Origin: Allomeiothermus silvanus DSM 9946 | GTDB taxonomy: Bacteria > Deinococcota > Deinococci > Deinococcales > Thermaceae | NCBI RefSeq assembly: GCF_000092125.1 | Contig: NC_014212.1 | Coordinates: 392,001 to 456,000, forward strand | DNA: 64,000 nucleotides | Reading direction: 5' to 3' | Shown: positions 1 through 64,000 of the stretch, piece after piece | Layout: every line of letters begins with the position of its first letter | Position numbering within the stretch: the stretch's first letter is position 1 | Program-made: the position numbers and the translations under genes | Notes under the pieces: generated by a model | Databases searched by the model: none | Told to the model about the DNA's origin: nothing | Seen by the model: only the letters and a program-made list of their open reading frames with translations

Positions 1-810
1 CCGGAAGCCTACGAGACCCACCAGGTCTTCGTGCGGAGCAAGGACGGCACCAGGGTTCCAATGTTTCTGGTACACCGCAAAGGGCTCGAGCCCAGCGGCC
101 AAAACCCTACTCTGCTCTATGGGTACGGCGGCTTCAACGTCCCGCTCGTCCCCAATTTTGACCCGGCCCGGCTGGCCTGGCTCGAGGCGGGTGGCATCTA
201 CGCCCAGGCCAACCTGCGCGGTGGCGGCGAGTACGGCAAGGAGTGGTACCGGGCCGGGACGTTGCATCAGAAGCAGAACGTCTTCGACGATTTCATCGCC
301 TGCGCCGAATGGCTGATCGAAAACCGTTGGACTTCGCCGTCAAAGCTCGCCATCCAGGGTGCCTCCAACGGCGGTTTGCTGGTAGGGGCGGTCATGACCC
401 AGCGTCCCGAGCTTTTCGGCGCGGCCCTGCCTGCGGTAGGGGTGATGGACATGCTGCGCTTCCACAAGTTCACCATCGGCTGGGCCTGGGTCTCGGACTA
501 TGGCTCGCCCGACGACCCCGAGAGGTTTGAAACCCTGCTGCGCTACTCGCCCTTGCACAACCTGAAGCCGGGTACGGCGTACCCCGCTACCCTGATCACC
601 ACCGCCGACCACGACGACCGGGTGGTCCCGGCCCACTCCTTCAAGTTTGCCGCCGCGCTGCAGGCGGCCCAGGGGGGTGAAGCGCCGGTACTCATCCGTA
701 TCCAGACCAAGGCCGGGCATGGGCTGGGCAAGCCCACCCGCATAGTAATCGAGGAAAAAGCCGATATCTACGCATTTCTTTTCCGGGTGCTGGGGCTCGA
801 GAAGGTATAG
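1..810 (+). CDS. Prolyl oligopeptidase (S9A), C-terminal part, cut by window edge
   Basis: This is the catalytic alpha/beta-hydrolase end of a prolyl oligopeptidase, a serine peptidase cleaving short peptides after proline. The frame is open from base 1, so the N-terminal beta-propeller lies outside the window. The fragment has 269 residues. The nucleophile is the Ser of GASNGG (codon at 364-366). The catalytic Asp lies in ADHDDRV and the His in AGHG near the C-terminus. GGFNVP and NLRGGGEYG are typical family motifs around the oxyanion region. No signal peptide can be judged. The family assignment is secure; the cell location is not known from this fragment. Confidence 0.93.
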
Positions 811-842
811 AGCGGGGGGATGGTCTCGAGCCCCGCTTGCGG

Positions 843-857
843 TAACGTAAAGACGTG
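843..857 (+). promoter_or_regulatory. Candidate leaderless promoter of aat
   Basis: A TANNNT hexamer (TAACGT, 843-848) is followed by six bases and then the GTG start at 855. No Shine-Dalgarno sequence lies between. The same geometry occurs at hicB (57214-57228). Inference only. Confidence 0.4.
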
Positions 858-1451
858 GACGTAGCAGCGATCCTCGAGCTGTACGCGCAGGGTTATTTCC
901 CGCTGGGGTTCGAGGACGGCGTGGGCTGGTTCGACCAGCGGGCCTATGGGACCTCGCTCCGAGCGCTGATGCCCTTAGACGAACGCTTCCACGTGCCGCG
1001 CTCGCTGCGCCGAGCGCTGAACTCGGGACGCTTTGAGATTCGCATCAACGCTGACTTTATGGGGGTGGTGGAAGGCTGCGCTACCCGGGGCTGGAGCTAT
1101 AGCAGCGAGACCTGGCTGACCCCCGAGCTGGCCCAGATGTACCTGCGGCTTCACCGGGCCGGGTTCGCCCACAGCTTTGAGAGCTGGTACCGAGGCGAGC
1201 TGGCCGGGGGGATTTTAGGGCTGGCCCTGGGCGGGGCTTTTATCGGGGACAGCATGTTCTACGCGGTTGCGGATGCTTCTAAAGTTGCGCTGGTGCGGCT
1301 GGTAGAACACCTGCGGCAACGGGGTTTTCTCCTCTTCGACGTGCAGGTGCAAAACCCCCACCTGGAGCGCTTCGGGGCCTACGAGGTCTCGCCGCGGGAG
1401 TACCGACGGAGGCTGCAAGAGGCCCTCGCTCGCCCGGTCCGCTTTGTTTAG
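855..1451 (+). CDS. aat: Leucyl/phenylalanyl-tRNA--protein transferase
   Basis: Aat transfers Leu or Phe from aminoacyl-tRNA to proteins with N-terminal Arg or Lys, creating N-degrons read by ClpS. The 198-residue product has the family pattern: GWFDQR near the N-terminus, VVEGCA, a WLTPEL-type segment, HSFESW, GGILG, GDSMF and DVQVQNPHL. It is a little shorter at the N-terminus than the Escherichia coli enzyme. The GTG start has no Shine-Dalgarno sequence; instead TAACGT (843-848) ends exactly six bases before it, the arrangement of leaderless genes in this phylum. clpS and clpA lie 3-6 kb away, so context agrees with function. Confidence 0.93.
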
Positions 1452-1528
1452 TGCCGGACTGTCTCCCTCACCGAGCCATCATCTGGGGTGGCGGGGATTT
1501 TTATAAACTTCTGCCTTAGGAGGCGAAA

Positions 1529-4315
1529 ATGCGGCGACTTGTGGCGGCGATGCTCCTGCTGGTAGGGATGGCTTTGGGACAAGCGGCCCTCAACCAGCCC
1601 CTGCCGGTGGCGGAGGACGTAATCATCGGGAAGCTTCCCAATGGTCTTACCTACTACGTGCGGAAAAACAGCGAACCCAAGGACCGGGCCGAGCTGCGGC
1701 TGGTGGTAAACGCCGGTTCCAACCAGGAGGACGACGACCAAAAGGGGCTGGCCCACTTCCTCGAGCACATGCTCTTCAAGGGCACTGAGCGTTTCCCTGG
1801 GCTCGAGATCATCAATTTCCTGGAAAAGATCGGGATGCGCTTCGGGCCGGACATCAACGCATTCACCAGCTTCGACGAGACCGGTTACATCCTGAAGATT
1901 CCCACTACCGACCCGGCGGTGGTACAGAAAGCCTTCGACGTGCTGCAAGACTGGGCGCAGTCCGCCACCCTTGCGGATGCCGATGTCAAGGCCGAGTCCG
2001 GGGTAATCGTGGAGGAGGAGCGCACCCGCGAGCGCACCGCCAGCGGGCGGATCAACAAGCAGCTCATCGAATTGTTGGCCTCCGGCTCGCGCTACGCGGC
2101 GCGCCGACCCATCGGGGACATGAACATCGTGCGGGCCAACCCCACCGAGGCCATCCGGCGCTTTTACCGAGACTGGTACCGCCCCGACCTGATGGCGGTG
2201 GTGGCGGTGGGCGACTTTGACCCCAAGGTGGTGGAGGGGATCATCCAGAAGAATTTTGCTGGGCTCAAGAACCCAGCTAACCCCCGTCCGCGGCAAAGCT
2301 ACACCATCCCTGCGCAATCCGCCGACACCTACAAAGTCTTGAGTGATCCGGAGTTCCCCGCGACCCAGGTAAGCCTCTACGGGCTCAAACCCTCTGCCCC
2401 AGAGCGCACCTTGGGCGACGTGAAAAACCGTATCCGCGGTGAACTTTTCGCGGCCATGATGGCAACCCGTCTGGACGACCTGGCGAGCGGCCCCAATCCG
2501 CCCTTTGTGCAGGCCGAGGCCGGGAGGAGTGGCTTTGTGCGCACCCACGACATAGAGGAGCTGAGCGCCCAGGCCCGCGAGGGCCAGGAAGCGGTAGCCC
2601 TCGAGGCTTTGGTCACCGAGCTGCGCCGGGCCCGGCTGGGCTTTACACAGGCGGAACTCGAGCGGGCCAAGGTCCAGCTGCTGGCCCGTTATCAGAAGAA
2701 CTTCAATGAGCGCAACAAGCGCAACAGCAGCGACCTAGCCGATGCCTATGTGGAGGTCTTCCTAAGCGGGGCGGTACCCACCTCGGACCAGACTGACTAT
2801 GAGCTGGCCCAGCGCTTTATCGGCGAGCTGACCCTGAACGACGTGAACACCTACGCCCAAGCTTTCTTGGCCGGACCCAAGTACGTGCTGGCGATCCGCC
2901 CGGAGAAAGCCGGGCTGGCCCCCTTGAGCGAAGCCGACCTGCAAAAGATCGTGGCCCAGGCCGAGGCCAAGCCGGTACAGGCGTACCAGGAGGCGGCTAC
3001 CAATGCGGCACTTTTGGAAAAAATCCCCGCACCAGCCTCTATCACCAAGGAGAACAAACAACCCACCTACACCGAACTAGTACTGGCCAACGGGGCCCGG
3101 GTGCTCTACAAGAAGACCGACTTCAAGGCCGACGAGGTGCTCTTTAGGGCCTATAGCCCCGGCGGGGCCTCGCTCTACTCGGATGAGGACTACCCCGAAG
3201 CCCGTATCCTGCCAGCGGTGGTAGACCAGAGCGGGCTGGGCTCCCTCGAGCGCAACCAGCTCACCCGGGTGCTGGCCGGGAAGCAGGTGGCGGTCACGCC
3301 CTTCATCAACGAGCGCGAGGAAGGGATGCAGGGGAACTCTACCGCGAAAGACCTCGAGACCCTCTTCCAACTGCTCTACCTCTACTTCACCCAGCCCCGA
3401 GCCGACCAGGCTATCTTCGAGAAGGAGAAACAAAGCCGCCTCGAGGCCGCGCAAAACCGCGCCTTGAACCCTATAAGCGCTCTCCAGGACGTGCTGGACG
3501 AGTACCGCTTGCCCGGCACCATCCGGGGCCGCGCCTTTAGCATCGAAGCCCTGCAAAAGCTCGACCGCGAGCGGGGCCTGGCCATCTACAAGGAGCGCTT
3601 TTCCAACGCCGCCAACTTCACTTTTGTGTTCGTGGGCAGCTTCGACGAGGAAAAGCTCAAGGACTTCGCCCAGAAGTACCTGGGAACCCTGCCCTCCAAG
3701 AACACTAAGGACACTTGGAAGAACGTCTTCCCCAAGGTGAACTACACCAAGACCGAGAAAAACGTCTATCGCGGCAAGGACGAGCGTGGCTACGCGGTGG
3801 TGTACTACGCTACGCCCCTCGAGTTCAGCCTCAAGAACAGCGTGGTGGCCTCGGCCCTGCGGAACCTGCTGGACATTCGCACCACCGAGGAACTGCGCGA
3901 GAAGCTGGGCGGCATTTATAGCGCGGGGGTGAACATCAACCTGGTTCGGGATCCCTACCCCGAGGCCAGCGCCCTGATCCAATTTAGCTGTGACCCCAAG
4001 AAGGCCGAGGAACTGCTGGGGGCCTTGTTCAAGGTGATCGAAGAGGTCAAGACCCAGGGGGCCAGCGAGGTGAACTTGGGCAAGGTGCGCGAACAGCTCA
4101 AACGCGCCCGTGAGGAAGCCCTGCGTACCAACAGCTTCTGGCTAGCCCGGTTGGTCAATTTCGCCCAGTACCCCGACCTCGACCCGAACGACACCCAGAG
4201 CTACTTCAGCACCGTGGACAGCCTCACCTCGCAGGACTTGCAGCAGATGGCCCAGACCCTCTTCAAGGACAACTACTTGAAGGGGGTGCTGTACCCGGAG
4301 GCGATGAAGCCGTAA
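1529..4315 (+). CDS. Exported M16-family zinc metallopeptidase (two-module, PqqL-like)
   Basis: The 928-residue product has a signal peptide (hydrophobic residues 4-17, cleavage likely after AALN or nearby) and then two M16 modules. The inverted zinc motif HFLEH (His76, Glu79, His80) is in the first module with downstream Glu residues as expected. The second half (about 500-928) is the non-catalytic M16_C-type module. The size fits the single-chain PqqL/insulysin-like group rather than the two-subunit type. A strong Shine-Dalgarno sequence (TAGGAGG, 1516-1522) precedes the ATG. It probably degrades peptides outside the cytoplasm. The substrate cannot be told from sequence. It lies between aat and clpA but is transcribed toward clpA. 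Confidence 0.92.
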   Translation: MRRLVAAMLLLVGMALGQAALNQPLPVAEDVIIGKLPNGLTYYVRKNSEPKDRAELRLVVNAGSNQEDDDQKGLAHFLEHMLFKGTERFPGLEIINFLEKIGMRFGPDINAFTSFDETGYILKIPTTDPAVVQKAFDVLQDWAQSATLADADVKAESGVIVEEERTRERTASGRINKQLIELLASGSRYAARRPIGDMNIVRANPTEAIRRFYRDWYRPDLMAVVAVGDFDPKVVEGIIQKNFAGLKNPANPRPRQSYTIPAQSADTYKVLSDPEFPATQVSLYGLKPSAPERTLGDVKNRIRGELFAAMMATRLDDLASGPNPPFVQAEAGRSGFVRTHDIEELSAQAREGQEAVALEALVTELRRARLGFTQAELERAKVQLLARYQKNFNERNKRNSSDLADAYVEVFLSGAVPTSDQTDYELAQRFIGELTLNDVNTYAQAFLAGPKYVLAIRPEKAGLAPLSEADLQKIVAQAEAKPVQAYQEAATNAALLEKIPAPASITKENKQPTYTELVLANGARVLYKKTDFKADEVLFRAYSPGGASLYSDEDYPEARILPAVVDQSGLGSLERNQLTRVLAGKQVAVTPFINEREEGMQGNSTAKDLETLFQLLYLYFTQPRADQAIFEKEKQSRLEAAQNRALNPISALQDVLDEYRLPGTIRGRAFSIEALQKLDRERGLAIYKERFSNAANFTFVFVGSFDEEKLKDFAQKYLGTLPSKNTKDTWKNVFPKVNYTKTEKNVYRGKDERGYAVVYYATPLEFSLKNSVVASALRNLLDIRTTEELREKLGGIYSAGVNINLVRDPYPEASALIQFSCDPKKAEELLGALFKVIEEVKTQGASEVNLGKVREQLKRAREEALRTNSFWLARLVNFAQYPDLDPNDTQSYFSTVDSLTSQDLQQMAQTLFKDNYLKGVLYPEAMKP

Positions 4316-4344
4316 GCAGACAAAACCCCACCGCTGCAACCTCA

Positions 4345-4422
4345 GAGCGGTTTCCACGAATACTCGGTACAGCGGGGTTTGCTGGGCCGAGTACATCACG
4401 TGAGGCGTAATGGTGGGAAACA
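4345..4422 (+). repeat. Dispersed intergenic repeat, copy A
   Basis: This 78-base stretch recurs in inverted orientation at 20582-20651. The shared core runs from GAGCGGTT through CGAATACTCGGTACAG to GGTGGGAAAC. Copy A carries about eight extra bases near its 3' end. It contains no credible gene and lies between convergent genes. Confidence 0.8.
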
Positions 4423-4456
4423 CGATCAGTACACTGCCGTGAAGGCACCTGTATAG

Positions 4457-4482
4457 CCCTCCCCTAGCAGGGCAGGGGAGGG
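4457..4482. terminator. Hairpin between convergent M16 peptidase and clpA genes
   Basis: CCCTCCCCT (4457-4465) and AGGGGAGGG (4474-4482) form a nine-base perfect stem with an eight-base loop. A long T run is absent, so it is a weak intrinsic terminator or simply an mRNA-end hairpin. Confidence 0.5.
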
Positions 4483-4513
4483 TTGGGGTTATCTCAGCCC
4501 GCGTTTTGCGTTT

Positions 4514-4530
4514 GGCGTACGACGTACGCC
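4514..4530. repeat. Perfect palindrome GGCGTACG-A-CGTACGCC
   Basis: A 17-base perfect palindrome lies just after the clpA stop. A related palindrome containing GGCGTAC/GTACGCC occurs at 10512-10533. These resemble extragenic palindromes; function unknown. Confidence 0.6.
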
Positions 4531-4535
4531 CATCT

Positions 4536-6740
4536 CTACGACGCTGTATTTAGCTCGAGTTCCCCGTCCTTCACCCCGATGGCCAGGTTGCCCCCCTGCT
4601 TGAGGGGCCCGAAAAGGAGCAACTCGGCCAGCGGTTTCTTGATGCGCTCCTGGATGAGCCGGGCCAGGGGGCGCGCCCCCATCGCGGGGTCGTAGCCCTT
4701 CTCGGCCAGCCACTGCCGGGCTTCGGGGCTGAGGGTGATGGTCACCTTGCGCTTCCGGAGCTGAGCCTCGAGCGCCCTCAGGTTCTTGTCCACGATCTGG
4801 CCCATAATCTCAGGGCTCAAGGGGGCGAACTGCACGATGGCGTCGAGGCGGTTCCTGAACTCCGGGGTAAAAAGCCGCTGGATCGCTTCGTCGGCAGCCT
4901 CAGCCTTGGCCTCGCGAAAGAAGCCGATGCGGGCCTCGCTGGCCTCGGCGGCCCCGGCGTTAGTGGTCATGATGAGCAAGGTGCTGCGGAAGTCCACGGT
5001 TTTGCCGTTGTGGTCGGTGAGCTTGCCGTAGTCCATGACCTGCAGGAGGAGGGCGAAGAGGTCCGGGTGGGCCTTCTCGATCTCGTCCAAAAGCAGCACG
5101 CAGTGCGGGTTTTGTAGCACCGCGTCGGTGAGGAGGCCACCCTGCTCGAAGCCCACGTAGCCGGGGGGCGCGCCGATCAGCCGCGAGACGGTGTGCTTTT
5201 CCATGTACTCTGACATGTCGAAGCGCAAGAGCGGTACACCCAGTTTGAGCGCCAACTGGCGGGCGAGTTCGGTCTTGCCCACCCCGGTAGGCCCGGCGAA
5301 AAGGTAAGCCCCGATGGGCTTGTGTGGGTCACGTAGTCCGGCCCGGGCCAGCTTGATGGCACTGGCTACTTCCTTGACTGCGTTCGGCTGCCCGTAGATC
5401 TCAGCGGAAAGTTCGGCCTCGAGGTTCGCCAGCACCGCTTGGTCGTCCTTCGAGAGCGACTTGGGGGGGATGCGAGCCATGCGGGCCACGGTGGCCTCAA
5501 TGTCTTCCACCCCGAGCTTGTTCTTGCGCTTCTTGGCCAGGGCTTGGGCCGCCCCGGCCTCATCCAGCACGTCCAAGGCCGAGTCGGGCAAGCGGCGATC
5601 CGAAAGGTGACGGGCGGCGAGTTCGACGGCGCGCTCGAGGGCGGGTTTGGTGTAGGTGAGCTGGTGGTGGGCCTCGAGCTTAGGCCGCATCCCCTCCAGG
5701 ATCTGCACCGCCTCCTCGTGGGTGGGCTCGAGCACGTCTATCTTCTGGAAGCGCCGGGCGATGGCCCGGTCCCGCTCGAAGTGCTTGTACTCGCTATAGG
5801 TGGTGGCCCCTACGCAGGCCAGCTGCCCGGTCAGTACCGGCTTTAAAAGGTTCGAGGCGTCCACCACGCTGCCGGTGGTGGAACCCGCCCCCACGATGGT
5901 GTGGATCTCGTCGATGAACAAGATGGCCTTGGGCTTGGCCAAGAGCGCCTTGACCACGGCCTTGAGCCGCTCTTCGAAGTCGCCGCGGTAGCGGGTCCCG
6001 GCCAGCAAAGCCCCCATGTCGAGCGCGAAGACCTCGGCCCCCTGTACACTCTCGGGAACTTCCCCCGCCACGATGCGCTGGGCCAAACCCTCGACCAGAG
6101 CGGTTTTGCCCACCCCCGGATCCCCCACCAAGAGGGGGTTATTCTTCTGGCGGCGCGAGAGCACGGTGAGGATGCGCTCGAGTTCGGCCTTGCGCCCGAT
6201 CAGGGGGTCGAGCTTCCCGGCCCTGGCTTGCGCGGTAAGGTCGGTACAGTAGGCCTCGAGCGGGTTCCGGGCCACCCCCCCTTCTTCGGCTTCGGAGGGT
6301 TGGCTTTCGCTGCTGGCTCCGCTGGGCGGGGCCTCGCGCGCGATGGCGCGGGTAAGGCGGTAGCGGCTTAGTCCGAAGTCTTCCAAAAGGCCGAATACCC
6401 GCGATTGCCGCTCATCCATGATGGAGACTAACACGTTGGCCCCGTTGGCCTGTTCGCGCCCCGCCGAGCGCATCTGGGCCACCGCCCGCTGGAGCACCCG
6501 CTGGAAGGCGGTAGTGGGGGTCGGGTGCACTCCGGCCAGGTTTTCGAATTCGGCCAGGAGGGTCTCGAGTTCGCCGCGCAAAGCCATTAAATCTACTTCG
6601 CAGCGCTGCAACAACCGTTTGGCGTCGGCGTCGTCGAGGAGGGCCAGCAAAAGGTGCTCGAGGCCCACATACTCATGCCCCCGCTCATAGGCGATCTCCA
6701 GGGCGCGTTCGATAGATTTTTGCAGTTCGCTGGTGACCAT
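4536..6740 (-). CDS. clpA: ATP-dependent Clp protease ATPase subunit ClpA
   Basis: ClpA is the AAA+ unfoldase that feeds substrates to ClpP. From the ATG at 6740 the product has 734 residues. The N-domain (about 1-150) is followed by two AAA+ modules with Walker A motifs GDPGVGKT (about 206-213) and GPTGVGKT (about 481-489). Walker B segments such as ILFIDE and VLLLDE are present, and RIGFF matches the IGL/F loop that docks on ClpP. The upstream in-frame start at 6794 is rejected because AGGA sits just before the 6740 ATG and the N-domain begins there. There is no ClpB-type coiled coil. clpS lies 64 bases upstream on the same strand, so the pair is likely co-transcribed. Confidence 0.95.
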
Positions 6741-6804
6741 ATCCTGTTTCCTAGGATGCTCGCTTTGCTGGGTGGAGGCTAGGCGCAACCTCACGTTCGG
6801 TTGG

Positions 6805-7107
6805 CTACTCGGGCTCCATGATGCACTGCAGGGGGTGCCCCTCTTCCGCTGCGGCTTCCATCACCTGGTGGACTTTGGTCTCGGCGATCTCGAAAGGATA
6901 GACCCCGCAGACCCCCACCCCCTCGTGGTGCACCTGGAGCATGATGCGGGTGGCCTCGAGTTCGCTTTTTCTGAAAAACCGCATCAATACCTCGACCACG
7001 AAGTCCATCGGGGTGTAGTCGTCGTTCAGCAGCAGCACCTTGTACTGCGGGGGGGTACGGGTGCGGGATTGGGTTTTGGTCTTGGTGTCGCCCGCCGGGT
7101 TGCTCAC
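6805..7107 (-). CDS. clpS: ClpS, N-degron adaptor for ClpA
   Basis: ClpS binds proteins with N-terminal Leu, Phe, Tyr or Trp and delivers them to ClpA. The 100-residue product has the flexible N-terminal tail (about 1-22) and then the conserved core: [16 protein letters not shown] (ligand-pocket Asp-Asp and Met), the HHEG segment with the pocket His, and [14 protein letters not shown]. The length is typical. It lies directly upstream of clpA, and aat is 5.4 kb away on the other strand. These genes also lie close together in Escherichia coli. Confidence 0.95.
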
Positions 7108-7173
7108 ATCCTTGAGTGTAGCAAGTGTTGCTATGCCTTACTCACTGGCATCTTCGGTGCGGCCCGGTCGCTA

Positions 7174-7362
7174 GTGAAGCTGCACCCTAGGCCCGGCCAT
7201 GCCGGTACTCAAGTGAAGCCGCACCCGCGGCCCGAGGGGGTTGCCAAAGGCGATACCGGCTCGCACGGGCAAAGCCCGGCCCTAGTGAAGTCGCATAGCG
7301 ACCCGGCGATGGCCGGTACTCAAGTGAAGTCGCATAGCGACCCGGCGATGGCCGGTACTCAA
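7174..7362 (+). repeat. 39-base direct repeats, intergenic
   Basis: Two identical 39-base units lie end to end at 7285-7323 and 7324-7362, each beginning GTGAAGTCGCATAGCGACC and ending GCCGGTACTCAA. A diverged 39-base unit lies at 7174-7212, a partial unit begins at 7213, and one more GCCGGTACTCAA occurs near 7394. The 433-base gap 7108-7540 otherwise shows no gene. The 39-base period keeps frames open, which explains spurious long ORFs across it. Confidence 0.85.
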
Positions 7363-7540
7363 GCGGGCCTAGTGCTTGCCGGTAACCTGGGCCATGCCGG
7401 TACTCAAGCGCGACTACTCCCACAGTCTAACCGCCACGCGGCCCGCAAATGGGCGAATCCGTCTTGAAGCGTTTCCCCGTCCCCGCTAGCCCTGACGGGC
7501 TGAGCCACGAAAGGAGTTCTGTGGACCTAACCCACCCGGT

Positions 7541-7816
7541 TTAGCTGGCAAACTTGCGCAGCAGCACCGCGATCTGTTCGGGTTTTTTGGTATCTCCACG
7601 GGCGATATCGGTGGCGCAGAGGGTGAGAAACTCCCGGAGTATGGTGTTGGAAGCCGCCTCCATGGCTTTTTTGGTGGCGCTCATCTGGGTCAGCACTTCC
7701 TCGCAGGGTCGACCGGCTTCGATCATCTTCTGCAAACCCCGCACCTGACCTTCGATTCGGCGCAGGCGCTTGAGAATGCTCTCCAGGCTCTCCTCGCTGA
7801 GATCCGTGGTGTTCAT
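7541..7816 (-). CDS. CsoR/FrmR-family (DUF156) transcriptional repressor
   Basis: The 91-residue all-helical product matches the metal- or thiol-sensing CsoR family: LKRLRRIEGQVRGLQKMIE, then Cys38 in RPCEEVL, and Cys67 in LTLCATD. In copper-sensing members a His lies four residues before the second Cys; here that position is Phe63. This makes a canonical Cys-His-Cys copper site unlikely and leaves a two-Cys arrangement such as that of persulfide-sensing CstR (inference). The start at 7816 is chosen because the family core begins there; a longer in-frame reading runs antisense-like into dnaX. It lies 25 bases beyond the tau stop codon, so it may be co-transcribed with dnaX. Confidence 0.85.
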   Translation of the reverse strand: MNTTDLSEESLESILKRLRRIEGQVRGLQKMIEAGRPCEEVLTQMSATKKAMEAASNTILREFLTLCATDIARGDTKKPEQIAVLLRKFAS

Positions 7817-7841
7817 GATCCTGAGTCTATCGGAAGCCCGG

Positions 7842-8261
7842 TCATTCATCGCTACCCTCATCACTTTGCGTCGCCCCTTCCGCATCCGGCGCCTTGGGAG
7901 TGTCCTGAACGAGCTTGCGGATACGCCCGCCAAAGGTGCGCAACAGCTTTTGAAAGCGCGGGTCTTCCACCAGGTTTTGTGCGGCGCTGGGGGGGGCTTC
8001 GGCAGCCTCTGGGGAGGTTTCATCATCCGGCCAGGGGGGGTCGTCGCCAGCGGTCGCCTCGGGTTCTGAAGGGCTCGAAGGTGGGGTGGGTTGGACGCTT
8101 TCACGTTCGCGGGGGGAAAGCGGAGCCGTCTGCGGCGGGTTGGGTTGAATCCCGCTGGACGGATCCCCCACGATAGCGGTGGAGATCCTGTCTTCGCCGC
8201 GCTGCGGGGTCGAGCCATTCACCTCACCCTCGCGCAGAGAAATTACGCTTCGGGATTCAAC
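7842..8261 (-). CDS. dnaX: DnaX tau-specific C-terminal extension (reached by slippage)
   Basis: This open segment continues dnaX only if the mRNA has nine (or twelve) A residues at 8262-8271 instead of ten. It then adds 139 residues to the 484 upstream, giving a tau of about 623 residues. The first part is a Pro/Ser/Glu-rich linker. The end (about the last 45 residues) contains the more ordered FQKLLRTFGGRIRKLVQ, the likely polymerase-binding part. It ends with an acidic tail and TGA at 7842. It has no independent ribosome site, so it should be annotated as part of dnaX. Confidence 0.75.
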   Translation of the reverse strand, partial: VESRSVISLREGEVNGSTPQRGEDRISTAIVGDPSSGIQPNPPQTAPLSPRERESVQPTPPSSPSEPEATAGDDPPWPDDETSPEAAEAPPSAAQNLVEDPRFQKLLRTFGGRIRKLVQDTPKAPDAEGATQSDEGSDE

Positions 8262-9714
8262 TTTTTTTTTTCTCCCCTTGCAGCACCAGGCTTACCTCGA
8301 GGTCGCCCATCACCTCGCGCACCGCGGTCTGGATGGCTTCGAGGCTTTTCTGGGCGCTTTGGTAGTGGAAGCTGGCCTTCTCGGGAAATACCAGCACCAG
8401 CTTCTGGCCCTCGAGGTGCGGCAGGGCCTCGCGGAAAAAGGCCCGCTGATTGATCTTGAGGGCCCCTAGCACGTTGCGCCAGGCTTGGGCCAAGTTTATA
8501 GCCATCTGCGGGGAAGGTACGGGCTCTGGAGGGTGCGTTGAGGATGCGGGCAGTGTTTCTGGAGGCTTGCGCCCCGTGTCCGGCGCCCCGCGTCCCACCG
8601 GGTTGAAGTCCGGGAGGCTGGATTTGTTCGGTGTGACGGGCTGGGTGCTCGTTGACGAAGTCTCCGCGACCCCAGGGGCTTGGGCGTGCAAAGCCTGGAA
8701 CGCCGTAAGCACCGCTAACTCCAGCGCCAGCGCATCCGAGCGCTTGAGGAGGCGCTCGAGGCTCTCATCCAGGGCGGTCATGGCCGCTACCAGTTTTTCC
8801 TCGGAGGACTCCAGGCGCGGCCCGGTGCCCAGCCCCATCTTGGCGTAGAGCCCGGCCCGGAAGGCTTCCAATAGCCCCTGAGCCAGTGTCCGTGCAGCGA
8901 AACCTTGGGTGTAGAGGTTTTGCGCGTCGGATAGAGCCTGGCGAATCTGCCCCTGCTCGAGAGCCTCGGCTAGCCCCCACAAGGCCTCCTGGGGGGGTAG
9001 GCCCAGGGCGGCTTCGGTCTGGGCTAGGGTGATGGGGACCTCGAGCGCGAGCAGCCGGTCCAGCAGACTCTCCGCGTCGCGCATGGCTCCATCGGCTATC
9101 CGGGCCACCAGCTGCAAGGCGGCGGGCTCGGCCTCGCGATCCATGGTTTTGAGGATGCGCGAGAGCTTTTGCACGATCTCGGCCTCGGACAATCGCCTGA
9201 AGCGGAAGTGCTGTGTTCTCGAGAGGATGGTAGGGGGCATCCGTTCGGGCTCGGTGGTGGCGAAGATGAAGATGACGTGTTCGGGGGGCTCCTCGAGCGT
9301 CTTTAAGAGTGCGTTGAAGGCGCTCTTGGACATCATGTGGGCCTCGTCAAGGATCACCACTTTGCGGCTGCCCAAGAGGGGGGCTAGCAGGATGCGTTCG
9401 CGCAACTCGCGCACGTCCTCGACGGAGTTGTTGGAGGCTGCGTCGATCTCGAGCACGTCCGGGTGGTTGCCCTCGCGCACCAAACGGCAGCCCTCGCAGA
9501 CCCCGCAGGGCTTGTCGGCCTGGGCTATACAGTTCACCGCCTGGGCGATAAGCCGGGCGCTGCTGGTCTTACCCACCCCCCGCGGCCCCGAGAACAGATA
9601 AGCCTGGGCCAGCCGTCCCGTCCGAATCGCGCTCAGGAGCACTTCCTTGACATGCTCCTGGCCCACCACCTCATCGAAAGTGGTGGGGCGGGCTTGGCGG
9701 TAAAGAGCGCTCAC
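8257..9714 (-). CDS. dnaX: DNA polymerase III clamp-loader subunit, gamma form
   Basis: DnaX is the ATPase motor that loads the sliding clamp. The gamma reading has 485 residues. Walker A is GPRGVGKT (43-50). The zinc module uses Cys62, Cys70, Cys73 and Cys76. DEAHMMS is the Walker B (DExx) region, and ATTEPERMP and LSRTQHF are the sensor 1 and SRC-like regions. The oligomerisation domain spans about 220-360 and a Pro/Ser-rich linker follows. The start is GTG at 9714, which begins with the family N-terminus SALYRQARP. The frame ends two codons after the A run; see the slippage site for tau. Confidence 0.95.
   Translation of the reverse strand: MSALYRQARPTTFDEVVGQEHVKEVLLSAIRTGRLAQAYLFSGPRGVGKTSSARLIAQAVNCIAQADKPCGVCEGCRLVREGNHPDVLEIDAASNNSVEDVRELRERILLAPLLGSRKVVILDEAHMMSKSAFNALLKTLEEPPEHVIFIFATTEPERMPPTILSRTQHFRFRRLSEAEIVQKLSRILKTMDREAEPAALQLVARIADGAMRDAESLLDRLLALEVPITLAQTEAALGLPPQEALWGLAEALEQGQIRQALSDAQNLYTQGFAARTLAQGLLEAFRAGLYAKMGLGTGPRLESSEEKLVAAMTALDESLERLLKRSDALALELAVLTAFQALHAQAPGVAETSSTSTQPVTPNKSSLPDFNPVGRGAPDTGRKPPETLPASSTHPPEPVPSPQMAINLAQAWRNVLGALKINQRAFFREALPHLEGQKLVLVFPEKASFHYQSAQKSLEAIQTAVREVMGDLEVSLVLQGEKKKS
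8262..8271 (-). promoter_or_regulatory. dnaX: dnaX slippage site, run of ten A
   Basis: On the coding strand ten consecutive A follow GGGGAG. In the genomic frame they read Lys-Lys-Lys-Ser-stop, giving gamma. One A fewer opens the tau frame; one A more gives a different short end. Thermus thermophilus dnaX is known to make tau and gamma by RNA polymerase slippage on a nine-A run. Here the genomic frame encodes gamma. A sequencing error in the run length cannot be excluded. Confidence 0.8.
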
Positions 9715-9856
9715 GGGTTATAGCTTAACGCCTTACGCTCAAGGTTGAGCGCCGTAACTTGCTTTTCGGCCGATCCAGGGGTCCGGATGTTGTGTATAGC
9801 CTTATCTATAAGAAACCCATTTGCTCTGTTCTCCTTGTTGGGGCCTCCGCCTGCGG

Positions 9857-9910
9857 CGTATGTTTGCGGCGATAGCCGGGTAGCGTTGTCCAGGGAAGCA
9901 CACCCAGCAG
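9857..9910 (+). repeat. Dispersed intergenic repeat (GCGGCGATAGCCGGGTAGCG family), copy 1
   Basis: A 54-base block recurs at 13102-13154 with a few substitutions and small indels, in the same orientation. Both contain TTGCGGCGATAGCCGGGTAG and end in ACCCAGCAG. Both are non-coding. Confidence 0.8.
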
Positions 9911-9924
9911 TTGCTTTGCCCGAG

Positions 9925-10044
9925 GCGTATTTTCGCTGAGCGAAGCGAGGGGTGGCGTATTTTCGCTGAGCGAAGCGAGGGGTGGCGTATTTTCGCTGAG
10001 CGAAGCGAGGGGTGGCGTATTTTCGCCGAGCGGAGCGAGGGGTA
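9925..10044 (+). repeat. Four tandem 30-base repeats
   Basis: Units start at 9925, 9955, 9985 and 10015. The first three are identical (GCGTATTTTCGCTGAGCGAA and then GCGAGGGGTG); the fourth has two substitutions and a changed last base. There are no unique spacers, so this is not a CRISPR array. The 30-base period keeps all frames open and creates false ORFs on the minus strand. The 419-base gap 9715-10133 contains this array, the dispersed repeat at 9857 and an inverted repeat CGCTCAA-GG-TTGAGCG (9736-9751) upstream of dnaX. Confidence 0.95.
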
Positions 10045-10133
10045 GGGCAAACACGTCTTTCGGGGGCTTGGCTCTTCGGGTGGGGTTCTAACACACCGCA
10101 TGGGGTGGCTGAACTCGGCCACCCGTGGATTAC

Positions 10134-10472
10134 TTAGCGGTAATCGCCTTCGCCCTGGATTTTTCCGCGCTCGAGCCGACTAAAAAGCTTCTCGAGGTTA
10201 GCGCTGGCGACCTCCTCCAGGGTCAAATCCAGCTCGGTAGCGATCTGCGCTAGATACCACAGCACGTCGCCCAGCTCGCCCTTGAGCGCTTCGCGGTCCT
10301 CCGGGGAAATCTGCCCGCTCTTGTCGCGGAAAATCTTCTTGACCTTCCCCGCCAACTCCCCGGCCTCGTTCACCAGGCCCAAGGTGGGGTAGGTGATGGG
10401 GTGATCGGTATGGACGAGCTGCCAGGTTTTGCGCGATTCGCGCTGATAATCGTTCAAGCTCGCGACCTTCAT
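10134..10472 (-). CDS. MazG-like nucleotide pyrophosphohydrolase
   Basis: The product has 112 residues from the ATG at 10472. All-alpha MazG-type motifs are present: LVNEAGELAGKVKK (metal-binding Glu residues) and ELGDVLWYLAQIA (Glu and Asp of the second helix pair). It is a single-domain member, shorter than MazG of Escherichia coli and closer to small house-cleaning NTPases. The likely role is hydrolysis of non-canonical dNTPs. In-frame starts at 10481 and 10502 exist; 10472 was chosen because alignment to the fold begins there, though the Shine-Dalgarno sequence is weak for all three. Confidence 0.85.
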   Translation of the reverse strand: MKVASLNDYQRESRKTWQLVHTDHPITYPTLGLVNEAGELAGKVKKIFRDKSGQISPEDREALKGELGDVLWYLAQIATELDLTLEEVASANLEKLFSRLERGKIQGEGDYR

Positions 10473-10511
10473 AGGCGACATTCTACGTTTTGACCTGGTC
10501 AAATCACTGTA

Positions 10512-10533
10512 GGGGCGTACCGCGGTACGCCCC
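10512..10533. repeat. Perfect 22-base palindrome after the MazG-like gene start
   Basis: GGGGCGTACCG followed by CGGTACGCCCC. It lies in the gap between the nitroreductase gene end and the MazG-like gene start, on the 5' side of the latter, so it could be an operator or an extragenic palindrome related to that at 4514. Confidence 0.55.
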
Positions 10534-10624
10534 GGCTCCCATACCCGCGGGGTTCACGTCCGGCTGATGCGGTCGCGGGGGAGGTTTTCAGGGTTGCCCC
10601 GGGCGCAAGGGAGTTTCGCGGGGA

Positions 10625-11575
10625 TTACCGGGGTTCTTTAGGCGACATGGCGTCCAGGAAGGCCCGGATGATGGCCTCTCCCGGCTTTCCCTCACCCCGA
10701 AAGGCCTCGGCTTCCCGCTCGAGCCAAACCACCCCCCGGCGAAACAAGACCGAGCGATATCCCTCGGCCAAAGCCCGCTCAATCAGCTCGCCCAGCGAAC
10801 CGGCGTGGATACCATGTGGTTCTAGCCTTTTCAACCCCTCTGCCGGTAGATCGGGGTCGAAGCCGTGCCGGGCGACCAGGCGTTGGTAGCGGCCCTCCCG
10901 CTCTTCCATCGTTCCGCCCGAGGTGAAATAGCGCTCCAGAACCTTGTACCAGTCGCCGCTGCGGGTGATCGGTCGCATCGCCTCGAAAGCCCGGTCTAGC
11001 TCGGCAGGCTCTGGTTCGCGGTAGGTATTCTCGTGGACTACCAGTTCCCGCGGCAAGCGCGGGCGGGGGGCCGGGATCACCTCGGGAACCCCCACGCAAA
11101 GCCCTGCAACCGGAAATACCCCCTCGGGCAGTCGGCAAAGCTCGCTGATCTCTTGAATTCCATTGAGCACCCCGCCGATCCAGCAGATGCCATACCCCAG
11201 GCTCTCGGCCATGGTTGCCAGGGCGCTCCCCGCCAATACCGCATCCACAGTACTAAAATGTGCCGCTGTACGCGGCCAGTGTCCCCAACGGCCCCCCCGG
11301 TGCTCGACGAGCCTTTGTAGCCGGTGCACGTCGGCCAGGATCAAGAAGAACTCGGCAGCGGTTTGTACGTGTTCGTCATTGTTAGCCAGACGGGCGATCT
11401 CTTGTCTTAAGCTGCGGTCGGTGATCCGCAGGATGGTGTACATTTGCGCCGTGGCGTCGGTGGGGGCCCGCTGGGCGGCGAAAAGGAGTTTTTCGAGGTC
11501 CCCCTCGCGCAAAGGCTCCGGTTTGAATTTTCGCACGCTAGCCCGGTGCTGGTAGAGTTCGAACAGATCCCTCAC
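10625..11575 (-). CDS. Nitroreductase-family flavoprotein with C-terminal extension
   Basis: Residues 1 to about 190 form an FMN-dependent nitroreductase fold: HRASVRKFKPEPL at the N-terminus (FMN phosphate contacts), AAQRAPTDATAQMY, and the GYGICWIGGVLN segment of NfsA/FRP-like enzymes. Such enzymes reduce quinones, nitro-compounds or flavins with NAD(P)H. The remaining ~120 residues contain the expected NfsA-like C-terminal arm up to about 240 and then about 70 residues rich in Glu/Arg that I do not recognise. The start is GTG at 11575. The gene stands alone between pilD and a MazG-like gene; the substrate is unknown. Confidence 0.82.
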   Translation of the reverse strand: MRDLFELYQHRASVRKFKPEPLREGDLEKLLFAAQRAPTDATAQMYTILRITDRSLRQEIARLANNDEHVQTAAEFFLILADVHRLQRLVEHRGGRWGHWPRTAAHFSTVDAVLAGSALATMAESLGYGICWIGGVLNGIQEISELCRLPEGVFPVAGLCVGVPEVIPAPRPRLPRELVVHENTYREPEPAELDRAFEAMRPITRSGDWYKVLERYFTSGGTMEEREGRYQRLVARHGFDPDLPAEGLKRLEPHGIHAGSLGELIERALAEGYRSVLFRRGVVWLEREAEAFRGEGKPGEAIIRAFLDAMSPKEPR

Positions 11576-11638
11576 GAGGCAAGCCTACCGAAAAACCGCG
11601 GAGCAATGCTATACCCGCTAGTGGCTGTGTGCTTCAGA

Positions 11639-12757
11639 TCAGCCGATTCCCAGATAGCTAATGTACCAGTTGATGATTTGTTGCCCGAAAAAGAGCGCGA
11701 CCACTCCGCCTAAGGCCAGATAGGGTACGAAGGGAACCTTGCGCTCGCGCAAGGCCAGCCCGATCACCGCCCCCACCACCACCGCTACGAACATCCCCAC
11801 CACAAAAGGCCAAAACCCCACCCAGGCCCCCAGCATCCCGGCGAGCTTTACGTCGCCAAAGCCCAGCACCACCACTTCTTCCTCGTCCTCTTCAGGCATA
11901 GACCGGAAGGCCCAGTAAAGCCCGCCTGCCAGGGCGATCCCGCCTCCGGCGATGAGGAGGCCGCGCAAAGCCTCTTGCGCGCTTAGCGGCCAGCCGGGAA
12001 CCAGCCAGGCCACCAGCGGCCCTAGCAGGGCTAGCCCCAACGTCAGGGCCTCGGGGGCTGCCCAGACCCGGGTGCTGCGGGCATTCAGACCCCAGTTGAG
12101 GAACCCCGCCACGAGCCCGGCGGCAGGCCCCAGCCAAGCCCCCACCGTCGCCGCGAAGTACAGGGTTTGCAACCCCACCGGGCCTTCGGGTTTATTGCCC
12201 CGGCCCCGCGTCACCACCAGCACCCCGTACCCATTGATGAGGGCCAGCAATCCGGCGGCCATCAGCGCGGCGTCGAGGGCAGGAGAAAAGCCGCCGGGGA
12301 AGATGAAGGGTGCGGCCAAGAGGCCCAGGGCCAGCCCGCCGTAGCTCAGCACGTCCGGAACCTCGTAGGTATCGATATCTATGAAGGATAAAGCGATCAG
12401 GATGGCGATAAAAGCCCAGATGAAAAGGAGGGCAGGGAACTCCGGGCGCAAAGCCGCAGCCACCGCGAAGAGCGCGCCGGTCAGGGCCTCGATGGCCGGG
12501 TAGCGCGCCGAGATCGGCTGGCCGCAGTGGTTGCAGCGCCCCTGTTGGAGGACCCAAGAGAGGATGGGGATGAGCTCTAAGGGCCTAAGCCGGTGGCCGC
12601 AACGGGGGCAGCTCGAGGGCGGACGAACAATAGATCTCCCCGCCGGGATGCGGTAGATCACCACGTTTAAAAACGAGCCGATGATGGCCCCGAAAACAAA
12701 CGCAAAAATCGCCAGGGGGATGGCAAGGGATAGGGTCTCGCTTTGCGAAAGCAGCAC
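11639..12757 (-). CDS. pilD: Type IV prepilin peptidase / N-methyltransferase
   Basis: PilD cleaves and methylates prepilins for type IV pili and natural transformation. The 372-residue product has the membrane-anchored N-terminus with SFLNVVIYRIP, the cytoplasmic zinc motif Cys50/Cys53...Cys75/Cys78, and both catalytic aspartates: Asp127 in FIDIDTYEVPD and the Asp of GFGDVKLAG. At least eight hydrophobic segments are present. It is longer than usual (about 250-290) because of an inserted region around residues 180-290. No pilin genes lie next to it. Confidence 0.94.
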   Translation of the reverse strand: MLLSQSETLSLAIPLAIFAFVFGAIIGSFLNVVIYRIPAGRSIVRPPSSCPRCGHRLRPLELIPILSWVLQQGRCNHCGQPISARYPAIEALTGALFAVAAALRPEFPALLFIWAFIAILIALSFIDIDTYEVPDVLSYGGLALGLLAAPFIFPGGFSPALDAALMAAGLLALINGYGVLVVTRGRGNKPEGPVGLQTLYFAATVGAWLGPAAGLVAGFLNWGLNARSTRVWAAPEALTLGLALLGPLVAWLVPGWPLSAQEALRGLLIAGGGIALAGGLYWAFRSMPEEDEEEVVVLGFGDVKLAGMLGAWVGFWPFVVGMFVAVVVGAVIGLALRERKVPFVPYLALGGVVALFFGQQIINWYISYLGIG

Positions 12758-12972
12758 CCAACCATTTTAGCCAGTGCCCCGTCCTATTCCTGCGTCAGAT
12801 GACTACGGTGTAGGAATGGGGCGGTTGAGGTGGCCTCGAGCCCCTCCCGAACGCCAAAAATACCCTGGTGTAGTTTCGCTAACCGCCGATCCTACGAGCG
12901 TGTAGGACTTCCCGATTTACCCCAGGCCGCATAGACCAGGCACCCTTTACCCTTAGGCTCAGGAGGTCAGCG

Positions 12973-13083
12973 ATGATTACCGCGATTCCCGCCCAAGAGA
13001 AAGAGCGTAAGCTGCAAGGCGAGCAGATTTCCGAGGCCTGGCAAGAGGCGCTCGAGACCTACGATTTGCCCGAGGAGGAGTAA
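12973..13083 (+). CDS. Small ORF, 36 residues, unknown
   Basis: An ATG at 12973 follows a perfect AGGAGG (12961-12966) at a good distance and opens 36 codons to TAA at 13081. The predicted peptide is acidic and charged (MITAIPAQEKERKLQG at the start, ending LPEEE) and probably one helix; it has no membrane segment. I recognise no family. The strong ribosome site is the main argument for it. It is followed after 18 bases by the dispersed repeat at 13102, and the gap before it (12758-12972) has no other gene. Confidence 0.5.
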   Translation: MITAIPAQEKERKLQGEQISEAWQEALETYDLPEEE

Positions 13084-13101
13084 CCGGTACCCCACCCGCA
13101 A

Positions 13102-13154
13102 CGTATGCTTGCGGCGATAGCCGGGTAGCGAGTCCAGGGGAGCATACCCAGCAG
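13102..13154 (+). repeat. Dispersed intergenic repeat, copy 2 (see 9857)
   Basis: 53 bases matching 9857-9910, including TTGCGGCGATAGCCGGGTAG and ACCCAGCAG. It is non-coding and sits between the 36-residue ORF and the prfB stop codon. Confidence 0.8.
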
Positions 13155-13198
13155 AAGGGCTTTGGCTTGCACCGAGCGAAACGCTTCGGGAGCGCGTA

Positions 13199-14297
13199 TT
13201 ACTCCTCGTCCCCCACCGCCACCGTCTCCCGCCGCCCGGCCTTCCACTCCAGCCCGGCCCACACCAAATTCTCCAGGTCGCCGTCCAACACGTTCTCGGG
13301 GTCGTGGCGCATCTCGCCGGTGCGGTGATCCTTGACGTACTGCTTGTCCAGTACGTAACTCCGGATCTGGCTGCCCCACTCGTTGGGGCGTGACTCGCCC
13401 TTGAGCCGGGCCAGTTCCTCCTGCTTCTTCTTCCATTCGATCTCAAAAAGTTTTGAGCGCAGGATGTTCATGGCGAGTTCTTTGTTCTTCTGCTGACTAC
13501 GGGTGATCTGGCACTTAACCATGATCCCGGTGGGTAGGTGCACTACCCGCACTGCACTGTCGGTAGTGTTTACCCCCTGCCCGCCCTTGCCCTGCGAGCG
13601 CATTACGTCGATACGGAGGTCTTCGGGGTTGATGGCTACCTCCACCGATTCGTCTACCTCCGGCATTACCTCGAGCGCTGCGAAGCTGGTCTGCCGCTTG
13701 CCCTGAGCGTTGAACGGTGACGGGCGCACCAGCCGGTGTACCCCGGCCTCCGCCGAGAGCAGCCCGTAGGCATACTCGCCCCGCACGATGAACTGGGCTA
13801 GATCAATGCCTGCCTCGGCCCCCGGTTCTACGTCCACGACCTCTACTTTGAAGCCGTGCCGTTCGGCGAAGCGGGTGTACATCCGGTAGAGCATCTCCGC
13901 CCAGTCGCAGGCTTCGGTTCCACCCGCGCCGGGCTTGATGGTCACGATGGCGGCGTTCTCGGCGTAGGGGAAGGAGAGCAGGGTCTGATGGTAGAGGTCT
14001 TCCAGCTCGCGGCCCGCTTTGTCCAGTTCGGGCTGCATCTGCGCGCGTTCTTCTGCGCTCAGTTCCGGCCATAGCTCGAGCAAGCCTTGCAGGTCGGACT
14101 CTAGCCTGCGGTAGTTTTCCACCGCCTTACGCAGCCGGGTAGCTTCCTGGCTGATCGCTTTAGCCTCGGTAGGGTTATCCCAAAGATGAGGGTCGTTGAG
14201 CTTTACTTCTAGCTCTCTCAGGCGGGATTCTTTGCCGGCGATGTCAAAGATACCCCCGGAGGGCATCGAGTCGGTGCTGGAGGGTTTCTAGGTCCAT
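13199..14297 (-). CDS. prfB: Peptide chain release factor 2, with programmed +1 frameshift
   Basis: RF2 ends translation at UGA and UAA. ATG at 14297 opens 17 codons to an in-frame TGA at 14244-14246. A +1 shift at CTT-TGA-C joins the long downstream frame, giving 365 residues, the same length as Escherichia coli RF2. The stop-codon reading tripeptide SPF (about 193-195) and the catalytic GGQ (about 238-240) are intact. A reading that starts at 14266 without the shift would lose the conserved N-terminal helix, so it is rejected. Autoregulation is expected: low RF2 favours the shift and more RF2 synthesis. Confidence 0.96.
14243..14258 (-). promoter_or_regulatory. prfB: RF2 programmed frameshift site
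   Basis: The coding strand reads CGGGGGTATCTTTGAC: an internal Shine-Dalgarno-like GGGGG, then CTT, the in-frame stop TGA and C. This matches the classical RF2 element, in which stalling at UGA promotes a +1 slip from CUU to UUU. Confidence 0.95.
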
Positions 14298-14367
14298 AAC
14301 CCATTGAGTATAGAACGCCAGGGGCAAAACGCCAAACCCCTGGCTGCCTTTTCAGGAGCAGCTTTGC

Positions 14368-15639
14368 TCAGTCTGCCGCTAGAGCCAATGCGGGTTGCTC
14401 GAAACTGACCCTGGCCCCCAAGGCTTGCAGGCGGGCGGGCAGCTTTTCGTAGCCGCGCTCCACGTACTGCATGCCCTCGATCTTGCTCTCGCCCTCGGCG
14501 GCTAGGGCCGCCAGGATCAACGCTCCCCCAGCACGGATATCGGCGGCCTTGACGCTCGCGCCCATCAGGGTCTTGCCGTTGATCAGAAGCACCCCTTCCT
14601 TGCGGCTGGCATCGGCCCCCATGCGGGCTAGCTCGCCGACGTAGCCGAAACGGTCGGGGTAGACCCGGTCGGCCACGGTGGAAGTGCCGGGCACGGTGGC
14701 TAGGTAAGCGGCGATCAACGGTTGCAGGTCGGTGGCGAAACCCGGGTACTCGCGGGCTTCCACGCTGAAGGGGAGGGGGTTGGGGGTGGCCTCGAGCCGC
14801 ACCCAATCTTCACCGGTTTCAATATGGTGTCCGGACTGGGCCAGCTTGTCCAAGAGCGCATCCATGTGCTGCGGGTTGACGTGGGTGAGGGTAATCCTAC
14901 CCCGGGTGGCAGCGGTCATCAGCAGAAAGGTTCCGGCTTCGATGCGGTCGGGGATGATGCTGTAGCTGCCTCCCCCCAGGCGCTCTTTTCCCTGCACCCG
15001 CAGGATGCTGCTGCCGATGCCCTGGATTTCTACCCCGAGCATCTGCAAGAAGCGACACAGGTCTTCGATCTCGGGTTCCTGGGCTACGTTGACCAGGGTG
15101 GCCTCCCCGCCCAAGGCCGCGGCCAAAAGCGCCTGTTCGGTGCCGCCCAGGGTGGGCATATCGAAAACCACCCGCCCCGAGGGCTTGCGGGTTTGCTGAG
15201 CGTGGAAGAAGCCGTTTTCTTCCTTGATTTCGGCCCCCAGGCGGGTGAGGGCTTTGAGGTGCTGGTCCACCGGACGGGGGCCAAACTGACAACCGCCGGG
15301 CATCGGCACGATGGCCTCACCCACCCGGCCCAGTAGGGCGCCCATCACGATAAAGCTGGCCCGCATCTTGTCCACCAGTTCGCGGGGAGCCTCGGTGTTT
15401 TTGATCTCAGGGGTGTGCAGGTGCAGGGTGTGGCCTTCCCAGGCATAGCGGCTGCCAAGGTGGGACAAAAGCTCGAGCATCACGTCCACGTCGCGCAGAC
15501 GCGGAACCTCCGTGAGGGTAACGGGTTCGGGGGTGAGCAGGCTCGCCACCATGATCTTGAGGGCCGAATTCTTCGCCGGGTTGACCCGGAGTTCACCCCG
15601 CAGCGGGATTCCACCTTGTACGACCAGCGCACGCTCCAT
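14368..15639 (-). CDS. murA: UDP-N-acetylglucosamine 1-carboxyvinyltransferase
   Basis: MurA adds enolpyruvate to UDP-GlcNAc, the first committed step of peptidoglycan synthesis in the cytoplasm. The 423-residue product has Lys23-Asn24 (PAKNSAL), the fosfomycin-target Cys117 in PMPGGCQFG, RPVDQHLKAL, and the end-of-fold segments DRIEAGTF and MQYVERGYEK. The length is normal. Because the Cys is kept, fosfomycin sensitivity is expected from this residue alone. It lies 70 bases downstream of prfB in transcription-independent order (both minus) and divergently from a small ribbon-helix-helix gene. Confidence 0.96.
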   Translation of the reverse strand: MERALVVQGGIPLRGELRVNPAKNSALKIMVASLLTPEPVTLTEVPRLRDVDVMLELLSHLGSRYAWEGHTLHLHTPEIKNTEAPRELVDKMRASFIVMGALLGRVGEAIVPMPGGCQFGPRPVDQHLKALTRLGAEIKEENGFFHAQQTRKPSGRVVFDMPTLGGTEQALLAAALGGEATLVNVAQEPEIEDLCRFLQMLGVEIQGIGSSILRVQGKERLGGGSYSIIPDRIEAGTFLLMTAATRGRITLTHVNPQHMDALLDKLAQSGHHIETGEDWVRLEATPNPLPFSVEAREYPGFATDLQPLIAAYLATVPGTSTVADRVYPDRFGYVGELARMGADASRKEGVLLINGKTLMGASVKAADIRAGGALILAALAAEGESKIEGMQYVERGYEKLPARLQALGARVSFEQPALALAAD

Positions 15640-15682
15640 ATCTCAAGACTCCCCTGAACGAAACATCGGTTTACCTTATCAT

Positions 15683-15718
15683 GAGTATGATACTCACTAT
15701 ACTCAATTTGAGCGTATA
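15683..15718. promoter_or_regulatory. Palindromic operator-like region between murA and a RHH gene
   Basis: GAGTAT-G-ATACTC (15683-15695) is a perfect palindrome, and CTCAA-T-TTGAG lies within the next 20 bases, flanked by ATAC and GTATAC. The AT-rich 200-base divergent gap is a natural place for a repressor site. The small DNA-binding protein encoded next door is a candidate binder. No binding evidence exists. Confidence 0.4.
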
Positions 15719-15840
15719 CACTAGCTTTTACATTGTCAAGTATTGCCGCTTAATGCTAAAGTGAGCATATCAGGACCTCGAGGCCAAGGCTGTCCGATAT
15801 AAACACCCCAAGGAAAGTTAAACGGAGAATTAACCCAGCG

Positions 15841-16065
15841 ATGCCCAAGAAAGAGAAAAAACGCCTGCAAGTGGTGATCAGCGACGATCAGGACGCCTTG
15901 CTGACCAAGGCGGCCTACGAGCTTTCCAGCCCCGAGCGTTTGGTCTCGAAGTCCGAGGTGGTGCGGCTAGCGATCCAGAAAATTGCTCAGGAGCTCGACG
16001 CGGGCAAAGCCGACTTGGAGGAACTGCGCAAGACGCTCGAGGCTGAAGAGCTCGAGGAGGAATGA
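15841..16065 (+). CDS. Small ribbon-helix-helix-like protein
   Basis: The 74-residue product begins with a Lys-rich tail, then RLQVVISDDQDALLTKAA, a beta strand and helix pattern typical of CopG/Arc ribbon-helix-helix proteins, followed by SKSEVVRLAIQKIAQEL (second helix). The C-terminal 25 residues are a Glu-rich helix. The fold is predicted from pattern only. GGAG lies about 12 bases before the ATG. A clear terminator follows at 16103. It may autoregulate through palindromes at 15683-15718. It could also be a nucleoid or plasmid-type regulator; its role is unknown. Confidence 0.65.
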   Translation: MPKKEKKRLQVVISDDQDALLTKAAYELSSPERLVSKSEVVRLAIQKIAQELDAGKADLEELRKTLEAEELEEE

Positions 16066-16102
16066 ACCGCCCACCGCTGAAGGCAAACCGCTAGACGCTA
16101 AA

Positions 16103-16135
16103 GCTCTCTCCCGATCCGGGAGAGGGCTTCGTTTT
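16103..16135 (+). terminator. Intrinsic terminator of the RHH gene
   Basis: GCTCTCTCCCG-ATC-CGGGAGAGGGC forms an 11-base stem with one G-U pair and a three-base loop, followed by TTCGTTTTCC. Confidence 0.8.
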
Positions 16136-16178
16136 CCTACTTCTAGCTAGGGAGCAAAAACCCACCAAACCAGCCTCT

Positions 16179-16829
16179 CTAGCCTTTTCTTACCCCGGTT
16201 TCCATCAGCACCGGCTCGGGAGCCTTCTTGAACTCTTGGCTCTGGGGGAAGGAGTGGCGATGGTGGATGATCCGCACCGCGTAGTCATAGGTTAGGTAGC
16301 TGTAGGCCCAGTTGGAGAGCACCAACAGCCGGTTACGGAACCCAGCCAGGTAGTAGATGTGAACAGCCAGCCAGGTCACCCAAGCCAAAAACCCTTTGAA
16401 CTTGACCCGGCCCAACTCGGCCACGGCCTTGGCCCGGCCCAGCACCGCCAGGTTGCCCTTGTCCTTGTAGCGGAAGGGTAGTTGTTTTTGTCCCCGCAGG
16501 TGGCGCAGGATGTTGCGGGCGGCCCAGGTCCCTTGCTGCATGGCGGTGGGGGCGACTTGCGGCAGGGGCTTGCCGTTCACCTCGAGATAGTTCATGTCCC
16601 CGGCCACATACACCTCAGGGGCCTCCGGCACAAAGAGTTCGGGAGTGGTGGCGACGCGATTGCCGCGTGTGGTAGGTAGGCCCGGCAGGGCTGCTCCTGC
16701 TACCCCTGCCGACCAGATCACCAAGTAGCTGGGGATGAATTCGCCGCTCTCGAGCCGTACCCCGGCTTCGCTCACTTCGGCCACCCGACTCTCCTTGAGC
16801 ACCTCTACCCCTAGTGACTTCAAGGAGTT
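16179..16829 (-). pseudogene. ndh: Type II NADH dehydrogenase, C-terminal piece (split by IS)
   Basis: This is the second half of a membrane-associated flavoprotein that passes electrons from NADH to quinone without pumping protons. It resumes at SLKSLGVEV and contains VIWSAGVAG, AGDMNY (FAD-binding Asp) and the amphipathic C-terminal membrane-attachment region. The IS element at 16830-17921 separates it from the N-terminal piece. GAGTT(T) is duplicated at both junctions. Removing the IS and one repeat restores one frame of 435 residues. The isolated piece starts only at an internal ATG and lacks the FAD-binding N-terminus, so it is inactive as it stands. Confidence 0.92.
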
Positions 16830-17921
16830 TAGGACTTACGCAGTTGGCTGAAGGATGTGGAGGGGATGGGCGAGATAACTTCGTATTGCCTCGCGAACAA
16901 TGGACGCCTTGGCCTCGTACCAGCTCACCCCCCTGCGCAGCCGGTAGACCTCCAGCCGGAGGAAGGCCCGCAAAGCCAGGAGGAGGTGCCGCAGGATGGA
17001 GACCGCCTTCCTCACCTGGGCCCGCTCCACCCCACAGCACTGCTTGAGCCCCCGATGGTACACTTCGATCCCCCATCCTTGCCGCTCTAACTCCGCCCGC
17101 TTCTCTTCGCTCATCCCCAGATGGTTCGTGGCCCAGTACTCCGCCTCCCCGTCCTTGGAGAGCGTTCGGAACACCCTCACGAACCCAAAACCCCGAAGAT
17201 GAACCACCCTCCCCTCCCCAGGGATTTCCACCTCACGGATGGGTACATTTCCCTTCCCCTCCGGGTTGACCAGGCGGTTGCCCTTCAGCCGCGTCAGAAA
17301 CCGCCAGCCAAAGCTGACTATGGCCTTGAGGTTCTCCAAGCTGGCATACCAGCTGTCCATCAGGACATATTCCGGCTGAAACCCCCGCTCCTTCGCTTTC
17401 TGGAGCATGGTCTGAAAGTGGTCGTTTTTGCTCTTCCCATCCTGGGGCTTGTCGTAGACCCGAAAGTCGCAGGGGATCAGGGCCTGCCCCTCCGTCCACA
17501 GCAGGGTCATGAGGGCGATGCCCCTAACCACCCTTTGGTGTTTGCCGCTCCAGTGGTAACTCACCAGATCCATGTCCCGAGCGTAGGGCTTATCCAGGGT
17601 GGTGTCGTCCAGGATCAGCAGCCCCTCCCTGAGCTTCACGAAGGCCTTGGCCTCCTGCCACAGCGCCGCCGTGTCGGGCGGCTGTCTTTGCAGCAGGCGG
17701 GTAAAGGCATCATGGGCGGGAGGGCTCTTCTCCTTTGGACTACAGCGAGCGGCCTCGGTACAGGTGAAGACCCGCTGAGCGGCGATGAGAAAGTGGATGT
17801 AGTCCAGGTCATCGCACTTCGGTGGGTTCATGGGCATCACCCCCTTTGGAGAAGCTTGGCTAAGCACTCTCCTCCTAGCACACAGAAGAATGTCCAGTCA
17901 ACTGCAACTGCGTAACTCCTA
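16830..17921 (-). mobile_element. IS701-like insertion sequence inside ndh
   Basis: The 1092-base element is bounded by 17-base inverted repeats with one mismatch: TAGGACTTACGCAGTTG (16830-16846) and, reversed, TAGGAGTTACGCAGTTG (17905-17921). It is flanked by a direct repeat GAGTT (16825-16829 and 17922-17926; a sixth base T also matches). It carries one full-length transposase on the minus strand. Sharp ends and an intact transposase suggest a recent insertion. The family call rests on the transposase. Confidence 0.92.
16836..17867 (-). CDS. Transposase, DDE, IS701-like (IS4 superfamily)
   Basis: The 343-residue protein has the DDE-type motifs of IS701-like enzymes: LILDDTTLDKPYA with the first Asp, SYHWSGKHQRVVRGI, VLMDSWYAS with the second Asp, and WGIEVYHRGLKQCCGVE with the Y-(2)-R-(3)-E-like region near residue 275. 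The GTG start at 17867 has AGGAGGA just before it; an ATG a few codons in (MPMNPP) is an alternative. No frameshift or stop interrupts it, so the element may still be mobile. Confidence 0.88.
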   Translation of the reverse strand: MLSQASPKGVMPMNPPKCDDLDYIHFLIAAQRVFTCTEAARCSPKEKSPPAHDAFTRLLQRQPPDTAALWQEAKAFVKLREGLLILDDTTLDKPYARDMDLVSYHWSGKHQRVVRGIALMTLLWTEGQALIPCDFRVYDKPQDGKSKNDHFQTMLQKAKERGFQPEYVLMDSWYASLENLKAIVSFGWRFLTRLKGNRLVNPEGKGNVPIREVEIPGEGRVVHLRGFGFVRVFRTLSKDGEAEYWATNHLGMSEEKRAELERQGWGIEVYHRGLKQCCGVERAQVRKAVSILRHLLLALRAFLRLEVYRLRRGVSWYEAKASIVREAIRSYLAHPLHILQPTA

Positions 17922-18583
17922 GAGTTTTCTACGTAGCGCGATGACCCTTCCGAAAAGGCGTGGAGCAAGCGCTTGCCTGCTTCGATCAGCACGATGCGCA
18001 GTTCAGCACCCCGCAACTCAGGGTAATCCCGGGCGACCACGTGTTTCTTGAGTTCGCCCAAAGCCCCGGCCAACTCCACCCCGGTGGGGCCACCCCCCAC
18101 GATCACGAAGGTCAGTAGGGCCTTGCGCCGCTGAGGATCGTTAGTTCGTACCGCTTCTTCGGCAGCCGATAACGCTCGGTCGCGTATGTGCAGGGCTTCC
18201 TCCAGGCTTTTGAGCCCAATGGCGTATTGGGCCACCCCGGGGATGCCAAAGTCGAAGCTGCGGCTGCCGCTACCTACGATGAGGTAATCATAGGGAATGG
18301 GTTTGCCCTCCACAACGACCACCTTGGCTTGGAGGTCCACCCGCTCAGCCTGGCCCATCACGAAGTTCGCGTTGGGATAGCGGCGCAAGAAGGCTCGGAT
18401 CGGCATGGCGATCTGGGGAGCCTCGAGCCCGGCAGAAGCCACCTGGTACAAAAGCGGTAGGAACAGATGGTAATTGTTTTTGTCTACCAGCGTGACCCGT
18501 AGGTTCTTTTCGCGCCCGAGCACCCGCACCGCGCCCAGCCCGGCAAACCCCGCGCCTAATATGACCACGTGCTTTTCTGCCAT
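17922..18583 (-). pseudogene. ndh: Type II NADH dehydrogenase, N-terminal piece (split by IS)
   Basis: This piece carries the FAD-binding Rossmann motif GAGFAGLGA near the N-terminus, the HLFLPLLYQVASAG segment that faces the quinone site, and the NADH-binding GGGPTGVELAG (about 165-175). It runs to RYVENS and then enters the IS, where about 24 foreign codons follow before a stop. The C-terminal membrane anchor is at 16179-16829. A truncated folded domain might still be made but would lack the membrane-binding end. Confidence 0.92.
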
Positions 18584-18823
18584 CTAAATCCTCCTGGGGT
18601 CGGGGAATCCCATTGGCTCCGTTACAGCCGCTATCCGACCCGGGACCGCCGTTCTTGATGCCGCGGGGCAGGATTACTGCCGTCCGCTCTAGGGACATTT
18701 GTACTTCTTTTCTCAAGCAAGGGCTAGCCGTCAGCTCACAATTTGTGCTTTATTTCTCAAGCTATCGCGGCGGGTGTTGGGCCGGAGTACTAGGTGGGTA
18801 CCCAAATTTGCTAGCGCTCAGTA

Positions 18824-20527
18824 TCAGTATAAGTAGCGGTAATAGGCATAAGCTTCTAGCACGCTGGATAGGAATTCGCGAGGCTCCTCCCGTTCCTGGA
18901 AGCGCAAAAAACCCTGCAGCGAGCCGCTGGCTGCGACGCCGCGCCGCACGTAGCCGATTCCGCCGTTGTAAGCGAGAATCGCACAAGGCCAGCGCTCGGC
19001 CTCGCTCAGAAAGGTGCAGCGGTCGTGGAGCCAGCGCAAGTAGCGGGCTCCGTAGCGGATCGAGGTCTCCGGATCGAAGCGGTCGCCGGGGGTTTCCCCC
19101 AACATCCGGGCCACATCCTCCCAAGTGGGGCGGGTGAACTGCATGAGGCCTTGGGCTCCGGTGCGGCTCACCGCTTGGGGGTCGAAGTGGGACTCCTGCC
19201 AGATCAAAGCCCAGAGCAGCGGGGGCTCGAGCCCGTTGGCTTGGGCGTACTTCTCCACCCACGCGGCGTAGGCCTGGGGGTAGATGGCTTCCAAGACCGC
19301 TCGGCTCTGGGGCAGCTCCTCGGCCTGGTTGATCGTTTCGCGGTAAGCCCCCAGGGCCTGCAGCTCCCGGATCAAGGCCAGTTTGCTGGCAGGGTCCGGG
19401 GCTTGCAGCAGGGCGTAGCGCAACTCGCCTCGGGCCCACTCAGCCTTGCCCTGCTGGGCGAGCGTATGGGCTATGGGGATGGCCGGGGGCTCTTGCGGTA
19501 GGGGGGGTAGCTCGGGAGCCAGCTTCGGCTCGAGGGGTTTCCCCGCCAGGGCCGCCAGCCCGCCCCTAAGCAGGGTGTACGCTTGGCGCTCGAGTTCGCC
19601 GTCGCCGATCTGCCGGGCCAGCACCCAGGCCCGGTACGCAGCGTCGTCGCGGAAGGTCGGCTCGGGCGAGGGGAGGTGGTTAGAGCCTGTGGGGGACGCA
19701 GCCTGAGGCTGGGCCAGTTGGAGGTAAGTGAGGAGGGCCTCGCGGAGGCGGCCCTCCTGCTCGAGCAGCCCTGCCGCCCGCCACTGCCCCTCGGGGGTGC
19801 TTTCGCGGTAGGCAGCGATGGCCTGGGGGATCTGCCCCTGGCTCTGCAACCAAGCCCCCTGGGCGAAGCGGCTCTCGCGCAGGTCGTAGCGGGCCAAGGT
19901 CTGGATGCCCAGCTCCTGCTGATTGCTCAAGTAGAGGCTCCAGCCCAGGCCGTAAAGCCCTCTAGGATCCGTCTTGGCCCATTCCCGGTACACCGGGATG
20001 GCCTCACGGTAGCGCCCCAGCCGGTACAAGGCGGGTGCTTTGAGATCGGGCCGAACCCCATCCGGCAGGACTGCTAGCAGCGGCGCATAGGCTCTGCCCG
20101 CATAGAGCCTTTGGTAGAGGTCGTCGCCGGAGGTCAGGCGGCGTAAGCCGGACACCGCTTCTGGCGCGGGTAGAAGCCGGGTGTAGGCCTCAATCGCCTC
20201 GGTGCGCATCCCTGCGGCCTCCAGGAGGGGAGCAGCCTGAGCCCAGGCCCCACGGGGATCAAAGCCCGGCTCGAACGAGCGGGACTGCTCGAGGAAGTGC
20301 GCCCAAGCTAGGGCGTGGGGGGCTCGCTCGAGGGCGGAAAGGGTAGGGTCGGCAGCCAGCGCGCGCGCTGCTACCAGCCCGGCGAACCCAGGCTCGGCAG
20401 CCAGGCTGGCCAGGGTCAGGACGTCCTGTTGCTGCAAGGCCCGCTCGAGCTGTTGGTATGGCCCCGGTAGCTGCTGCCCCCGGCAGCCCAAGGCCAGCAA
20501 CATCAACAACAAAAGCCCCCACCGCAT
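18824..20527 (-). CDS. Lytic transglycosylase lipoprotein (SLT family) with TPR-like region
   Basis: It cleaves peptidoglycan between MurNAc and GlcNAc with formation of anhydro-MurNAc. From the ATG at 20527 the protein has 567 residues. It begins with a lipoprotein signal peptide ending LALGC (lipobox). Residues about 30-400 form helical repeats resembling Slt70's ring. The catalytic SLT domain near residues 405-550 has LIWQESHFDPQAVS (catalytic Glu), GAQGLMQF and ILAYNGGIG. An upstream in-frame extension to 20617 is rejected because it would bury the signal peptide and overlap the repeat at 20582. Confidence 0.9.
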   Translation of the reverse strand: MRWGLLLLMLLALGCRGQQLPGPYQQLERALQQQDVLTLASLAAEPGFAGLVAARALAADPTLSALERAPHALAWAHFLEQSRSFEPGFDPRGAWAQAAPLLEAAGMRTEAIEAYTRLLPAPEAVSGLRRLTSGDDLYQRLYAGRAYAPLLAVLPDGVRPDLKAPALYRLGRYREAIPVYREWAKTDPRGLYGLGWSLYLSNQQELGIQTLARYDLRESRFAQGAWLQSQGQIPQAIAAYRESTPEGQWRAAGLLEQEGRLREALLTYLQLAQPQAASPTGSNHLPSPEPTFRDDAAYRAWVLARQIGDGELERQAYTLLRGGLAALAGKPLEPKLAPELPPLPQEPPAIPIAHTLAQQGKAEWARGELRYALLQAPDPASKLALIRELQALGAYRETINQAEELPQSRAVLEAIYPQAYAAWVEKYAQANGLEPPLLWALIWQESHFDPQAVSRTGAQGLMQFTRPTWEDVARMLGETPGDRFDPETSIRYGARYLRWLHDRCTFLSEAERWPCAILAYNGGIGYVRRGVAASGSLQGFLRFQEREEPREFLSSVLEAYAYYRYLY

Positions 20528-20581
20528 GGGCTTTAGCCTAAGGCCCATAGATGAGATGGGCTTCAGAAATGGGCCTATCGC

Positions 20582-20651
20582 GTTTCCCACCATTACGTAA
20601 TGTACTCGGCCCAGCAAACCCCGCTGTACCGAGTATTCGTGGGAACCGCTC
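20582..20651 (-). repeat. Dispersed intergenic repeat, copy B (inverse of 4345)
   Basis: 70 bases matching 4345-4422 in reverse complement. A hairpin CCGCTCT-AA-AGAGCGG (20646-20661) overlaps its end. It lies between the rhomboid gene end and the transglycosylase start. Confidence 0.8.
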
Positions 20652-20706
20652 TAAAGAGCGGCCTAAGCACCCACCTATGGACCGGGGTTTGCCAGCACTG
20701 ACGTAC

Positions 20707-21342
20707 CTAGTAGCGCCTCGAGACCTGGGGCAGGGCAAACGCCCGCACCAACACCGTCCCGAAGATAAAGCCGCCGATGTGCGCCCAGAAGGCGATTCCC
20801 TCCACCCCGGCGAAGCTCTGCAAAAGCTGGATCAAAGCCCAATATCCCAGGTAGATGAAGGCCGGGACCGGTAGAGGGATCCAGCCCACCAGCGACAACA
20901 CCGTGGCGCGAGGAAAAAGCACGATATAAGCTCCCAGCACCGCCGAGATGGCACCCGACGCCCCTACCATGGGTACATCGGTGGAGGCGAAGACCAGCCC
21001 TTGGGCCAAGGCCGCCGCGACTCCTCCCAACAGGTAGAACACCAGGAAGCGAAAATGCCCCAACTGGTCTTCGATGTTGTCGCCAAAGACCCACAAAAAC
21101 CACATGTTCCCCAGGATGTGCGCGAGCCCGCCATGCATGAACATGCTGCTAAAGATCCGCGGCCACTCCGAGGTGGGATCGGCCCAGAACCTCGAGGGGA
21201 TGAACCCGTACTGCAAAATGGCCTGATCGGGATCCGGGAAGAAAAAAAATTGCCAGACGAACACTGCGAGGTTCGCCAGCACCAATAACCGCACCACGTA
21301 GGGGGTACGGCGTGAGCGGTTGATGTCGTAAAGCGGGAACAT
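20707..21342 (-). CDS. Rhomboid-family intramembrane serine protease
   Basis: The 211-residue protein has six hydrophobic segments. Catalytic residues are the Ser of VGASGAISAVLG and the His of FWAHIGGFIFG; HILGNMWFLWVFG carries the conserved His/Asn of the oxyanion region. The short N-terminus has an Arg/Tyr-rich cytoplasmic stretch. A second rhomboid with the same layout is at 24786-25445; the two are paralogues. Substrates of bacterial rhomboids vary and none can be named here. ATG at 21342 directly precedes the first helix. Confidence 0.92.
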   Translation of the reverse strand: MFPLYDINRSRRTPYVVRLLVLANLAVFVWQFFFFPDPDQAILQYGFIPSRFWADPTSEWPRIFSSMFMHGGLAHILGNMWFLWVFGDNIEDQLGHFRFLVFYLLGGVAAALAQGLVFASTDVPMVGASGAISAVLGAYIVLFPRATVLSLVGWIPLPVPAFIYLGYWALIQLLQSFAGVEGIAFWAHIGGFIFGTVLVRAFALPQVSRRY

Positions 21343-21513
21343 GCTTCAAGTTACTGTACCGCAATCTGGAAAGATACCCGCTAGCCAACCTCGTCTTTCG
21401 TGGGGGGCGAAGCTCATCCCTCCCGTACTACGGGGGTGGGGGTGCTGGGCGGACGGCAGGAAAAATCCCTGACTTTTTTGCCAGAGGGAGTCTTATGCGG
21501 GATCTGCTGGCCT

Positions 21514-22008
21514 TTACCGCACCGAAGGGTAGTTCCCCCAGGCTAAAAACCGGTAGCGGTCCCGCTCGCGGTTGGGGTCATAGGCCTGCTCGATGTACCC
21601 GCTGGCCTCGAGGTCGCTAAAGAGTTCCTCGGCCACGTCTCGGTCTACCCCGAAGCGCTCGACGATAAAGTCCAGCACCTCCTCCTTAGGGTCGCTCGGC
21701 TCGGTGGGGGTTGCGAACTCGTTGTACTCCGGCCCTAAATTTTTCAGCAGCTCAGGGTGGGCTTGCTGCAAAAACAGCCAGCGGCTCCTCTGAGCCGGGA
21801 TGAAGTGGGCATATCCCGCCTGCTCCAGCCGATTGGCGGTCTCCACGGCCTCGTGATGGCTCAGCCCGGCCTGCATCAGGTAGGTTACCAGCCCTTCGCG
21901 CTCACCGACTAAACCCTGAGGGTGCTCCTGGCGCAAGAGGGTTGCAAGCTCTTCCGTCTGCTCGAGCCGGGCTAGCTGCGTGATCCGATCCGCGATGGGG
22001 CGGTCCAT
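21514..22008 (-). CDS. Uncharacterised 164-residue soluble protein
   Basis: From ATG 22008 (preceded by GAGGAGA) the protein has 164 residues, mostly helical, acidic, and with no signal peptide or membrane segment. It contains two similar helical stretches that look like winged-helix or HTH-like repeats: EGLVTYLMQAGLSHHEAVETANRLEQAGYAHF-type and EEVLDFIVERFGVDRDVAEELF-type, each followed by a Gly-Tyr turn. I do not recognise the family. It starts 13 bases after the stop of the eRF1-like gene and is surely in its operon, so the two probably act together. Confidence 0.7.
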   Translation of the reverse strand: MDRPIADRITQLARLEQTEELATLLRQEHPQGLVGEREGLVTYLMQAGLSHHEAVETANRLEQAGYAHFIPAQRSRWLFLQQAHPELLKNLGPEYNEFATPTEPSDPKEEVLDFIVERFGVDRDVAEELFSDLEASGYIEQAYDPNRERDRYRFLAWGNYPSVR

Positions 22009-22021
22009 GCTTGTCTCCTCC

Positions 22022-23176
22022 CTACCAGCGCAGTAGCCCGGCCAGCCCGCCAAACTCCCGCAATAGGCGCTCTTCGGCCTCGCCATGGACGAATTCGAGC
22101 CGCGCCGCATAGGCCTGGGCTAGCCGGGGTAGGGCTTCCTTGAGCGAAACCTCCTCCACCTGCTCACCCGGACAGTAGGCCCGGGCCGCTTCGCGGATCA
22201 TACCCACCATCCCTGAAGGGCAGCGGAACACCGTGCCCTCGAGCTTCCAGGGGGCTACCAGCAGGTGGATTCGCCCTTCTTGCAACAGGCTGATTACTTG
22301 ATCCACCCCGCTAACCCCGTTTTCCCGAATCTGCTCGAGCAGCTTAAGTTCGCGCTCGCGCTCGAGCGGGGGCAGTTCCCTTTCCACGATCTTGAGGATC
22401 TCCCCCGCGCTGACCCGGGAGTGGGGAGCCGAAGGCAAAATATAGGGCTTGGGGAAGTTTTCGGGCAGATGAGCGGCGAAGTTTTTGGTGTCGGGGTCGG
22501 GCCCCATCAACACCAGTTGCTCAATCCCCCGGGATTTCATCACCTCGACCAGATGGTGCGCCATCTCCTTGTAAAAGCGCTCGGTCCACTCGCCCATGCG
22601 CTCGCTGAAGTGGTCCTTGCCGCTACCGCCACTGGCCCGTCCTACGTGACCAGGAGCGCCGGGCCCGGCGCTACGCCCTCCGGCAGCCGTGGCGTCCTCC
22701 CCCAGATCGCACCATTCCTCGGGGTTTACCGCCCGGAAAGCCCCCTCCAGCTCTTCGATTTCCCCCAACACCACTTCGAAAAGCCGCCACTTCTCCTGAT
22801 CTACGAGTACCACCGCGCGGCGCTCGTGCTCATCGATGGCATAGAGCAAGGGGGTCAGGTAGGGCTGACCCCAGCGGGCTTCGATCCCGTCTGAGAGGGG
22901 CAAATCTACTTGCAGATCGTAGATCTCGAGCAGATTTTCCCCGGCGAAAATCACCCGGGTACGGGCTTGGGGGCGGTCTTCCTCGAGCCTCGCGAGTACT
23001 TTGTCGAAGATTTCCTTGGGGACCCCAAGGGCTTTCATCTGCTCCTTGGCCCTAGCCAGATAAGCCCGGCCCGCGTTTTCCTCCTGGGCAGGGTTGGTAG
23101 AGAGATACAGCGAAAGCACCGGTCCTGGATGCTGTACTAGATTCTGAATCGAACGTACCTGAGCTTGGGTAAGCAT
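22022..23176 (-). CDS. Bacterial archaeo-eukaryotic release factor (eRF1/Vms1)-like protein
   Basis: The 384-residue product resembles the baeRF/VLRF1 group related to eRF1 and Vms1. VLSLYLST near the N-terminus is typical of it. Residues about 110-260 match an RNase H-like domain 2: VVLVDQEKWRLFEV, a long glycine-rich loop (about 170-195), then ERFYKEMAHHLVEVMKS and LVLMGPDPDTKNF. The loop takes the place of eRF1's GGQ loop but has GGRS and GGSG rather than GGQ. The end (about 300-375) fits an L7Ae-like domain 3. Possible roles are ribosome rescue or peptidyl-tRNA cleavage (inference). ATG at 23176 follows AGGAGG. Confidence 0.7.
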   Translation of the reverse strand: MLTQAQVRSIQNLVQHPGPVLSLYLSTNPAQEENAGRAYLARAKEQMKALGVPKEIFDKVLARLEEDRPQARTRVIFAGENLLEIYDLQVDLPLSDGIEARWGQPYLTPLLYAIDEHERRAVVLVDQEKWRLFEVVLGEIEELEGAFRAVNPEEWCDLGEDATAAGGRSAGPGAPGHVGRASGGSGKDHFSERMGEWTERFYKEMAHHLVEVMKSRGIEQLVLMGPDPDTKNFAAHLPENFPKPYILPSAPHSRVSAGEILKIVERELPPLERERELKLLEQIRENGVSGVDQVISLLQEGRIHLLVAPWKLEGTVFRCPSGMVGMIREAARAYCPGEQVEEVSLKEALPRLAQAYAARLEFVHGEAEERLLREFGGLAGLLRW

Positions 23177-23193
23177 CTCCACCTCCTAAAGTC

Positions 23194-23364
23194 TTATACC
23201 GGATTCAAAAAGACAGTTTACAAAGCTAAAAACTTCAGAGGCTGTCTTTTTGAATCCCAGAGCACTCCCCTTCCAAGGGGCGGTATCGCCCTCCGCTACG
23301 CGGATAACTTTGGTCGGGTTGATTCGTTACCGTTCGGTAACGAATTAACCGAATCTGGTATTAG
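23194..23364 (-). mobile_element. MITE-like element, copy A
   Basis: 171 bases with imperfect terminal inverted repeats (TATACCGGATTC at one end, GAATCTGGTAT at the other) and two long internal hairpins: GGATTCAAAAAGACAG pairing with CTGTCTTTTTGAATCC, and ATTCGTTACCG pairing with CGGTAACGAAT. A second copy with a different sequence but the same fold is at 47864-47996. It encodes nothing credible. It lies 18 bases upstream of the eRF1-like gene, and its end supplies a TATAAG that could act as a -10 box for that gene. Confidence 0.75.
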
Positions 23365-23458
23365 TGATTGTTCCAGTTTGAGCTTAGGCTCACCGAGGTT
23401 GAGGAAAGCAAAACCCCGGAATAATCCGGGGATGGGCCAATGGAGGCTAGGCACAATG

Positions 23459-23875
23459 CTAGGCATTGACCCGAACTTCGATCTTGCGGGGTTGGGCTGC
23501 TTCGGCCTTGGGGATGTCTAGGTAGAGCACCCCGTGCTTGAAGTTGGCACTCACCTTAGAGAGATCGTAGGTGTTGGGGATGGTAAAGCTGCGGATGAAG
23601 GTACCGTAAGTGCCCTCGAGCCGGTACTGGGTGGCGTTCTCGGGCTTCTCGAAGGGGCGCTCGGCCTTGATGGTGAGGGTATTGTTCTCGGCCTGCACGT
23701 CCACCTTCTGGGGGTCTACGCCCGGCAGGTAAACAGCGAAATGTAAACCCTGGGCGTCCTCGAGCACATCCACCAGCGGGGCAAAGGTGCGGTTATCGTT
23801 ACGGGAAGCCTGCAAGCTGCGGAACAACTGCTCCTGAAGCTCTTCGATTTCGCGGAATGGATCAAACCTGACCAT
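23459..23875 (-). CDS. Small heat-shock protein Hsp20 (alpha-crystallin family)
   Basis: An ATP-independent holdase of 138 residues. The alpha-crystallin domain spans about 32-125: PLVDVLEDAQGLHFAVYLPG, VDVQAENNTLTIKAER and the hallmark ANFKHGVLYLDIP. The C-terminal KIEV is the IxI/V-type motif for oligomer contacts. ATG 23875 is preceded by AGGAGGTAAT; a longer reading to 23911 would cross the promoter and is rejected. It has its own promoter with a HAIR-like operator (23894-23923), so it can be induced separately from the upstream stress operon. Confidence 0.95.
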   Translation of the reverse strand: MVRFDPFREIEELQEQLFRSLQASRNDNRTFAPLVDVLEDAQGLHFAVYLPGVDPQKVDVQAENNTLTIKAERPFEKPENATQYRLEGTYGTFIRSFTIPNTYDLSKVSANFKHGVLYLDIPKAEAAQPRKIEVRVNA

Positions 23876-23893
23876 ATTACCTCCTCGAGGAAC

Positions 23894-23923
23894 ATAATAA
23901 AACTTGAGCATGATATTGTCAAG
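23894..23923 (-). promoter_or_regulatory. hsp20 promoter with HAIR-like operator
   Basis: -35 TTGACA (23917-23922), 17-base spacer, -10 TATTAT (23894-23899). CTTGAGC-N7-TGTCAAG (23903-23923, read on the plus strand) overlaps the -35 box. It resembles the HspR-binding HAIR element CTTGAGT-N7-ACTCAAG. Related sites lie at clpB and dnaK. Confidence 0.8.
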
Positions 23924-23933
23924 ATACTTGCGG

Positions 23934-24776
23934 CTAACGCCTGCCCTTAACGGGGCTGCGCTCCCGTTCGTAGGGCAAGGGCACGTACTGCACGCTAGGT
24001 TTACCGCCGCGGGGCTGGGGGTACATCTCCATCAGCTCATACACTTCCAGCGGCATCTCGGTGGATACCTTGAGCCCCAGGGTGCGGGCCTCCTCCACGC
24101 TGATGGGGTAGTCGTGGGTCCAGGTGCCCTGCGAGAGGATGCCGGCTACCTCTTCAGCTCGGGCCTCCTCGAGGTGCTTCTTGAGGAGGTTCTTGACCGT
24201 GGTATGAACCTGGATCAGCGCCTTGCGGGCTACATCGGCCAAGATGAACGTTTGGTCATCGATTTCGCTGGCGGGTTTGTGCTCGAGTACCTTGATGACC
24301 GAAGCCGCCGGGTACTGCCCAAGCTGGGGGTCTACCGGCCCCAGTACAGCGTTTTCGTCCATCACGATCTCGTCGGCAGCCAAGGCGATAAGCGTACCGC
24401 CGGACATGGCGTAGTGGGGCACGAAGACGGTCACCTTAGCAGGGTGTTTTATGAGCGCTTCGGCGATTTGCTCGGCAGCCAGCACCAGCCCGCCGGGGGT
24501 GTGCAGCACTAGGTCGATGGGCACGCTTTTGTCGGTGAGGCGAATAGCCCGCAAGACCTGCTCGGAGTCGTCGATGTCGATATAGCGAGCGAAGGGAATA
24601 CCCAAAAAGGAAAAGCCCTCCTGGCGATGGATGAGGGTGATGACCCGGCTCTTGCGCTTGCGCTCGAGCTCGGTGATTTTGCGCGCGCGGCCCAGCAGAA
24701 GCATCTGCTGGTTGAAGTAGGGGGTGAGGGTGGAGAGGATGAAGAAAAGCCAAAAGAGCTGAAAAAAAATGTCCAT
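23934..24776 (-). CDS. SDH-family ClpP-fold membrane-anchored serine protease
   Basis: The 280-residue protein has an N-terminal membrane helix (about 3-20) followed by a ClpP/crotonase-type fold. PIDLVLHTPGG forms the oxyanion strand, and YAMSGGTLIALAADEI holds the nucleophile Ser; VLGPVDPQLGQ follows as in SppA and SDH proteases. It probably cleaves membrane or peripheral proteins. It is the last gene of the 13-gene stress operon, ten bases after the rhomboid stop; the hsp20 promoter follows immediately. Confidence 0.85.
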   Translation of the reverse strand: MDIFFQLFWLFFILSTLTPYFNQQMLLLGRARKITELERKRKSRVITLIHRQEGFSFLGIPFARYIDIDDSEQVLRAIRLTDKSVPIDLVLHTPGGLVLAAEQIAEALIKHPAKVTVFVPHYAMSGGTLIALAADEIVMDENAVLGPVDPQLGQYPAASVIKVLEHKPASEIDDQTFILADVARKALIQVHTTVKNLLKKHLEEARAEEVAGILSQGTWTHDYPISVEEARTLGLKVSTEMPLEVYELMEMYPQPRGGKPSVQYVPLPYERERSPVKGRR

Positions 24777-24785
24777 ACGACCTCC

Positions 24786-25445
24786 TTAGCGATAGAAGAA
24801 CCAGCTTTCCCAGCTTGGAGCGGTGAGGTAGGGTCTGCGGGGTTGAAACATCCAGGCCAGCGCCATCCCGGCTGCAAAGCCGCCCAGGTGGGCCCACCAG
24901 GCCACCCCAGGCAGACCCAACAGCCCGTTAACCAGCTGAATTAAGGCCCAGTAGCCCAGGTAGGTGCTTGCAGGAAGCCACAGCAGGAAGAAGGGAAAAA
25001 ACCAAGTCAGCACATAGGCGCGCGAAAAGAGCAAGAAGTAGCCCCCGCATACCCCGGAGATGGCCCCTGAGGCCCCTACCATGGGGGTGTGGGGATCGGA
25101 GAAGAGGGTCTGGGCCAAAGCCGCAGCGAGCCCAGCCAGTAGGTATAGCAGCAGGTAGCGCCCGCTGCCCAGGCGCCCCTCGAGCGCGGGGCCGAACACC
25201 CACATAAACCACACGTTGCCCAACAAGTGCCCTAGCGAGCCGTGGGTAAACATGCTGGTGAAAAGCCGGTACCCCTCGCCCAGGGGATCCGCCAGGAGCA
25301 AAGCCGGCACCAAGGCCAGGCGCTCGAGGCTGGCGTCCAAACCCATGGAAAGCTGGAAGGCAAACCCCAAGACGCATAAGGCGATGAGGACCTTGGTAAC
25401 CAGAGCCGGGCCATGAAAGTAGATCGAGTCGCGTAGGGGAATCAC
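24786..25445 (-). CDS. Rhomboid-family intramembrane protease (second copy)
   Basis: A 219-residue, six-helix protein. The catalytic Ser lies in MVGASGAISGVCGG, the His in WWAHLGGFAAG, and HLLGNVWFMWVFG supplies the oxyanion His and Asn. It is a paralogue of 20707-21342 but sits inside the stress operon between the KhtU-like antiporter and the SDH-type protease, so it may act in membrane-protein quality control. The stop-to-start distance to the protease is ten bases. Confidence 0.92.
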   Translation of the reverse strand: MIPLRDSIYFHGPALVTKVLIALCVLGFAFQLSMGLDASLERLALVPALLLADPLGEGYRLFTSMFTHGSLGHLLGNVWFMWVFGPALEGRLGSGRYLLLYLLAGLAAALAQTLFSDPHTPMVGASGAISGVCGGYFLLFSRAYVLTWFFPFFLLWLPASTYLGYWALIQLVNGLLGLPGVAWWAHLGGFAAGMALAWMFQPRRPYLTAPSWESWFFYR

Positions 25446-25462
25446 CGGGTCCTCCTTCTCAG

Positions 25463-26593
25463 CTACGCCTGTCGGGGCGATTCGCTCGAGGCCAGGCGAC
25501 GGGACTTGCCGAACCAGTCCGGGGCATAGCGCATCAACACGCTGCCTAAGGGAATAGAAACCAGCACCAGCATAACCGCTACCTGGGCCGCTAGGGGATA
25601 CCCCCCCTGCAGCGCCAGCGCTCCAAGAACCAGGTTGAACTCCCCCCTAGGGAGCAGATAAACCGCTGCGTAGCGCTGCCGCTTGGGGCTGAGTCCGGCC
25701 TCTTTGGCTCCCCACAGATTGAGGGGGAGCTTTAACAGCAGGCCCATGATGGCCAAACCCACGGCCAGCCACCCTGCACCCTGTAAGAGCCCCAAGGCCT
25801 GCGCCCCCACCGTGAGGAAAAAGAGCGCCACCCCCAGATCCCGCACCGGGCCAAAGAGGTGTTCTAACCGCTCCCGCAGGCCCAGCCCAGCCGCTACCAC
25901 CCCGCACAAGAAGGCTCCCACACCCTCCGAAGCTCCTATGGTGTGGAACAAAGCCGCACTTCCGCTGACAAAAGCAGCCCCTGCCAACAGTACCAACTCG
26001 TTCGAGAAGCCCTCCACCGCCCGGCTCAAGAGGGGGCCCATCCACCGGGCTATCAGCCAGTAGAGGAGGGCCAGACCTACCCCGGCCAGAAGTCCTACGC
26101 CTCCTTGCCCACCCAAAAGCACCAGCAGGACGGCTACTACCAAATCCTCAAAGACCAGTACTCCCAGCACCACCTCGCTTTCGGGGGAAGTGGCCCGACG
26201 CAGGTCCAGGATCAGCTTGACGATCACCGCGCTGGAGGAAGCGTAAACGATGCCCCCCAACAGCAAGGCCCCCCGCCAGTCTAGCCCCGCCAATGCGCCC
26301 AGACCTGCCCCCAGCGGTAGCGCCAAAGCGTCCCAGAATCCCGCCCGCAACACCCGCTGGGATAGCTGGCCCAGTCGGTCGGGGCCGAACTCCAGCCCCA
26401 CCGAGAACAACAGCAATAGCAGCCCCAGCGAGGGCAGGGGTTCCAGGGCCTCTACATGGAGCCGCCCACCCAGCACCAGGCCCACCAGCAGGTAAGCGGG
26501 CAGCGGAGGAAAGCCCGTTCGGTGAACCAGCGCTGCTCCTAAAGCCAAAAGGGCAGCTGCCAGGCCGAAGGCTTCCACCGAAGGATGGATCAA
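25463..26593 (-). CDS. CPA2 cation/proton antiporter, KhtU/KefB-like membrane subunit
   Basis: The 376-residue protein has about 12 membrane segments of the Na+/H+ exchanger (CPA2) family. It lacks the cytoplasmic TrkA-N domain of KefB, which fits KhtU-type partners of a separate KhtT subunit. Start: TTG at 26593 with GGAGGG upstream; TTGA overlaps the stop of the KhtT-like gene, showing translational coupling. A longer in-frame reading up to 26800 is rejected because it runs antiparallel through that gene. Expected role: K+ efflux coupled to H+ entry during stress. Confidence 0.85.
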   Translation of the reverse strand: MIHPSVEAFGLAAALLALGAALVHRTGFPPLPAYLLVGLVLGGRLHVEALEPLPSLGLLLLLFSVGLEFGPDRLGQLSQRVLRAGFWDALALPLGAGLGALAGLDWRGALLLGGIVYASSSAVIVKLILDLRRATSPESEVVLGVLVFEDLVVAVLLVLLGGQGGVGLLAGVGLALLYWLIARWMGPLLSRAVEGFSNELVLLAGAAFVSGSAALFHTIGASEGVGAFLCGVVAAGLGLRERLEHLFGPVRDLGVALFFLTVGAQALGLLQGAGWLAVGLAIMGLLLKLPLNLWGAKEAGLSPKRQRYAAVYLLPRGEFNLVLGALALQGGYPLAAQVAVMLVLVSIPLGSVLMRYAPDWFGKSRRLASSESPRQA

Positions 26594-27066
26594 GCCCTTA
26601 CCCTCCGCGAAAAACGCTCCACTGCCGGGTGTGGTCCGGCCACTACTAGGGTGTCGCCCGCGTGCAGTACGGTCTCGGGCGGGGGATTGGGCAACAAGGC
26701 CTCTCCCTCGCGCAGCACCGCTAGCAAGTGGACTCCTGGGGTGGCGAGGTCGGCTATACGTTTTCCCACGCTTGGCGAGCCAGGTTCTACCTTCACCCAC
26801 TCCAGGGTTTCTTCTGCCAGCTTCGAGCGGGTTTCCCCCGAAGGCTCGGGGGCAAAGAGCATCCCAGCCAAGATAGCCCCCAACTCGCGGGCTTCTTCGT
26901 CGGTGAGATCGAGGGTGGCGGCGGGCTCCTCGAACTCCCCCTTCTCGTAATACTGCAACTCTCGCCCTCCCGAGTGATGCACCACCACCACTATCCGATC
27001 CCCGGAGCGCACGCTGATGGTGTACTTCCGGCCCACACCGGGCAGTACCGCTTCTTCAACACGCAT
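26590..27066 (-). CDS. KhtT-like regulatory subunit of cation/proton antiporter (TrkA-C domain)
   Basis: The 158-residue soluble protein has an N-terminal KhtT-type domain (MRVEEAVLPGVGRKYTI, DRIVVVVHHSGGRELQYY) and a C-terminal TrkA-C (RCK-C) domain with GKRIADL and HAGDTLVVAG. In Bacillus the KhtT subunit controls KhtU and its RCK-C domain binds cyclic di-AMP; binding here is inference. ATG 27066 lies two bases beyond the psiE stop. Its stop overlaps the KhtU-like start by two bases. Confidence 0.85.
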   Translation of the reverse strand: MRVEEAVLPGVGRKYTISVRSGDRIVVVVHHSGGRELQYYEKGEFEEPAATLDLTDEEARELGAILAGMLFAPEPSGETRSKLAEETLEWVKVEPGSPSVGKRIADLATPGVHLLAVLREGEALLPNPPPETVLHAGDTLVVAGPHPAVERFSRRVRA

Positions 27067-27068
27067 CC

Positions 27069-27491
27069 TTACTTCTCCCCCGAGTACTGGGCGGCCAAGG
27101 TGCGGGCGGCTACCAAAGCCAGCAGTCCGCCACTCCAAAACAGCACCTGAGTGCTTTGGATCTCCCCCCCGAACAAGCCTAGGAGCATTTCCCGCAGCAC
27201 GAAGGCCACCCCCACCTCCAGCAGTACCTCCAGTCGAATGCGCTCGAACTCGAAGTATTCCACGAAAGCCCGTACCAACTCCAGCATCACTACCAGGGAC
27301 AGGACGTTGGTAACCAGGTCTTTGAGCCCCAGGCGCACGCTGGGTTCGGAGATGGCTAGGCCGATCTCGAGCAAGGTTCGCCCCACCCCGATGAGCAGTC
27401 CCAGCAGCAAGGCCAGGATAGCCAGGTTGAAGATCAGCTGTACGGTGAGGCGAAACCCACGGAGGATGGTCTGCTGAAGACTCTTGCGCAT
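27069..27491 (-). CDS. psiE: PsiE-family membrane protein
   Basis: The 140-residue protein has four hydrophobic helices and the family signature MLELVRAFVEYFEFERIRLE followed by VAFVLREML. PsiE is phosphate-starvation inducible in Escherichia coli but its biochemical role is unknown. PsiE-family genes also occur in the transmissible locus of stress tolerance beside trx and kefB, as here. Lies 2 bases before the KhtT-like ATG and 17 bases after the Hsp20 frame. Confidence 0.85.
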   Translation of the reverse strand: MRKSLQQTILRGFRLTVQLIFNLAILALLLGLLIGVGRTLLEIGLAISEPSVRLGLKDLVTNVLSLVVMLELVRAFVEYFEFERIRLEVLLEVGVAFVLREMLLGLFGGEIQSTQVLFWSGGLLALVAARTLAAQYSGEK

Positions 27492-27515
27492 GATTGCCCG
27501 CTTTAGCTTCAGCCC

Positions 27516-27914
27516 TCAATAGCTATGGAGCGCCGTGCAGGGCCGGGGCTGGGGGTACGGGGGATCTCCACTTCCAGCACCCCCCGCTTCAAGCGAGCTT
27601 GGATACTGGGCATCGGCGGGCAGGGGAATGGAGCGGTAGATGCGGCCATAGTAGATTTCCGAGAGGTGGCGTTTGCGCTGCTCCTCCTTGCGCTCGGCCT
27701 CGATGATCAGGAAAGGCCCCTGCAGATACACCTGGACGTCTTTCTTGTCCAAGCCCGGTAGCTCGGTGCGCAGCAAGTAGCGCCCTTCCTCTTCCACCAG
27801 CTCGGTGTTGGGCTCGAAATCTGCTCCCTCAAAGGCTTTTTCCAACGCCTCATCCAGGACTTTGCGGAACTTGTTGCGCCCGAAGCGGGCAAAAGGCCAG
27901 ATTTTCTCTAACAT
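27516..27914 (-). CDS. Small heat-shock protein Hsp20, C-terminus lost by frameshift
   Basis: The frame as read gives 132 residues. It follows the alpha-crystallin domain (ELVEEEGRYLLRTELPG, VQVYLQGPFLIIEAER) up to IPLPADA and then diverges. Dropping one base in the GGG at 27608-27610 joins the frame ASIQARLKRGVLEVEIPR, the conserved final strand and A-x-x-x-x-G-V-L box, ending at 27509 (134 residues). So there is a one-base insertion or a sequencing error. The product as encoded would lack the last strand and dimer/oligomer contacts. It is the eighth gene of the clpB-led operon, between trxC-like and psiE. Confidence 0.85.
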   Translation of the reverse strand: MLEKIWPFARFGRNKFRKVLDEALEKAFEGADFEPNTELVEEEGRYLLRTELPGLDKKDVQVYLQGPFLIIEAERKEEQRKRHLSEIYYGRIYRSIPLPADAQYPSSLEAGGAGSGDPPYPQPRPCTALHSY

Positions 27915-27933
27915 GGTTCTTCACCTCCCAAGC

Positions 27934-28359
27934 TCAGTTCTGCTTTAGGTGCGGCATAAGGCGCTCCAGGAGCGCCGCCTTGGGTAAGGCCCCCACGATG
28001 CGTTCGGCGGGTTGGCCGTTTTTGAAGAGGATCAGGGTAGGAATGCTTTGTACTTGGAAAGCGCTGGCCGGAAGAGGATGGCGGTCTACATCGAGTTTGA
28101 CCACTTTGAGCCGTCCGGCCTGCTCCCGGGCGATCTCCTCCAGGACCGGGGCCACCATCCGGCAGGGGCCACACCACTTAGCCCAGAAATCCACCAGTAC
28201 CGGTACGCCCGCCTGGAGTTCAGGGGTGAGGCCGCCTTCGCCCACCTCTACCAACCAGGGTAGGGGCTTCTTGCACGCCCCACACACCGGTACTTGGCCT
28301 GCTGGGGGAGTGCCCAGGCGGTTTTTGGCCCCACAGGAGGGGCACACCACCACGTTCAT
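27934..28359 (-). CDS. trxC: Thioredoxin 2-like protein with N-terminal zinc ribbon
   Basis: From ATG 28359 (GGAGGGG upstream) the protein has 141 residues, the usual TrxC length. The N-terminus carries two CxxC pairs (CPSCGAK and CGACKKP), the zinc ribbon of thioredoxin 2. The active site WCGPC sits in [12 protein letters not shown], and the cis-Pro is in SIPTLILF. It reduces protein disulfides in the cytoplasm and may act as a redox-controlled chaperone under oxidative stress. It stands between a ferritin-like gene and the frameshifted hsp20. Confidence 0.92.
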
Positions 28360-28440
28360 GACGCCCCTCCGGCCATAGCCCAACCTAAGAGAAGCTGCCG
28401 CGGATCTTCGCTAAAGCCAACCATTCTCCCAACCTCCTGC

Positions 28441-28872
28441 TCAGGCCCCTAGGCCATAAGGATCCACCCGGGTGAGTACCTGGCGCAGCTCTTCCACGTT
28501 CTGCTGCTCCTCTTGGGCGATGCGGTGAAAGAGAGCCTCGAGCTCTTCATCAGGAAGAGTATTTTCCAAATAGGCCACCTTGTCGGCTTTCTCCGACTCG
28601 TAGGCGGCCAGTAACTCTTGCCAGGTGGCCTGGTCGGGGAGGGTGGGCGAAGGAGGCGGCGTACCCCCCAGGGCACGGATTTTTTCCCCTAGCCACTGGG
28701 CATGTTGCCGTTCTCGCTCCGCGATGCGCTGGAGGGTCTGGCGCAGGTGGGGGTAAGGCAGGCCCTCGGCGGCCTGCTCGGCCAGCATTGCGTCGCTGGA
28801 CTCGTCGCGGTAGCGTTCGGCTAGCACTTGCAAAAGCTGCTGCCGTTCTTGAGCACTGAGCAGCTTCAACAT
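28441..28872 (-). CDS. Ferritin-like (rubrerythrin-type) four-helix protein
   Basis: The 143-residue helical protein has Glu and ExxH motifs at the right spacing for a di-metal site: RYRDES, AERERQHAQWL, YESEKAD and IAQEEQQNVEEL. There is no rubredoxin domain. It could store iron or break down peroxide. It is not close to the other ferritin-like protein of this operon (30403) except in fold. The assignment to a specific family is uncertain. Confidence 0.72.
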   Translation of the reverse strand: MLKLLSAQERQQLLQVLAERYRDESSDAMLAEQAAEGLPYPHLRQTLQRIAERERQHAQWLGEKIRALGGTPPPSPTLPDQATWQELLAAYESEKADKVAYLENTLPDEELEALFHRIAQEEQQNVEELRQVLTRVDPYGLGA

Positions 28873-28882
28873 CCCTACCCCC

Positions 28883-29383
28883 TCAGGCAGCAGGTTGGGC
28901 TGAGCGCCGGCTCGAGGCCAAGAGCGCTATAACCCACCCTGCTAGCACCAGCAGCACACCCCAGCGGGCTACCTCCGACGGTAGGGCAGTCCCCCATAGA
29001 GCATCCAAGGAGTAGGCTCCAGGCCCAGCCATGCCTACGGCAGCAGCTACCGCCAAGTTGGTGAGGGGAAGTTCAAAGCCGCCCTGGGTCACCCACAGCT
29101 TAGGCCAGTGCACCTTGAAGATGGCGGTGAGCATGGCCGCCGTGATCAGCAGCGGGCCAGCCGGACTAAACAGCCCCAGCGCTAGCAAGAGCCCACCGAA
29201 AAACTCACACCCTCCCGCCAGCAGCGCCCAAAACCGCCCGGGGCGGAAACCCAGCGACTCGAGCCAGCCCGCGGTGCCAGCTAACCCATGCCCACCAAAC
29301 CAGCCAAAGAGCTTTTGCGCACCGTGACCCGCCAATAGTAAGCCAGTTACCAAACGGAGAACCAAGAGAGCCAGATCGGTCAT
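28883..29383 (-). CDS. DoxX-family membrane protein
   Basis: The 166-residue product has four to five membrane helices and the DoxX pattern LLLAGHGAQKLFGWFGGHG, then LLAGGCEFFGGLLLALGL. DoxX proteins are linked to quinone-dependent or thiol redox processes, and in mycobacteria form part of an oxidoreductase complex against oxidative stress. It stands between thiol-redox genes (glutaredoxin-like upstream, ferritin-like downstream), consistent with that. Confidence 0.85.
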   Translation of the reverse strand: MTDLALLVLRLVTGLLLAGHGAQKLFGWFGGHGLAGTAGWLESLGFRPGRFWALLAGGCEFFGGLLLALGLFSPAGPLLITAAMLTAIFKVHWPKLWVTQGGFELPLTNLAVAAAVGMAGPGAYSLDALWGTALPSEVARWGVLLVLAGWVIALLASSRRSAQPAA

Positions 29384-29436
29384 CTTCCATCACCTCCGTT
29401 GCAGAACGTGCGTAAGGTAGTTACTGGAAGAGTGCT

Positions 29437-29706
29437 TTATAGGAGGCCGCGGCGCATCAGCGAACGCTCTAGCTCCGCCAGGCTGGGTTCTACCAGCACC
29501 TCCCCGCCTACGTAGACGGTGGGGTGGCTGGCATAGCCGCCCGTCCACCAGCGCAGCTGGGCCACTGCCTCCGGGTGCTCTTCGAGGTCAACGAAGCGGT
29601 AAGGGATGCCCAGGCGCTCGAGGTAACGCCGCACCAGCTGGGATTGGGCGCACCAGCGGGTGCCGTAGACCACCACCGATGCTAGGGTCGGGGTGCGGTA
29701 CAGCAT
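29437..29706 (-). CDS. Glutaredoxin-like protein with CAQS active site
   Basis: The 89-residue protein has the glutaredoxin fold: VVVYGTRWCAQSQLVRRYLE at the active site, cis-Pro in SHPTVYVGG and the GG turn. The motif CAQS has only the first Cys, so it is a monothiol type or a mycoredoxin-like variant. It ends right after the peroxiredoxin gene (three-base gap), which suggests it reduces that enzyme. The partner thiol is unknown. Confidence 0.82.
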   Translation of the reverse strand: MLYRTPTLASVVVYGTRWCAQSQLVRRYLERLGIPYRFVDLEEHPEAVAQLRWWTGGYASHPTVYVGGEVLVEPSLAELERSLMRRGLL

Positions 29707-29709
29707 CGC

Positions 29710-30387
29710 TTACCTCCGGAGCGCGTCCAAAGCCGCGAAGAGTTCCTCGATGGGGGGAACATGGTGGAGGTAGGGCGAGACGTGGGCGTAGCGGATCATC
29801 CCTGAGCCGTCCACCACGTACAAGGCCCGCTCGCTGAAGCCATCGTTTTCCCGGAAGACCTGGTAACGACGGGCCACCTCTCCCTTGGGGTGAAAGTCCG
29901 AGAGCAGGGGGAAAGCGATCCGCCGCACCGCCGCCCAAGCCCCGTGGGAGTAGATCGAGTCCACCGAGATGCCCAGGATTTGGGCTCCGCGCCGCTCGAA
30001 TTCGGCCAGTTCGCTTTGGTAGAGGTCAAGCTGCTGGCTACAGCCAGGACTCCAGTCGAGCGGGTAGAAGACCAGCACCACCGGCCTACCCCGGAAGTCC
30101 GAAAGCCGGATATGCTCGCCTTGCGCGTTGGGCAAGGAGAAATCTGGAGCCGGGCTGCCCACCGGTAGGCCCGGGTTGACGGCTGCGGCCTCCATCTTAG
30201 GGGCGCTCTTATAGAGGTTGCGTAACCACTCCAGCCCCCCTTCGCTGGGGGAGGTTTGGCCTTGCTGCCGCCACGCTTCCTGGGCCATGGCGAACAACAC
30301 GGATAGCGCTTCCCGCTCGGGCCCTTGGGGTAGCTGAGGCTCGAGCGCCATGAACCGTTCCGAGAGTTCTGCGAATCTCTGGCTCAT
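29710..30387 (-). CDS. Peroxiredoxin (AhpC/TSA family) with helical N-terminal extension
   Basis: The 225-residue protein begins with about 70 helical residues not found in standard peroxiredoxins. The thioredoxin-fold peroxidase domain starts at VGSPAPDFSLPN. The peroxidatic Cys is in YPLDWSPGCSQQL (P-x3-S-x2-C). LGISVDSIYSHGAW and LLSDFHPKGEVARRY follow the family. No second Cys near the C-terminus is obvious, so it is probably a 1-Cys type needing an outside thiol, maybe the adjacent glutaredoxin-like protein. ATG 30387 follows GAAGGTGATC. Confidence 0.88.
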   Translation of the reverse strand: MSQRFAELSERFMALEPQLPQGPEREALSVLFAMAQEAWRQQGQTSPSEGGLEWLRNLYKSAPKMEAAAVNPGLPVGSPAPDFSLPNAQGEHIRLSDFRGRPVVLVFYPLDWSPGCSQQLDLYQSELAEFERRGAQILGISVDSIYSHGAWAAVRRIAFPLLSDFHPKGEVARRYQVFRENDGFSERALYVVDGSGMIRYAHVSPYLHHVPPIEELFAALDALRR

Positions 30388-30402
30388 GATCACCTTCCAG
30401 CA

Positions 30403-30831
30403 TCACTCTTGCCATTTTCCACGCAACAGTTTTTCGGTTTCCTCCTTATGCCGGGTTTCTTCCGAGATGATCTCCTGAAGGTCGTTGGAAAGGCCGAAGT
30501 CTCCCAGCGATTCGGCTTCTTTCATGCGCTGGACGTAGCGAGCGATGGTCTGAGCCTCGGCCTCCCGGACCGCCTCCAACATCTCCCGCGCGCTCTTGGC
30601 GGCAGGAACAGGGGCAGGGAGGGTGGTGGGCTCCCCGCCCAAAGCCGCGATTTTATCGGCCAAGAGCTGGGCATGGCGCAGTTCGTCTTGGATCTCGGTC
30701 AGGAAAAACTCCTTCAGCTCCTGGCGGTGAATGCCTGCCACCGAGGCGGCATAGGTGGTGTACTGAATGATGGCGGCGTACTCATGAGAGAGATCTTGGT
30801 TGAGGCCTTGGAGAAGGGTTTGCCTGTCCAT
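30403..30831 (-). CDS. Ferritin-like / bacterioferritin-type diiron protein
   Basis: The 142-residue four-helix protein shows a full diiron ligand set: SHEYAAIIQY, DELRHAQLL (ExxH), REAEAQTIARYV and SEETRHKEETE (ExxH). It fits the Dps/bacterioferritin-like group that oxidises Fe(II). ATG 30831 is chosen since AAAGGAGG lies just upstream, overlapping the clpB stop codon region, which also shows co-transcription with clpB. Confidence 0.85.
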   Translation of the reverse strand: MDRQTLLQGLNQDLSHEYAAIIQYTTYAASVAGIHRQELKEFFLTEIQDELRHAQLLADKIAALGGEPTTLPAPVPAAKSAREMLEAVREAEAQTIARYVQRMKEAESLGDFGLSNDLQEIISEETRHKEETEKLLRGKWQE

Positions 30832-30842
30832 AAGCACCTCCT

Positions 30843-33410
30843 TTAGGCTTGTACCGGGGCCTGAACCTCAAAGCTGAGGCCTTGTGGCCCGGCGTTCACC
30901 CGCAAGTAGGCCCCGTCTTGTACCTCGCCGGCCAGGATCTTCTTGGCCAAGGGGGTCTCGAGTTCGCGTTGGATCACCCGCTTCAAGGGACGTGCCCCGA
31001 ATACCGGGTCGTAGCCGCGCTCGGCCAAGAAGCGCTTGGCCTCGGGGGAAAGCTCCAGGGTGATGCGCCGCTCGGCCAGCCGACGCCGCAGGCCCTCGAG
31101 CTGGATCTCCACGATCTGGGCGATCTGCTCCTGGGTGAGCGGTTTGAACACTACAATCTCGTCCAGACGGTTCAGGAACTCGGGGCGGAAGTTCTTCTGC
31201 AAGACCTCGAAGACCCGGTTGCGGATGGTCTCGTAGGGAAGACCCGCCTGGATGCCCTCGAGGATCAGCGGCGAGCCCAGGTTCGAGGTCAGGATGATCA
31301 CTGTGTTGCGGAAGTCCACCGTGCGCCCCTGCCCGTCGGTGAGCCGCCCATCGTCGAGGATCTGCAACAGCACATTGAACACGTCGGGGTGGGCCTTCTC
31401 AATCTCGTCGAAGAGAATCACCGAGTAGGGGCGGCGGCGCACCGCTTCGGTGAGCTGCCCGCCTTCCTCATAGCCCACGTATCCCGGAGGCGCGCCGATC
31501 AGCCGGGCCACAGTGTGCTTCTCCTGGTACTCCGACATGTCGATGCGCACCATGTTCTCTTCAGTGTCGAAGAGCTGGGCCGCTAGGGTTTTGGCCAGCT
31601 CGGTCTTGCCCACCCCGGTAGGCCCCAGGAAGAGGAAGCTCCCGATGGGGCGGTTGGGGTCTTTGAGGCCGGCCCTGGCTCGCCGGATGGCGTCCGCTAC
31701 AGCAACGATGGCCTCGTCTTGGCCCACCACCCGTTTGTGCATCTCTTCTTCCAGCCGGAGGAGCTTCTCGCGTTCCCCCTCCAGCAGCTTGGCTACCGGG
31801 ATGCCGGTCCAGCGCGAGACCACCTGGGCGATATCCTCCTCGGTGACCTCCAGCCGGACGAACTTAGCGTTCCTGAGCTGCTCGGAGAGTTCCTTTACCC
31901 GAGCCTCGAGCCGGGGCAGTTCGCCATAGCGCAACTCGGCGGCCTTGTTGAGGTCATAGGCCCGCTCGGCCTGTTCGATGCTGGTGCGCACCTCGTCGAG
32001 GCGCTGCTGGGCTTCGCGCAAGGACTTCAGCACCTCGCGCTCGGCTTCCCACTCGGTTTTGAGCTTGCCGATCTCCTCGTTGAGGCTGGCGATCTCCGCC
32101 TCGATGTCGTCCAGCCGGGCCTTGGACTCGAGGTCGGTCTCCTTCTTCAAGGCCTGGCGCTCGATCTCCAGTTGGAGCTTCTTGCGCTCGAGCGAGTCGA
32201 TCTGCTCCGGGCTCGATTCCAGCGCCATGCGGATGCGGGCTGCCGCCTCGTCGATGAGGTCGATAGCCTTATCGGGGAGTTTGCGGTCGGAGATATAGCG
32301 GTGCGAGAGTACCGCCGCGGCCACGATGGCCGGGTCGCTGATTCTGACCCCGTGGTGCACCTCGTACTTCTCCTTGATCCCGCGCAGGATGGAGATGGTG
32401 TCCTCCACGCTGGGCTCTTCCACGAACACGGGCTGGAAGCGGCGCTCGAGGGCGGCATCTTTCTCGATCTCGCGGTACTCGTCCAGGGTGGTCGCCCCGA
32501 TCATGTGCAACTCGCCCCGGGCCAGCGCGGGCTTGAGCATGTTCCCGGCGTCCACCGCGCCCTCGGCTTTCCCCGCTCCCACCACGGTGTGCAGCTCATC
32601 CACGAACAGGATCACCTCGCCTGCACTCTGGATGGCTTCCTGAATCACCGCCTTCATGCGTTCCTCAAACTCGCCGCGGTACTTGGCTCCGGCCAGCAAG
32701 GAGCCCATCTGGAGCGAGATGATCCGCTTGCCCTTGAGCCCCTCGGGCACGTCGCCCTTGACGATCCGCTGGGCCAGCCCTTCCACGATGGCGGTCTTAC
32801 CCACCCCGGGATCCCCGATGAGCACCGGGTTGTTCTTGGTCCGGCGCAGCAGGATCTGCACCGTGCGGCGGATCTCCTCGTCGCGCCCGATCACCGGGTC
32901 CAGCTTGCCTTGCTCGGCCAAGGCGGTGAGGTCAAGCCCGTACTGCTCGAGGGCTTGATAGGTACCCTCTGCGTTTGCGCTGTCCACTTTCTTCCCTCCT
33001 CGTATTTCCTGAATGGCCCTCCGGAGCGCGCTGATGCTAGGCAGCCCAGCGTAGCCGGTCTCGGCTAAGGCCAAAGTCAGGGTGTCTACGGCCACGAACT
33101 TATCGCCGAGTTCTTTGGCGATGGCTTCGGCGCGGTCAAAAACCGCGTTCAGCCGATTGGAAAGGTACTGCCCACCCTCGCTGCCGGAAACCTTGGGTAG
33201 TCGCCCCAGCTCGCTTTGCGCCGCTTGGTAGATGGAGGAGGGGTTCCCGCCGGCTCGTCCCACCAGCCGCGCGGGCAGGCCCTGGGGGTCTTTTAACAAC
33301 ACCGCGGCCAGGTGCGGCACGTCGATGGCTTGATGGGAAAACTCACGCGCCAAGACCTGGGCTTGTGCTAGGGCTTGCCGGGCTTGTTCGGTCCAGACCT
33401 CGAGATTCAT
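30843..33410 (-). CDS. clpB: Protein disaggregase ClpB
   Basis: ClpB rescues aggregated proteins with DnaK-DnaJ-GrpE. From ATG 33410 it has 855 residues: N-domain (1-145), AAA1 with Walker A GDPGVGKT, a coiled-coil M-domain (about 400-525), AAA2 with GPTGVGKT and the final small domain. No IGL/F loop for ClpP docking is present, in contrast to clpA. The longer reading to 33437 is rejected because it overlaps the promoter. The ATG lies only nine bases after the -10 box and has no Shine-Dalgarno sequence, so the mRNA may be leaderless. It heads the 13-gene stress operon. Confidence 0.97.
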
Positions 33411-33419
33411 ACTGATAAC

Positions 33420-33449
33420 AATATAAAAGTTGAGCACAATAATGTCAAG
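33420..33449 (-). promoter_or_regulatory. clpB operon promoter with HAIR-like operator
   Basis: -35 TTGACA (33443-33448), 17-base spacer, -10 TATATT (33420-33425). The operator GTTGAGC-N7-TGTCAAG (33429-33449, plus strand) covers the -35 box and half of the spacer. The start codon follows the -10 box by nine bases. Confidence 0.82.
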
Positions 33450-33470
33450 TCCATTGAGTATATCAGGGGC

Positions 33471-34916
33471 TCATAAGACCGGCGGGGGTCTACGGGCCCG
33501 GGTGGCCTGCTCGAGGCCGTAGGCCAGCCGGAGCAAGGTTCCCTCACTCCAGGCGGGCCCCAACAAGGTAATCCCCACCGGGAAGCCCTCCGGGGTGTAC
33601 CCCGCCGGAAGGGTAATGCTCGGGTAGCCAGCTTTGGCCCCGATGCTGGCCCCCCAGTACGCGGGGAAGGCCAAAGCATCCAGCCCGAACTGGGTAAAAG
33701 CTGCATCCAAGCCCCCTTTGGCCACCTCGAGGTCGCGCCTGCGCGCGTAGCGGTAGGCCTCGCTGCGGCTTCCCCCCGCGGCCTCGGCGGCGAGCAACAG
33801 GGTCTGCCCATAGCGGAGCATGGTTTCGGGGTGGGCCTCGTTGTAGCGAATGAGTTCCCGCAGGCTCCGGATGGGGGAGGAGGGACCCAGGCGGCGAAAG
33901 TATCGGTTGAGGTCGCGGCGGAACTCGTAGAGGAGCACGGTATAGCCCAGCTCGAAGACCTGAGCCGCGCCGGGGATGTCGGCGGGGTCGGTAAGCTGTA
34001 CCCCCAGCCGAGCCAGGGCCTGGAGGGCTCCCTCCACCACGGCTACCTCGGCGGGGCTGGGTTTCTCGTAAAAAACTGTCCGCGGCACCCCTACCCGCAG
34101 CCCCCGGATATCGGCCCGGAGGAACCGTGGGTAATCGGCCGGGGCGGGTTGCCTCCTAGTAGCGGGGTCCGCTGGGTCCGGCCCGGCCAGGCATGACAGC
34201 AGGATGGCCGCGTCGGTCACGCTGCGGGCCATCGGCCCGGCGGTGTCCTGGCTAGCGGAGATAGGGATGATCCCCGAGCGCGAGACCAGGCCCAGGGTGG
34301 GTTTGATCCCCACCAGGGAGTTGTTGTTGGCCGGGGAGAGGATGGAGCCGGAAGTCTCGGTGCCCACCGCCACCGCGCACAAATTGGCCGAGACCGCCAC
34401 CCCCGAGCCGGTGCTCGAGCCCCCGGGATCGAAGCCGGGGCCGTAGGGGTTCAAGACCTGGCCGCCCCGGGAGCTGTAGCCGTTTTTCATCCCGGTGGTC
34501 ATGAAGTTGGCCCACTCGGTCATGTTGGCTTTGCCCAAGAGGATCGCCCCCGCCGCGCGCAGCCGCGCCACCACGAAGGCGTCGCGTGGGGCCCGGGAAG
34601 CTTGCATCGCCAACGACCCCGCCGAGGTGTGCAGGCTATCGGCGGTGTCGAGGTTGTCCTTAAGCATCACCGGGATGCCGTGTAGCGGCCCGCGGGGGCC
34701 TTTGCGGGCGCGTTCTTGGTCCAGGGCTTGGGCGATCTGGCGGGCCTCGGGGTTGGTCTCGAGCACGCTGTTGAGCCGGGGGCCGCCCTGGTCGTAGCGG
34801 CGGATGCGGTCTAGGTAGTACTCCACCAGCTCGAGGGCGGAAATCCCTCCCGCCTCCATCGCGGATTGGAGTTCGGGGATGCTCTTCTCGAAGGGATCGA
34901 AGGCTTGTTTCGCCAT
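33471..34916 (-). CDS. Amidase (amidase signature family)
   Basis: The 481-residue product has the Ser-cisSer-Lys triad of the amidase family: Lys in VMLKDNLDT, cis-Ser in PGGSSTGSG, and nucleophile Ser in VGTETSGSI. It resembles the GatA fold, but no gatB or gatC is nearby, and the sequence looks like general amidases or aryl-acylamidases acting on small amides or peptide amides. ATG 34916 begins MAKQAF. The end of this gene abuts the clpB promoter. The substrate is not predicted. Confidence 0.88.
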   Translation of the reverse strand: MAKQAFDPFEKSIPELQSAMEAGGISALELVEYYLDRIRRYDQGGPRLNSVLETNPEARQIAQALDQERARKGPRGPLHGIPVMLKDNLDTADSLHTSAGSLAMQASRAPRDAFVVARLRAAGAILLGKANMTEWANFMTTGMKNGYSSRGGQVLNPYGPGFDPGGSSTGSGVAVSANLCAVAVGTETSGSILSPANNNSLVGIKPTLGLVSRSGIIPISASQDTAGPMARSVTDAAILLSCLAGPDPADPATRRQPAPADYPRFLRADIRGLRVGVPRTVFYEKPSPAEVAVVEGALQALARLGVQLTDPADIPGAAQVFELGYTVLLYEFRRDLNRYFRRLGPSSPIRSLRELIRYNEAHPETMLRYGQTLLLAAEAAGGSRSEAYRYARRRDLEVAKGGLDAAFTQFGLDALAFPAYWGASIGAKAGYPSITLPAGYTPEGFPVGITLLGPAWSEGTLLRLAYGLEQATRARRPPPVL

Positions 34917-34965
34917 GCCAGATTGTATCCTCTCACTCTCTCGAACCGGATAGCTCAATCAGCCA

Positions 34966-34996
34966 CCCCTTTCCCCCTCTTCTCGGGGGAAAGGGG
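34966..34996 (-). terminator. Strong hairpin between the 797-residue gene and the amidase gene
   Basis: CCCCTTTCCCCC (34966-34977) pairs with GGGGGAAAGGGG (34985-34996) in a perfect 12-base stem with a seven-base loop. There is no T run. It may end transcription of the 797-residue gene or stabilise its 3' end. Confidence 0.5.
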
Positions 34997-35073
34997 CAGG
35001 CGCGAGGCGCTAGGGGGTTGGAGGTTCAGGCGAGAGGGAGCGTCGGAGCGTAGCGACGTCAGGGTGGGAGTCC

Positions 35074-37467
35074 TCAAGCCTTATCCCGGTTTCGGCTCGG
35101 GCGAGCCTTGCCCGGCGGGGGAGTGGGTTGATCCACCCGAAGGGGCTCGAGCGGCAGCCGCACCACCGAAAAATGCTCGTGGAAAGCCGCCACCTGAAGC
35201 GTGATCGAGGGGATCACGTTCACCTCGCGTTTGCAAACCGGGTCGAACCTGACGCATTTGGAGGCGCTCATGGCGTTGCCGGCCTCGTCGTTCACCGTCA
35301 CCTTGACCAAGAACTCCAGGAGGCGGCGGCTTTTCAGGGTCAGGATCAGGTGGTCTCGGTCTACCTGGTAGGTCGCCTTCTCCCCGTCGATCTCCAGGCT
35401 GCCCTGCGGATCGAGCAGATCGGTCCCCGCCACCTGCCAGTGGTAGCTGAGCTTCCCGCTGAAATTCTCCACCGTGGCCCGGAAGTGCCCGGTCTGCGAG
35501 GTGGGGCGGACCAAGGTGCCTTTCCAGCGGCCCAACCGCATCGGCCCCGGCGCGGCCTTGGCCGGGGTCGCCGCCCGAGCGGCTTGCAGGTTCGACCCGA
35601 GTGCCGGATTTGTTCTGGGGAGGCCGAAGCGAGAGATGGGCTCAAAGCGGATGTTCTCGAGGTCTTTGACCACCTCCGGAAAGTGCCAGCGGTCGCAGGC
35701 GAACTCGCCCCGAAGCTGGATCGAAGGCAGCCGCTTCTCGTAGGTCTTGTAGCGCAGCCGGATGCGGTCGTCGAAGACCTCCGCGACCTGGACCACACCG
35801 TAGCGCCCCTCGGCGGTCCGGATTGCGTAGACTAGGTGGGTCTCGAGGTATTTTTGCGACTCGGGGATGTGGAGAAACGGCAAGTCGGGGAAGGGCAGGG
35901 GCAAGGCCAACTCGCTGAGCGGGATAGTGGCATCCCGGTAGGCGAAGGGATAGAGTTTCCAGCGTAGGATTTTTGCAAAATCCACCGCGCCGGTGCGAGC
36001 CAGCCTCGCTCCGCAGCGGGTGCGAAGCTGACGGCCAAACCCCTTCCCCCGCCACTCCAGATCGGCGCTGTTCATGCCTTCCGGACCTACCTGGCCGTTA
36101 TCCAAGTCAATGAGCTGCCCATTCTTGACCTCGAGTATCCCCGAGGCCCGGATCGGTACGGTTTCGATGGGGCGGGCGTCAAAGGTGATGGCTACATCGT
36201 CGATGAAGACCCGCTGGAAAACCAGATTCAGCCCGATGGCGGGAACTTGTAAGTCCTGCCTCAGTTTATCGGCCAAGTTCCCTGCGATCCCCTCCACAGT
36301 GTTCTCCACCACATTCTCGGCGATGGCCAGCAGCACCGGAACCAGGATGCCGATGAGGATAGCCCCCACGATGCCCCCCACCACGACTCCACCCACCACC
36401 CCGCCGACTACTGCCCCACCCACCGCACCCACCACGGCCCCCACCAGCACCCCGACCAAGCCACCCGCGATGGCCCCCACCACCGCGGCCCCCAGCCAGC
36501 AATACCAGGGAATGTCAATATCCACGTCTGGGTCGTCAATCTCGGCTTTGAACACCAGTTCACCACCGGTTACTTCGGCCCGAATCCGACCCGATATCTT
36601 GCCGCTGGCGTCATAGCAAAAGCCCGATTTAGCAATCTCGCCCTTGAGTTCGATAAAGCCGTCTTTTAGTCGCAGCTCGAGCTTGGTGAGGTCAGCGGTT
36701 TCGCCACCCCCTGAGACCTTAATGGTCTTGTTGAGCTTCAGGAAGTCATCCCCGAGGTCGAAGTTGGCCTCATCGGTCTCGAGGGCGCTGGCCACCTTGG
36801 GCCTCAGGATGCGGGCCAGCCAGCGAAAGAAAATCGCGATTGCCCCGGTATCGCCGGGGTTGATAAAGTCCTGCAAGCCGGCGGCATTCCCCGCCGCACC
36901 TCCGGCAAAAGTGAGCATGATCGCCAAGGCGTCGCGGTCCGCCGTAGAGGGGTCGTCGATGACCCGGATGTCCCCTCGGGTGGGCAGGTCCGCCGGGTCG
37001 GTGGCGTTGCGCTTGACTGGGACTGGTACGATCGGAATGGCTTGGACCTGGTTGCGCAGGAAATCGGCGAACAGGTTGGGTAGCAGGGGGATGGGGATGC
37101 TCCCGGCAGTGAACCCGGTGAAGTGAAGCTGGTTGCGAAAGTCCACCTCGGCGATGTCGAAGTCGCCGGAGGTGGTGCGGTTCATGTTGAGCCCGGCTAT
37201 GGCCCGAATTTGGCCCAAGCCTCCATCTGCCCCGATGTCGAAGCGCATATCCAGCAGGTTGCTAGCCCCGGCAGGCAGGGGGATGTCGCCGGGCCGGTCG
37301 AACAGCACGTCCAGCGAAAAGGCCCCGTCCGCCGAACCCAAGCCCACTGCGTTCAAGAAGGTGGAGAGCAGGCCGCTCGAGTCGAAGAAGGTGGAGAGCA
37401 CGTCGTTGACGCTTTGCTCGCTGAACTCCAGGACCGCATCGAAGCGCTGGGTTTGGTTGCCGGGCAT
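35074..37467 (-). CDS. Unknown 797-residue protein with central glycine-zipper membrane segment
   Basis: No signal peptide. Residues 1-320 are beta-rich. Residues about 328-395 form a long hydrophobic Gly/Ala/Val stretch with repeated GxxxG spacing (VVGAVGGAVVGGVVGG type) that looks like a glycine zipper able to insert into membranes. Residues 400-690 are again beta-rich with WYCW and CDRWHF motifs. Residues about 690-760 resemble an Ig-like/PKD strand set with two Cys. The end is Pro/Arg-rich. It is coupled to a 118-residue gene one base upstream, with GGAGGG in that gene as the ribosome site. A pore-forming or lipid-transfer role is possible but unproven. Confidence 0.7.
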   Translation of the reverse strand: MPGNQTQRFDAVLEFSEQSVNDVLSTFFDSSGLLSTFLNAVGLGSADGAFSLDVLFDRPGDIPLPAGASNLLDMRFDIGADGGLGQIRAIAGLNMNRTTSGDFDIAEVDFRNQLHFTGFTAGSIPIPLLPNLFADFLRNQVQAIPIVPVPVKRNATDPADLPTRGDIRVIDDPSTADRDALAIMLTFAGGAAGNAAGLQDFINPGDTGAIAIFFRWLARILRPKVASALETDEANFDLGDDFLKLNKTIKVSGGGETADLTKLELRLKDGFIELKGEIAKSGFCYDASGKISGRIRAEVTGGELVFKAEIDDPDVDIDIPWYCWLGAAVVGAIAGGLVGVLVGAVVGAVGGAVVGGVVGGVVVGGIVGAILIGILVPVLLAIAENVVENTVEGIAGNLADKLRQDLQVPAIGLNLVFQRVFIDDVAITFDARPIETVPIRASGILEVKNGQLIDLDNGQVGPEGMNSADLEWRGKGFGRQLRTRCGARLARTGAVDFAKILRWKLYPFAYRDATIPLSELALPLPFPDLPFLHIPESQKYLETHLVYAIRTAEGRYGVVQVAEVFDDRIRLRYKTYEKRLPSIQLRGEFACDRWHFPEVVKDLENIRFEPISRFGLPRTNPALGSNLQAARAATPAKAAPGPMRLGRWKGTLVRPTSQTGHFRATVENFSGKLSYHWQVAGTDLLDPQGSLEIDGEKATYQVDRDHLILTLKSRRLLEFLVKVTVNDEAGNAMSASKCVRFDPVCKREVNVIPSITLQVAAFHEHFSVVRLPLEPLRVDQPTPPPGKARPSRNRDKA

Positions 37468-37468
37468 C

Positions 37469-37825
37469 TCAGCCCTCCTTCGGCCCGCGGGTGAAGTGGA
37501 CCCGGATGCGGGCAGTCACGGTCTGGCCGCCTGGCAGGGCGTAGGTTTGGCGGCGCAGGTGTTCGGCTAGGTTGGGGTCGAATTGTTGCAAGCGCCGTTT
37601 GAGCAGCACCGGTACCTCGATGCCGTGGGCTTCCAGCGTACTTAGCGGATCGGACAGGTACTGTTCAGCTTTTTGCGGGTCACTGAGCAGTTTGAGGATC
37701 TTGGCCTCGTGTATACGTAGCGCTTGCATCTCGCGTTGCAGGCTGGGGCTGAGCCCGGCGATGGACTCCTCGAAATGGTTCGAGGCTTCCCGCTTTGGCT
37801 TGGCCTGTGACTTGGGTTTTTTCAT
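37469..37825 (-). CDS. Unknown 118-residue protein with RiPP-leader-like (NHLP-type) segment
   Basis: A Lys-rich N-terminus is followed by helices. ILKLLSDPQKAEQYLSDP and LEAHGIEVPVLL resemble the FLxDP...LxxxGIxxP pattern of nitrile-hydratase-like leader (NHLP) domains found in some peptide natural-product precursors. The last 25 residues (ALPGGQTVTARIRVHFTRG) look beta-like and not like a core peptide. The stop codon is one base from the ATG of the 797-residue gene, so they are co-translated. No modification enzymes lie nearby. The function is unknown; the leader likeness is my reading of the pattern. Confidence 0.65.
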   Translation of the reverse strand: MKKPKSQAKPKREASNHFEESIAGLSPSLQREMQALRIHEAKILKLLSDPQKAEQYLSDPLSTLEAHGIEVPVLLKRRLQQFDPNLAEHLRRQTYALPGGQTVTARIRVHFTRGPKEG

Positions 37826-38227
37826 ACGCGGCTCCTATTCGGCCTGCGCGAATACGGCGAACCCCAAGAGCGACTCAGGGTGAAGGATGAGCATGCAGGT
37901 TGTGAGGAAGGGTAGCAGGGTGGGCGTTACTCGAGCGTTAAACCGGATTCCCTCGCGCTGGTAGGTGGGTAGCGGGGTAGTTCGCCGCGCCCCTTGAGAA
38001 AACCTGCCTGGGTGCGTACACTACAAGACGCCATCGCACGATGGCTTCCTATGATCGACCTGGCCTAATCTTCCCCCGCAAACCGAAGCAGCGCTTTCAG
38101 GCGGCCTTCGGGCCGCCTTTGGTTTGGGAGGTAAGCCATGCGCTAGGTCGTCATTTTTTATTCCAGCCAATGAACCTGCATCATTCATCAGCAATGAGCC
38201 GGACCCTCTGATCTCGAGAGAGTACCT
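37826..38227. other. 402-base intergenic region with two hairpins
   Basis: GCCATCG-CA-CGATGGC (38030-38045) and AGGCGGCC-TTCG-GGCCGCCT (38099-38118, followed by TT GG TTT) are both perfect stems. The second looks like a terminator. It separates the divergent 118-residue gene and the 77-residue gene. No credible gene was seen; a 212-codon minus-strand frame crosses it but also crosses the plus-strand genes. Confidence 0.5.
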
Positions 38228-38461
38228 ATGTCTAAACAGCCAAACCCATTCATCTTCCCAGAAACCCCCGAGGACAACCGTCAGACCTTCGATGAGGTTC
38301 TCGAGACCCTCTCCGGCGAATGCCTCGGGCCCAATCTCACGAGAAAGCTCGAGCACAAGGCTCGAGAGGCCCAGCACCCCTGGCTTCCGGCGAAAGACAC
38401 CCGGCAGCAGGGCCGCTTCGCCCAGGTCAAGCGCAAAGAGCGCGTCCGCCGCCGCCCCTGA
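38228..38461 (+). CDS. Unknown 77-residue protein
   Basis: A polar, charged protein with an N-terminus rich in Pro/Asn, a helix around DEVLETLSGECLG, and a basic C-terminus (KRKERVRRRP). There is no membrane segment. I recognise no family. Its ATG has only a weak ribosome site (GAGAG). It precedes the decayed ABC-F gene by 48 bases and may be a remnant of the same locus. Confidence 0.4.
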   Translation: MSKQPNPFIFPETPEDNRQTFDEVLETLSGECLGPNLTRKLEHKAREAQHPWLPAKDTRQQGRFAQVKRKERVRRRP

Positions 38462-38509
38462 CTTAAGTGGGGATCTCCTGTGCGGGAGGTTCCTACCAAG
38501 GAGCGCAAC

Positions 38510-39189
38510 ATGAGCGTGTTGTTGCGCTTGCGAAATCTCTTCTTCGCCCACGGAGGGCAGCCCGACTACCTCATTGAGGGAGCGAGTTAGGAGCTTTCCA
38601 AGGGGCAGAAGGTCGGCCTGCTCGGCTACAACGGGGTGGGGAAGAGCACCCTGCTGCAACTAATTCAGGGAAACCTCGAGCCCGAGATGGGGCTGCTCGA
38701 GCGCAACTTCGCCAGCCTCTTCATGCTGAACCAGGAGGATCAGGCCGAAGGTGGGATGTCGGCCCGGGAGTATCTGCTGGGGGCGGAGGTAGGGTTGCTC
38801 GGGATGTACCGCGACCTGCACACGATGGAACAATCCGGGCTCCCCGACCCCTTGGCCTACGCCGACCTGGCGGGCAGTTTCTCGAGGCCGGAGGCTACAA
38901 GCGCCTACACCGGATCGAGCGGATAGCGGTGGACTTCGGCTTCGCCCCGGAAGACTTGGGCCGTCCCCTAGACAGCTTCTCCGGTGGCGAACGGCGGCCC
39001 CTCAAGCTGGCCTCGGCCTTCGTGCAGCGCTACGACCTTTACCTGCTCGACGAGCCCACCACCTACCTCGACTACCAGAGCGTAGAACTGCTGGAAACGA
39101 TACTGAAGGAGTTCGGCGGAACCGTGCTCTTCACCTCGCACGACCGGTATCTGAGCGAGCGGGTCGCGGAGCGCAAAATCTATTTGTAG
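38510..39189 (+). pseudogene. ABC-F ATPase pseudogene
   Basis: An ABC-F-type gene start (MSVLLRLRNLFFAHGG) is followed by an in-frame TAG at 38588, then Walker A GYNGVGKST, and a frameshift near 38883 where one C seems to be missing from TTC(C)TCGAGG. The later part has the signature FSGGERRPLKLA, Walker B LYLLDEPTTYLD and TSHDRYL. Only one ATPase domain (about 226 codons) is present, although ABC-F proteins have two. ABC-F proteins act on ribosomes in translation or antibiotic protection. Stop, shift and truncation make this a decayed copy. Confidence 0.85.
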
Positions 39190-39216
39190 GCACGAGGGCG
39201 CAGCCTGCCTATGGGC

Positions 39217-40188
39217 CTAATCCGACCACGGGGTGGGCTGCCGCACCCAACGATGGGCTTTGAGGCGTTGCATCAGCTCATCGGGCAGCCGCTTCCCGTC
39301 GCTCACTGCCACGTTGGCTTCGACGTGGCGCACCCTGCGCATCCCCGGGATCACCGTCGAGACCGTGGGGTTTTGCAGGATGAAGCGCAGCGCCAACTCG
39401 GGCAGGGTCATCCCCTGGGGAAGGTCGGCCTTGACCCGTTCTACGCGCTCGAGGGTGGGGATCAGGTTCTCCTTGGTGAAGTAGCGGCTGCGCCAGTCAC
39501 CTTCGGGGAAGGTGGTATCTGGGGTGAGCATTCCGGTGAGCGAACCTTCGTCGAAGGGAACCCGGGCGATCACCGCGATCCCGTGCTCCTGGCAGAAGGG
39601 GAGGAGTTCGTCCTCAGGGTTTTGGTCGAAGAGGTTATAGATCACCTGCACCGCGTCAATGAGGCCGGTCTTGAGCGCTTCGATGGCGTTGCCGGGCTCC
39701 CAGCGGTTGATGCTGATGCCCCAGGCCCGCACCAGCCCTTCCTCGCGGAGCTTTTGAACTTCCCGTTGCCAGCGTTCGTCTTGGGCCCAGTTATCATGCC
39801 AGACGTGAAACTGCATCAGGTCGAGCGACGCCAATCCCAGGTTCTCGAGGCTCCACTCGGTATAGCGGCGGATGTGGTCGGGGGGATAGGTCTCGTCCAG
39901 GGTGTACTCGGCCCTGGCAGGCCACTTGAAGTTTTTGGCAGGGATCTTGCTGGCCGTCCAGAGCTTTTTGTCGGGGTTGGCCCGTACCAGCTCGCCCAGC
40001 ATCCGCTCGCTTTTGCCCTCGCCATAGGCCCAGGCGGTATCGAAGAAGTTGATACCCAACTCCACTGCCCGCTGAAGGGCCTGGCGGACTTCTTCTTCGT
40101 CAGAGCCCGTCCAGCCCGCCAGCCCCCACATGCCGTAACCGATTTCCGAAACCGGCCAGCCTAACCGCCCGAAGCTTCGCGTTTGCAT
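39217..40188 (-). CDS. Aldo/keto reductase
   Basis: A 323-residue TIM-barrel NADPH oxidoreductase. The catalytic tetrad is visible: Asp and Tyr in NFFDTAWAYGEGKSE, Lys in WTASKIPAK, and His in LMQFHVWHDNW. NADPH-binding Arg/Ser-type residues lie near the C-terminus (TVSTVIPGMRR). It belongs to the broad family acting on aldehydes and ketones; the substrate is not predicted. It is convergent with the ABC-F pseudogene and alone in its unit. Confidence 0.92.
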   Translation of the reverse strand: MQTRSFGRLGWPVSEIGYGMWGLAGWTGSDEEEVRQALQRAVELGINFFDTAWAYGEGKSERMLGELVRANPDKKLWTASKIPAKNFKWPARAEYTLDETYPPDHIRRYTEWSLENLGLASLDLMQFHVWHDNWAQDERWQREVQKLREEGLVRAWGISINRWEPGNAIEALKTGLIDAVQVIYNLFDQNPEDELLPFCQEHGIAVIARVPFDEGSLTGMLTPDTTFPEGDWRSRYFTKENLIPTLERVERVKADLPQGMTLPELALRFILQNPTVSTVIPGMRRVRHVEANVAVSDGKRLPDELMQRLKAHRWVRQPTPWSD

Positions 40189-40255
40189 GGCCTATTGTGC
40201 CACGAGTTGGGGCTGAAGTTTGCAGACTACACCTCGGCCCGGCTTGTTTGACCGG

Positions 40256-41197
40256 CTATACCAGGTAAGCCTTGAACCATTCCAGGGTCATTCGCCAGGC
40301 GTCTTCAGCGGCAGACTGGTTATAGTTGGCCCCGGTGTCGTTGTGGAAGGCGTGATTGGCCCCTTCGTAGATCTTGATCTGGTACTTGATGCCCGCTTTC
40401 TTGAGGGCTGCTTCGAGCGCGGGGATCCCAGCATTGATGCGGGTGTCGTTGCCGCCATAGATGCCCAGCACCGCGGCTTTGATGCCTGGGACCTTAGCTA
40501 GGTCGGGGGCGGGGCCATAGAAGGGCACTGCGGCTTTGAGTTCGGGGGCTTCAGTCGCTAGCCGCCAGGTAAGGCCGCCGCCGAAGCAAAACCCCACCAC
40601 CCCCAGCTTGTCGGCCTGTACCCCTGGGGTGGCCTTTAGCACCCGTAGGGCTTCTTGCAAGTTGGCGATGTGCTCCTCGGCAGGGGTTTGGGCCAGGTAG
40701 CTCGAGATCTGCACGGTATCGGTAAACTTGGCGGTTCCCCCTACTTTCGATACCAGGTCGGGGGCCAGGGCGATGTACCCGGCTTTGGCCAAGCGGCGGG
40801 CCACGTCCTGGATGTGGGGTTGTAGGCCACGGTTTTCGTGGATCACCAGGATCCCTGGGGCTGAGACGTCCCCAGCAGGGCGGGCCAGGTAGGCGATATG
40901 CTCGAACCCCCGGGCGGTGTAGCGGACCTCCTGGGCCTGGATGGCCGGATCAGTGGGGTCTACCAGCGGCTTCGACACTGGGGCTGGGGCCTGGGGGTTG
41001 GCTTGTTGGGCCTGGGCCAGCTCAGCGCTGCTCACACCGGTCACCCCCAGCGAAGCAAGGAGCCCCCGAGCCCCCGACACCCCGCCCCCTAGCAGCACGG
41101 TGCGGCGCAAAAATTCCCGGCGGTCGATCTCTCCCTCGCGGTAATCCTCGGCAAACTCCTCGGCCACGTAGTGGAATAGATCCTGGCGATCCGACAT
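40256..41197 (-). CDS. Dienelactone hydrolase-family protein with Tat signal
   Basis: The 313-residue protein has a twin-arginine signal DRREFLRRTVLLGG about 25 residues in, preceded by an unusual acidic N-terminal stretch, so export in folded form is likely. The alpha/beta-hydrolase domain has the nucleophile Cys in GFCFGGG, Asp in YGGNDTRI and His in GANHAFHND, the Cys-Asp-His triad of dienelactone hydrolases. ILVIHENRGL precedes. ATG 41197 follows AGGGGGTG. The natural substrate is unknown. Confidence 0.9.
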   Translation of the reverse strand: MSDRQDLFHYVAEEFAEDYREGEIDRREFLRRTVLLGGGVSGARGLLASLGVTGVSSAELAQAQQANPQAPAPVSKPLVDPTDPAIQAQEVRYTARGFEHIAYLARPAGDVSAPGILVIHENRGLQPHIQDVARRLAKAGYIALAPDLVSKVGGTAKFTDTVQISSYLAQTPAEEHIANLQEALRVLKATPGVQADKLGVVGFCFGGGLTWRLATEAPELKAAVPFYGPAPDLAKVPGIKAAVLGIYGGNDTRINAGIPALEAALKKAGIKYQIKIYEGANHAFHNDTGANYNQSAAEDAWRMTLEWFKAYLV

Positions 41198-41280
41198 GGG
41201 CTGCACCCCCTAGGGTTTTAGTGTCCCTTTTTTACGGGGTACAAAGCTCGAGCCGGACTACAAATACACGGAATCTTCAC

Positions 41281-41307
41281 AAAAAACCCCGGCGCTAGCG
41301 CCGGGGG
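41281..41307 (-). terminator. Intrinsic terminator of the dnaK operon
   Basis: On the minus strand CCCCGGCGC-TA-GCGCCGGGG (perfect nine-base stem, two-base loop) is followed by six T. It ends the dnaK-grpE-dnaJ-dafA operon. Confidence 0.92.
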
Positions 41308-41326
41308 CCTTGGGGAAGCGGCCAGC

Positions 41327-41569
41327 TTAGCGCCCGTAGCGCTCCAGCACTTCCACTACCAAGGCCGCCCCGATCAGGTTAACCCCCAGGTCGTGGCGGA
41401 TGCGCTCGGCCCGGCGCATGCGCAAGAGGTCTTGGGGCTGGAAGTACCAATGGCCGCTGGCCTCCATCGGCTCGACGAAGCCGATTTCCACATAGGCGCG
41501 CACCGCCGCCGGGGAAAGCCCCTCGCTGGCGATGGCCTCGAGGCTATATAGCTCGCTATGCACCAGCAT
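41327..41569 (-). CDS. dafA: Small MerR/HspR-like protein, DafA candidate
   Basis: The 80-residue protein ends the dnaK operon, 11 bases after dna[24 protein letters not shown] fits a MerR-type helix-turn-helix, and [20 protein letters not shown] is close to the helix found in HspR and CbpM. Two readings are possible. In Thermus thermophilus a 78-residue DafA, encoded at this place, holds DnaK and DnaJ together. In Actinobacteria the gene after dnaJ is HspR, which represses through HAIR sites. HAIR-like sites are present at three promoters here, so a repressor role is also credible. Length favours DafA. Confidence 0.75.
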
Positions 41570-41580
41570 CTGTCCCTCCT

Positions 41581-42465
41581 CTAGGGCCGTACCTTGAGCA
41601 GTTCCGCCAGTTGCCGGTAGAGCCGCTCCTCCTCAGGAGTGGGGTGGGTGGGGATGGTGATCCGCACCTCGGCGTACTGGTCGCCCCGCCCGCCTTCCCG
41701 ACGGGGCCAGCCTTTTCCCTTAAGGCGCAGCTTTCGCCCGGCTTGGGTATGTTTGGGAATGGTGAGTTCCACCGGGCCGTCCAGGGTGGGCACCCGGACC
41801 GTCCCCCCCACCACGGCTAGGGGAGCCGGTACGTCCACCGTGACGTAGACGTCGTCGCCCTCCAGGCGGAAGTTGCGGCTGGGCTCGAGGCGCACGGTCA
41901 GGTAAAGGTCACCGCCCTGGCGGCCCTTCCCGGCCAAGCGAATCCGCTGGCCGTCGCGCACCCCAGCGGGGATGCGCACGCTAAGCCGCTCGCCGTCGAT
42001 GGTCAAAATCTTCTCGCCGCCGCGATAGGCATCCTCTAAGGGGAGGGAGAGTTCGGCTTCCAGGTCTTGCCGGGCTCGAGCCTGACGGCCCACGCTGCCG
42101 AAGAGATCGCCAAAACCCCCCACTCCCCCGCGCCCCCCCAGGTTCCCGAAAAGCTGCTGGAAGAAGTCGGAGAAGTCGCCCACATTGGCCCCGGGGACGG
42201 TACCGCTCCAGGTCCCGCCGGGCGGCGGACCCTGCCAGCCTGCCGAGGCCGCCTCGCTACCATAGCGGTCGTAGAACTGGCGCTTCTCCGGGTCGGAGAG
42301 CACTGTATAGGCTTCGTTGATCTCCTTGAACTTTTCCTCGGCTCCGGGATCTTTGTTGACATCCGGATGGTATTTGCGGGCCAACTTCTTAAAGGCCTTC
42401 TTGATCTCGTCTTGCGAGGCGTTCTTGGAGACCCCTAGCGTAGCGTAGTAATCCTTGTAGGCCAT
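41581..42465 (-). CDS. dnaJ: Chaperone DnaJ, zinc-finger-less type
   Basis: Co-chaperone of DnaK. The J domain (1-70) has [11 protein letters not shown] with the HPD tripeptide. A Gly/Ser/Phe-rich region follows (about 75-130). The substrate-binding C-terminal domains (about 135-285) have no cysteines, so the usual four-repeat zinc finger is absent, as in Thermus DnaJ. Length 294 residues. Lies between grpE and the dafA-like gene in one operon. Confidence 0.95.
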
Positions 42466-42496
42466 AGGAAAGTGTCTAGCGCGGCGGGGTGGGCTT

Positions 42497-43072
42497 TCAG
42501 GTGTCGTTGGCCCGGGGTGCTGGCCCCTCGACCTCCGAGGTCCTCCCGCTACCCACTACGACCCGCGCCGGGCGCACCAGCATCTCGCCATACTTGAAGC
42601 CCTGTTGGTACACGTGGAGCACCTTGCCTTCTTCCCCTTCTACCGCCCCGATGGCCTCGTGATAGCGAGGGTCGAAGTCGGCGCCGACCCCGGCTACCGG
42701 CTCCACCCCGAGGCTCCCCAGGGTACGGCGGAAGTTTTCGACCACGCTCTTCACACCCGGGAGCAGTTCTTCGGGTTTGGCCTGGGCGAAGCTCAGCGCC
42801 CGCTCGAGGTCGTCCAGGGTAGGGAGCAAAGCCCGGATCGCTTCGAATTTGCCGCTACGCTGGGCATCGGCTAGTTCGGCGGCCATGCGCTTGCGGTAGT
42901 TGTCGAAATCGGCGTAAAGCCGGACATATTTGTCCTTGGCGGCCTTAAGTTCAGCCTGTAACAATTCGTTCTCACCTTTCAGGCGCTCTAGCTCGGAGAT
43001 TTCTGCCTCGGTCTGGGGGGGAGCCGGGGCAGTCTCGGGGCGAGCGGTTTCGTTGGGGTTTTCGGGGTTCAT
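42497..43072 (-). CDS. grpE: Nucleotide exchange factor GrpE
   Basis: The 191-residue protein has an acidic, Pro-rich N-terminus, a long coiled coil (about 28-90: [31 protein letters not shown]) and the beta domain ending with [20 protein letters not shown]. It releases ADP from DnaK and acts as a thermosensor. 47 bases separate it from dnaK and 31 from dnaJ. Confidence 0.95.
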
Positions 43073-43119
43073 CGTGCCTCCAGCCTGGCTCGTGGCCCGC
43101 GGGCCACGGGCCCGAGCGC

Positions 43120-44994
<1,875 letters not shown>

Positions 44995-45077
44995 CTTCGT
45001 CACCTCGTCAGTGTGGTTGCCAACCCTGACTAAGGGTGGCTCACTAGTCATTAGCCTAGCTTTTCTACTGAGCTATG

Positions 45078-45106
45078 TCAATAGACTTGAGCGTACCATT
45101 ATCAAG
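45078..45106 (-). promoter_or_regulatory. dnaK promoter with HAIR-like operator
   Basis: -35 TTGATA (45100-45105), 16-base spacer, -10 TATTGA (45078-45083). CTTGAGC-N7-TATCAAG (45086-45106, plus strand) is the operator. A leader of about 77 bases would follow before the ATG. The -10 box is weaker than at clpB and hsp20. Confidence 0.72.
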
Positions 45107-45254
45107 TTAGGGTTCCTATGGGCGCGCGACACCAGGTGGGGTAGCGCGGCTTCACCCCGGCCTCCGGGTGAGGAGTCTAGCCGGGGAGAGTGGTGTTTTA
45201 ACTACCTTCGGCTCATCCTCAAGGTGTACCCTTAGTCATACGAGGAACCTAGAG

Positions 45255-47135
45255 ATGAACCGACTCCCCTTCAACCTTTGGATTGTGCTGATCGCCGCTA
45301 TTCTCATTGCCTGGGCGTTTAGCCTGGCGGGCACACAAAACCAGCCGGGAAGCATCGGCTATGCCACTTTTGTGCAAGAGGTAGAGCGCAACCGGGTGCA
45401 GGAGATTACCATCGAGGGAACCCGCCTCACGGGCCGACTTTCCGATGGGGAGCGTTTCACCACCTACGCCACCCAACCCCCCAGCGATACCACGGTGCGG
45501 GACTGGATCAAGAGGGGGATTAACGTGGTTGTGGCGGCCCCACCCCGGGACAACCCCTTTGCTGGTATCCTGATCCCGATCCTGGTGCTGGTGCTCATCT
45601 TTGGGCTTTTCTGGTACTTCTCGCGCAACTTCCGTGGCGGTGGCAACGACGGGGCTTTCAGCTTTACCAAGAGCCGGGCTAAGGTGCTCACCGAGGCTCC
45701 CAAGACCAACTTCCGTGACGTGGCGGGTTGCGACGAGGCCAAGGAGGAACTCAAGGAACTGGTAGAGTTCCTCAAAAATCCCGGTCGCTTCCACGAGATG
45801 GGGGCCCGCATTCCCAAGGGGGTACTGCTGGTAGGGCCGCCGGGATCGGGCAAGACCCACATCGCCCGCGCGGTAGCGGGGGAGGCCAAGGTTCCCTTCA
45901 TCACTGCCTCGGGCTCGGACTTCGTGGAGATGTTCGTGGGCGTGGGAGCGGCCCGCGTGCGCGACCTCTTCGAGACCGCCAAGCGCCACGCGCCCTGCAT
46001 CATTTTCATCGACGAGATCGACGCGGTGGGCCGCCGCCGGGGGGGAGGTGTAGGGGGCGGCAACGACGAGCGTGAGCAGACCCTGAACCAACTGCTAGTC
46101 GAGATGGACGGCTTCGAGAAGGAGACCAGCATCATCGTGATGGCCGCGACTAACCGTCCAGACGTGCTCGACCCGGCCCTGTTGCGCCCAGGCCGTTTCG
46201 ACCGCCAAGTGCCCATCGATGCTCCCGATGTCAAGGGGCGCGAGCAGATCCTCAAGATCCATTCCAAGGGTAAACCCTTAGGCGAAGACGTAGATTTGGC
46301 GCTTTTGGCCAAGCGCACCCCCGGTTTTGTGGGGGCTGACCTGGAGAACCTCCTCAACGAAGCCGCTCTCCTGGCAGCCCGCGACGGGCGTAAAAAGATC
46401 GCCATGAAAGACCTCGAGGAGGCTGCCGACCGGGTGCTTATGGGTCCGGCCCGCAAGAGCCTGGTGATTACCCCCAAGGACCGGGAGGTCACCGCCTATC
46501 ACGAGGCCGGACACGCCTTGGCCGCCCACTTCCTGGAGAATGCTGACCCTGTACACAAGCTCACCATCGTGCCGCGTGGGCGGGCTATGGGCTTTATGAT
46601 GCCCAGCCGGCAGGACACCCTGCACTGGTCGAAGAAGCGCCTGACCGATCAGATTGCGGTGGCGTTGGCCGGCCGGGTAGCCGAAGAGTTGGTGTTTGAC
46701 GACGTGACCACCGGAGCTGAGAACGACTTCCGCCAGGCTACCGACCTGGCGCGGCGCATGATCACCGAGTGGGGCATGCACAAGGACTTTGGCCCGGTGG
46801 CCTACCAGGTGCGGGAGGATACCTACCTGGGTGGCTACGACGTGCGCCAGTACTCCGAGGAAACGGCCCGCCGTATTGACGAGGCAGTAAAGGCGTTGCT
46901 CGAGGAGCAGCGCGAACGGGTGGTCAAGCTCCTGACCGAGAAGCGGGATGTCCTCGAGCGGGTAACCCAAGCCCTCCTGGAGTACGAAACCCTCAATGCC
47001 GAGCAGTTCGTTCGGGTGGTAGAGGGCTTGCCGGTGGAGGAACCTCCCTCCGAGCCGCCCAAGGACAAGGAGGAGAAAGAAGTTCCCCGCATCGTGCCCA
47101 AGATCAAGCCAGGAGGTGCGCTGGGTGGGGCATGA
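45255..47135 (+). CDS. ftsH: ATP-dependent zinc metalloprotease FtsH
   Basis: A membrane-anchored AAA+ protease for quality control of membrane and regulatory proteins. The 626-residue protein has two membrane helices (about 7-24 and 98-117) around a periplasmic domain, Walker A GPPGSGKT (about 194-201), Walker [12 protein letters not shown], the SRH region and the zinc motif HEAGH (416-420). ATG 45255 follows GAGGAACC; earlier starts are rejected since they precede the signal-anchor helix. It is divergent from dnaK, 260 bases apart. Confidence 0.97.
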
Positions 47136-47249
47136 CCCCCGGTTGTGGTTATGGAAGCTCCGGGCGTGCGCGCAACCTCACACGCCACCTAGACGGTTCA
47201 AGCTTAGACTAGCGAAGATTGGCCGCGCTTAGCGGCTAAGGAGGAAAAC

Positions 47250-47780
47250 ATGGCGGTAAAAAGACTTAAAGCGAATTCCAAAGGTGAGCCGAGGCTTCTC
47301 CCTACGCACAACGACCTCGCCGCTGACGTTCGCCACGCGGTGGTGGCGCTGCTGCAGCCCCGCCTCGCCGACGCGGTAGACCTGCACTGGCAGGCCAAGC
47401 AGGCCCACTGGAACGTAAAGGGACCGAATTTCATTGGACTGCACGAACTCTTCGACCGCGTGGCCGAGGCTGTGGACGAGTGGGCCGACCTCTTAGCCGA
47501 ACGCATCGTCCAACTCGGCGGGATTGCTGAGGGCACCATTCAAGTGGCTGCCGGACGATCGGCCTTGCCCGATTACCCCCTGCACGCCACGGATTGGGCT
47601 GAGCACGTCGAGGCGGTTTCCCAATCCCTCTCGAGCTTTGGCCAGGCAGTCCGACAAGCGATCGGCCAGACGAGCGAGCTAGGGGACCAGGATACGGCTG
47701 ACATCTGTACCGAAATCTCGCGCGCGGTGGACAAGATGCTGTGGTTCGTGGAGGCGCACGGTCAGGGTAATGGGCAATAA
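47250..47780 (+). CDS. dps: Dps-type ferritin-like DNA-protecting protein
   Basis: The 176-residue protein matches Dps: DLHWQAKQAHWNVKGPNFIGLH carries the His and the following HELFD...DEWADLLAER carries the Asp/Glu ferroxidase ligands shared between subunits. It oxidises Fe(II) with peroxide and may bind DNA through its Lys/Arg-rich N-terminal tail (MAVKRLKANSKGEPR). TAAGGAGG lies ahead of the ATG. It is followed by MITE-like copy B. Confidence 0.94.
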   Translation: MAVKRLKANSKGEPRLLPTHNDLAADVRHAVVALLQPRLADAVDLHWQAKQAHWNVKGPNFIGLHELFDRVAEAVDEWADLLAERIVQLGGIAEGTIQVAAGRSALPDYPLHATDWAEHVEAVSQSLSSFGQAVRQAIGQTSELGDQDTADICTEISRAVDKMLWFVEAHGQGNGQ

Positions 47781-47863
47781 CCCCAGCTTGAACCGGTCTG
47801 CTCGGGGCTAGCCTACAGCAAAAGCGGCCATATCGAGGCCGGAAAAATCCTACAGAACCCGCT

Positions 47864-47996
47864 CTAATACCAGATTCGGTTAGTTCGGCGCCGGATGGCG
47901 CCGAACTAACCCGACCGAAGGGAGTGCTCTAGGATTCAAAAAGATAGCCTCTGGGGGCCTTTGGTTTGGATGATTATCTTTTTGAATCCGGTATAA
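47864..47996 (+). mobile_element. MITE-like element, copy B
   Basis: 133 bases related in reverse complement to 23194-23364. Terminal inverted repeats CTAATACCAGATTC and GAATCCGGTATAA are kept. The two internal hairpins are kept with different bases: GGCGCCGAACTAA pairs with TTAGTTCGGCGCC, and the GGATTCAAAAAGATA arm pairs with TATCTTTTTGAATCC. It lies downstream of dps and upstream (3' side) of the HU gene. Confidence 0.75.
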
Positions 47997-48095
47997 CCGG
48001 AGAGGGCGGGTGTTCCTGGGAACCCAGATAAGTGCTTGGGATAAGAAGCGAACGGGAGACGCAACGCGCCCCCCGCTGGAAGGGAAGGTAAGAAC

Positions 48096-48386
48096 TTACT
48101 TCTTAACTTTCTCCTTCAGGGCCTTGCCGGGCTTGAACGCCGGGTATGAAGAAGCAGGGATCTTGATCTTCTGGGTGGTGCCGGGCTTCACGCCGGTGCG
48201 GGCCTTGCGCTTACGGACCTCGAAGGTGCCGAAGCCGGTGAGCTGCACCTTGTTGCCACTTGCCAAAGCATCTTGCAGGTGGCTCAGGAAGTGGTCCACC
48301 GCGGTCTTGGCATCCTTTTTCTTCATACCGCTCGAGCTAGCGATCATATCGATCAGATCGGCTTTGGTCTTGGTCTTCTTAGCCAT
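48096..48386 (-). CDS. hup: DNA-binding protein HU
   Basis: A 96-residue nucleoid protein of the HU/IHF family. KADLIDMIASSSGMKKKDAK forms the helical base, LTGFGTFEVRKRKARTG is the hallmark, and the arm KIPASSYPAFKPGKALKE follows. Lys-rich at both ends. TAGGAGGTGACGA precedes the ATG, and a good promoter lies at 48418-48447. Confidence 0.96.
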   Translation of the reverse strand: MAKKTKTKADLIDMIASSSGMKKKDAKTAVDHFLSHLQDALASGNKVQLTGFGTFEVRKRKARTGVKPGTTQKIKIPASSYPAFKPGKALKEKVKK

Positions 48387-48417
48387 TCGTCACCTCCTAG
48401 ATTTCCCTTCGCCAACG

Positions 48418-48447
48418 ACTATAGCACACCTGAGCCGCAAAATGCAA
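48418..48447 (-). promoter_or_regulatory. HU gene promoter
   Basis: -35 TTGCAT (48442-48447), 18-base spacer, -10 TATAGT (48418-48423), then a short leader with TAGGAGG before the ATG at 48386. Confidence 0.65.
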
Positions 48448-48477
48448 GCTGGTGGGCGGGTTTCTTTCTCTTAATGC

Positions 48478-49116
48478 TTAGACTTTCAACTGTGCAAGAT
48501 TTGGGTCGGGATGGTACTTGGGTGGCAAAAGCGCGATAACTGCGGCTTCGATTTGTTGTGTGAGCGTATCGAGCGCTTGGTGATCGAGCTTTTGTTCACT
48601 TACTGGGATGGGCTTCCCGAAAACTACCTTGATGGGGCGGCGCAGGTAGATTTTTCGCCCATAAGGCCAGGCCTCGTAGCTGCCGATCACCCCCACCGGG
48701 ACGACGGTAGCCCCGGTCCGGGCGGCGATGGCGGCTACCCCGGTTTTGAAAGGTAAGACTTTGCCTTCGCGTCCCCGGGTTCCCGAGGGGAAGATGCCGA
48801 AGGCTTTTCCCTCCCTGAGCACCCGGATGGCTGCTTTGATGGCCCCTAGGTCGCCGGTTCCGCGCTCTACTGGGATCACGTACAGCCGAGGCAGCAGCCA
48901 AGAGAGTATGGGCATCTTGAAAAGCTCAGAGCGGGCCATGAACACTACCGGACGGCGAATACCCGAACCGACAGCGATGGGATCCAGGATGGAGAGATGG
49001 TTGGCGGCCAGGATCACAGGTCCGGTTTCGGGAACGTTTTCTGCGCCTTCCACTCGGTAGCCGAACAAAATCCGCAGCAAGAAGTTAGCAATATACCAGG
49101 CGATGCGATAGACCAT
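48478..49116 (-). CDS. plsC: 1-acyl-sn-glycerol-3-phosphate acyltransferase
   Basis: PlsC acylates lysophosphatidic acid in membrane phospholipid synthesis. The 212-residue protein has an N-terminal membrane segment, the catalytic NHLSILDP (H-x4-D), ELFKMPILSWLL, and FPSGTRGREGK (the substrate-binding EGTR-like motif with Ser in place of Glu). VPVGVIGSYE follows. ATG 49116. It is a lone gene; acyl-chain preference is unknown. Confidence 0.92.
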   Translation of the reverse strand: MVYRIAWYIANFLLRILFGYRVEGAENVPETGPVILAANHLSILDPIAVGSGIRRPVVFMARSELFKMPILSWLLPRLYVIPVERGTGDLGAIKAAIRVLREGKAFGIFPSGTRGREGKVLPFKTGVAAIAARTGATVVPVGVIGSYEAWPYGRKIYLRRPIKVVFGKPIPVSEQKLDHQALDTLTQQIEAAVIALLPPKYHPDPNLAQLKV

Positions 49117-49223
49117 GAAGATAGCTTATCGTGGCAGCGGCCAGAAGGCTTGGACTTTGGCGCTTGGGGGAGTCGTAGGCCAAGCACTGGGGTCAGAAAC
49201 GGCGGGAGGATAGGGGCCCGCCC

Positions 49224-50768
49224 TCACAAATACAGGGTAGGGTCGGCTTCGGGAAAGGGGTTATCGAGGAACTCGAGCTCTGCCAGGCGGGCCAGGTCCA
49301 CGGCCTCGCTGTGCAACATAGCCTCGAGTTCGGTGAAGCGGGCAGCGTGATCGGTATAGCGCTGCCGGGCGTACTCTGGGGCTTGGCCGGTTTCGATGAG
49401 GAAGGGCCAGTCCGAGGCCTCCAGCAACAGCAGTTCGCGCACCATCTGGCGCAGGATACGCCGGGAGGCACTGCTTTCCCGCCGGGTGTTCTTGACCGCT
49501 TCCTTCATGCGGGCTTCGGCCTGGTATACCTGAGTCCAATAGTCCTGGGTGGCGGGGTTTTGCCAGATCTGGTGCATCCCGCCTAGGCCCCAGGAGCCTT
49601 CGGGGAGGGCGGTGCGGGTGGCGGGGCCGCGGGTGGCGTTACGGGCGGTTTGCGCGGCAATGTTTCCGGAGCGGTGCAGTTCGCGGTAGACAGCCTCGAG
49701 CCAGATCGGACCCTCGTGCCACCAGTGGCCGAATAGCTCAGCATCGTAGGCCGCGCAGATCACCCCGTCGGGGTGCTGAGCCGCCAACCGCGAGAGCAAG
49801 CCCACAAAGTGCCGGGCGTGCTGGTGGGCCAAGGCAGCGGCGGCCTCAGGGTCGTAGGGCTCTTTGGCCCCCAGCTCTACGCTGCGCTCGGTGATCTTCC
49901 AGTGGTGCAGTCCGGAGGTGGCGTCCTTGCGGTGGAACTCGCGGTAGTCGCCCGCGCCGGGATACCCTAAGTCGTTGCTCCAGACCTGGAGGGTGGTCTC
50001 GCGGTTGCGGGCCAGCAGGCGCAAGCCAGAATTTAGCTCCAACACGTGGTATAGCGCCTCGCTGCTTTCCCCCGGCGTGGGGCCTATTCCGGCATACGGC
50101 GGCAAGGTCCCACCTCCCTCGACCAGATGGGCATCCACAAAGGTGTACCGCAGCCCGGCTTTCATCAGCAGCTCGTCGAGGCCTGCCCGGCCTTCTTTGC
50201 GGGGCCGGTAAGCCATCTCCGGCAGCCAGAAGCCGCTGGGTTCACGGCGATAGTGGCGGCGATAGGCCTCGAGCCCGGTCTTGATCTGCGCCCACACTGC
50301 GGTATCGGAACCCAATAGGGGCAGGTAGGCGTGGGTGGCGGCGCTGGAGATGATCTCGATCTGTCCCCTCTCCTGGGCTTGGGCGAAAAAGCTCACCAGG
50401 TCCCCATGGAGGGCTTCGTACTGCGCGAGCGCGGCCTGCCAGTAGCCCAGTTGGTAGCGGGCGCTAACCGCAAGAGAGGTTCCGGAGAAGCGCTCCACGT
50501 CCCCCCTGGCCCGCTCGAGGCGGTCTTGGATATAGGCCCGGCAGCCCTCCTTGACCTTAGGATCTACGAGTTGCTCGGTGAGGATGGGGGTGATGCCCAA
50601 GGTGAGGGGAGCCGGGATACCGTCGACCTCGAGGCGCTGGAGCATCCGGGTGAGGGGTAGGTATACCTCGGCGACGGCTTCATAAAGGGTTTCCTCGCCG
50701 AAAGGCCACATCCCATGCGCCCGCACATACGGCAGATGGGAGTGCAACACCAACACGAAACGGGTCAT
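49224..50768 (-). CDS. 1,4-alpha-glucan branching enzyme, GH57 type
   Basis: The 514-residue protein fits the thermophilic GH57 branching enzymes (about 520 residues in Thermus). VLVLHSHLPYVR is the first conserved region, GFWLPEMAYRPR holds the catalytic Glu, and CAAYDAELFGHWWHEGP the catalytic Asp. It makes alpha-1,6 branches in glycogen. GH57 alpha-amylases are the alternative, but length and C-terminal layout favour the branching enzyme. It stands alone, without other glycogen genes. Confidence 0.9.
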   Translation of the reverse strand: MTRFVLVLHSHLPYVRAHGMWPFGEETLYEAVAEVYLPLTRMLQRLEVDGIPAPLTLGITPILTEQLVDPKVKEGCRAYIQDRLERARGDVERFSGTSLAVSARYQLGYWQAALAQYEALHGDLVSFFAQAQERGQIEIISSAATHAYLPLLGSDTAVWAQIKTGLEAYRRHYRREPSGFWLPEMAYRPRKEGRAGLDELLMKAGLRYTFVDAHLVEGGGTLPPYAGIGPTPGESSEALYHVLELNSGLRLLARNRETTLQVWSNDLGYPGAGDYREFHRKDATSGLHHWKITERSVELGAKEPYDPEAAAALAHQHARHFVGLLSRLAAQHPDGVICAAYDAELFGHWWHEGPIWLEAVYRELHRSGNIAAQTARNATRGPATRTALPEGSWGLGGMHQIWQNPATQDYWTQVYQAEARMKEAVKNTRRESSASRRILRQMVRELLLLEASDWPFLIETGQAPEYARQRYTDHAARFTELEAMLHSEAVDLARLAELEFLDNPFPEADPTLYL

Positions 50769-50878
50769 AGGAGGTCTCAGGGGAAGGCCGAGGGTCCTAG
50801 GTCACCAGATCCGCCCCTCAGCGGTGGTCATTGTACTCTAAGCGGCAAATTTAAAAAAACATCCAGGCGAAGAACCCA

Positions 50879-51315
50879 ATGCGGTTCTTCACGGTTTTGG
50901 AAGACGGCTTGTTCTTAAGTAATATACCCCAAGTGACCCCGATTTACTGGATACTCACCTTCCTCTTCGCCCTGGCCTGCGTGCTGGCCTGGCGCCTGCA
51001 TGGCTCTGGTTACGGGTGGATCCCGCTTTTGCTGGTGGGGTTTGCCTGGGCCGGGGACTGGCTGTTTCTGGGGAGCCGTTCTGGGGGGTTGGTGGAGAGC
51101 CTAGGTGCCCTTTCGCTATTGATGTTGCTGCTGCTCAATAAAGCCCCGCCCCTCACCCCCCTGGATCGCCAGATGGTGCAGGGAACGGCAGGTGCATTCG
51201 CCTTGGTGGTGCTTATCTACGCGCTCATCCCCAGCCTGCGCTCGCTGGTTCCGCTGCTGGTCTTCGGGCTCATCTTGGTCTCGCTGGTGGTGTTCGCCCA
51301 GAGACCGCGCCAACC

Positions 51316-51319
<4 letters not shown>
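50879..51319 (+). CDS. Unknown four- to five-helix membrane protein
   Basis: The 146-residue protein has hydrophobic segments at about 22-40, 46-66, 72-86 and 103-140 and no recognised family motif. ATG 50879. The last codons overlap the end of lysZ on the other strand by four bases, so they are convergent. No function can be proposed. Confidence 0.65.
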
Positions 51320-53910
<2,591 letters not shown>

Positions 53911-53913
53911 ATC

Positions 53914-54759
53914 CTACCCCTTCCGCAGGCTCCAGGCGTACTCGAGGATCTTCCCCGGGATGTCCACGCCGGTGGTGCTCACCGAGTTCTTGAACTCCAT
54001 GGTGTGGTTGACTTCGTTGACCAACAGCCCTCGCTCGCTCTCGAAGAGGTCGATGGCCACCACCCCGCCCCCCACCGCCTGGGCAGCCCGTACGGCGACG
54101 TCGGCGAGTTCGGGCGTGAGGGGGCAGTTCGAGGCCTTGCCGCCGCGGGCGGTGTTGGTGATCCAGTGCTCGGAACTACGGTAGATGGCCCCGATGCAGG
54201 TGTTTCCCACCACGAAGGCGCGGATGTCGCGGCCCGGCTTGTTTACCAGCTCCTGGATGTAGTAGAGCTGGTGTTGGTAGCCGCCCAGAACCTCCTTGTG
54301 CTCCAAGACCGTCTCGGCGGCGTCGCGGTCGTTGATCTTAGAAAGCAGCCGGCCCCAACTCCCCACCACCGGCTTCATCACCACCGGGTAGCCCATCGCC
54401 TCGATGAGCTTGAGGGCTTCCTCGGCTTCGGTGGCGAGCGCGGTGCGGGGCTGCGGCACGCCGTGGGCCTCGAGGGCGCAGCTGGTGGCCCACTTGTCGC
54501 CGCAGACCTCGATCACCTCGGGGCGGTTTACCACCGGGATGCCCAGGCTGCTGAGGTAGCGGCTTACGGCCAGGCCCTTGCTCTGGCTCACTAATCGCTC
54601 GACGGCGCAGACCACGCCCTCGAGTTCGGCGGGGCGCTTCCCCAGATGCATGGGAAGCTGTTTGGCGTAGATCTTCTTGAAAGGGATGTCGAGCCGACGG
54701 GCGGCTTCGAAGAGCATCTCCTCATCGGGGCGGATACGGTCGTAGAGGATGGCTAGCAT
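53914..54759 (-). CDS. lysX: LysW--aminoadipate ligase
   Basis: LysX is the ATP-grasp enzyme that joins aminoadipate to the C-terminal Glu of LysW. The 281-residue protein has the RimK/ATP-grasp layout: [18 protein letters not shown] (ATP-binding loop), [30 protein letters not shown] and the metal-binding [18 protein letters not shown] 54759. It sits 77 bases downstream of lysW in the cluster. Confidence 0.94.
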
Positions 54760-54836
54760 AAGGCACTCCGTGCCGCTAAACGCCGGGCGCCAGACGCCTA
54801 ACCGAATGATGTTAGACGTTCGACGGCGCTTCGCGC

Positions 54837-55010
54837 CTACTCTCCCCAGTCTTCCGCTTCCTCAGGGGCAGCCTCGAGCCGGGGTGGATCCAGGCTCACT
54901 ACCTCAAACTCCATGCCGGTCTCGTCGTCCACCACGATCTCGCCCAGCTCGGGGTTCTCCAAAACGATCTCTGCGCCGGTTTCCGGGTTGATAAAGGTGA
55001 CTTTTGCCAT
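54837..55010 (-). CDS. lysW: Amino-group carrier protein LysW, cysteine-less
   Basis: A 57-residue acidic carrier. It ends in EEAEDWGE, the conserved tail whose last Glu is joined to aminoadipate. The middle [10 protein letters not shown] and [12 protein letters not shown] also match LysW. In Thermus LysW two CxxC pairs bind zinc; here the matching sites read NPET and DDET, so all four Cys are absent. AAGGAG precedes the ATG. It is probably functional because the tail is intact and the gene is in the right place, but the fold must hold without zinc. Too short to be found by length cut-offs of 60 residues. Confidence 0.92.
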
Positions 55011-55061
55011 TCTTCAACTCCTTGACTGCGTATTGCCTAAAGCAGAAGCAGGAAATTACCC

Positions 55062-55391
55062 TCAGTTCAGGTATTCCGGTTCTCCCTCGTCCTCGTGAAC
55101 CTCTGACCAATCCGGCACGAAGGTGAAGCCGCAGTTCTCGCAGGTTACCGGCTCGCCTTCCTCGTCCGCCGAAATCGCGATCTGGGTTTCGCAGCGGGGG
55201 CAGTCCACGTAGAACTCGTGCAGATCGCCTTCCACTACCAATAGCTCGAGCGGTTCAATGGAGACGACCTCGAGGGTAGCCCCGCACGAAGGGCAGTCCA
55301 TCACGTCGCCTTCGGCAAGCGTGTCGTACTCTTCGGCAGACATATAGTTGGCCTCACCGCAGACCGGACAACTCACCTCGACCTCGTCCAT
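55062..55391 (-). CDS. LysW-like double zinc-ribbon protein
   Basis: The 109-residue acidic protein has two zinc ribbons, with CPVC (8-11) and CPSC, then CPRC and CENC. Around the first ribbon MDCPSCGATLEVVSIEPLELL strongly resembles LysW (Cys-containing) followed by the EVV-x-x-PL region. It does not end in EDWGE but in EPEYLN. It lies between hacB and lysW with short gaps. It may descend from a LysW duplication or act with LysX/Y/Z as a separate metal-binding partner. Function unknown. Confidence 0.75.
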   Translation of the reverse strand: MDEVEVSCPVCGEANYMSAEEYDTLAEGDVMDCPSCGATLEVVSIEPLELLVVEGDLHEFYVDCPRCETQIAISADEEGEPVTCENCGFTFVPDWSEVHEDEGEPEYLN

Positions 55392-55412
55392 AACCCTCCC
55401 CCTCCCTAAAGT

Positions 55413-55913
55413 TTACGACGGACTCTCGCCCGGGAATCTTCCATGCTTTTTGTAGTACTCCAAGATCGATCCCTCTTTGAGGGCCTCGAGAAGGAAATCG
55501 GGTGGGGGCTTGAGCTGGAAAGTCTCCGTGCCCCGTTTGAGAATGCCCTTCTCGAACTCGAGTTCTACCTCGTCTCCGTCGTGCAAAGCGTCCACCACCT
55601 CAGGAGACTCGAAAGGCATGATACCCAGGTTGACCAGGTTGCGGTAGAAGATGCGGGCGTAGCTCTTGGCGATGATGGCCTTCAAGCCCAGCTTCTTCAG
55701 TGCTTCTGGAGCATACTCACGCGAAGAGCCCAGGCCGGTGTTCTTGCCACAGACCAGAATGTCGCCCGGTTTGTAGTCGGGAGCAAATTCGGGGCGAAAG
55801 TGGGCGAAGGCGTAGGTGTGGAACTTGTCCTCCCCGACCATAAAGGGGGCGTATTTCCCTGGCAGGATGTCGTCGGTGTTGATCGAGTCGCCAAATTTCC
55901 AGATGCGTGCCAT
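55413..55913 (-). CDS. hacB: Homoaconitase small subunit
   Basis: This is the swivel domain partner of HacA in the conversion of homocitrate to homoisocitrate. The 166-residue product has WKFGDSINTDDILPGKY at the N-terminus and GLGSSREYAPEAL (substrate-binding Ser-Arg), as in LeuD/AcnD-like small subunits. Start ATG 55913; a six-codon-longer reading is not needed. It follows hacA by 18 bases. The homoaconitase role over isopropylmalate isomerase is inferred from the lysine cluster (lysU of Thermus). Confidence 0.92.
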   Translation of the reverse strand: MARIWKFGDSINTDDILPGKYAPFMVGEDKFHTYAFAHFRPEFAPDYKPGDILVCGKNTGLGSSREYAPEALKKLGLKAIIAKSYARIFYRNLVNLGIMPFESPEVVDALHDGDEVELEFEKGILKRGTETFQLKPPPDFLLEALKEGSILEYYKKHGRFPGESPS

Positions 55914-55931
55914 TCGGTCTCCAAAAGCCAC

Positions 55932-57203
55932 TCAGGCGTCTTGCGTCTTGCGTCTTGCGTCTTGCGCGTTTAGCTCCTCCGGCGTGCTGATGAACCCGGC
56001 CACCGCGCTCGCCGCCGCCACCCTGGGAGAAGCCAGGTAGATCTCTGCGTCCGCCGCGCCCATCCGCCCCCTGAAGTTGCGATTGGACGTGCTGACGCAG
56101 ACCTCGCCCGGCGCCAGCACCCCCTGGTGGCGGCCCATGCAGGGCCCGCACCCCGGCGTCCCCAGCGTGGCCCCGGCCTGCAGAATCGTGAGGAGCGTGC
56201 CGTCGGCGGTGGCCTCCTCCAGCACCTGCGACGAAGCCGGGATCACCAGCATCCGCACACCCGGCGCGACCCTGCGCCCGCGCAGCACCTCGGCCACCTC
56301 GTGCAGGTCGTCGAGGCGCCCGTTGGTGCAGGTACCCACGAAGACCTGGTCCACCTTCTTGCCCATCACCGAATCTACCGTGTGCACGTTGTCCACGTAG
56401 AAGGGCACCGAGACGCGCGGGGTCAGGGCCGAGAGGTCGATCTCCACCTCGCGCACATAGGTGGCATCCGGGTCCGGGTAGAGCCAGCCGGGCACGTCGT
56501 AAAGCTCCAGGATCTCGCCGCTGGGCACCACCAGCCCGCACTTGGCCCCGGCCTCCACGGTTAGGTTGGCCAGGGTCAGACGCTGGCTGCGGGTGAGGGA
56601 CTCGGCGCCGTCCGCCAGGTGGATCTCCACGCTCATGTAGGTGGCTCCATCGGCGGTGAGGACCCGGACCATCTCAAGCGCCGCGTCTTTAGCGCTCACC
56701 GCGGGGTTCAACCGGCCCCGGAAGGTCACCTTCACGCTCTCGGGCACCCGCAGCCAGGTGCGCCCCGAGGCCGCCGCCAGCGCGATGTCGGTGGCCCCCA
56801 TCCCGCTGCCGAAGCAGGCCACGCCGCCGTAGGTGGTGGAGTGGGAGTCTGAGCCCAGCACGATCCCGCCGGGCAAGGCCAGCCGCTCCTCGATCAAGAC
56901 CTGGTGGCAGATGCCGCGCCCCACGTCAAAGACTGGGCAGCCATAGCGTTTGCCCCACTCGCGGATCTCCTTCTGCGCCTTGGCCACCTCCACGTTGGCC
57001 GCCGGGGCTACGTGATCGATGACGATAGCGACCTTCTCGGGGTAGCGGGGGGTGGCCCCGAGCTGCTCGAGCCGCTTGAAGAAGCTCCCGGCGATGGAGT
57101 CCACCACCATCACCTGGTCCACCTCCACCACCACCAGCTCACCCGAGCGCACCTCGCGCCCGGCCCGCTGGGAAAGGATTTTTTCGGCTAGGGTTAGGCC
57201 CAC
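55932..57203 (-). CDS. hacA: Homoaconitase large subunit
   Basis: The 423-residue [4Fe-4S] dehydratase subunit. Cluster ligands are the Cys in VGTCTNGR and the pair in GCGPCMG. GSDSHSTTYGG and TSNRNFRGRMG are family motifs. Pathway: homocitrate to homoisocitrate through cis-homoaconitate in alpha-aminoadipate lysine synthesis (lysT of Thermus). LeuC is the alternative, but the neighbours are lysine genes. The last ten residues come from a 7-base tandem repeat and are likely dispensable. Confidence 0.93.
   Translation of the reverse strand: MGLTLAEKILSQRAGREVRSGELVVVEVDQVMVVDSIAGSFFKRLEQLGATPRYPEKVAIVIDHVAPAANVEVAKAQKEIREWGKRYGCPVFDVGRGICHQVLIEERLALPGGIVLGSDSHSTTYGGVACFGSGMGATDIALAAASGRTWLRVPESVKVTFRGRLNPAVSAKDAALEMVRVLTADGATYMSVEIHLADGAESLTRSQRLTLANLTVEAGAKCGLVVPSGEILELYDVPGWLYPDPDATYVREVEIDLSALTPRVSVPFYVDNVHTVDSVMGKKVDQVFVGTCTNGRLDDLHEVAEVLRGRRVAPGVRMLVIPASSQVLEEATADGTLLTILQAGATLGTPGCGPCMGRHQGVLAPGEVCVSTSNRNFRGRMGAADAEIYLASPRVAAASAVAGFISTPEELNAQDARRKTQDA
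55936..55963 (-). repeat. Four tandem copies of a 7-base repeat at the hacA 3' end
   Basis: Four perfect copies of GCGTCTT (plus strand) plus a partial fifth. On the minus strand they encode the last residues of HacA (QDARRKTQDA). Copy-number change would alter the frame at the stop codon. Confidence 0.9.
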
Positions 57204-57213
57204 CTCGACCTCC

Positions 57214-57228
57214 TATAATCAGTGTATG
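57214..57228 (+). promoter_or_regulatory. Leaderless promoter of hicBA
   Basis: TATAAT (57214-57219) is followed by exactly six bases and the hicB ATG (57226). No Shine-Dalgarno sequence. A good -35 box is not seen. The geometry matches aat at 843-857. Confidence 0.55.
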
Positions 57229-57456
57229 AAACGCAGGTACTGGGTACGCGTCTACGAGGATCCGGAAGAGCCGGGGGTCTGGCTGGCGGAAGTCCCGGCG
57301 GTTCCTGGGGTTCATTCCGACGGCGATACCCGCGAGGAAGCCATCGGCAACGTTTTGGAAGCGCTCGAGGGGATGCTCGACGCGCTGAAACGCCAGGGTC
57401 TTCCGATTCCTGAGCCGGATGGGGAGTGGGTAGAGGTGGAAGTGAATGCCGCCTAG
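57226..57456 (+). CDS. hicB: HicB-family antitoxin
   Basis: The 76-residue protein has the HicB partial RNase H-like fold: [20 protein letters not shown], then [20 protein letters not shown]. There is no C-terminal DNA-binding helix-turn-helix of the longer HicB type, so it is a short antitoxin. It overlaps the hicA start by 11 bases. The pair sits between the homocitrate synthase-like gene and hacA, on the opposite strand to both. Confidence 0.85.
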
Positions 57457-57628
57457 GCCGGATGAGGTGGCCCGCAAGCTCAAACGAGCTGGGTTGGTCG
57501 AGGGCGGGCGCTGTTTTTGCCAGCACCCCGACGGGCGAACCCCCGTAATCCCCTTTCACAGCGGCGAATTGCCCAAAGGCATCTTCCGGAAAATCCGCAA
57601 AGATGCTGGGATCAGCGTGGAAGAGTAG
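57446..57628 (+). CDS. hicA: HicA-like mRNA interferase toxin, catalytic His absent
   Basis: The 60-residue protein fits HicA in length and in [22 protein letters not shown], the C-terminal family motif. In active HicA the core reads GSHHxF-x-x-PDGR with a catalytic His; here the matching residues are [12 protein letters not shown], so that His is replaced by Arg. Either the toxin is inactive or the His just before PDG takes over (inference). ATG lies inside hicB. Confidence 0.8.
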
Positions 57629-57649
57629 GGCAATCTCTGACATAGTCTT

Positions 57650-58891
57650 TCAGTCCAGGTTCTCCAAGCGGGCGGTAGGCACTTCCTCCGGCAGCGCGTG
57701 CTTGCGGATGCCGTGGGATTGGGCGAGCTCGAGCAGCAGTTCCTCGGGCTTCTTGCTGCGCCCGATCTCGTGGGTGCGGCTCTTGAACTCCTGGGTGATC
57801 TCCTTGGCCTGCTCCTTGGTGATCTCGAGCGCCTCGACCTCCTTGAGGTAGTAGTAGATCAGGTTCCAGCCCGATAGCGGCCCCAGCAGAAGTTGATTTT
57901 TGTCTACCCCGAAGTCGTGCAGGTTGTGGGCTTCGTAGACCTTCTTTTCGTTGAGTACCGCTTTTTGGTGAACTCCGGCGGTGTGGGTGCGGTTGGTGAG
58001 GGAGACCGGCTCGGTATAAGGTACCAGGGTGCCCAGAATCGAGGCCATGAGCACGTTGAGGGGGTAGCACTGGCTGAGCTGGTACTGCTCGGCCAGGTCG
58101 GGGTAATGCTTGAAGAGGTTGAACAAGACCCCCGTCACTGAGGGGATACCCGAGCGCTCAGCGAGGCCCCAGATGGAGGCATCCACGTAGCGTACCCCCG
58201 CCCGCACCGCAGCCAGCACGTTGGCGAGGGCTAGGCCCCGGTCGTTGTGGAAGTGGCATTCCAGCTCTACCTCGGGGTAACGCTCCCGTAAGGCGTTTAC
58301 CAGATCCCTCACATCCTCCGGCTCGGCCATGCCCACCGTGTCGGGCAGGCCCAGGGTGTTGACGTAGGGGGAGACGGCGTCGTATAGCCGGAATAGGTCC
58401 TGGCGTGGGGTGCGGAAGACGTCCTCAGCGCTGAACCGCAGGTAAAGGCCGGGATAGCGCGCGCGGGTGTTCTGCAGTACTTCTTTCGCCAAAGCTATGG
58501 CCTCTTCGAGGCTCTTTTGCGCATTATGCCGCTGGGCCAGCGGCGAAACTCCCAGATAGAGGTTGAGCCCATTGCAGCCGACCTCGAGCGAGCGCTCGAT
58601 ATCCTCGGGGTGGCAGCGGCAGTGGGCCAACAAACGCAACTCGCGATCGGTGAGGCTCTTGGCGTAGGCGATGAGTTCGCGTACGTCTTGCTCTTCAGCC
58701 ATGCCCACCACCGGGGAGAAGAACTCGATGTGGGTGACTCCCAGCTCGATCAAGCCCGCCAACAATTGCTTTTTCTCCTCGAGGGTGAAGCGGTACTTCT
58801 CGGTGTCAAATAGCAGCGGCGATTGCTGGCCGTCGCGGAAGGTAGTGTCCACGATCTCGATGCGCCTAAGGTGTGTTTGGCTGTTGCCCAT
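57650..58891 (-). CDS. Homocitrate synthase-like protein (HMGL-like family)
   Basis: The 413-residue protein is a TIM-barrel acyltransferase with VDTTFRDGQQSP (first metal/substrate loop), LRFSAEDVFR, LPDTVGMAEP and the metal-binding pair in LECHFHNDRG. ATG 58891. Homocitrate synthase adds acetyl-CoA to 2-oxoglutarate as the first step to lysine. Thermus homocitrate synthase starts with DSTLREGEQ and is shorter (376), so this is a different branch that might also be 2-isopropylmalate or citramalate synthase-like. The leader with Lys codons and the lysine cluster downstream favour homocitrate synthase. Confidence 0.75.
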   Translation of the reverse strand: MGNSQTHLRRIEIVDTTFRDGQQSPLLFDTEKYRFTLEEKKQLLAGLIELGVTHIEFFSPVVGMAEEQDVRELIAYAKSLTDRELRLLAHCRCHPEDIERSLEVGCNGLNLYLGVSPLAQRHNAQKSLEEAIALAKEVLQNTRARYPGLYLRFSAEDVFRTPRQDLFRLYDAVSPYVNTLGLPDTVGMAEPEDVRDLVNALRERYPEVELECHFHNDRGLALANVLAAVRAGVRYVDASIWGLAERSGIPSVTGVLFNLFKHYPDLAEQYQLSQCYPLNVLMASILGTLVPYTEPVSLTNRTHTAGVHQKAVLNEKKVYEAHNLHDFGVDKNQLLLGPLSGWNLIYYYLKEVEALEITKEQAKEITQEFKSRTHEIGRSKKPEELLLELAQSHGIRKHALPEEVPTARLENLD

Positions 58892-58910
58892 ACCCCTGGT
58901 TTCCTCAGAG

Positions 58911-58981
58911 AAAAACCGGCCCGCTGGGTTGGCGGGCCGGGATACGCACTCGCGCGGACTAGCTCAGGCTAGCCCCCCGGC
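58911..58981 (-). promoter_or_regulatory. Transcription attenuator of the homocitrate synthase-like gene
   Basis: Intrinsic terminator: CCGGCCCGC (58932-58940 on minus) pairs with GCGGGCCGG (58916-58924), then five T (58911-58915), 20 bases before the ATG. Upstream hairpin: 58968-58975 with 58956-58963 (eight pairs including one G-U, four-base loop). Competing pairing: GCCGGG (58976-58981 read on minus), inside the leader ORF just after the Lys codons, is complementary to CCCGGC (58936-58941) in the terminator's 5' arm. A ribosome stalled at the Lys codons would thus allow read-through. Confidence 0.78.
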
Positions 58982-59008
58982 GCTGGGTTTTTTTGCACTT
59001 AAGATCAT
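58964..59008 (-). CDS. Leader peptide with tandem Lys codons
   Basis: ATG 59008 opens 14 codons, MILSAKKPSAGGLA, to TGA at 58964-58966. Two adjacent AAA (Lys) codons sit at 58988-58993. The ATG is about nine bases after the -10 box, so it may be translated leaderless; no Shine-Dalgarno sequence is seen. Leader-peptide control of lysine genes by attenuation has been described in Thermus thermophilus. The product is regulatory only. Confidence 0.72.
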   Translation of the reverse strand: MILSAKKPSAGGLA

Positions 59009-59017
59009 CCTGGAAGA

Positions 59018-59046
59018 AGGGTATACAAGTAGCCCGGATATGTCAA
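59018..59046 (-). promoter_or_regulatory. Promoter of the leader and homocitrate synthase-like gene
   Basis: -35 TTGACA (59041-59046), 17-base spacer, -10 TACCCT (59018-59023); TATACC (59020-59025) with a 15-base spacer is the alternative. It lies just past the uppS stop, so the lysine gene is separate from uppS. Confidence 0.6.
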
Positions 59047-59051
59047 GCGCG

Positions 59052-59888
59052 CTAACGTCCGAATCGCCGCTCGCGTCCCTGGTAGCTGCGAATGGCCCGC
59101 AGGAAGTCCACCTTGCGGAAAGCGGGCCAAAAGGCATCGAAGAAGTAGTACTCGCTGTGGGCGCTTTGCCACAGCAAAAAACCCGATAGCCGCACCTCGC
59201 CCGAAGTACGGATGATGAAATCGGGATCAGGAACCCCAGCGGTGTACAAGCGCTCGCCGATATGCTCGATGTCGAGTTCGGAGGCCAGCTCCTCCGGGCT
59301 TTTGCCGGTCTGGGCGGCTTCGAGCAGGAGAGCTTTGACCGCATCCACGATCTCCTCGCGCCCGCCATAGCCCATGGCGATTTGCAAGAGCATGCCCTCG
59401 TGTTGCTCGGTAGTCCGCTCGAGTTCCTCCAGGGCCTCCAATACTTTGGGGGGAAAGCGATCGCGCCGCCCGATGACCTTGACCCGCACCTCGTTGGCGT
59501 GGATGCGCGGGTCCACCGCCATCCGCCGGGCCTCCTTGACGAAGAGGTTCATCAGGGTCTCGACTTCCTTTTGGCTGCGGCTCCAGTTGTCGGTGCTGAA
59601 GACCCACACCGTGACGGTTCTGATACCCAGCTCCAAGCACCACTCGAGCACCTCGTAGGCCTTGGCCACCCCAAACTCGTGCCCCTGGTGCCCCTCCAGT
59701 CCCAGGCTTCGGGCAAAGCGCCGGTTGCCATCGAGGATCATCCCCAGGTGCTTGGGGACATGCCCACCGCGCACCTCGGACTCGAGGCGGCGCTCATACC
59801 ACCAGTACAGAGGCTTGGTGAGGGCTTTGACCCAGCCGAGCGCACGGGCCGGCCAAGAAGGAGAAGAAGGGGAAGCCGTAGCTGCCAC
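59052..59888 (-). CDS. uppS: Isoprenyl transferase (UPP synthase type)
   Basis: Cis-prenyltransferase that lengthens prenyl diphosphates for the lipid carrier of cell wall synthesis. The 278-residue protein has an N-terminal extension of about 45 residues with aromatic residues and then the family core: HLGMILDGNRRFAR (metal Asp), FSTDNWSRS, and IIRTSGEVRLSGFLLWQSAHSEYYF. The GTG start at 59888 is uncertain; a later start would remove the extension. It is divergent from rnhB. Confidence 0.93.
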   Translation of the reverse strand: MAATASPSSPSWPARALGWVKALTKPLYWWYERRLESEVRGGHVPKHLGMILDGNRRFARSLGLEGHQGHEFGVAKAYEVLEWCLELGIRTVTVWVFSTDNWSRSQKEVETLMNLFVKEARRMAVDPRIHANEVRVKVIGRRDRFPPKVLEALEELERTTEQHEGMLLQIAMGYGGREEIVDAVKALLLEAAQTGKSPEELASELDIEHIGERLYTAGVPDPDFIIRTSGEVRLSGFLLWQSAHSEYYFFDAFWPAFRKVDFLRAIRSYQGRERRFGR

Positions 59889-59935
59889 CCTTCAAGAGTA
59901 GCACTTTCCCCAGGGGCCAATTAGAGTAGCTAAAC

Positions 59936-60586
59936 ATGAGGTCAGAGGGCGAATCTCCCCCGCTTGAGAGGGATTGGTGGGAAGCCGGGCTGCGGGTAGC
60001 CGGGGTGGACGAGGCCGGACGGGGGGCCTGGGCGGGGCCAGTGGTGGTTGCGGCGGTGATTCTGCCCAGGGGCGAACACCCTTTCCGTGATTCCAAAACC
60101 CTCAGCGCTCGGCAGCGGGAAGCCCTCGAGGCCAGGGTCAAGGCGGTGGCGCTGGGCTGGGGGGTGGGTTTGGCCGCGGTCGACGAGATCGAGCGGTTAG
60201 GTATCCTCAAAGCCACCCATCGGGCTGCGCAGCGGGCGCTCGAATGCTTGGCGGTGCTGCCGGATGCCCTGATTACCGATTACCTACGGCTCGAGCGGGA
60301 GTGGCGGGGGCCTGCTTCCTTGTTGCGTTGCCCGCCCAAGGCGGACCGGGATAGCCCCACGGTGGCGGCGGCGAGTATTTTGGCCAAGGTAGCGCGGGAC
60401 CGGCATATGCTCGAGCTGGAGGCGCAGTATCCCGGCTACGGTTTTGCCACGCACAAAGGCTACGGCACCACGCTTCACCGAGAAAACTTGATTCGCCTGG
60501 GTCCCTCGCCGGTCCACCGCAAGACCTTCGCCCCGGTGCGCTGCTTGCTCCGGGCAGATGAAAAGCGCGCATTCAACTGGGATTAG
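59936..60586 (+). CDS. rnhB: Ribonuclease HII
   Basis: RNase HII removes RNA from RNA-DNA hybrids and single ribonucleotides from DNA. The 216-residue protein has VAGVDEAGRGAWAGPVVVAAV (acidic residues DEAGRG), a DSKTLS-type segment and the later Asp region DALITDYL, ending VHRKTFAPVR. The DNA end matches type 2 RNase H. ATG 59936 has TAGAGT eight bases upstream, so it may be leaderless. Confidence 0.94.
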   Translation: MRSEGESPPLERDWWEAGLRVAGVDEAGRGAWAGPVVVAAVILPRGEHPFRDSKTLSARQREALEARVKAVALGWGVGLAAVDEIERLGILKATHRAAQRALECLAVLPDALITDYLRLEREWRGPASLLRCPPKADRDSPTVAAASILAKVARDRHMLELEAQYPGYGFATHKGYGTTLHRENLIRLGPSPVHRKTFAPVRCLLRADEKRAFNWD

Positions 60587-60631
60587 GCTGCGGTTCAGCC
60601 TTCCTTCAGATTGCCCCGATAATCTGAGGTC

Positions 60632-61153
60632 ATGCGATCTAGCCTGAACTCCAAACGGCTGAGCTTGATTTTGTTGGCCCTACTACTCTCGGCCTGTACG
60701 ATTGGGGTCCGTCCCGGTACGGTGAGCGTGGGGGTGGGCTTTGGCGTGGAATTGAGCCCCATCATCACCCAGTTCCGCCCCGACCGGGGAGAAGGCAGTT
60801 ATTACCGGGTTGGGGAAGCCGTACGCTTCGTGATCAGCGTGAACCGCCCGGGTTACATCGCCCTAGTTGGGGTAGATCCCGATGGCCGGGCTTACGAGTT
60901 CGACCGTTTCTACCTCAACCCCGGCACCTACACCCTCCCCCTAGCGAGCCGGCAGATCCAGTACACCCTGACCTACCCCTTAGGGTTGCAACGGGTGCGG
61001 GCTATCTACACCAACACTCCTGCCCCGGCCTCGGTGCGTTTTGAGGGGCGGATCTATAGCGACGGCTTTAACAGCCGCACCAGCAGCTATCTTCAGTTGA
61101 GTGGGGCCCAGGTACGCGACGTGAGCGACACCTATTTCTATATCACCCAGTGA
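60632..61153 (+). CDS. Lipoprotein with DUF4384-like domain
   Basis: The 173-residue protein has a lipoprotein signal (LALLLSAC lipobox, Cys at about 22). After it comes a beta-rich domain with VGEAVRFVISVNRPGYIALVG and YLNPGTYTLP, fitting DUF4384 proteins found on the surface of many bacteria. It is anchored on the outer face of the inner or outer membrane. GAGGTC precedes the ATG. No partner is evident. Confidence 0.78.
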   Translation: MRSSLNSKRLSLILLALLLSACTIGVRPGTVSVGVGFGVELSPIITQFRPDRGEGSYYRVGEAVRFVISVNRPGYIALVGVDPDGRAYEFDRFYLNPGTYTLPLASRQIQYTLTYPLGLQRVRAIYTNTPAPASVRFEGRIYSDGFNSRTSSYLQLSGAQVRDVSDTYFYITQ

Positions 61154-61216
61154 GGTCCTGCGAGCGGATTCCTGTAGAGCCTGACCCCGGCCAAATCCCA
61201 GACGCGTAAACCCTGA

Positions 61217-61257
61217 CCCCGGTTCAGCTTGAACCGGGGTAAAAAGTTGCATATAAT
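61217..61257 (+). promoter_or_regulatory. Promoter of dctP-like gene overlapping a hairpin
   Basis: CCCCGGTTCA (61217-61226) and TGAACCGGGG (61230-61239) form a perfect ten-base stem with a three-base loop. -35 TTGAAC (61229-61234) lies in its second arm. A 17-base spacer leads to -10 TATAAT (61252-61257). The hairpin may be a terminator for the lipoprotein gene, an operator, or both. Confidence 0.65.
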
Positions 61258-61305
61258 CACCTCGCACCCAGTAAGTGCGAAAAAAACCTGTCCTTAGGAG
61301 GCTAT

Positions 61306-62388
61306 GTGGATAGACGCAATTTCCTCAAAAAAGCTGGTGTGGGGGTAGCAGCCAGCACGGTGTTTGGCCCGGTTTTCGCGCAGACCGCCCCGAGCATTCG
61401 CTGGCGGTTGGCGAGCAGCTTCCCCAAGAGCCTGGACACCATCTATGGAGCAGCGGAGGTACTGGCCAAGACCCTATCCGACCTGACCGACGGTAAGTTC
61501 CAGATCCGCCCTTTTCCCTCCGGGGAGATTGTTCCCGGCTTGCAGGTGTTGGATGCCGTGCAGCAGGGGACAGTAGAAGTCGGCCACACCGCCAGCTACT
61601 ACTACATCGGGAAAAACCCCGCCCTGGCCTTCGATACCGCGCTGCCCTTCGGGCTCAACGCCCGGCAGCAGAACGCCTGGCTCTATAAGGGGGGCGGCCT
61701 CGAGCTGATGCGCGAGGTCCTCAGCGACTTCAACATCATCAACTTCCCTGCCGGCAATACCGGGGCCCAGATGGGGGGCTGGTGGCGCAAGGAGATTAGG
61801 ACCCTGGCCGACGTGAAGGGGGTTAAGTTCCGCATCCCCGGCCTAGGCGGTGTGGTGTGGAGCCGCTTGGGGGTGGTGCCCCAGACGATCGCGGGCGGGG
61901 AGATCTACCCAGCCTTGGAACGCGGCACCATTGATGGGGCAGAGTGGGTGGGCCCCTACGACGATGAGAAGCTGGGCTTTTACAAGATCGCCAAGTTCTA
62001 CTACTATCCCGGTTGGTGGGAACCCGGTCCGGGCCTCTCCCTCTACGTCAACCTGGACCAGTGGAAGAGGCTGCCCAAGGACTACCAACAGGCTTTCGAA
62101 GTCGCCGCCTACCAGGCCAACGTTGACATGATAGCCGACTACGACGCCAAGAACCCGGCGGCCTTCCGGCGGCTTTTGGGCCAGGGTGTCCAGATCAAGA
62201 AGTTCCCCCGCGAGATCCTCAAAGCAGCCCAGAGCGCGGCTTTCGAGCTATACAACGAGGAGTCTAGTAAGAACGCCCAGTACAGGAAGGTCTTCGCCAA
62301 CTGGGATCAGTTCCGCAAGGACAGCAGCCGGGTTATGGCCATCCACGAACTCAGCTTCGAGGAGTACATGTTCCCCCAGATCGTTTAG
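61306..62388 (+). CDS. TRAP transporter solute-binding protein (DctP family), Tat-exported
   Basis: The 360-residue protein has a twin-arginine signal (DRRNFLKKAGVGVAAS) and the DctP fold: WRLASSFPKSLDTIYGAAE, LQVLDAVQQGTVEVGHTASYY, and the ligand Arg region KGVKFRIPGLGG. Tryptophan- and Tyr-rich stretches near YYPGWWEPGPG line the site, like members that bind organic acids or keto acids. GTG at 61306 follows TAGGAGG. The matching large permease gene (63475) is on the other strand, about 1.1 kb further on. Confidence 0.9.
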   Translation: MDRRNFLKKAGVGVAASTVFGPVFAQTAPSIRWRLASSFPKSLDTIYGAAEVLAKTLSDLTDGKFQIRPFPSGEIVPGLQVLDAVQQGTVEVGHTASYYYIGKNPALAFDTALPFGLNARQQNAWLYKGGGLELMREVLSDFNIINFPAGNTGAQMGGWWRKEIRTLADVKGVKFRIPGLGGVVWSRLGVVPQTIAGGEIYPALERGTIDGAEWVGPYDDEKLGFYKIAKFYYYPGWWEPGPGLSLYVNLDQWKRLPKDYQQAFEVAAYQANVDMIADYDAKNPAAFRRLLGQGVQIKKFPREILKAAQSAAFELYNEESSKNAQYRKVFANWDQFRKDSSRVMAIHELSFEEYMFPQIV

Positions 62389-62485
62389 GGTCAGGTTGTG
62401 AGAAGAGGGTGGCTCAGGCAGTAAAGCCGCTCCAGCGGTTCGGCTAGCACCGGTGCCCAGAGGCCTCCCGAGCGATGCGACGAGG

Positions 62486-62513
62486 GCTCCCCACCTTGTG
62501 CGGGGAGCTTTTT
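62486..62513 (+). terminator. Intrinsic terminator of the dctP-like gene
   Basis: GCTCCCC (62486-62492) pairs with GGGGAGC (62502-62508) across a nine-base loop, followed by five T. Confidence 0.85.
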
Positions 62514-62571
62514 CTGGGGCTTGTAGCTATGCGCCTTTACGATCCTGGCCGCTGGCGTAAACTTTGATCCG

Positions 62572-63054
62572 ATGAACGAAGCTTATCCTCTGCGTTCCAA
62601 AAGAGGTCTGGCGACCATGGCAGCGGGCTCGAGCATGGTGCTGATGGGCTTGCTGGTGGTGGGGTACAGTCTGGCCGGGGGATTGCAGGGCTTCCAACTG
62701 CTGGCGGTTCCGGTCATCCTGGGGCTGTTCATGATCGCGTTGGGGGTAGACGAAGGTTTCTTGGCCGAACTCGAGGTGACCCCCACCCAGGTCCGGATCA
62801 AGAAATGGGGGAGTTGGGAGGAGTTTTCCCTCGAGGGCATTGAGGTAGTGGACGTTCTGCGAGACTGGCTGGGTTTGGGGGGGCTGATCCTGGTGCTGGC
62901 GGCCAAGGGCCGGCCCAGCGTGCAGATCAACCTGCGGCAGTACAGCAACCGCAAAGAGCTAGCCCGGCGGATCCTCCAGGGGGTTTGGGCGGCGAACCGG
63001 GAGGTGCTCATCCTGCCCCGAGCCGAGCGCCGTTTTGGGCGGCCTCCGTATTAA
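62572..63054 (+). CDS. Unknown membrane protein with PH-like C-terminal domain
   Basis: The 160-residue protein has two membrane helices (about 15-35 and 40-60) and then a soluble beta-rich domain (about 70-130: VTPTQVRIKKWGSWEEFSLE, VQINLRQYSNRKELARRIL) resembling bacterial PH/YdbT-like domains. The C-terminus is basic. No function can be assigned. ATG 62572. Confidence 0.65.
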   Translation: MNEAYPLRSKRGLATMAAGSSMVLMGLLVVGYSLAGGLQGFQLLAVPVILGLFMIALGVDEGFLAELEVTPTQVRIKKWGSWEEFSLEGIEVVDVLRDWLGLGGLILVLAAKGRPSVQINLRQYSNRKELARRILQGVWAANREVLILPRAERRFGRPPY

Positions 63055-63110
63055 GACTTCCAGCGATCCTCATCGGCGCTGGGCAAAGCTTGGCACTCAG
63101 CGCGCGGGAT

Positions 63111-63197
63111 TCACGGGGACCCTTCGGCCCGGATGTTTTGGGCCGCGTGCAAATCCCGGTCATGCACCGCCCCGCACGTACACGTCCAGATCCTCCC
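63111..63197 (-). pseudogene. TnpB C-terminal remnant (IS200/IS605)
   Basis: A short minus-strand frame reads [20 protein letters not shown] before its stop at 63111. This is the zinc-ribbon end and final DRDxxAAxN motif of TnpB. No upstream domain follows in the same frame, so only a relic remains. Confidence 0.7.
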
Positions 63198-63281
63198 CAG
63201 ATGGGCTGAACCGCCGGAAACGCGATACCCTCAAGGCATTTCCCTAATGTCCGTGAGTGGCGCGGCGGGACGACGTGTGGC

Positions 63282-63368
63282 ACAAGTACGGTCTACCGGG
63301 AGCTTCGGGAGCGCTTTCGTCCCGTGCAAGCGCTCTTTATCCTCGCCATGCGGTGTGGCAAGGCGTAG
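63282..63368 (+). pseudogene. TnpB N-terminal-like remnant
   Basis: A plus-strand frame reads VYRELRERFRPVQALFILAM and stops at 63366. This fits the N-terminal region of TnpB. It is head-to-head with the C-terminal relic at 63111. The 420-base gap 63055-63474 holds only these relics. Confidence 0.55.
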
Positions 63369-63474
63369 CTGCGGCGGCAAGCCGTCGACCTACGCCCCTA
63401 CCAAAGACCTAGACCGCCCTGCAAACCCTACGCGCCCCGTGCACGGCCCATTTGCCCGGTCAACCATCCGCGCC

Positions 63475-64000
63475 TCACTTGGTGATCCAGTTCGTCACCA
63501 GCCAGGGGTTAAAGAGCACGATCAGCACCATCACTACCTGAATCACCACATAGGGGATGGCCCCCCAATAGATATCTGAGGTCTTGAGGCTGGGCGGGGC
63601 CACGCTGCGCAAGTAGAAGAGGGCGAACCCAAAAGGGGGATGCATGAAGGAGGTCTGGAGGTTCACCCCCAGCATCACCCCGAACCAGTACAGCCCGATC
63701 TTGTAGTCTTGCGGGTAGAGCTGTTCCATGATCCCCGTCACGGCGGGCAGGATCAGGGGGATCACGATAAAGGCGATCTCGAAATAGTCGAGGAAGAAGG
63801 CGATCAGGAAGACCAACAGGTTGAGCACGAGCAAAAAGGCCAGGGGGTTTTGCGGCAGGGTGCTCGACAGCAGGTTCTCCACCCAGCGGTCGCCGTCCAC
63901 CCCCACGAAGACCAGGCTGAAGATGCGCGAACCCACCAGGATAAAGGCCACGAAGGAGGTGATCCGGGCGGTGGATTCCATGGCCTGGAGCAGCACCTTC
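63475..64000 (-). CDS. TRAP transporter large permease (DctM family), cut by window edge
   Basis: Only the last ~175 residues are seen; the rest lies beyond the window. Five or more membrane helices are present, with LLVFLIAFFLDYFEIAFIVIPL and MLGVNLQTSFMHPPFGFALFYLR typical of DctM. It would form the transport channel together with a DctQ subunit. Its solute-binding protein is probably the dctP-like gene at 61306, though that gene is on the other strand. Confidence 0.9.
   Translation of the reverse strand, partial: KVLLQAMESTARITSFVAFILVGSRIFSLVFVGVDGDRWVENLLSSTLPQNPLAFLLVLNLLVFLIAFFLDYFEIAFIVIPLILPAVTGIMEQLYPQDYKIGLYWFGVMLGVNLQTSFMHPPFGFALFYLRSVAPPSLKTSDIYWGAIPYVVIQVVMVLIVLFNPWLVTNWITK

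Follow-up and report, generated by a model that had tools for sequence, protein, structure and literature searches.

The question raised by the dnaX gene of Allomeiothermus silvanus DSM 9946 (M. silvanus below) is how the cell obtains tau, the subunit that links the polymerase and the clamp loader in the replicase, when the reading frame written in the genome ends at gamma. The gene lies on the minus strand of the window, by which we mean the whole stretch of 64,000 nucleotides that was analysed, and its features are listed in Table 1. The ORF is identified as DnaX by NCBIfam PRK14963, with 812 bits over residues 2-484 against a cut-off of 601, and the Pfam matches in the gamma ORF are AAA, lid, domain III and DnaX_C, the last of which reaches residue 484. 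Residues 405-480 of the gamma part match chain 4iqj_M (gamma/tau), and for the tau tail alone no solved structure was matched by sequence. The run of ten A is found directly after the DnaX_C match, and the 3' end of the gene, read in the genomic frame, is GAG AAA AAA AAA AGT TGA.

Table 1. Positions, in the window, of the features of the M. silvanus dnaX gene.
Feature	Position	Strand	Remark
dnaX ORF of the genomic frame (gamma)	8257-9714	minus	485 aa; GTG start at 9714, TGA stop at 8259-8257
A10 run, putative slippage site	8262-8271	minus	T10 on the plus strand
TGA ending gamma	8257-8259	minus	in the templated A10 frame
TAA ending the third frame	8243-8245	minus	for A11 or A8 mRNAs, which would give a slightly longer gamma
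tau-specific tail	7842-8261	minus	139 codons and stop; entered from A9 or A12 mRNAs
SD-like GGGGAG	8272-8277	minus	immediately 5' of the run; also in the sister species with tau in frame, hence not tied to the flip

When the length of the run was changed in silico, A10 led to a stop 4 codons from the start of the run (gamma, 485 aa), A11 to a stop after 9 codons and A8 to a stop after 8. With A9 the frame continues through KKK into the tail and gives a tau of 623 aa (481+3+139), and with A12 the same tau is obtained with one extra Lys, 624 aa. This confirms that the templated dnaX product in M. silvanus is gamma, and that tau requires nine or twelve A. The sequence-only reading had claimed as much, with ten A within 8257-8275, gamma in frame and a tau of about 623 residues, and the positions and lengths found here agree with it. 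It had also proposed that the dependence on slippage is reversed compared to Thermus thermophilus; this stands in so far as tau would be wholly dependent on slippage, but there is no clean swap of the two products, since A11 and A8 also give products of gamma size.

Descriptions of the T. thermophilus gene (Larsen et al. 2000, via PMC1088944, PMC5009743 and PMC4320859) report mRNAs with a variable number of A from the homologous A9 run, a share of tau of about one half, and two gamma forms from the remaining two frames. The M. silvanus gene shares with it the homologous site, the poly-A run, the stops that soon follow in each of the two non-tau frames and a tau tail in one frame, and it carries the marks of the Thermus type, that is, a run of at least nine A after DnaX_C, stops 4 and 9 codons on, and a conserved tail. 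What differs is the register: T. thermophilus has A9 and a templated tau, whereas the A10 frame of M. silvanus ends at gamma and tau lies at a net change of -1 or +2. The site probably works in the same way in both organisms.

We consider it likely that the M. silvanus gene uses transcriptional slippage of the T. thermophilus type with the genomic register flipped, so that tau would depend on slipped mRNAs. RNA polymerase would slip on the ten A and produce mRNAs with varying numbers of A; the templated A10 mRNAs, together with A13, would give gamma ending in KKKS, the A11 and A8 mRNAs a slightly longer gamma, and the A9 and A12 mRNAs full-length tau. One A would have been gained in the M. silvanus lineage, and this would be tolerable since slippage already provided all three frames.

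The run itself is rare in the genome. In a pattern search of the 3.72 Mb (3,721,669 bases, of which the chromosome makes up 3,249,394), the dnaX run was the sole run of ten or more A and one of two with nine or more. Independent-base arithmetic predicts about 0.3 runs of ten or more A per genome, and the length alone is not extraordinary. What is beyond chance is the position of the run, with A9 or A10 at the homologous place of dnaX across the readable Thermaceae. The lysine codons before the run are 12 AAG and 5 AAA, so AAG is preferred in the M. silvanus gene. Thermus G028 and G032 have no run of nine or more A in their genomes other than the one in dnaX.

Among 50 Thermaceae genomes searched, the gene and its run were readable together in 44; the remainder have contig ends, gaps or fragments at the site, and in two of these a separate contig carries the run, as A9 and with tau in frame. 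All 44 have A9 or A10 at the homologous site (three of them also with an indel further upstream), and 35 have A9 and a genomic frame that encodes tau. In three, namely M. silvanus and Thermus G032 and G033, the run is A10, gamma is in frame and tau is reached at -1/+2; the dnaX genes of G032 and G033 are identical over 2 kb, and these two were counted as one lineage. A further three, M. granaticius (G005), a Thermaceae MAG (G011) and G009, combine an A9 run with a genomic frame for gamma, tau being at +1/-2; here the run length is kept and the loss of one base just upstream has left gamma templated. Thermus G038, G040 and G046, which are gamma-framed only through an indel further upstream, were set aside; in these the indel lies in the linker and shifts the end of gamma, and may perhaps be an assembly error. 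In the drafts G002, G003, G007 and G014 the gene breaks or holds a run of N in the linker, at about residues 345-400, and this part of dnaX looks hard to assemble.

A sister species of the same genus, G001, is near-identical to M. silvanus around the run but has one A fewer, A9, and tau in frame. Likewise, a single A in the run separates the Thermus A10 lineage from its neighbour G028. Because tau is in frame in most Thermaceae, the gain of one A in the M. silvanus lineage is likelier than a loss in its sister. In the maximum-likelihood tree built from the gamma part, the clean rows cannot be explained with fewer than four frame changes, and M. silvanus and the Thermus A10 lineage are separate events. 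G005 and G011 form a supported clade with a common gamma-framed state across a wide divergence, and the test of whether the three gamma-framed Meiothermus are a single clade gave a p-AU of 0.095. The comparison with relatives that the sequence-only reading had called for thus finds tau in frame in the A9 sister, but gamma in frame is not unique to M. silvanus, as the Thermus A10 and the three Meiothermus A9 cases show.

The tail that would be reached by slippage is conserved. Its C-terminal block in M. silvanus, DPRFQKLLRTFGGRIRKL, belongs to a motif DPRFQKLL.LFGGR.RK that is found, as such or as a near-variant, in the tails of the Meiothermus group, and Thermus has a related block. In genomes with a complete tail the motif is kept regardless of which frame is templated. 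Between M. silvanus and G001, dN/dS is 0.55 in the tail and 0.17 in the gamma part, and in the last 45 codons of the tail the first, second and third codon positions differ at 4, 1 and 8 sites, so that five amino acids are changed. The linker part of the tail is fast-evolving and a control frame gives a similar ratio there, 0.43, and therefore the evidence for constraint comes mainly from the C-terminal block. The conservation of the tail suggests that the long frame is still in use.

This bears on the idea that gamma is the only product of the genomic frame, and that the tail is a separate small ORF starting at the GTG at 8222, or decaying sequence. The genomic frame does terminate at gamma and the sequence GAGGGTGAG is found 5' of this GTG, but the tail is open from the run onward, continues the gamma frame in the sister species, and is aligned to G001 with gaps of whole codons only and a C-terminal block that is almost unchanged, which makes this idea hardly credible. 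An error in the consensus, with a true A9 run, the tau frame templated just as it is in the sister, and no reversal at all, is improbable. The length of the run is taken from a single M. silvanus assembly, homopolymers are the typical error of 454 sequencing, and the sister carries A9. On the other side, the DSM 9946 assembly combines 8.3x Sanger and 16.6x 454 coverage with Illumina polishing, at a stated error of less than 1 in 100,000 (PMC3035272), and gamma-framed states do exist elsewhere: the two agreeing Thermus A10 assemblies and the state common to the divergent G005 and G011 speak against explaining such states in general by sequencing error. It can also be imagined that replication slippage keeps a mixture of A9 and A10 cells at the level of DNA, with tau made mainly by the A9 cells or with cells being of either type by turns. 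The run does toggle between A9 and A10 in two genera, but the finished assembly gives a single run length and most Thermaceae remain at A9, and we find such a mixture quite unlikely.

If the A10 run is real and stable, tau could alternatively be made by the ribosome, by a +1 frameshift on the AAA codons before AGT TGA, aided by the SD-like GGGGAG. A +1 shift on AAA_A does enter the tau frame, and GGGGAG adjoins the run in an arrangement that resembles prfB. The sister species, though, has the same GGGGAG before its A9 run with tau in frame, and the Thermus A10 lineage is without it. As to a stable stem-loop just 3' of the slippery site, as in the dnaX genes of the E. coli type, the 60 nt 3' of the run fold no better than shuffled sequences (z 0.08), and 120 nt across it give a z of -1.5. 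Furthermore, the -1 shift, which is the usual dnaX mechanism, leads into the third frame and a stop, and not to tau. A ribosomal origin of tau in M. silvanus is accordingly very improbable. For the M. granaticius type, GGA AAA AAA AAG TAG, whose tau lies in the -1 frame, slippage and a ribosomal shift would both fit.

Returning to slippage by RNA polymerase, we infer that M. silvanus uses it and that it makes less tau than gamma. With a geometric insertion model, fitted to the 50% tau reported for T. thermophilus, the predicted share of tau is about 19% in the M. silvanus register and 31% in that of M. granaticius; these percentages are arithmetic on an assumed distribution of insertions, calibrated to an in-frame A9 with 50% tau. 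Deletions, or stronger slippage on ten A, would raise tau towards one third. Insertion of a single A is usually reported as the commonest class at A runs, and as this class gives no tau in M. silvanus, it counts against the explanation by slippage. For the T. thermophilus site placed in E. coli, multiple insertions were reported as the predominant class. With the A runs tested in one study, E. coli RNA polymerase was not seen to make deletions (PMC6260861). Tau may thus depend mostly on the rarer +2 class.

The reversed layout of dnaX has precedents in other bacteria (PMC3711429, PMC5009743), and it is also found in other Thermaceae and in nearly all Trueperaceae. The 2013 GeneTack study describes 17 two-ORF dnaX genes that would yield tau only by recoding; nine have 10 A, and all are described as -1 shifts, by one inserted A or by a -1 ribosomal shift (PMC3711429); the idea was repeated in a review in 2016 (PMC5009743). 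As they are described there, these genes share with M. silvanus a gamma in the genomic frame, a stop just past the poly-A and a need of recoding for tau, but their tau is in the -1 frame, whereas that of M. silvanus is at net -1/+2 nucleotides and one additional A leads to a stop. M. silvanus dnaX differs from the reversed genes of 2013 in direction, as a -1 ribosomal shift cannot make its tau, and may nevertheless itself be among the genes of that study. It also differs from the dnaX genes of the E. coli type, with a -1 frameshift on A_AAA_AAG, in that its -1 frame ends soon and is not tau. In Shigella mxiE and Citrobacter rodentium tssM the longer product is likewise made only from slipped transcripts, with an efficiency of about 20-30%, although these are unrelated genes and the long frame of mxiE is reached via one inserted base (PMC1088944, PMC4256274).

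In the Marinithermus-related family and several further families of the order Deinococcales the run is mostly A8 or A9 with tau in frame. Two families (f3 and f4) have a conserved A8 or A9 at the same position of dnaX with tau in frame, and in nearly all of their genes each of the other two frames is closed by a stop after at most about 13 codons; the site is therefore older than the Thermaceae. With few exceptions the Trueperaceae, the family of Truepera radiovictrix, have a reversed dnaX, in which the stop of gamma immediately follows A_AAA_AAG or A_AAA_AAA; the long tail behind it is in the -1 frame and in many cases carries a motif LQ.LFPG. Like M. silvanus, this family of the same order has a templated gamma and a conserved tau tail in another frame, but its A_AAA_AAG/A with tau at -1 suits a -1 ribosomal frameshift, which M. 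silvanus cannot use. Tau throughout the Trueperaceae would need -1 ribosomal frameshifting, and the layout fits that mechanism. From these gene layouts, the reversed arrangement is common near the Thermaceae, but in the direction of the -1 frameshift.

Taken over the family, we lean slightly towards the view that the genomic frame of Thermaceae dnaX drifts almost freely, by at least four one-base flips of two kinds of mutation, with slippage keeping both products, and that tau in M. silvanus would come only from net -1/+2 mRNAs, as a minority. If tau is wholly dependent on slippage in a healthy organism, then slippage is a required step of decoding and not a source of by-products. The two sister species, one A apart, are a natural experiment on the ratio of tau to gamma that the cell needs, and the same pair bears on whether frameshift mutations become almost neutral where there is a slippery run. 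An automatic annotation would read gamma as the whole gene and overlook tau.

Some features of the surroundings of the gene could also be observed. A small protein that by eye resembles the CsoR-type metal-sensing repressors is encoded at 7541-7817 of the window and seems to start about 25 bases past the tau stop at 7842, which fits with tau as the full extent of the upstream gene. Short repeats flank dnaX; downstream, 'agtgaagtcgcatagcgacccggcgatggccggtactc' is repeated at 7160-7420, and upstream, at about 9800-10050, the peptide YATPRFAQRK is repeated in the mechanical ORF 9711-10094.

Follow-up and report, generated by a model that had tools for sequence, protein, structure and literature searches.

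In the LysW-dependent route to lysine established in Thermus thermophilus, the small carrier protein LysW receives aminoadipate from the ligase LysX on the last Glu of its EDWGE tail, after which LysZ, LysY and a transaminase act on the LysW-bound intermediate and a hydrolase frees lysine; the same steps would operate at the locus described here. In four-Cys LysW proteins, two beta-hairpins carry a knuckle at their tips (CPxCG and CxxCG), and one zinc staples the two knuckles together. Cys-less paralogues of zinc-ribbon proteins are known from the C+/C- ribosomal proteins, in which the ribbon is lost while fold and job are kept, and both forms often occur in one genome under Zur.

Archaeal LysW/ArgW carriers (5k2m and 3vpb; Natrinema ArgW, PMC10433800) resemble the Thermus system in tail, fold and an ATP-grasp ligase with a GSWGR motif. 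The sections of PMC10433800 consulted regard the four Cys of LysW-like proteins as conserved ligands of zinc, describe archaeal members with three or four zinc-binding Cys, and report that the haloarchaeal strain becomes an arginine auxotroph when the carrier's terminal Glu54 is replaced. The comparison of lysine genes in PMC3356886 did not analyze LysW itself. Our search reached part of the LysW literature, and in what it covered of PMC3356886, PMC10433800, PMC8305020, PMC9303977 and PMC12197293 there was no mention of a Cys-less LysW; such forms may have been noticed earlier in alignments.

Here, we analyzed a window of 64,000 nucleotides from the heat-loving bacterium Allomeiothermus silvanus DSM 9946 (genome code G000; genus g1 of our sample), whose lysine gene cluster encodes a LysW with no Cys at all. 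This protein is very probably a working amino-group carrier in which two tight beta-turns have taken the place of the zinc-ribbon site.

Results

A lysine gene cluster with a Cys-less LysW

The genes are arranged in the order lysT-lysU-zinc ribbon-lysW-lysX-lysY-lysZ, with a TauE/SafE transporter gene between lysX and lysY, so that lysW is encoded beside lysX and other LysW-dependent genes. The real start of lysZ corresponds to residue 98 of a 366-aa ORF. Locus numbers for the lysine genes (Mesil_0435, 0436, 0438, 0441 and 0442; PMC3356886, Table 1) leave the same gaps as the window, namely one gene between lysY and lysX and two between lysX and lysU. No promoter or terminator was found by scanning positions 54700-55500, and a search for plasmid copies returned no match. 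Upstream of lysT, a HicB/HicA gene pair separates lysT from a homocitrate synthase-like gene and lies on the strand opposite to both. Homocitrate synthase is absent from the list for both Meiothermus species in Table 1 of PMC3356886, and the product encoded here is perhaps a different type of this enzyme.

Features of the lysine gene cluster and its surroundings, in window coordinates
Feature	Position	Strand	Profile match and remarks
lysZ, [LysW]-aminoadipate kinase	about 51316..52125	-	NF010659, 470.6 bits, residues 98-366
lysY, argC-type reductase	52122..53162	-	TIGR01850, 382.5 bits
TauE/SafE transporter gene	53167..53910	-	118.9 bits
lysX, ATP-grasp ligase with GSWGR motif	53914..54759	-	TIGR02144, 401.9 bits (cut-off 275.6)
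lysW, Cys-less type A carrier, 57 aa	54837..55010	-	TIGR01206, 101.3 bits
double zinc-ribbon protein, 109 aa	55062..55391	-	PF21344, 50.6 bits, residues 6-50; 8 Cys
lysU, homoaconitase small subunit	55413..55931	-	NF010629, 324.6 bits
lysT, homoaconitase large subunit	55932..57203	-	TIGR02086, 575 bits
HicB-like antitoxin and HicA toxin genes	57229..57625	+	PF15919, 28.0 bits; PF07927, 34.3 bits
homocitrate synthase-like protein	57650..58891	-	only 234 bits against the TIGR02146 cut-off of 413.55

The sequence-only reading had claimed that this LysW lacks the four zinc cysteines while keeping the ENPELGE core and the EDWGE tail, and both claims are borne out by the ORF. The protein exceeds the cut-off (53.2 bits) of the LysW equivalog profile TIGR01206 and also matches the LysW zinc-ribbon family PF21344 (46.6 bits). 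In place of CxxC pairs it carries NPETG at residues 8-12 and DDETG at residues 28-32, and NPET and DDET align exactly with the two knuckles of T. thermophilus LysW (OrfF; 3wwl, E 3e-18). None of the four Cys that make up the two knuckles of a zinc ribbon is present (0/4), and the protein is thus, judged by its residues, a PF21344 member and yet no zinc ribbon. Length, core, tail and operon neighbors are shared with T. thermophilus LysW; the differences, besides the replacement of all four zinc Cys, are a MAKxxF N-terminus three residues longer and PP for PL before the tail.

A second, Cys-containing lysW elsewhere in the genome, which the sequence-only reading had named as one finding that would overturn it, was not detected above the TIGR01206 cut-off: the lysW of the window is the only one, followed by the two ribbons of the neighboring protein and, lower down, by two matches at 13.1 and 11.7 bits. 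For dapB, which belongs to the other lysine route, no match was obtained in this genome, although 11 of 14 control genomes have one, and dihydrodipicolinate reductase is not listed for this species in Table 2 of PMC3356886. The LysK-type hydrolase family, in turn, is matched with 451 bits.

Distribution of Cys-less LysW across Deinococcota

To cover the phylum, 111 Deinococcota genomes were searched with TIGR01206, which found lysW in 101 of them (97 over the cut-off). Among these proteins the Cys-less form recurs and the loss is all-or-none: inspection of all 101 gave 67 with four Cys, 34 with zero and none in between, and every one of them ends in EDWGE. Among the TIGR01206 matches listed, no genome has two lysW over the cut-off, unlike the C+/C- ribosomal proteins, whose two forms often share a genome. 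Among the 34 Cys-less genomes, 33 have the LysK-type hydrolase family over its cut-off, and six match dapB, five of them over the cut-off. One of these dapB genes (G033:C237:21748-22533) belongs to a genome whose LysW is of the same type as in the window, and G033 possibly has two lysine routes or uses DAP for other purposes.

The Cys-less proteins fall into two types. In type A, found in seven genomes, NPETG or NPESG together with DDETG replace the knuckles CPECG and CEDCG; it occurs in both genomes of the window's genus g1, in two of the 18 genomes of genus g3 and in all three lysW-bearing genomes of family f3, whose fourth genome gave no lysW match. Its members include Meiothermus granaticius, one Thermaceae MAG and three Deinococcales MAGs; none of the 21 loci compared by record is named Deinococcus, and no sample code is identifiable as that genus. 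Type B is confined to family f5 (39 genomes, 32 with lysW), where 27 LysW are Cys-less and five have four Cys. It shares with the window's LysW the absence of Cys, the EDWGE tail and the position beside lysX, but its TPYG-like and SDDG/TDEG-like turns are shorter than the knuckles they replace, each by one residue, and the double-ribbon neighbor is missing. Chance or a sequencing error can be ruled out as the source of the window's sequence, because the type is present in seven separate assemblies and the gene is under purifying selection (see below).

Some further LysW-like ribbons were encountered. In some g3 genomes and a single f5 genome, small four-Cys proteins with an acidic tail ending in PLPEE or similar are encoded at a distance from the lysine cluster (L106:2986-3162, L107:2980-3186, L108:2980-3162 and L109 (-)), the last of them adjoining, by eye, PrpD-like and citrate synthase-like ORFs; they were set aside as carriers because they have no EDWGE tail. 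Many genomes of the Thermus-like genus g4 carry a LysW-like ribbon inside longer ORFs of about 160-265 aa (e.g., G044:C4:135404-135553).

Predicted fold, selection and partner enzymes

The AlphaFold model of the Cys-less LysW (mean pLDDT 87.8) has strands at residues 3-7, 14-18, 25-27, 34-40 and 43-47, which would place NPETGA (8-13) and DDETGM (28-33) at hairpin turns. It superposes on T. thermophilus LysW with 0.8 A over 46 residues in 5eio (Z 8.5), and with 3.1 A over 53 residues in 3wwn when the loose tail is included. The fold is thus predicted to be unchanged; since 15 of the 21 rows in the alignment given to AlphaFold are four-Cys relatives, the model leans to the known fold and says nothing on zinc-free stability.

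Substitution rates demonstrate that lysW is under strong purifying selection, with a dN/dS of about 0.02 (0.008/0.364) between the two g1 genomes and corresponding values of 0.055/1.26 for G027 versus G033 and 0.058/2.01 for G006 versus G007. We also looked for co-evolution of LysX with the carrier. LysX was found for 99 of the 101 lysW (none for G003 and G080, on short contigs), and among close relatives not a single LysX column sets the four partners of type A carriers apart from the 18 partners of four-Cys carriers. Co-evolution was therefore rejected for LysX, the one enzyme compared, and it appears that the ligase needed no change along with the carrier. The presence of GSWGR in 99/99 LysX is circular, as the ORFs were chosen by that motif; the LysX of the window was matched independently by TIGR02144.

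Origin of the Cys-less forms

The loss of Cys is likely a derived state, given that four-Cys LysW occurs in families f1, f2, f4 and part of f5. In RpoB trees (45 of 56 rows in the later tree; the first tree was built without G041), the Cys-less genus g1 branches outside the four-Cys genus g2, which separates it from basal g3, and the two Cys-less g3 genomes form the first branch of g3. The fewest changes of Cys state on the 45-row tree are five overall, two of them within f5, for which the RpoB search covered 30 of the 32 lysW genomes (G080 and G094 were left out) and gave no match in G078, G085 and G086.

The LysW tree itself, computed from 59 distinct of 69 sequences with the Cys columns removed (50 columns), puts the seven type A proteins on one side of a branch (92/83). 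Moreover, LysW of G033 is 88% identical to that of Deinococcales G007, the maximum for f3 versus g3 forms and a value across families, compared to 74-80% between four-Cys LysW of Thermus and Meiothermus within one family, and LysX of the type A Thermaceae loci groups with Thermaceae. Together, these three observations speak for an in-place transfer of this tiny gene, and the RpoB trees, with four-Cys g2 between g1 and basal g3, point in the same direction. On the other hand, a single Thermaceae LysW clade remains compatible with an AU test on the 50 columns (p 0.238), third-position identity is 0.53 and the GC content of lysW fits the present genome; any transfer must be old in view of the low third-position identity. 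On this evidence, we regard it as an even chance that a type A lysW (or lysV-lysW) reached Allomeiothermus and basal Meiothermus horizontally from a Deinococcales donor and took over the position of the four-Cys gene. Another possibility is that the ancestral gene was Cys-less and was later replaced by four-Cys forms. Transfer concerns the origin of the gene and is compatible with the replacement of the zinc site by turns.

The double-ribbon neighbor

The protein encoded directly upstream of lysW, which we take to be LysV/OrfE (its T. thermophilus counterpart presumably being OrfE), contains four CxxC pairs, with a LysW-like ribbon at residues 6-50 and a second ribbon at residues 62-91. The likeness to Cys-containing LysW seen in the sequence-only reading holds: the first ribbon lies above the PF21344 cut-off of 27 bits, and the model of the protein (mean pLDDT 76.5) superposes on 5eio LysW with 1.8 A over 46 residues (Z 6.5). 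Far from being unrelated by alignment, the first ribbon is a LysW paralogue. Against TIGR01206 the protein reaches 35.4 bits, below the cut-off, and its C-terminus is PEYLN instead of EDWGE.

The neighbor is found beside lysW in all 69 loci of families f1 to f4, with all eight Cys in each of them, whether LysW has four Cys (62 loci) or none (7 loci). A whole-genome profile search detected it in the same 69 of 111 genomes; the 39 f5 genomes, 27 of which have Cys-less LysW, gave no match. Its presence follows lineage and not the cysteine state of LysW. According to the locus numbers in Table 1 of PMC3356886, the gap between lysX and lysU comprises two genes in T. thermophilus and one in Truepera.

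With a LysW-like first ribbon and a constant place next to lysW in four families, this protein might be thought to supply the metal or to be the real carrier, leaving the Cys-less LysW as a tail donor or relic. We consider this very unlikely, since it has no EDWGE end, is equally complete beside four-Cys and Cys-less LysW, was not found in f5, and adjoins a LysW that is itself under strong purifying selection. Of the two explanations offered by the sequence-only reading, takeover of the metal role by the neighbor is therefore left without support, whereas a carrier working without zinc is supported by the sole lysW over the cut-off, the lack of a dapB match, the tail, the predicted fold and the low dN/dS. 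The best explanation for the neighbor is a separate role independent of the LysW cysteines; that it docks on the LysW-handling enzymes is a guess.

Discussion

The carrier reading draws on observed sequence, gene context, sole lysW, all-or-none loss and selection, together with a predicted fold; from these we infer both the metal-free state and the carrier activity. In addition, type B, which arrives at a Cys-less protein by other, shorter turns, counts in its favor, and the dapB of type A genome G033 counts against it. In type A, all four ligands are swapped together, Cys giving way to Asn, Thr, Asp and Thr, and the resulting NPETG and DDETG are expected to close these same hairpins with no need for a metal. 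Sequences of the form Asn-Pro-x-x-Gly and Asp-x-x-x-Gly are common in tight turns, and we therefore propose that a self-closing turn took the place of each zinc knuckle. As the cysteines are gone and yet everything else indicates a working carrier, the zinc seems to be a structural staple that can be replaced.

Weak metal binding by Asp, Thr and Asn side chains is conceivable, and the four positions are polar and, except for Thr/Ser at the second, invariant in the seven type A sequences; nevertheless, it is most improbable that NPET and DDET still hold a metal in place of Cys, because in type B both loops are shorter and retain only Thr/Ser and Asp, which leaves no ligand set common to the two types, and because one Asp with hard oxygen ligands makes a poor zinc site.

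Extending the replacement of the zinc clamp by turns, we tentatively sketch a broader picture that is on balance doubtful. Zinc may be a dispensable staple lost as a full four-ligand swap at least two times with two turn designs; the Cys-less gene may have passed from family to family as an in-place replacement of 170 bp, accepted by the resident LysX, LysY and LysZ without matching changes; and the double-ribbon neighbor may be an unrecognized pathway partner, a LysW mimic docking on the same enzymes.

One third of the LysW proteins in this phylum sample do without Cys, always by a complete four-ligand swap, and this completeness makes the role of zinc directly testable. NPETG/DDETG and TPYG/SDDG represent natural minimal designs for turning a zinc ribbon metal-free. 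Real carriers of this kind would be overlooked if annotation relied on the Cys pattern, and the conserved double-ribbon partner merits separate study.

Follow-up and report, generated by a model that had tools for sequence, protein, structure and literature searches.

The DNA analysed here, hereafter the window, is a 64,000-nucleotide stretch of the Allomeiothermus silvanus DSM 9946 genome (3 contigs, 3.72 Mb). Its minus strand carries a series of genes, from hcs to lysZ, that judged by sequence is the operon for the AAA (alpha-aminoadipate) lysine pathway. The first gene, hcs (57650-58891), encodes a homocitrate synthase of the Meiothermus type with 413 amino acids. The product is HMGL-like and contains an HCS_D2 domain, and its top curated family is homocitrate synthase TIGR02146, although the score is under the cut-off of that family. 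Its closest solved structures are homocitrate synthases, including that of T. thermophilus. Further along the same strand are hacA (55932-57203; homoaconitase large subunit family), hacB (55413-55931; homoaconitate hydratase small subunit, above the equivalog cut-off), lysW for the amino-group carrier protein (54837-55010), lysX (53914-54759), an argC family gene that is probably lysY by its position (52122-53162), and lysZ for [LysW]-aminoadipate kinase (51316-52416). The true start of lysZ is probably internal, because the family match begins at residue 98. A TauE-family gene is also listed in the set, on the same strand between lysX and the argC-type lysY. If the genes are co-transcribed, the whole lysine gene set could be under one leader.

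Two other minus-strand reading frames lie among these genes. A 149-amino-acid ORF between hcs and hacA (57194-57643) has no Pfam or NCBIfam match and a Pro/Arg-rich C-terminal part, and it may result from a frameshift or have been called too long. Just before lysW, a LysW-like protein of 109 amino acids (55062-55391) contains two zinc-ribbon-like stretches.

The first-pass annotation had described a promoter, a 14-codon ORF with adjacent AAA Lys codons, a hairpin and a terminator in front of hcs, and all of these are present on the minus strand. The -35 element, TTGACA (59041-59046), is identical in 22 of 22 relatives. A 17-nucleotide spacer separates it from the -10 element TACCCT (59018-59023), which has the form TANNNT and is located 9 nucleotides upstream of the leader ATG. 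All 22 Meiothermus-type relatives have a TTGACA-17/18-TANNNT promoter. A simple sigma-70 scan of the window did not detect the one in front of hcs because TACCCT matches TATAAT at only three of six positions. The spacing from the -10 element places the likely start of the leader transcript at the leader ATG or a few bases before it, and this short distance suggests that the peptide is read from a near-leaderless mRNA. In the Deinococcus-Thermus group, -10 motifs located 6-7 bp before ORFs are common, as are leaderless mRNAs (PMC12340547).

The leader ORF (58964-59008) encodes the peptide MILSAKKPSAGGLA with 14 sense codons, running from the ATG at 59008-59006 to the TGA at 58966-58964 (ATG ATC TTA AGT GCA AAA AAA CCC AGC GCC GGG GGG CTA GCC TGA). 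The tandem Lys codons AAA AAA (58988-58993) are the putative sensor. AAA is the minority Lys codon, accounting for 145 of 551 (26%) in the long ORFs of the window, and yet every leader with the KK pair uses AAA AAA. The 5' arm of the antiterminator, GCCGGG (58976-58981), starts 12 nucleotides past the first base of the first Lys codon, and it is followed by hairpin 1 (58956-58975; GGGCTAGC CTGA GCTAGTCC), which carries the stop codon in its loop and is seen in Meiothermus-type leaders. Hairpin 2 (58944-58955) is weakly supported, with 4 bp in this genome and 3 bp (CGC/GCG) in the clade. The 3' arm of the antiterminator, CCCGGC, occupies 58936-58941; both arms are thus exactly where they had been placed at first pass. 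This 3' arm overlaps by 5 nucleotides the 5' arm of an intrinsic terminator hairpin (58916-58940; stem 58940-58932/58924-58916) with nine G-C pairs and a loop of 7. The U-tract TTTTT (58911-58915) ends 19 nucleotides upstream of the hcs ATG at 58891. The terminator comes after the promoter and before the first structural gene, as expected for an attenuator. A single place in the window combines a short ORF with AAA AAA, a GC hairpin and T4, and none of 100 first-order Markov copies contains this combination. On the plus strand, a terminator-like hairpin with T7 (58969-58986) corresponds to the A7 run of the leader and is probably incidental.

These features very probably form a ribosome-mediated, lysine-codon transcription attenuator that senses the supply of Lys-tRNA and that is homologous to the hcs leader of Thermus. 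When charged tRNA-Lys is scarce, the ribosome would stall while a Lys codon occupies the A site. Its leading edge would then be just before GCCGGG, leaving this arm free to pair with CCCGGC. Such pairing would engage the base of the 5' arm of the terminator, and polymerase would continue into hcs. With lysine in good supply, the ribosome would proceed to the stop codon and cover GCCGGG, and the terminator would form. In the Meiothermus version, the antiterminator is a helix of 6-7 bp that closes a three-way junction, the other two arms of which are hairpins 1 and 2. The parts themselves, their conservation and spacing, the compensatory pairing and the lysine operon downstream are seen in the sequences, and from them stalling, the on/off outcome and the role of lysine as the signal are inferred.

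The element is found upstream of hcs in 22 of 22 family genomes that carry the Meiothermus-type gene (Meiothermus, Calidithermus and Allomeiothermus types). The parts shared by this set are the 17-18-nucleotide promoter spacer, GCCGGG, hairpin 1, CCCGGC and the terminator, with a single leader having GCCGTG in place of GCCGGG. The leader ATG is mostly 6-11 nucleotides past the -10 element, and in the short peptides codons 6 and 7 form the KK pair, with Pro or Ser as the next residue. Seventeen of the 22 leaders were used to build a covariance model, which finds a single site per Meiothermus-type genome, upstream of hcs. It also matches 12 Thermus genomes, with E values of 0.005-0.1, and 11 genomes in family f4, where E is as low as 5.5e-8; those of the matches in these two groups that were inspected are directly upstream of hcs. 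An extra weak match in genome G063 is probably spurious. In the remaining Thermus genomes and in the genus that is sister to Thermus, the leader was found on inspection, such that every Thermus genome examined has it. Two f3 genomes have an equivalent leader, read by eye, with the peptides MLVISASKKQLSGDLG and MFSAKKPSSEDASA. The covariance model has no match at the hcs loci of two Deinococcales MAGs, where inspection reveals the same architecture with Lys codons that are fewer or non-adjacent. In total, the comparative set comprises 54 distinct leaders. The KK pair, as AAA AAA, is invariant in every f1 and f4 leader examined, and its spacing to the antiterminator is also kept there.

Thus, the first-pass proposal of ribosome stalling and antitermination is well supported by comparison, through the conserved KK codons, the spacing, the compensatory antiterminator changes, the conserved terminator and the lysine operon downstream. 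Relatives retain both the Lys codons and the terminator, whose loss in close relatives had been named as a finding that would speak against the proposal. Its assertion that this form is restricted to one genome was wrong, since the form is common to all 22 Meiothermus-type genomes and has homologues in Thermus and other families.

Four f5 genomes (L113, L115, L119 and L121) have a different design upstream of hcs, namely a Lys-containing ORF of 9-15 codons. The peptides are VKFCPKKSK, MVCRKQKPS, MKSFRLKQKPKSKAV and VNLARCRKSSKF, with start codons and terminators assigned by eye. The Lys codons fall in the loop or an arm of a hairpin that resembles a terminator, so that a ribosome stalled on them could block it directly.

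The antiterminator helix was evaluated over eight pairs in 23 distinct arm pairs, which were placed in the pairing register by manual alignment, a procedure that favours the structure; 89% of the positions form standard pairs, compared with 42-63% when the arms are slid. Both sides have changed at three pairs, namely pair 6, where five have AU in place of GC, and pairs 7 and 8. As a measure of covariation, the helix scores 0.143 versus 0.085 +/- 0.010 (sd) in shuffles, none of 500 of which reach 0.143, although scores of this kind are inflated by related sequences. The signal stems from variation of the seventh pair and from the other clades. Within the Meiothermus-type clade, no covariation was found in the 6-bp core, which is nearly invariant; at the seventh position many leaders pair as G-C, G-U or A-U and others are unpaired. 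In an unconstrained duplex scan of this clade, the antiterminator duplex for the most part does no better than shuffled GC-rich sequence. The cognate arms form the most stable or longest helix in Thermus and f4-O leaders and the longest in f4-P. Changes on both sides of the stem among relatives also support the terminator.

The ribosome's leading edge lies about 12-13 nucleotides past the first base of the A site. In families f1 and f4 the antiterminator 5' arm starts 12-13 nucleotides past the first Lys base, which is where the front edge of a ribosome awaiting Lys-tRNA should lie. We also predicted folding at 37 °C with a ribosome masking the RNA at the first Lys codon or at the stop codon, taking as readout the probability of the two outermost terminator pairs. 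Predicted values with the ribosome at the first Lys codon versus the stop codon are 0.07 versus 0.98 for Thermus and 0.02 versus 0.98 for f4-O. The Meiothermus-type clade exhibits a partial switch (0.42 versus 0.91), and in f4-P the terminator is predicted to be favoured even with the ribosome at the first Lys codon (0.95). For the leader in the window, the predicted values are 0.96 and 0.98, without switching at equilibrium. The antiterminator is mutually exclusive with the terminator and its 5' arm is just downstream of the Lys codons, as in other attenuators, but its energetics are weak here. Compensatory changes across clades uphold the pairing proposed at first pass, but it had gone unnoticed that the equilibrium fold in this genome disfavours it. 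Before the 3' arm of the terminator exists, the predicted fold of this leader is the antiterminator three-way junction (-29.1 kcal/mol). Because the terminator beats the antiterminator at equilibrium, antitermination in this genome would have to be kinetic, and this is the least secure step of the model. With no ribosome, the predicted terminator probability is about 0 in Thermus and f4-O, and is 0.79 at 37 °C and 0.64 at 55 °C in the Meiothermus-type clade. Since the ribosome-free Thermus and f4-O leaders would be nearly devoid of the terminator, translation would be needed for termination, which amounts to a default-on design.

One possibility is that the conserved three-way junction binds lysine or a protein directly, much like a riboswitch, and that the ORF is incidental. 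Conservation from KK to CCCGGC is 0.72-0.92, compared with 0.16-0.68 from the promoter to the ATG and 0.75-0.88 for the hcs coding sequence; conservation of this core exceeds that of the promoter spacer and often that of the coding sequence, and hairpins 1 and 2 have well-conserved loops. However, the leader matches no known riboswitch or other RNA family in Rfam, either at the gathering threshold or at E up to 1. Furthermore, the homologous leaders of Thermus and f4 lack the junction and keep only KK, the spacing, the antiterminator and the terminator, and AAA AAA is retained despite the minority status of this codon. We consider direct binding to be very improbable.

The chances are slimmer again that the element is a plain terminator or a constitutive attenuator, for example of the upstream uppS gene, accompanied by a chance ORF. 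The terminator is indeed strong, and uppS is located just upstream in this genome and in Thermus, but the hcs promoter precedes the terminator. The whole element is also retained in Meiothermus genomes in which no uppS was detected upstream, and a chance ORF is hard to reconcile with KK codons and spacing that do not vary in f1 and f4. We give the least credence of all to the idea that the A7 run, present in most Meiothermus-type leaders, promotes slippage (transcriptional, or -1 frameshifting as at the slippery run of T. thermophilus dnaX) rather than starvation stalling. Only A6 (AAA AAA) is present in several Meiothermus-type, nearly all Thermus and most f4 leaders, and no downstream frame would be served. 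Attenuation by a ribosome stalled at Lys codons is therefore the reading that we prefer.

Under the attenuator, the regulated enzyme differs among lineages. The homocitrate synthase of Thermus and f4 is a different one; in Thermus it matches the T. thermophilus structures and is 33% identical to that of the window. The Meiothermus-type enzyme is also found in the two Deinococcales MAGs (L063 and L064), with 75-76% identity. The uppS gene is located upstream of the leader both in Thermus and in the genus of the window, and in Thermus leaders (e.g. L088-L100) its TGA stop codon overlaps the -35 element TTGACA of the hcs promoter. Because the same leader, preceded by uppS in both groups, is followed by enzymes with only 33% identity, the sequence comparison indicates that homocitrate synthase was replaced by a distant homologue beneath a conserved leader, which stayed in place. 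Perhaps Meiothermus-type bacteria remodelled an ancestral Deinococcota attenuator, turning a long antiterminator into a three-way-junction stem of 6-7 bp that works only kinetically, and replaced hcs without losing the switch, with Thermus and its relatives being default-on and needing a ribosome to finish a near-leaderless peptide for termination. We offer this joint reading tentatively, and place its chances somewhat below even.

A leader-peptide attenuator of the T. thermophilus lysine gene cluster (hcs) is said to have been described by Tsubouchi et al. in 2005 in J Biol Chem. A literature search for a description of the hcs leader in Meiothermus found none. The covariance-model matches and the upstream uppS gene indicate that the leader described here is homologous sequence at the same place as that of Thermus. 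Both share the gene position, the lysine operon, the uppS neighbour, the promoter form, a 14-codon peptide with KK at codons 6-7, the antiterminator arms and the terminator. In contrast, the antiterminator here has 6-7 bp and closes a three-way junction, whereas that of Thermus has about 11-14 bp; the terminator is predicted to win at equilibrium here, and the downstream homocitrate synthase is of a different subfamily. The lysine riboswitch (L box, RF00168) likewise controls lysine genes by transcription termination, but its covariance model finds no sequence or structure match in this leader.

As in the enterobacterial trp, his, thr and ilv attenuators, codons for the end product occur in a leader peptide, and the antiterminator and terminator are mutually exclusive. 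Unlike those systems, the Thermus and f4 forms have no clear 1:2 protector hairpin, the start of the leader ORF is near-leaderless, and there is no match to an Rfam leader family. Moreover, ribosome-free folding predicts readthrough in Thermus and f4-O, which is the reverse of superattenuation in trp. The basic mechanism is already known, and what is new is how widely it occurs, the reshaping of the antiterminator and the exchange of the regulated enzyme. A lysine attenuator reported in one species is extended to most Thermaceae and several related families, and the 54 distinct leaders form a comparative set for testing how attenuators evolve. The comparison also points to a regulatory leader that outlives the replacement of the enzyme under its control, and it suggests near-leaderless translation of a leader peptide and, in Thermus, a default-on logic that is unlike the textbook trp case.
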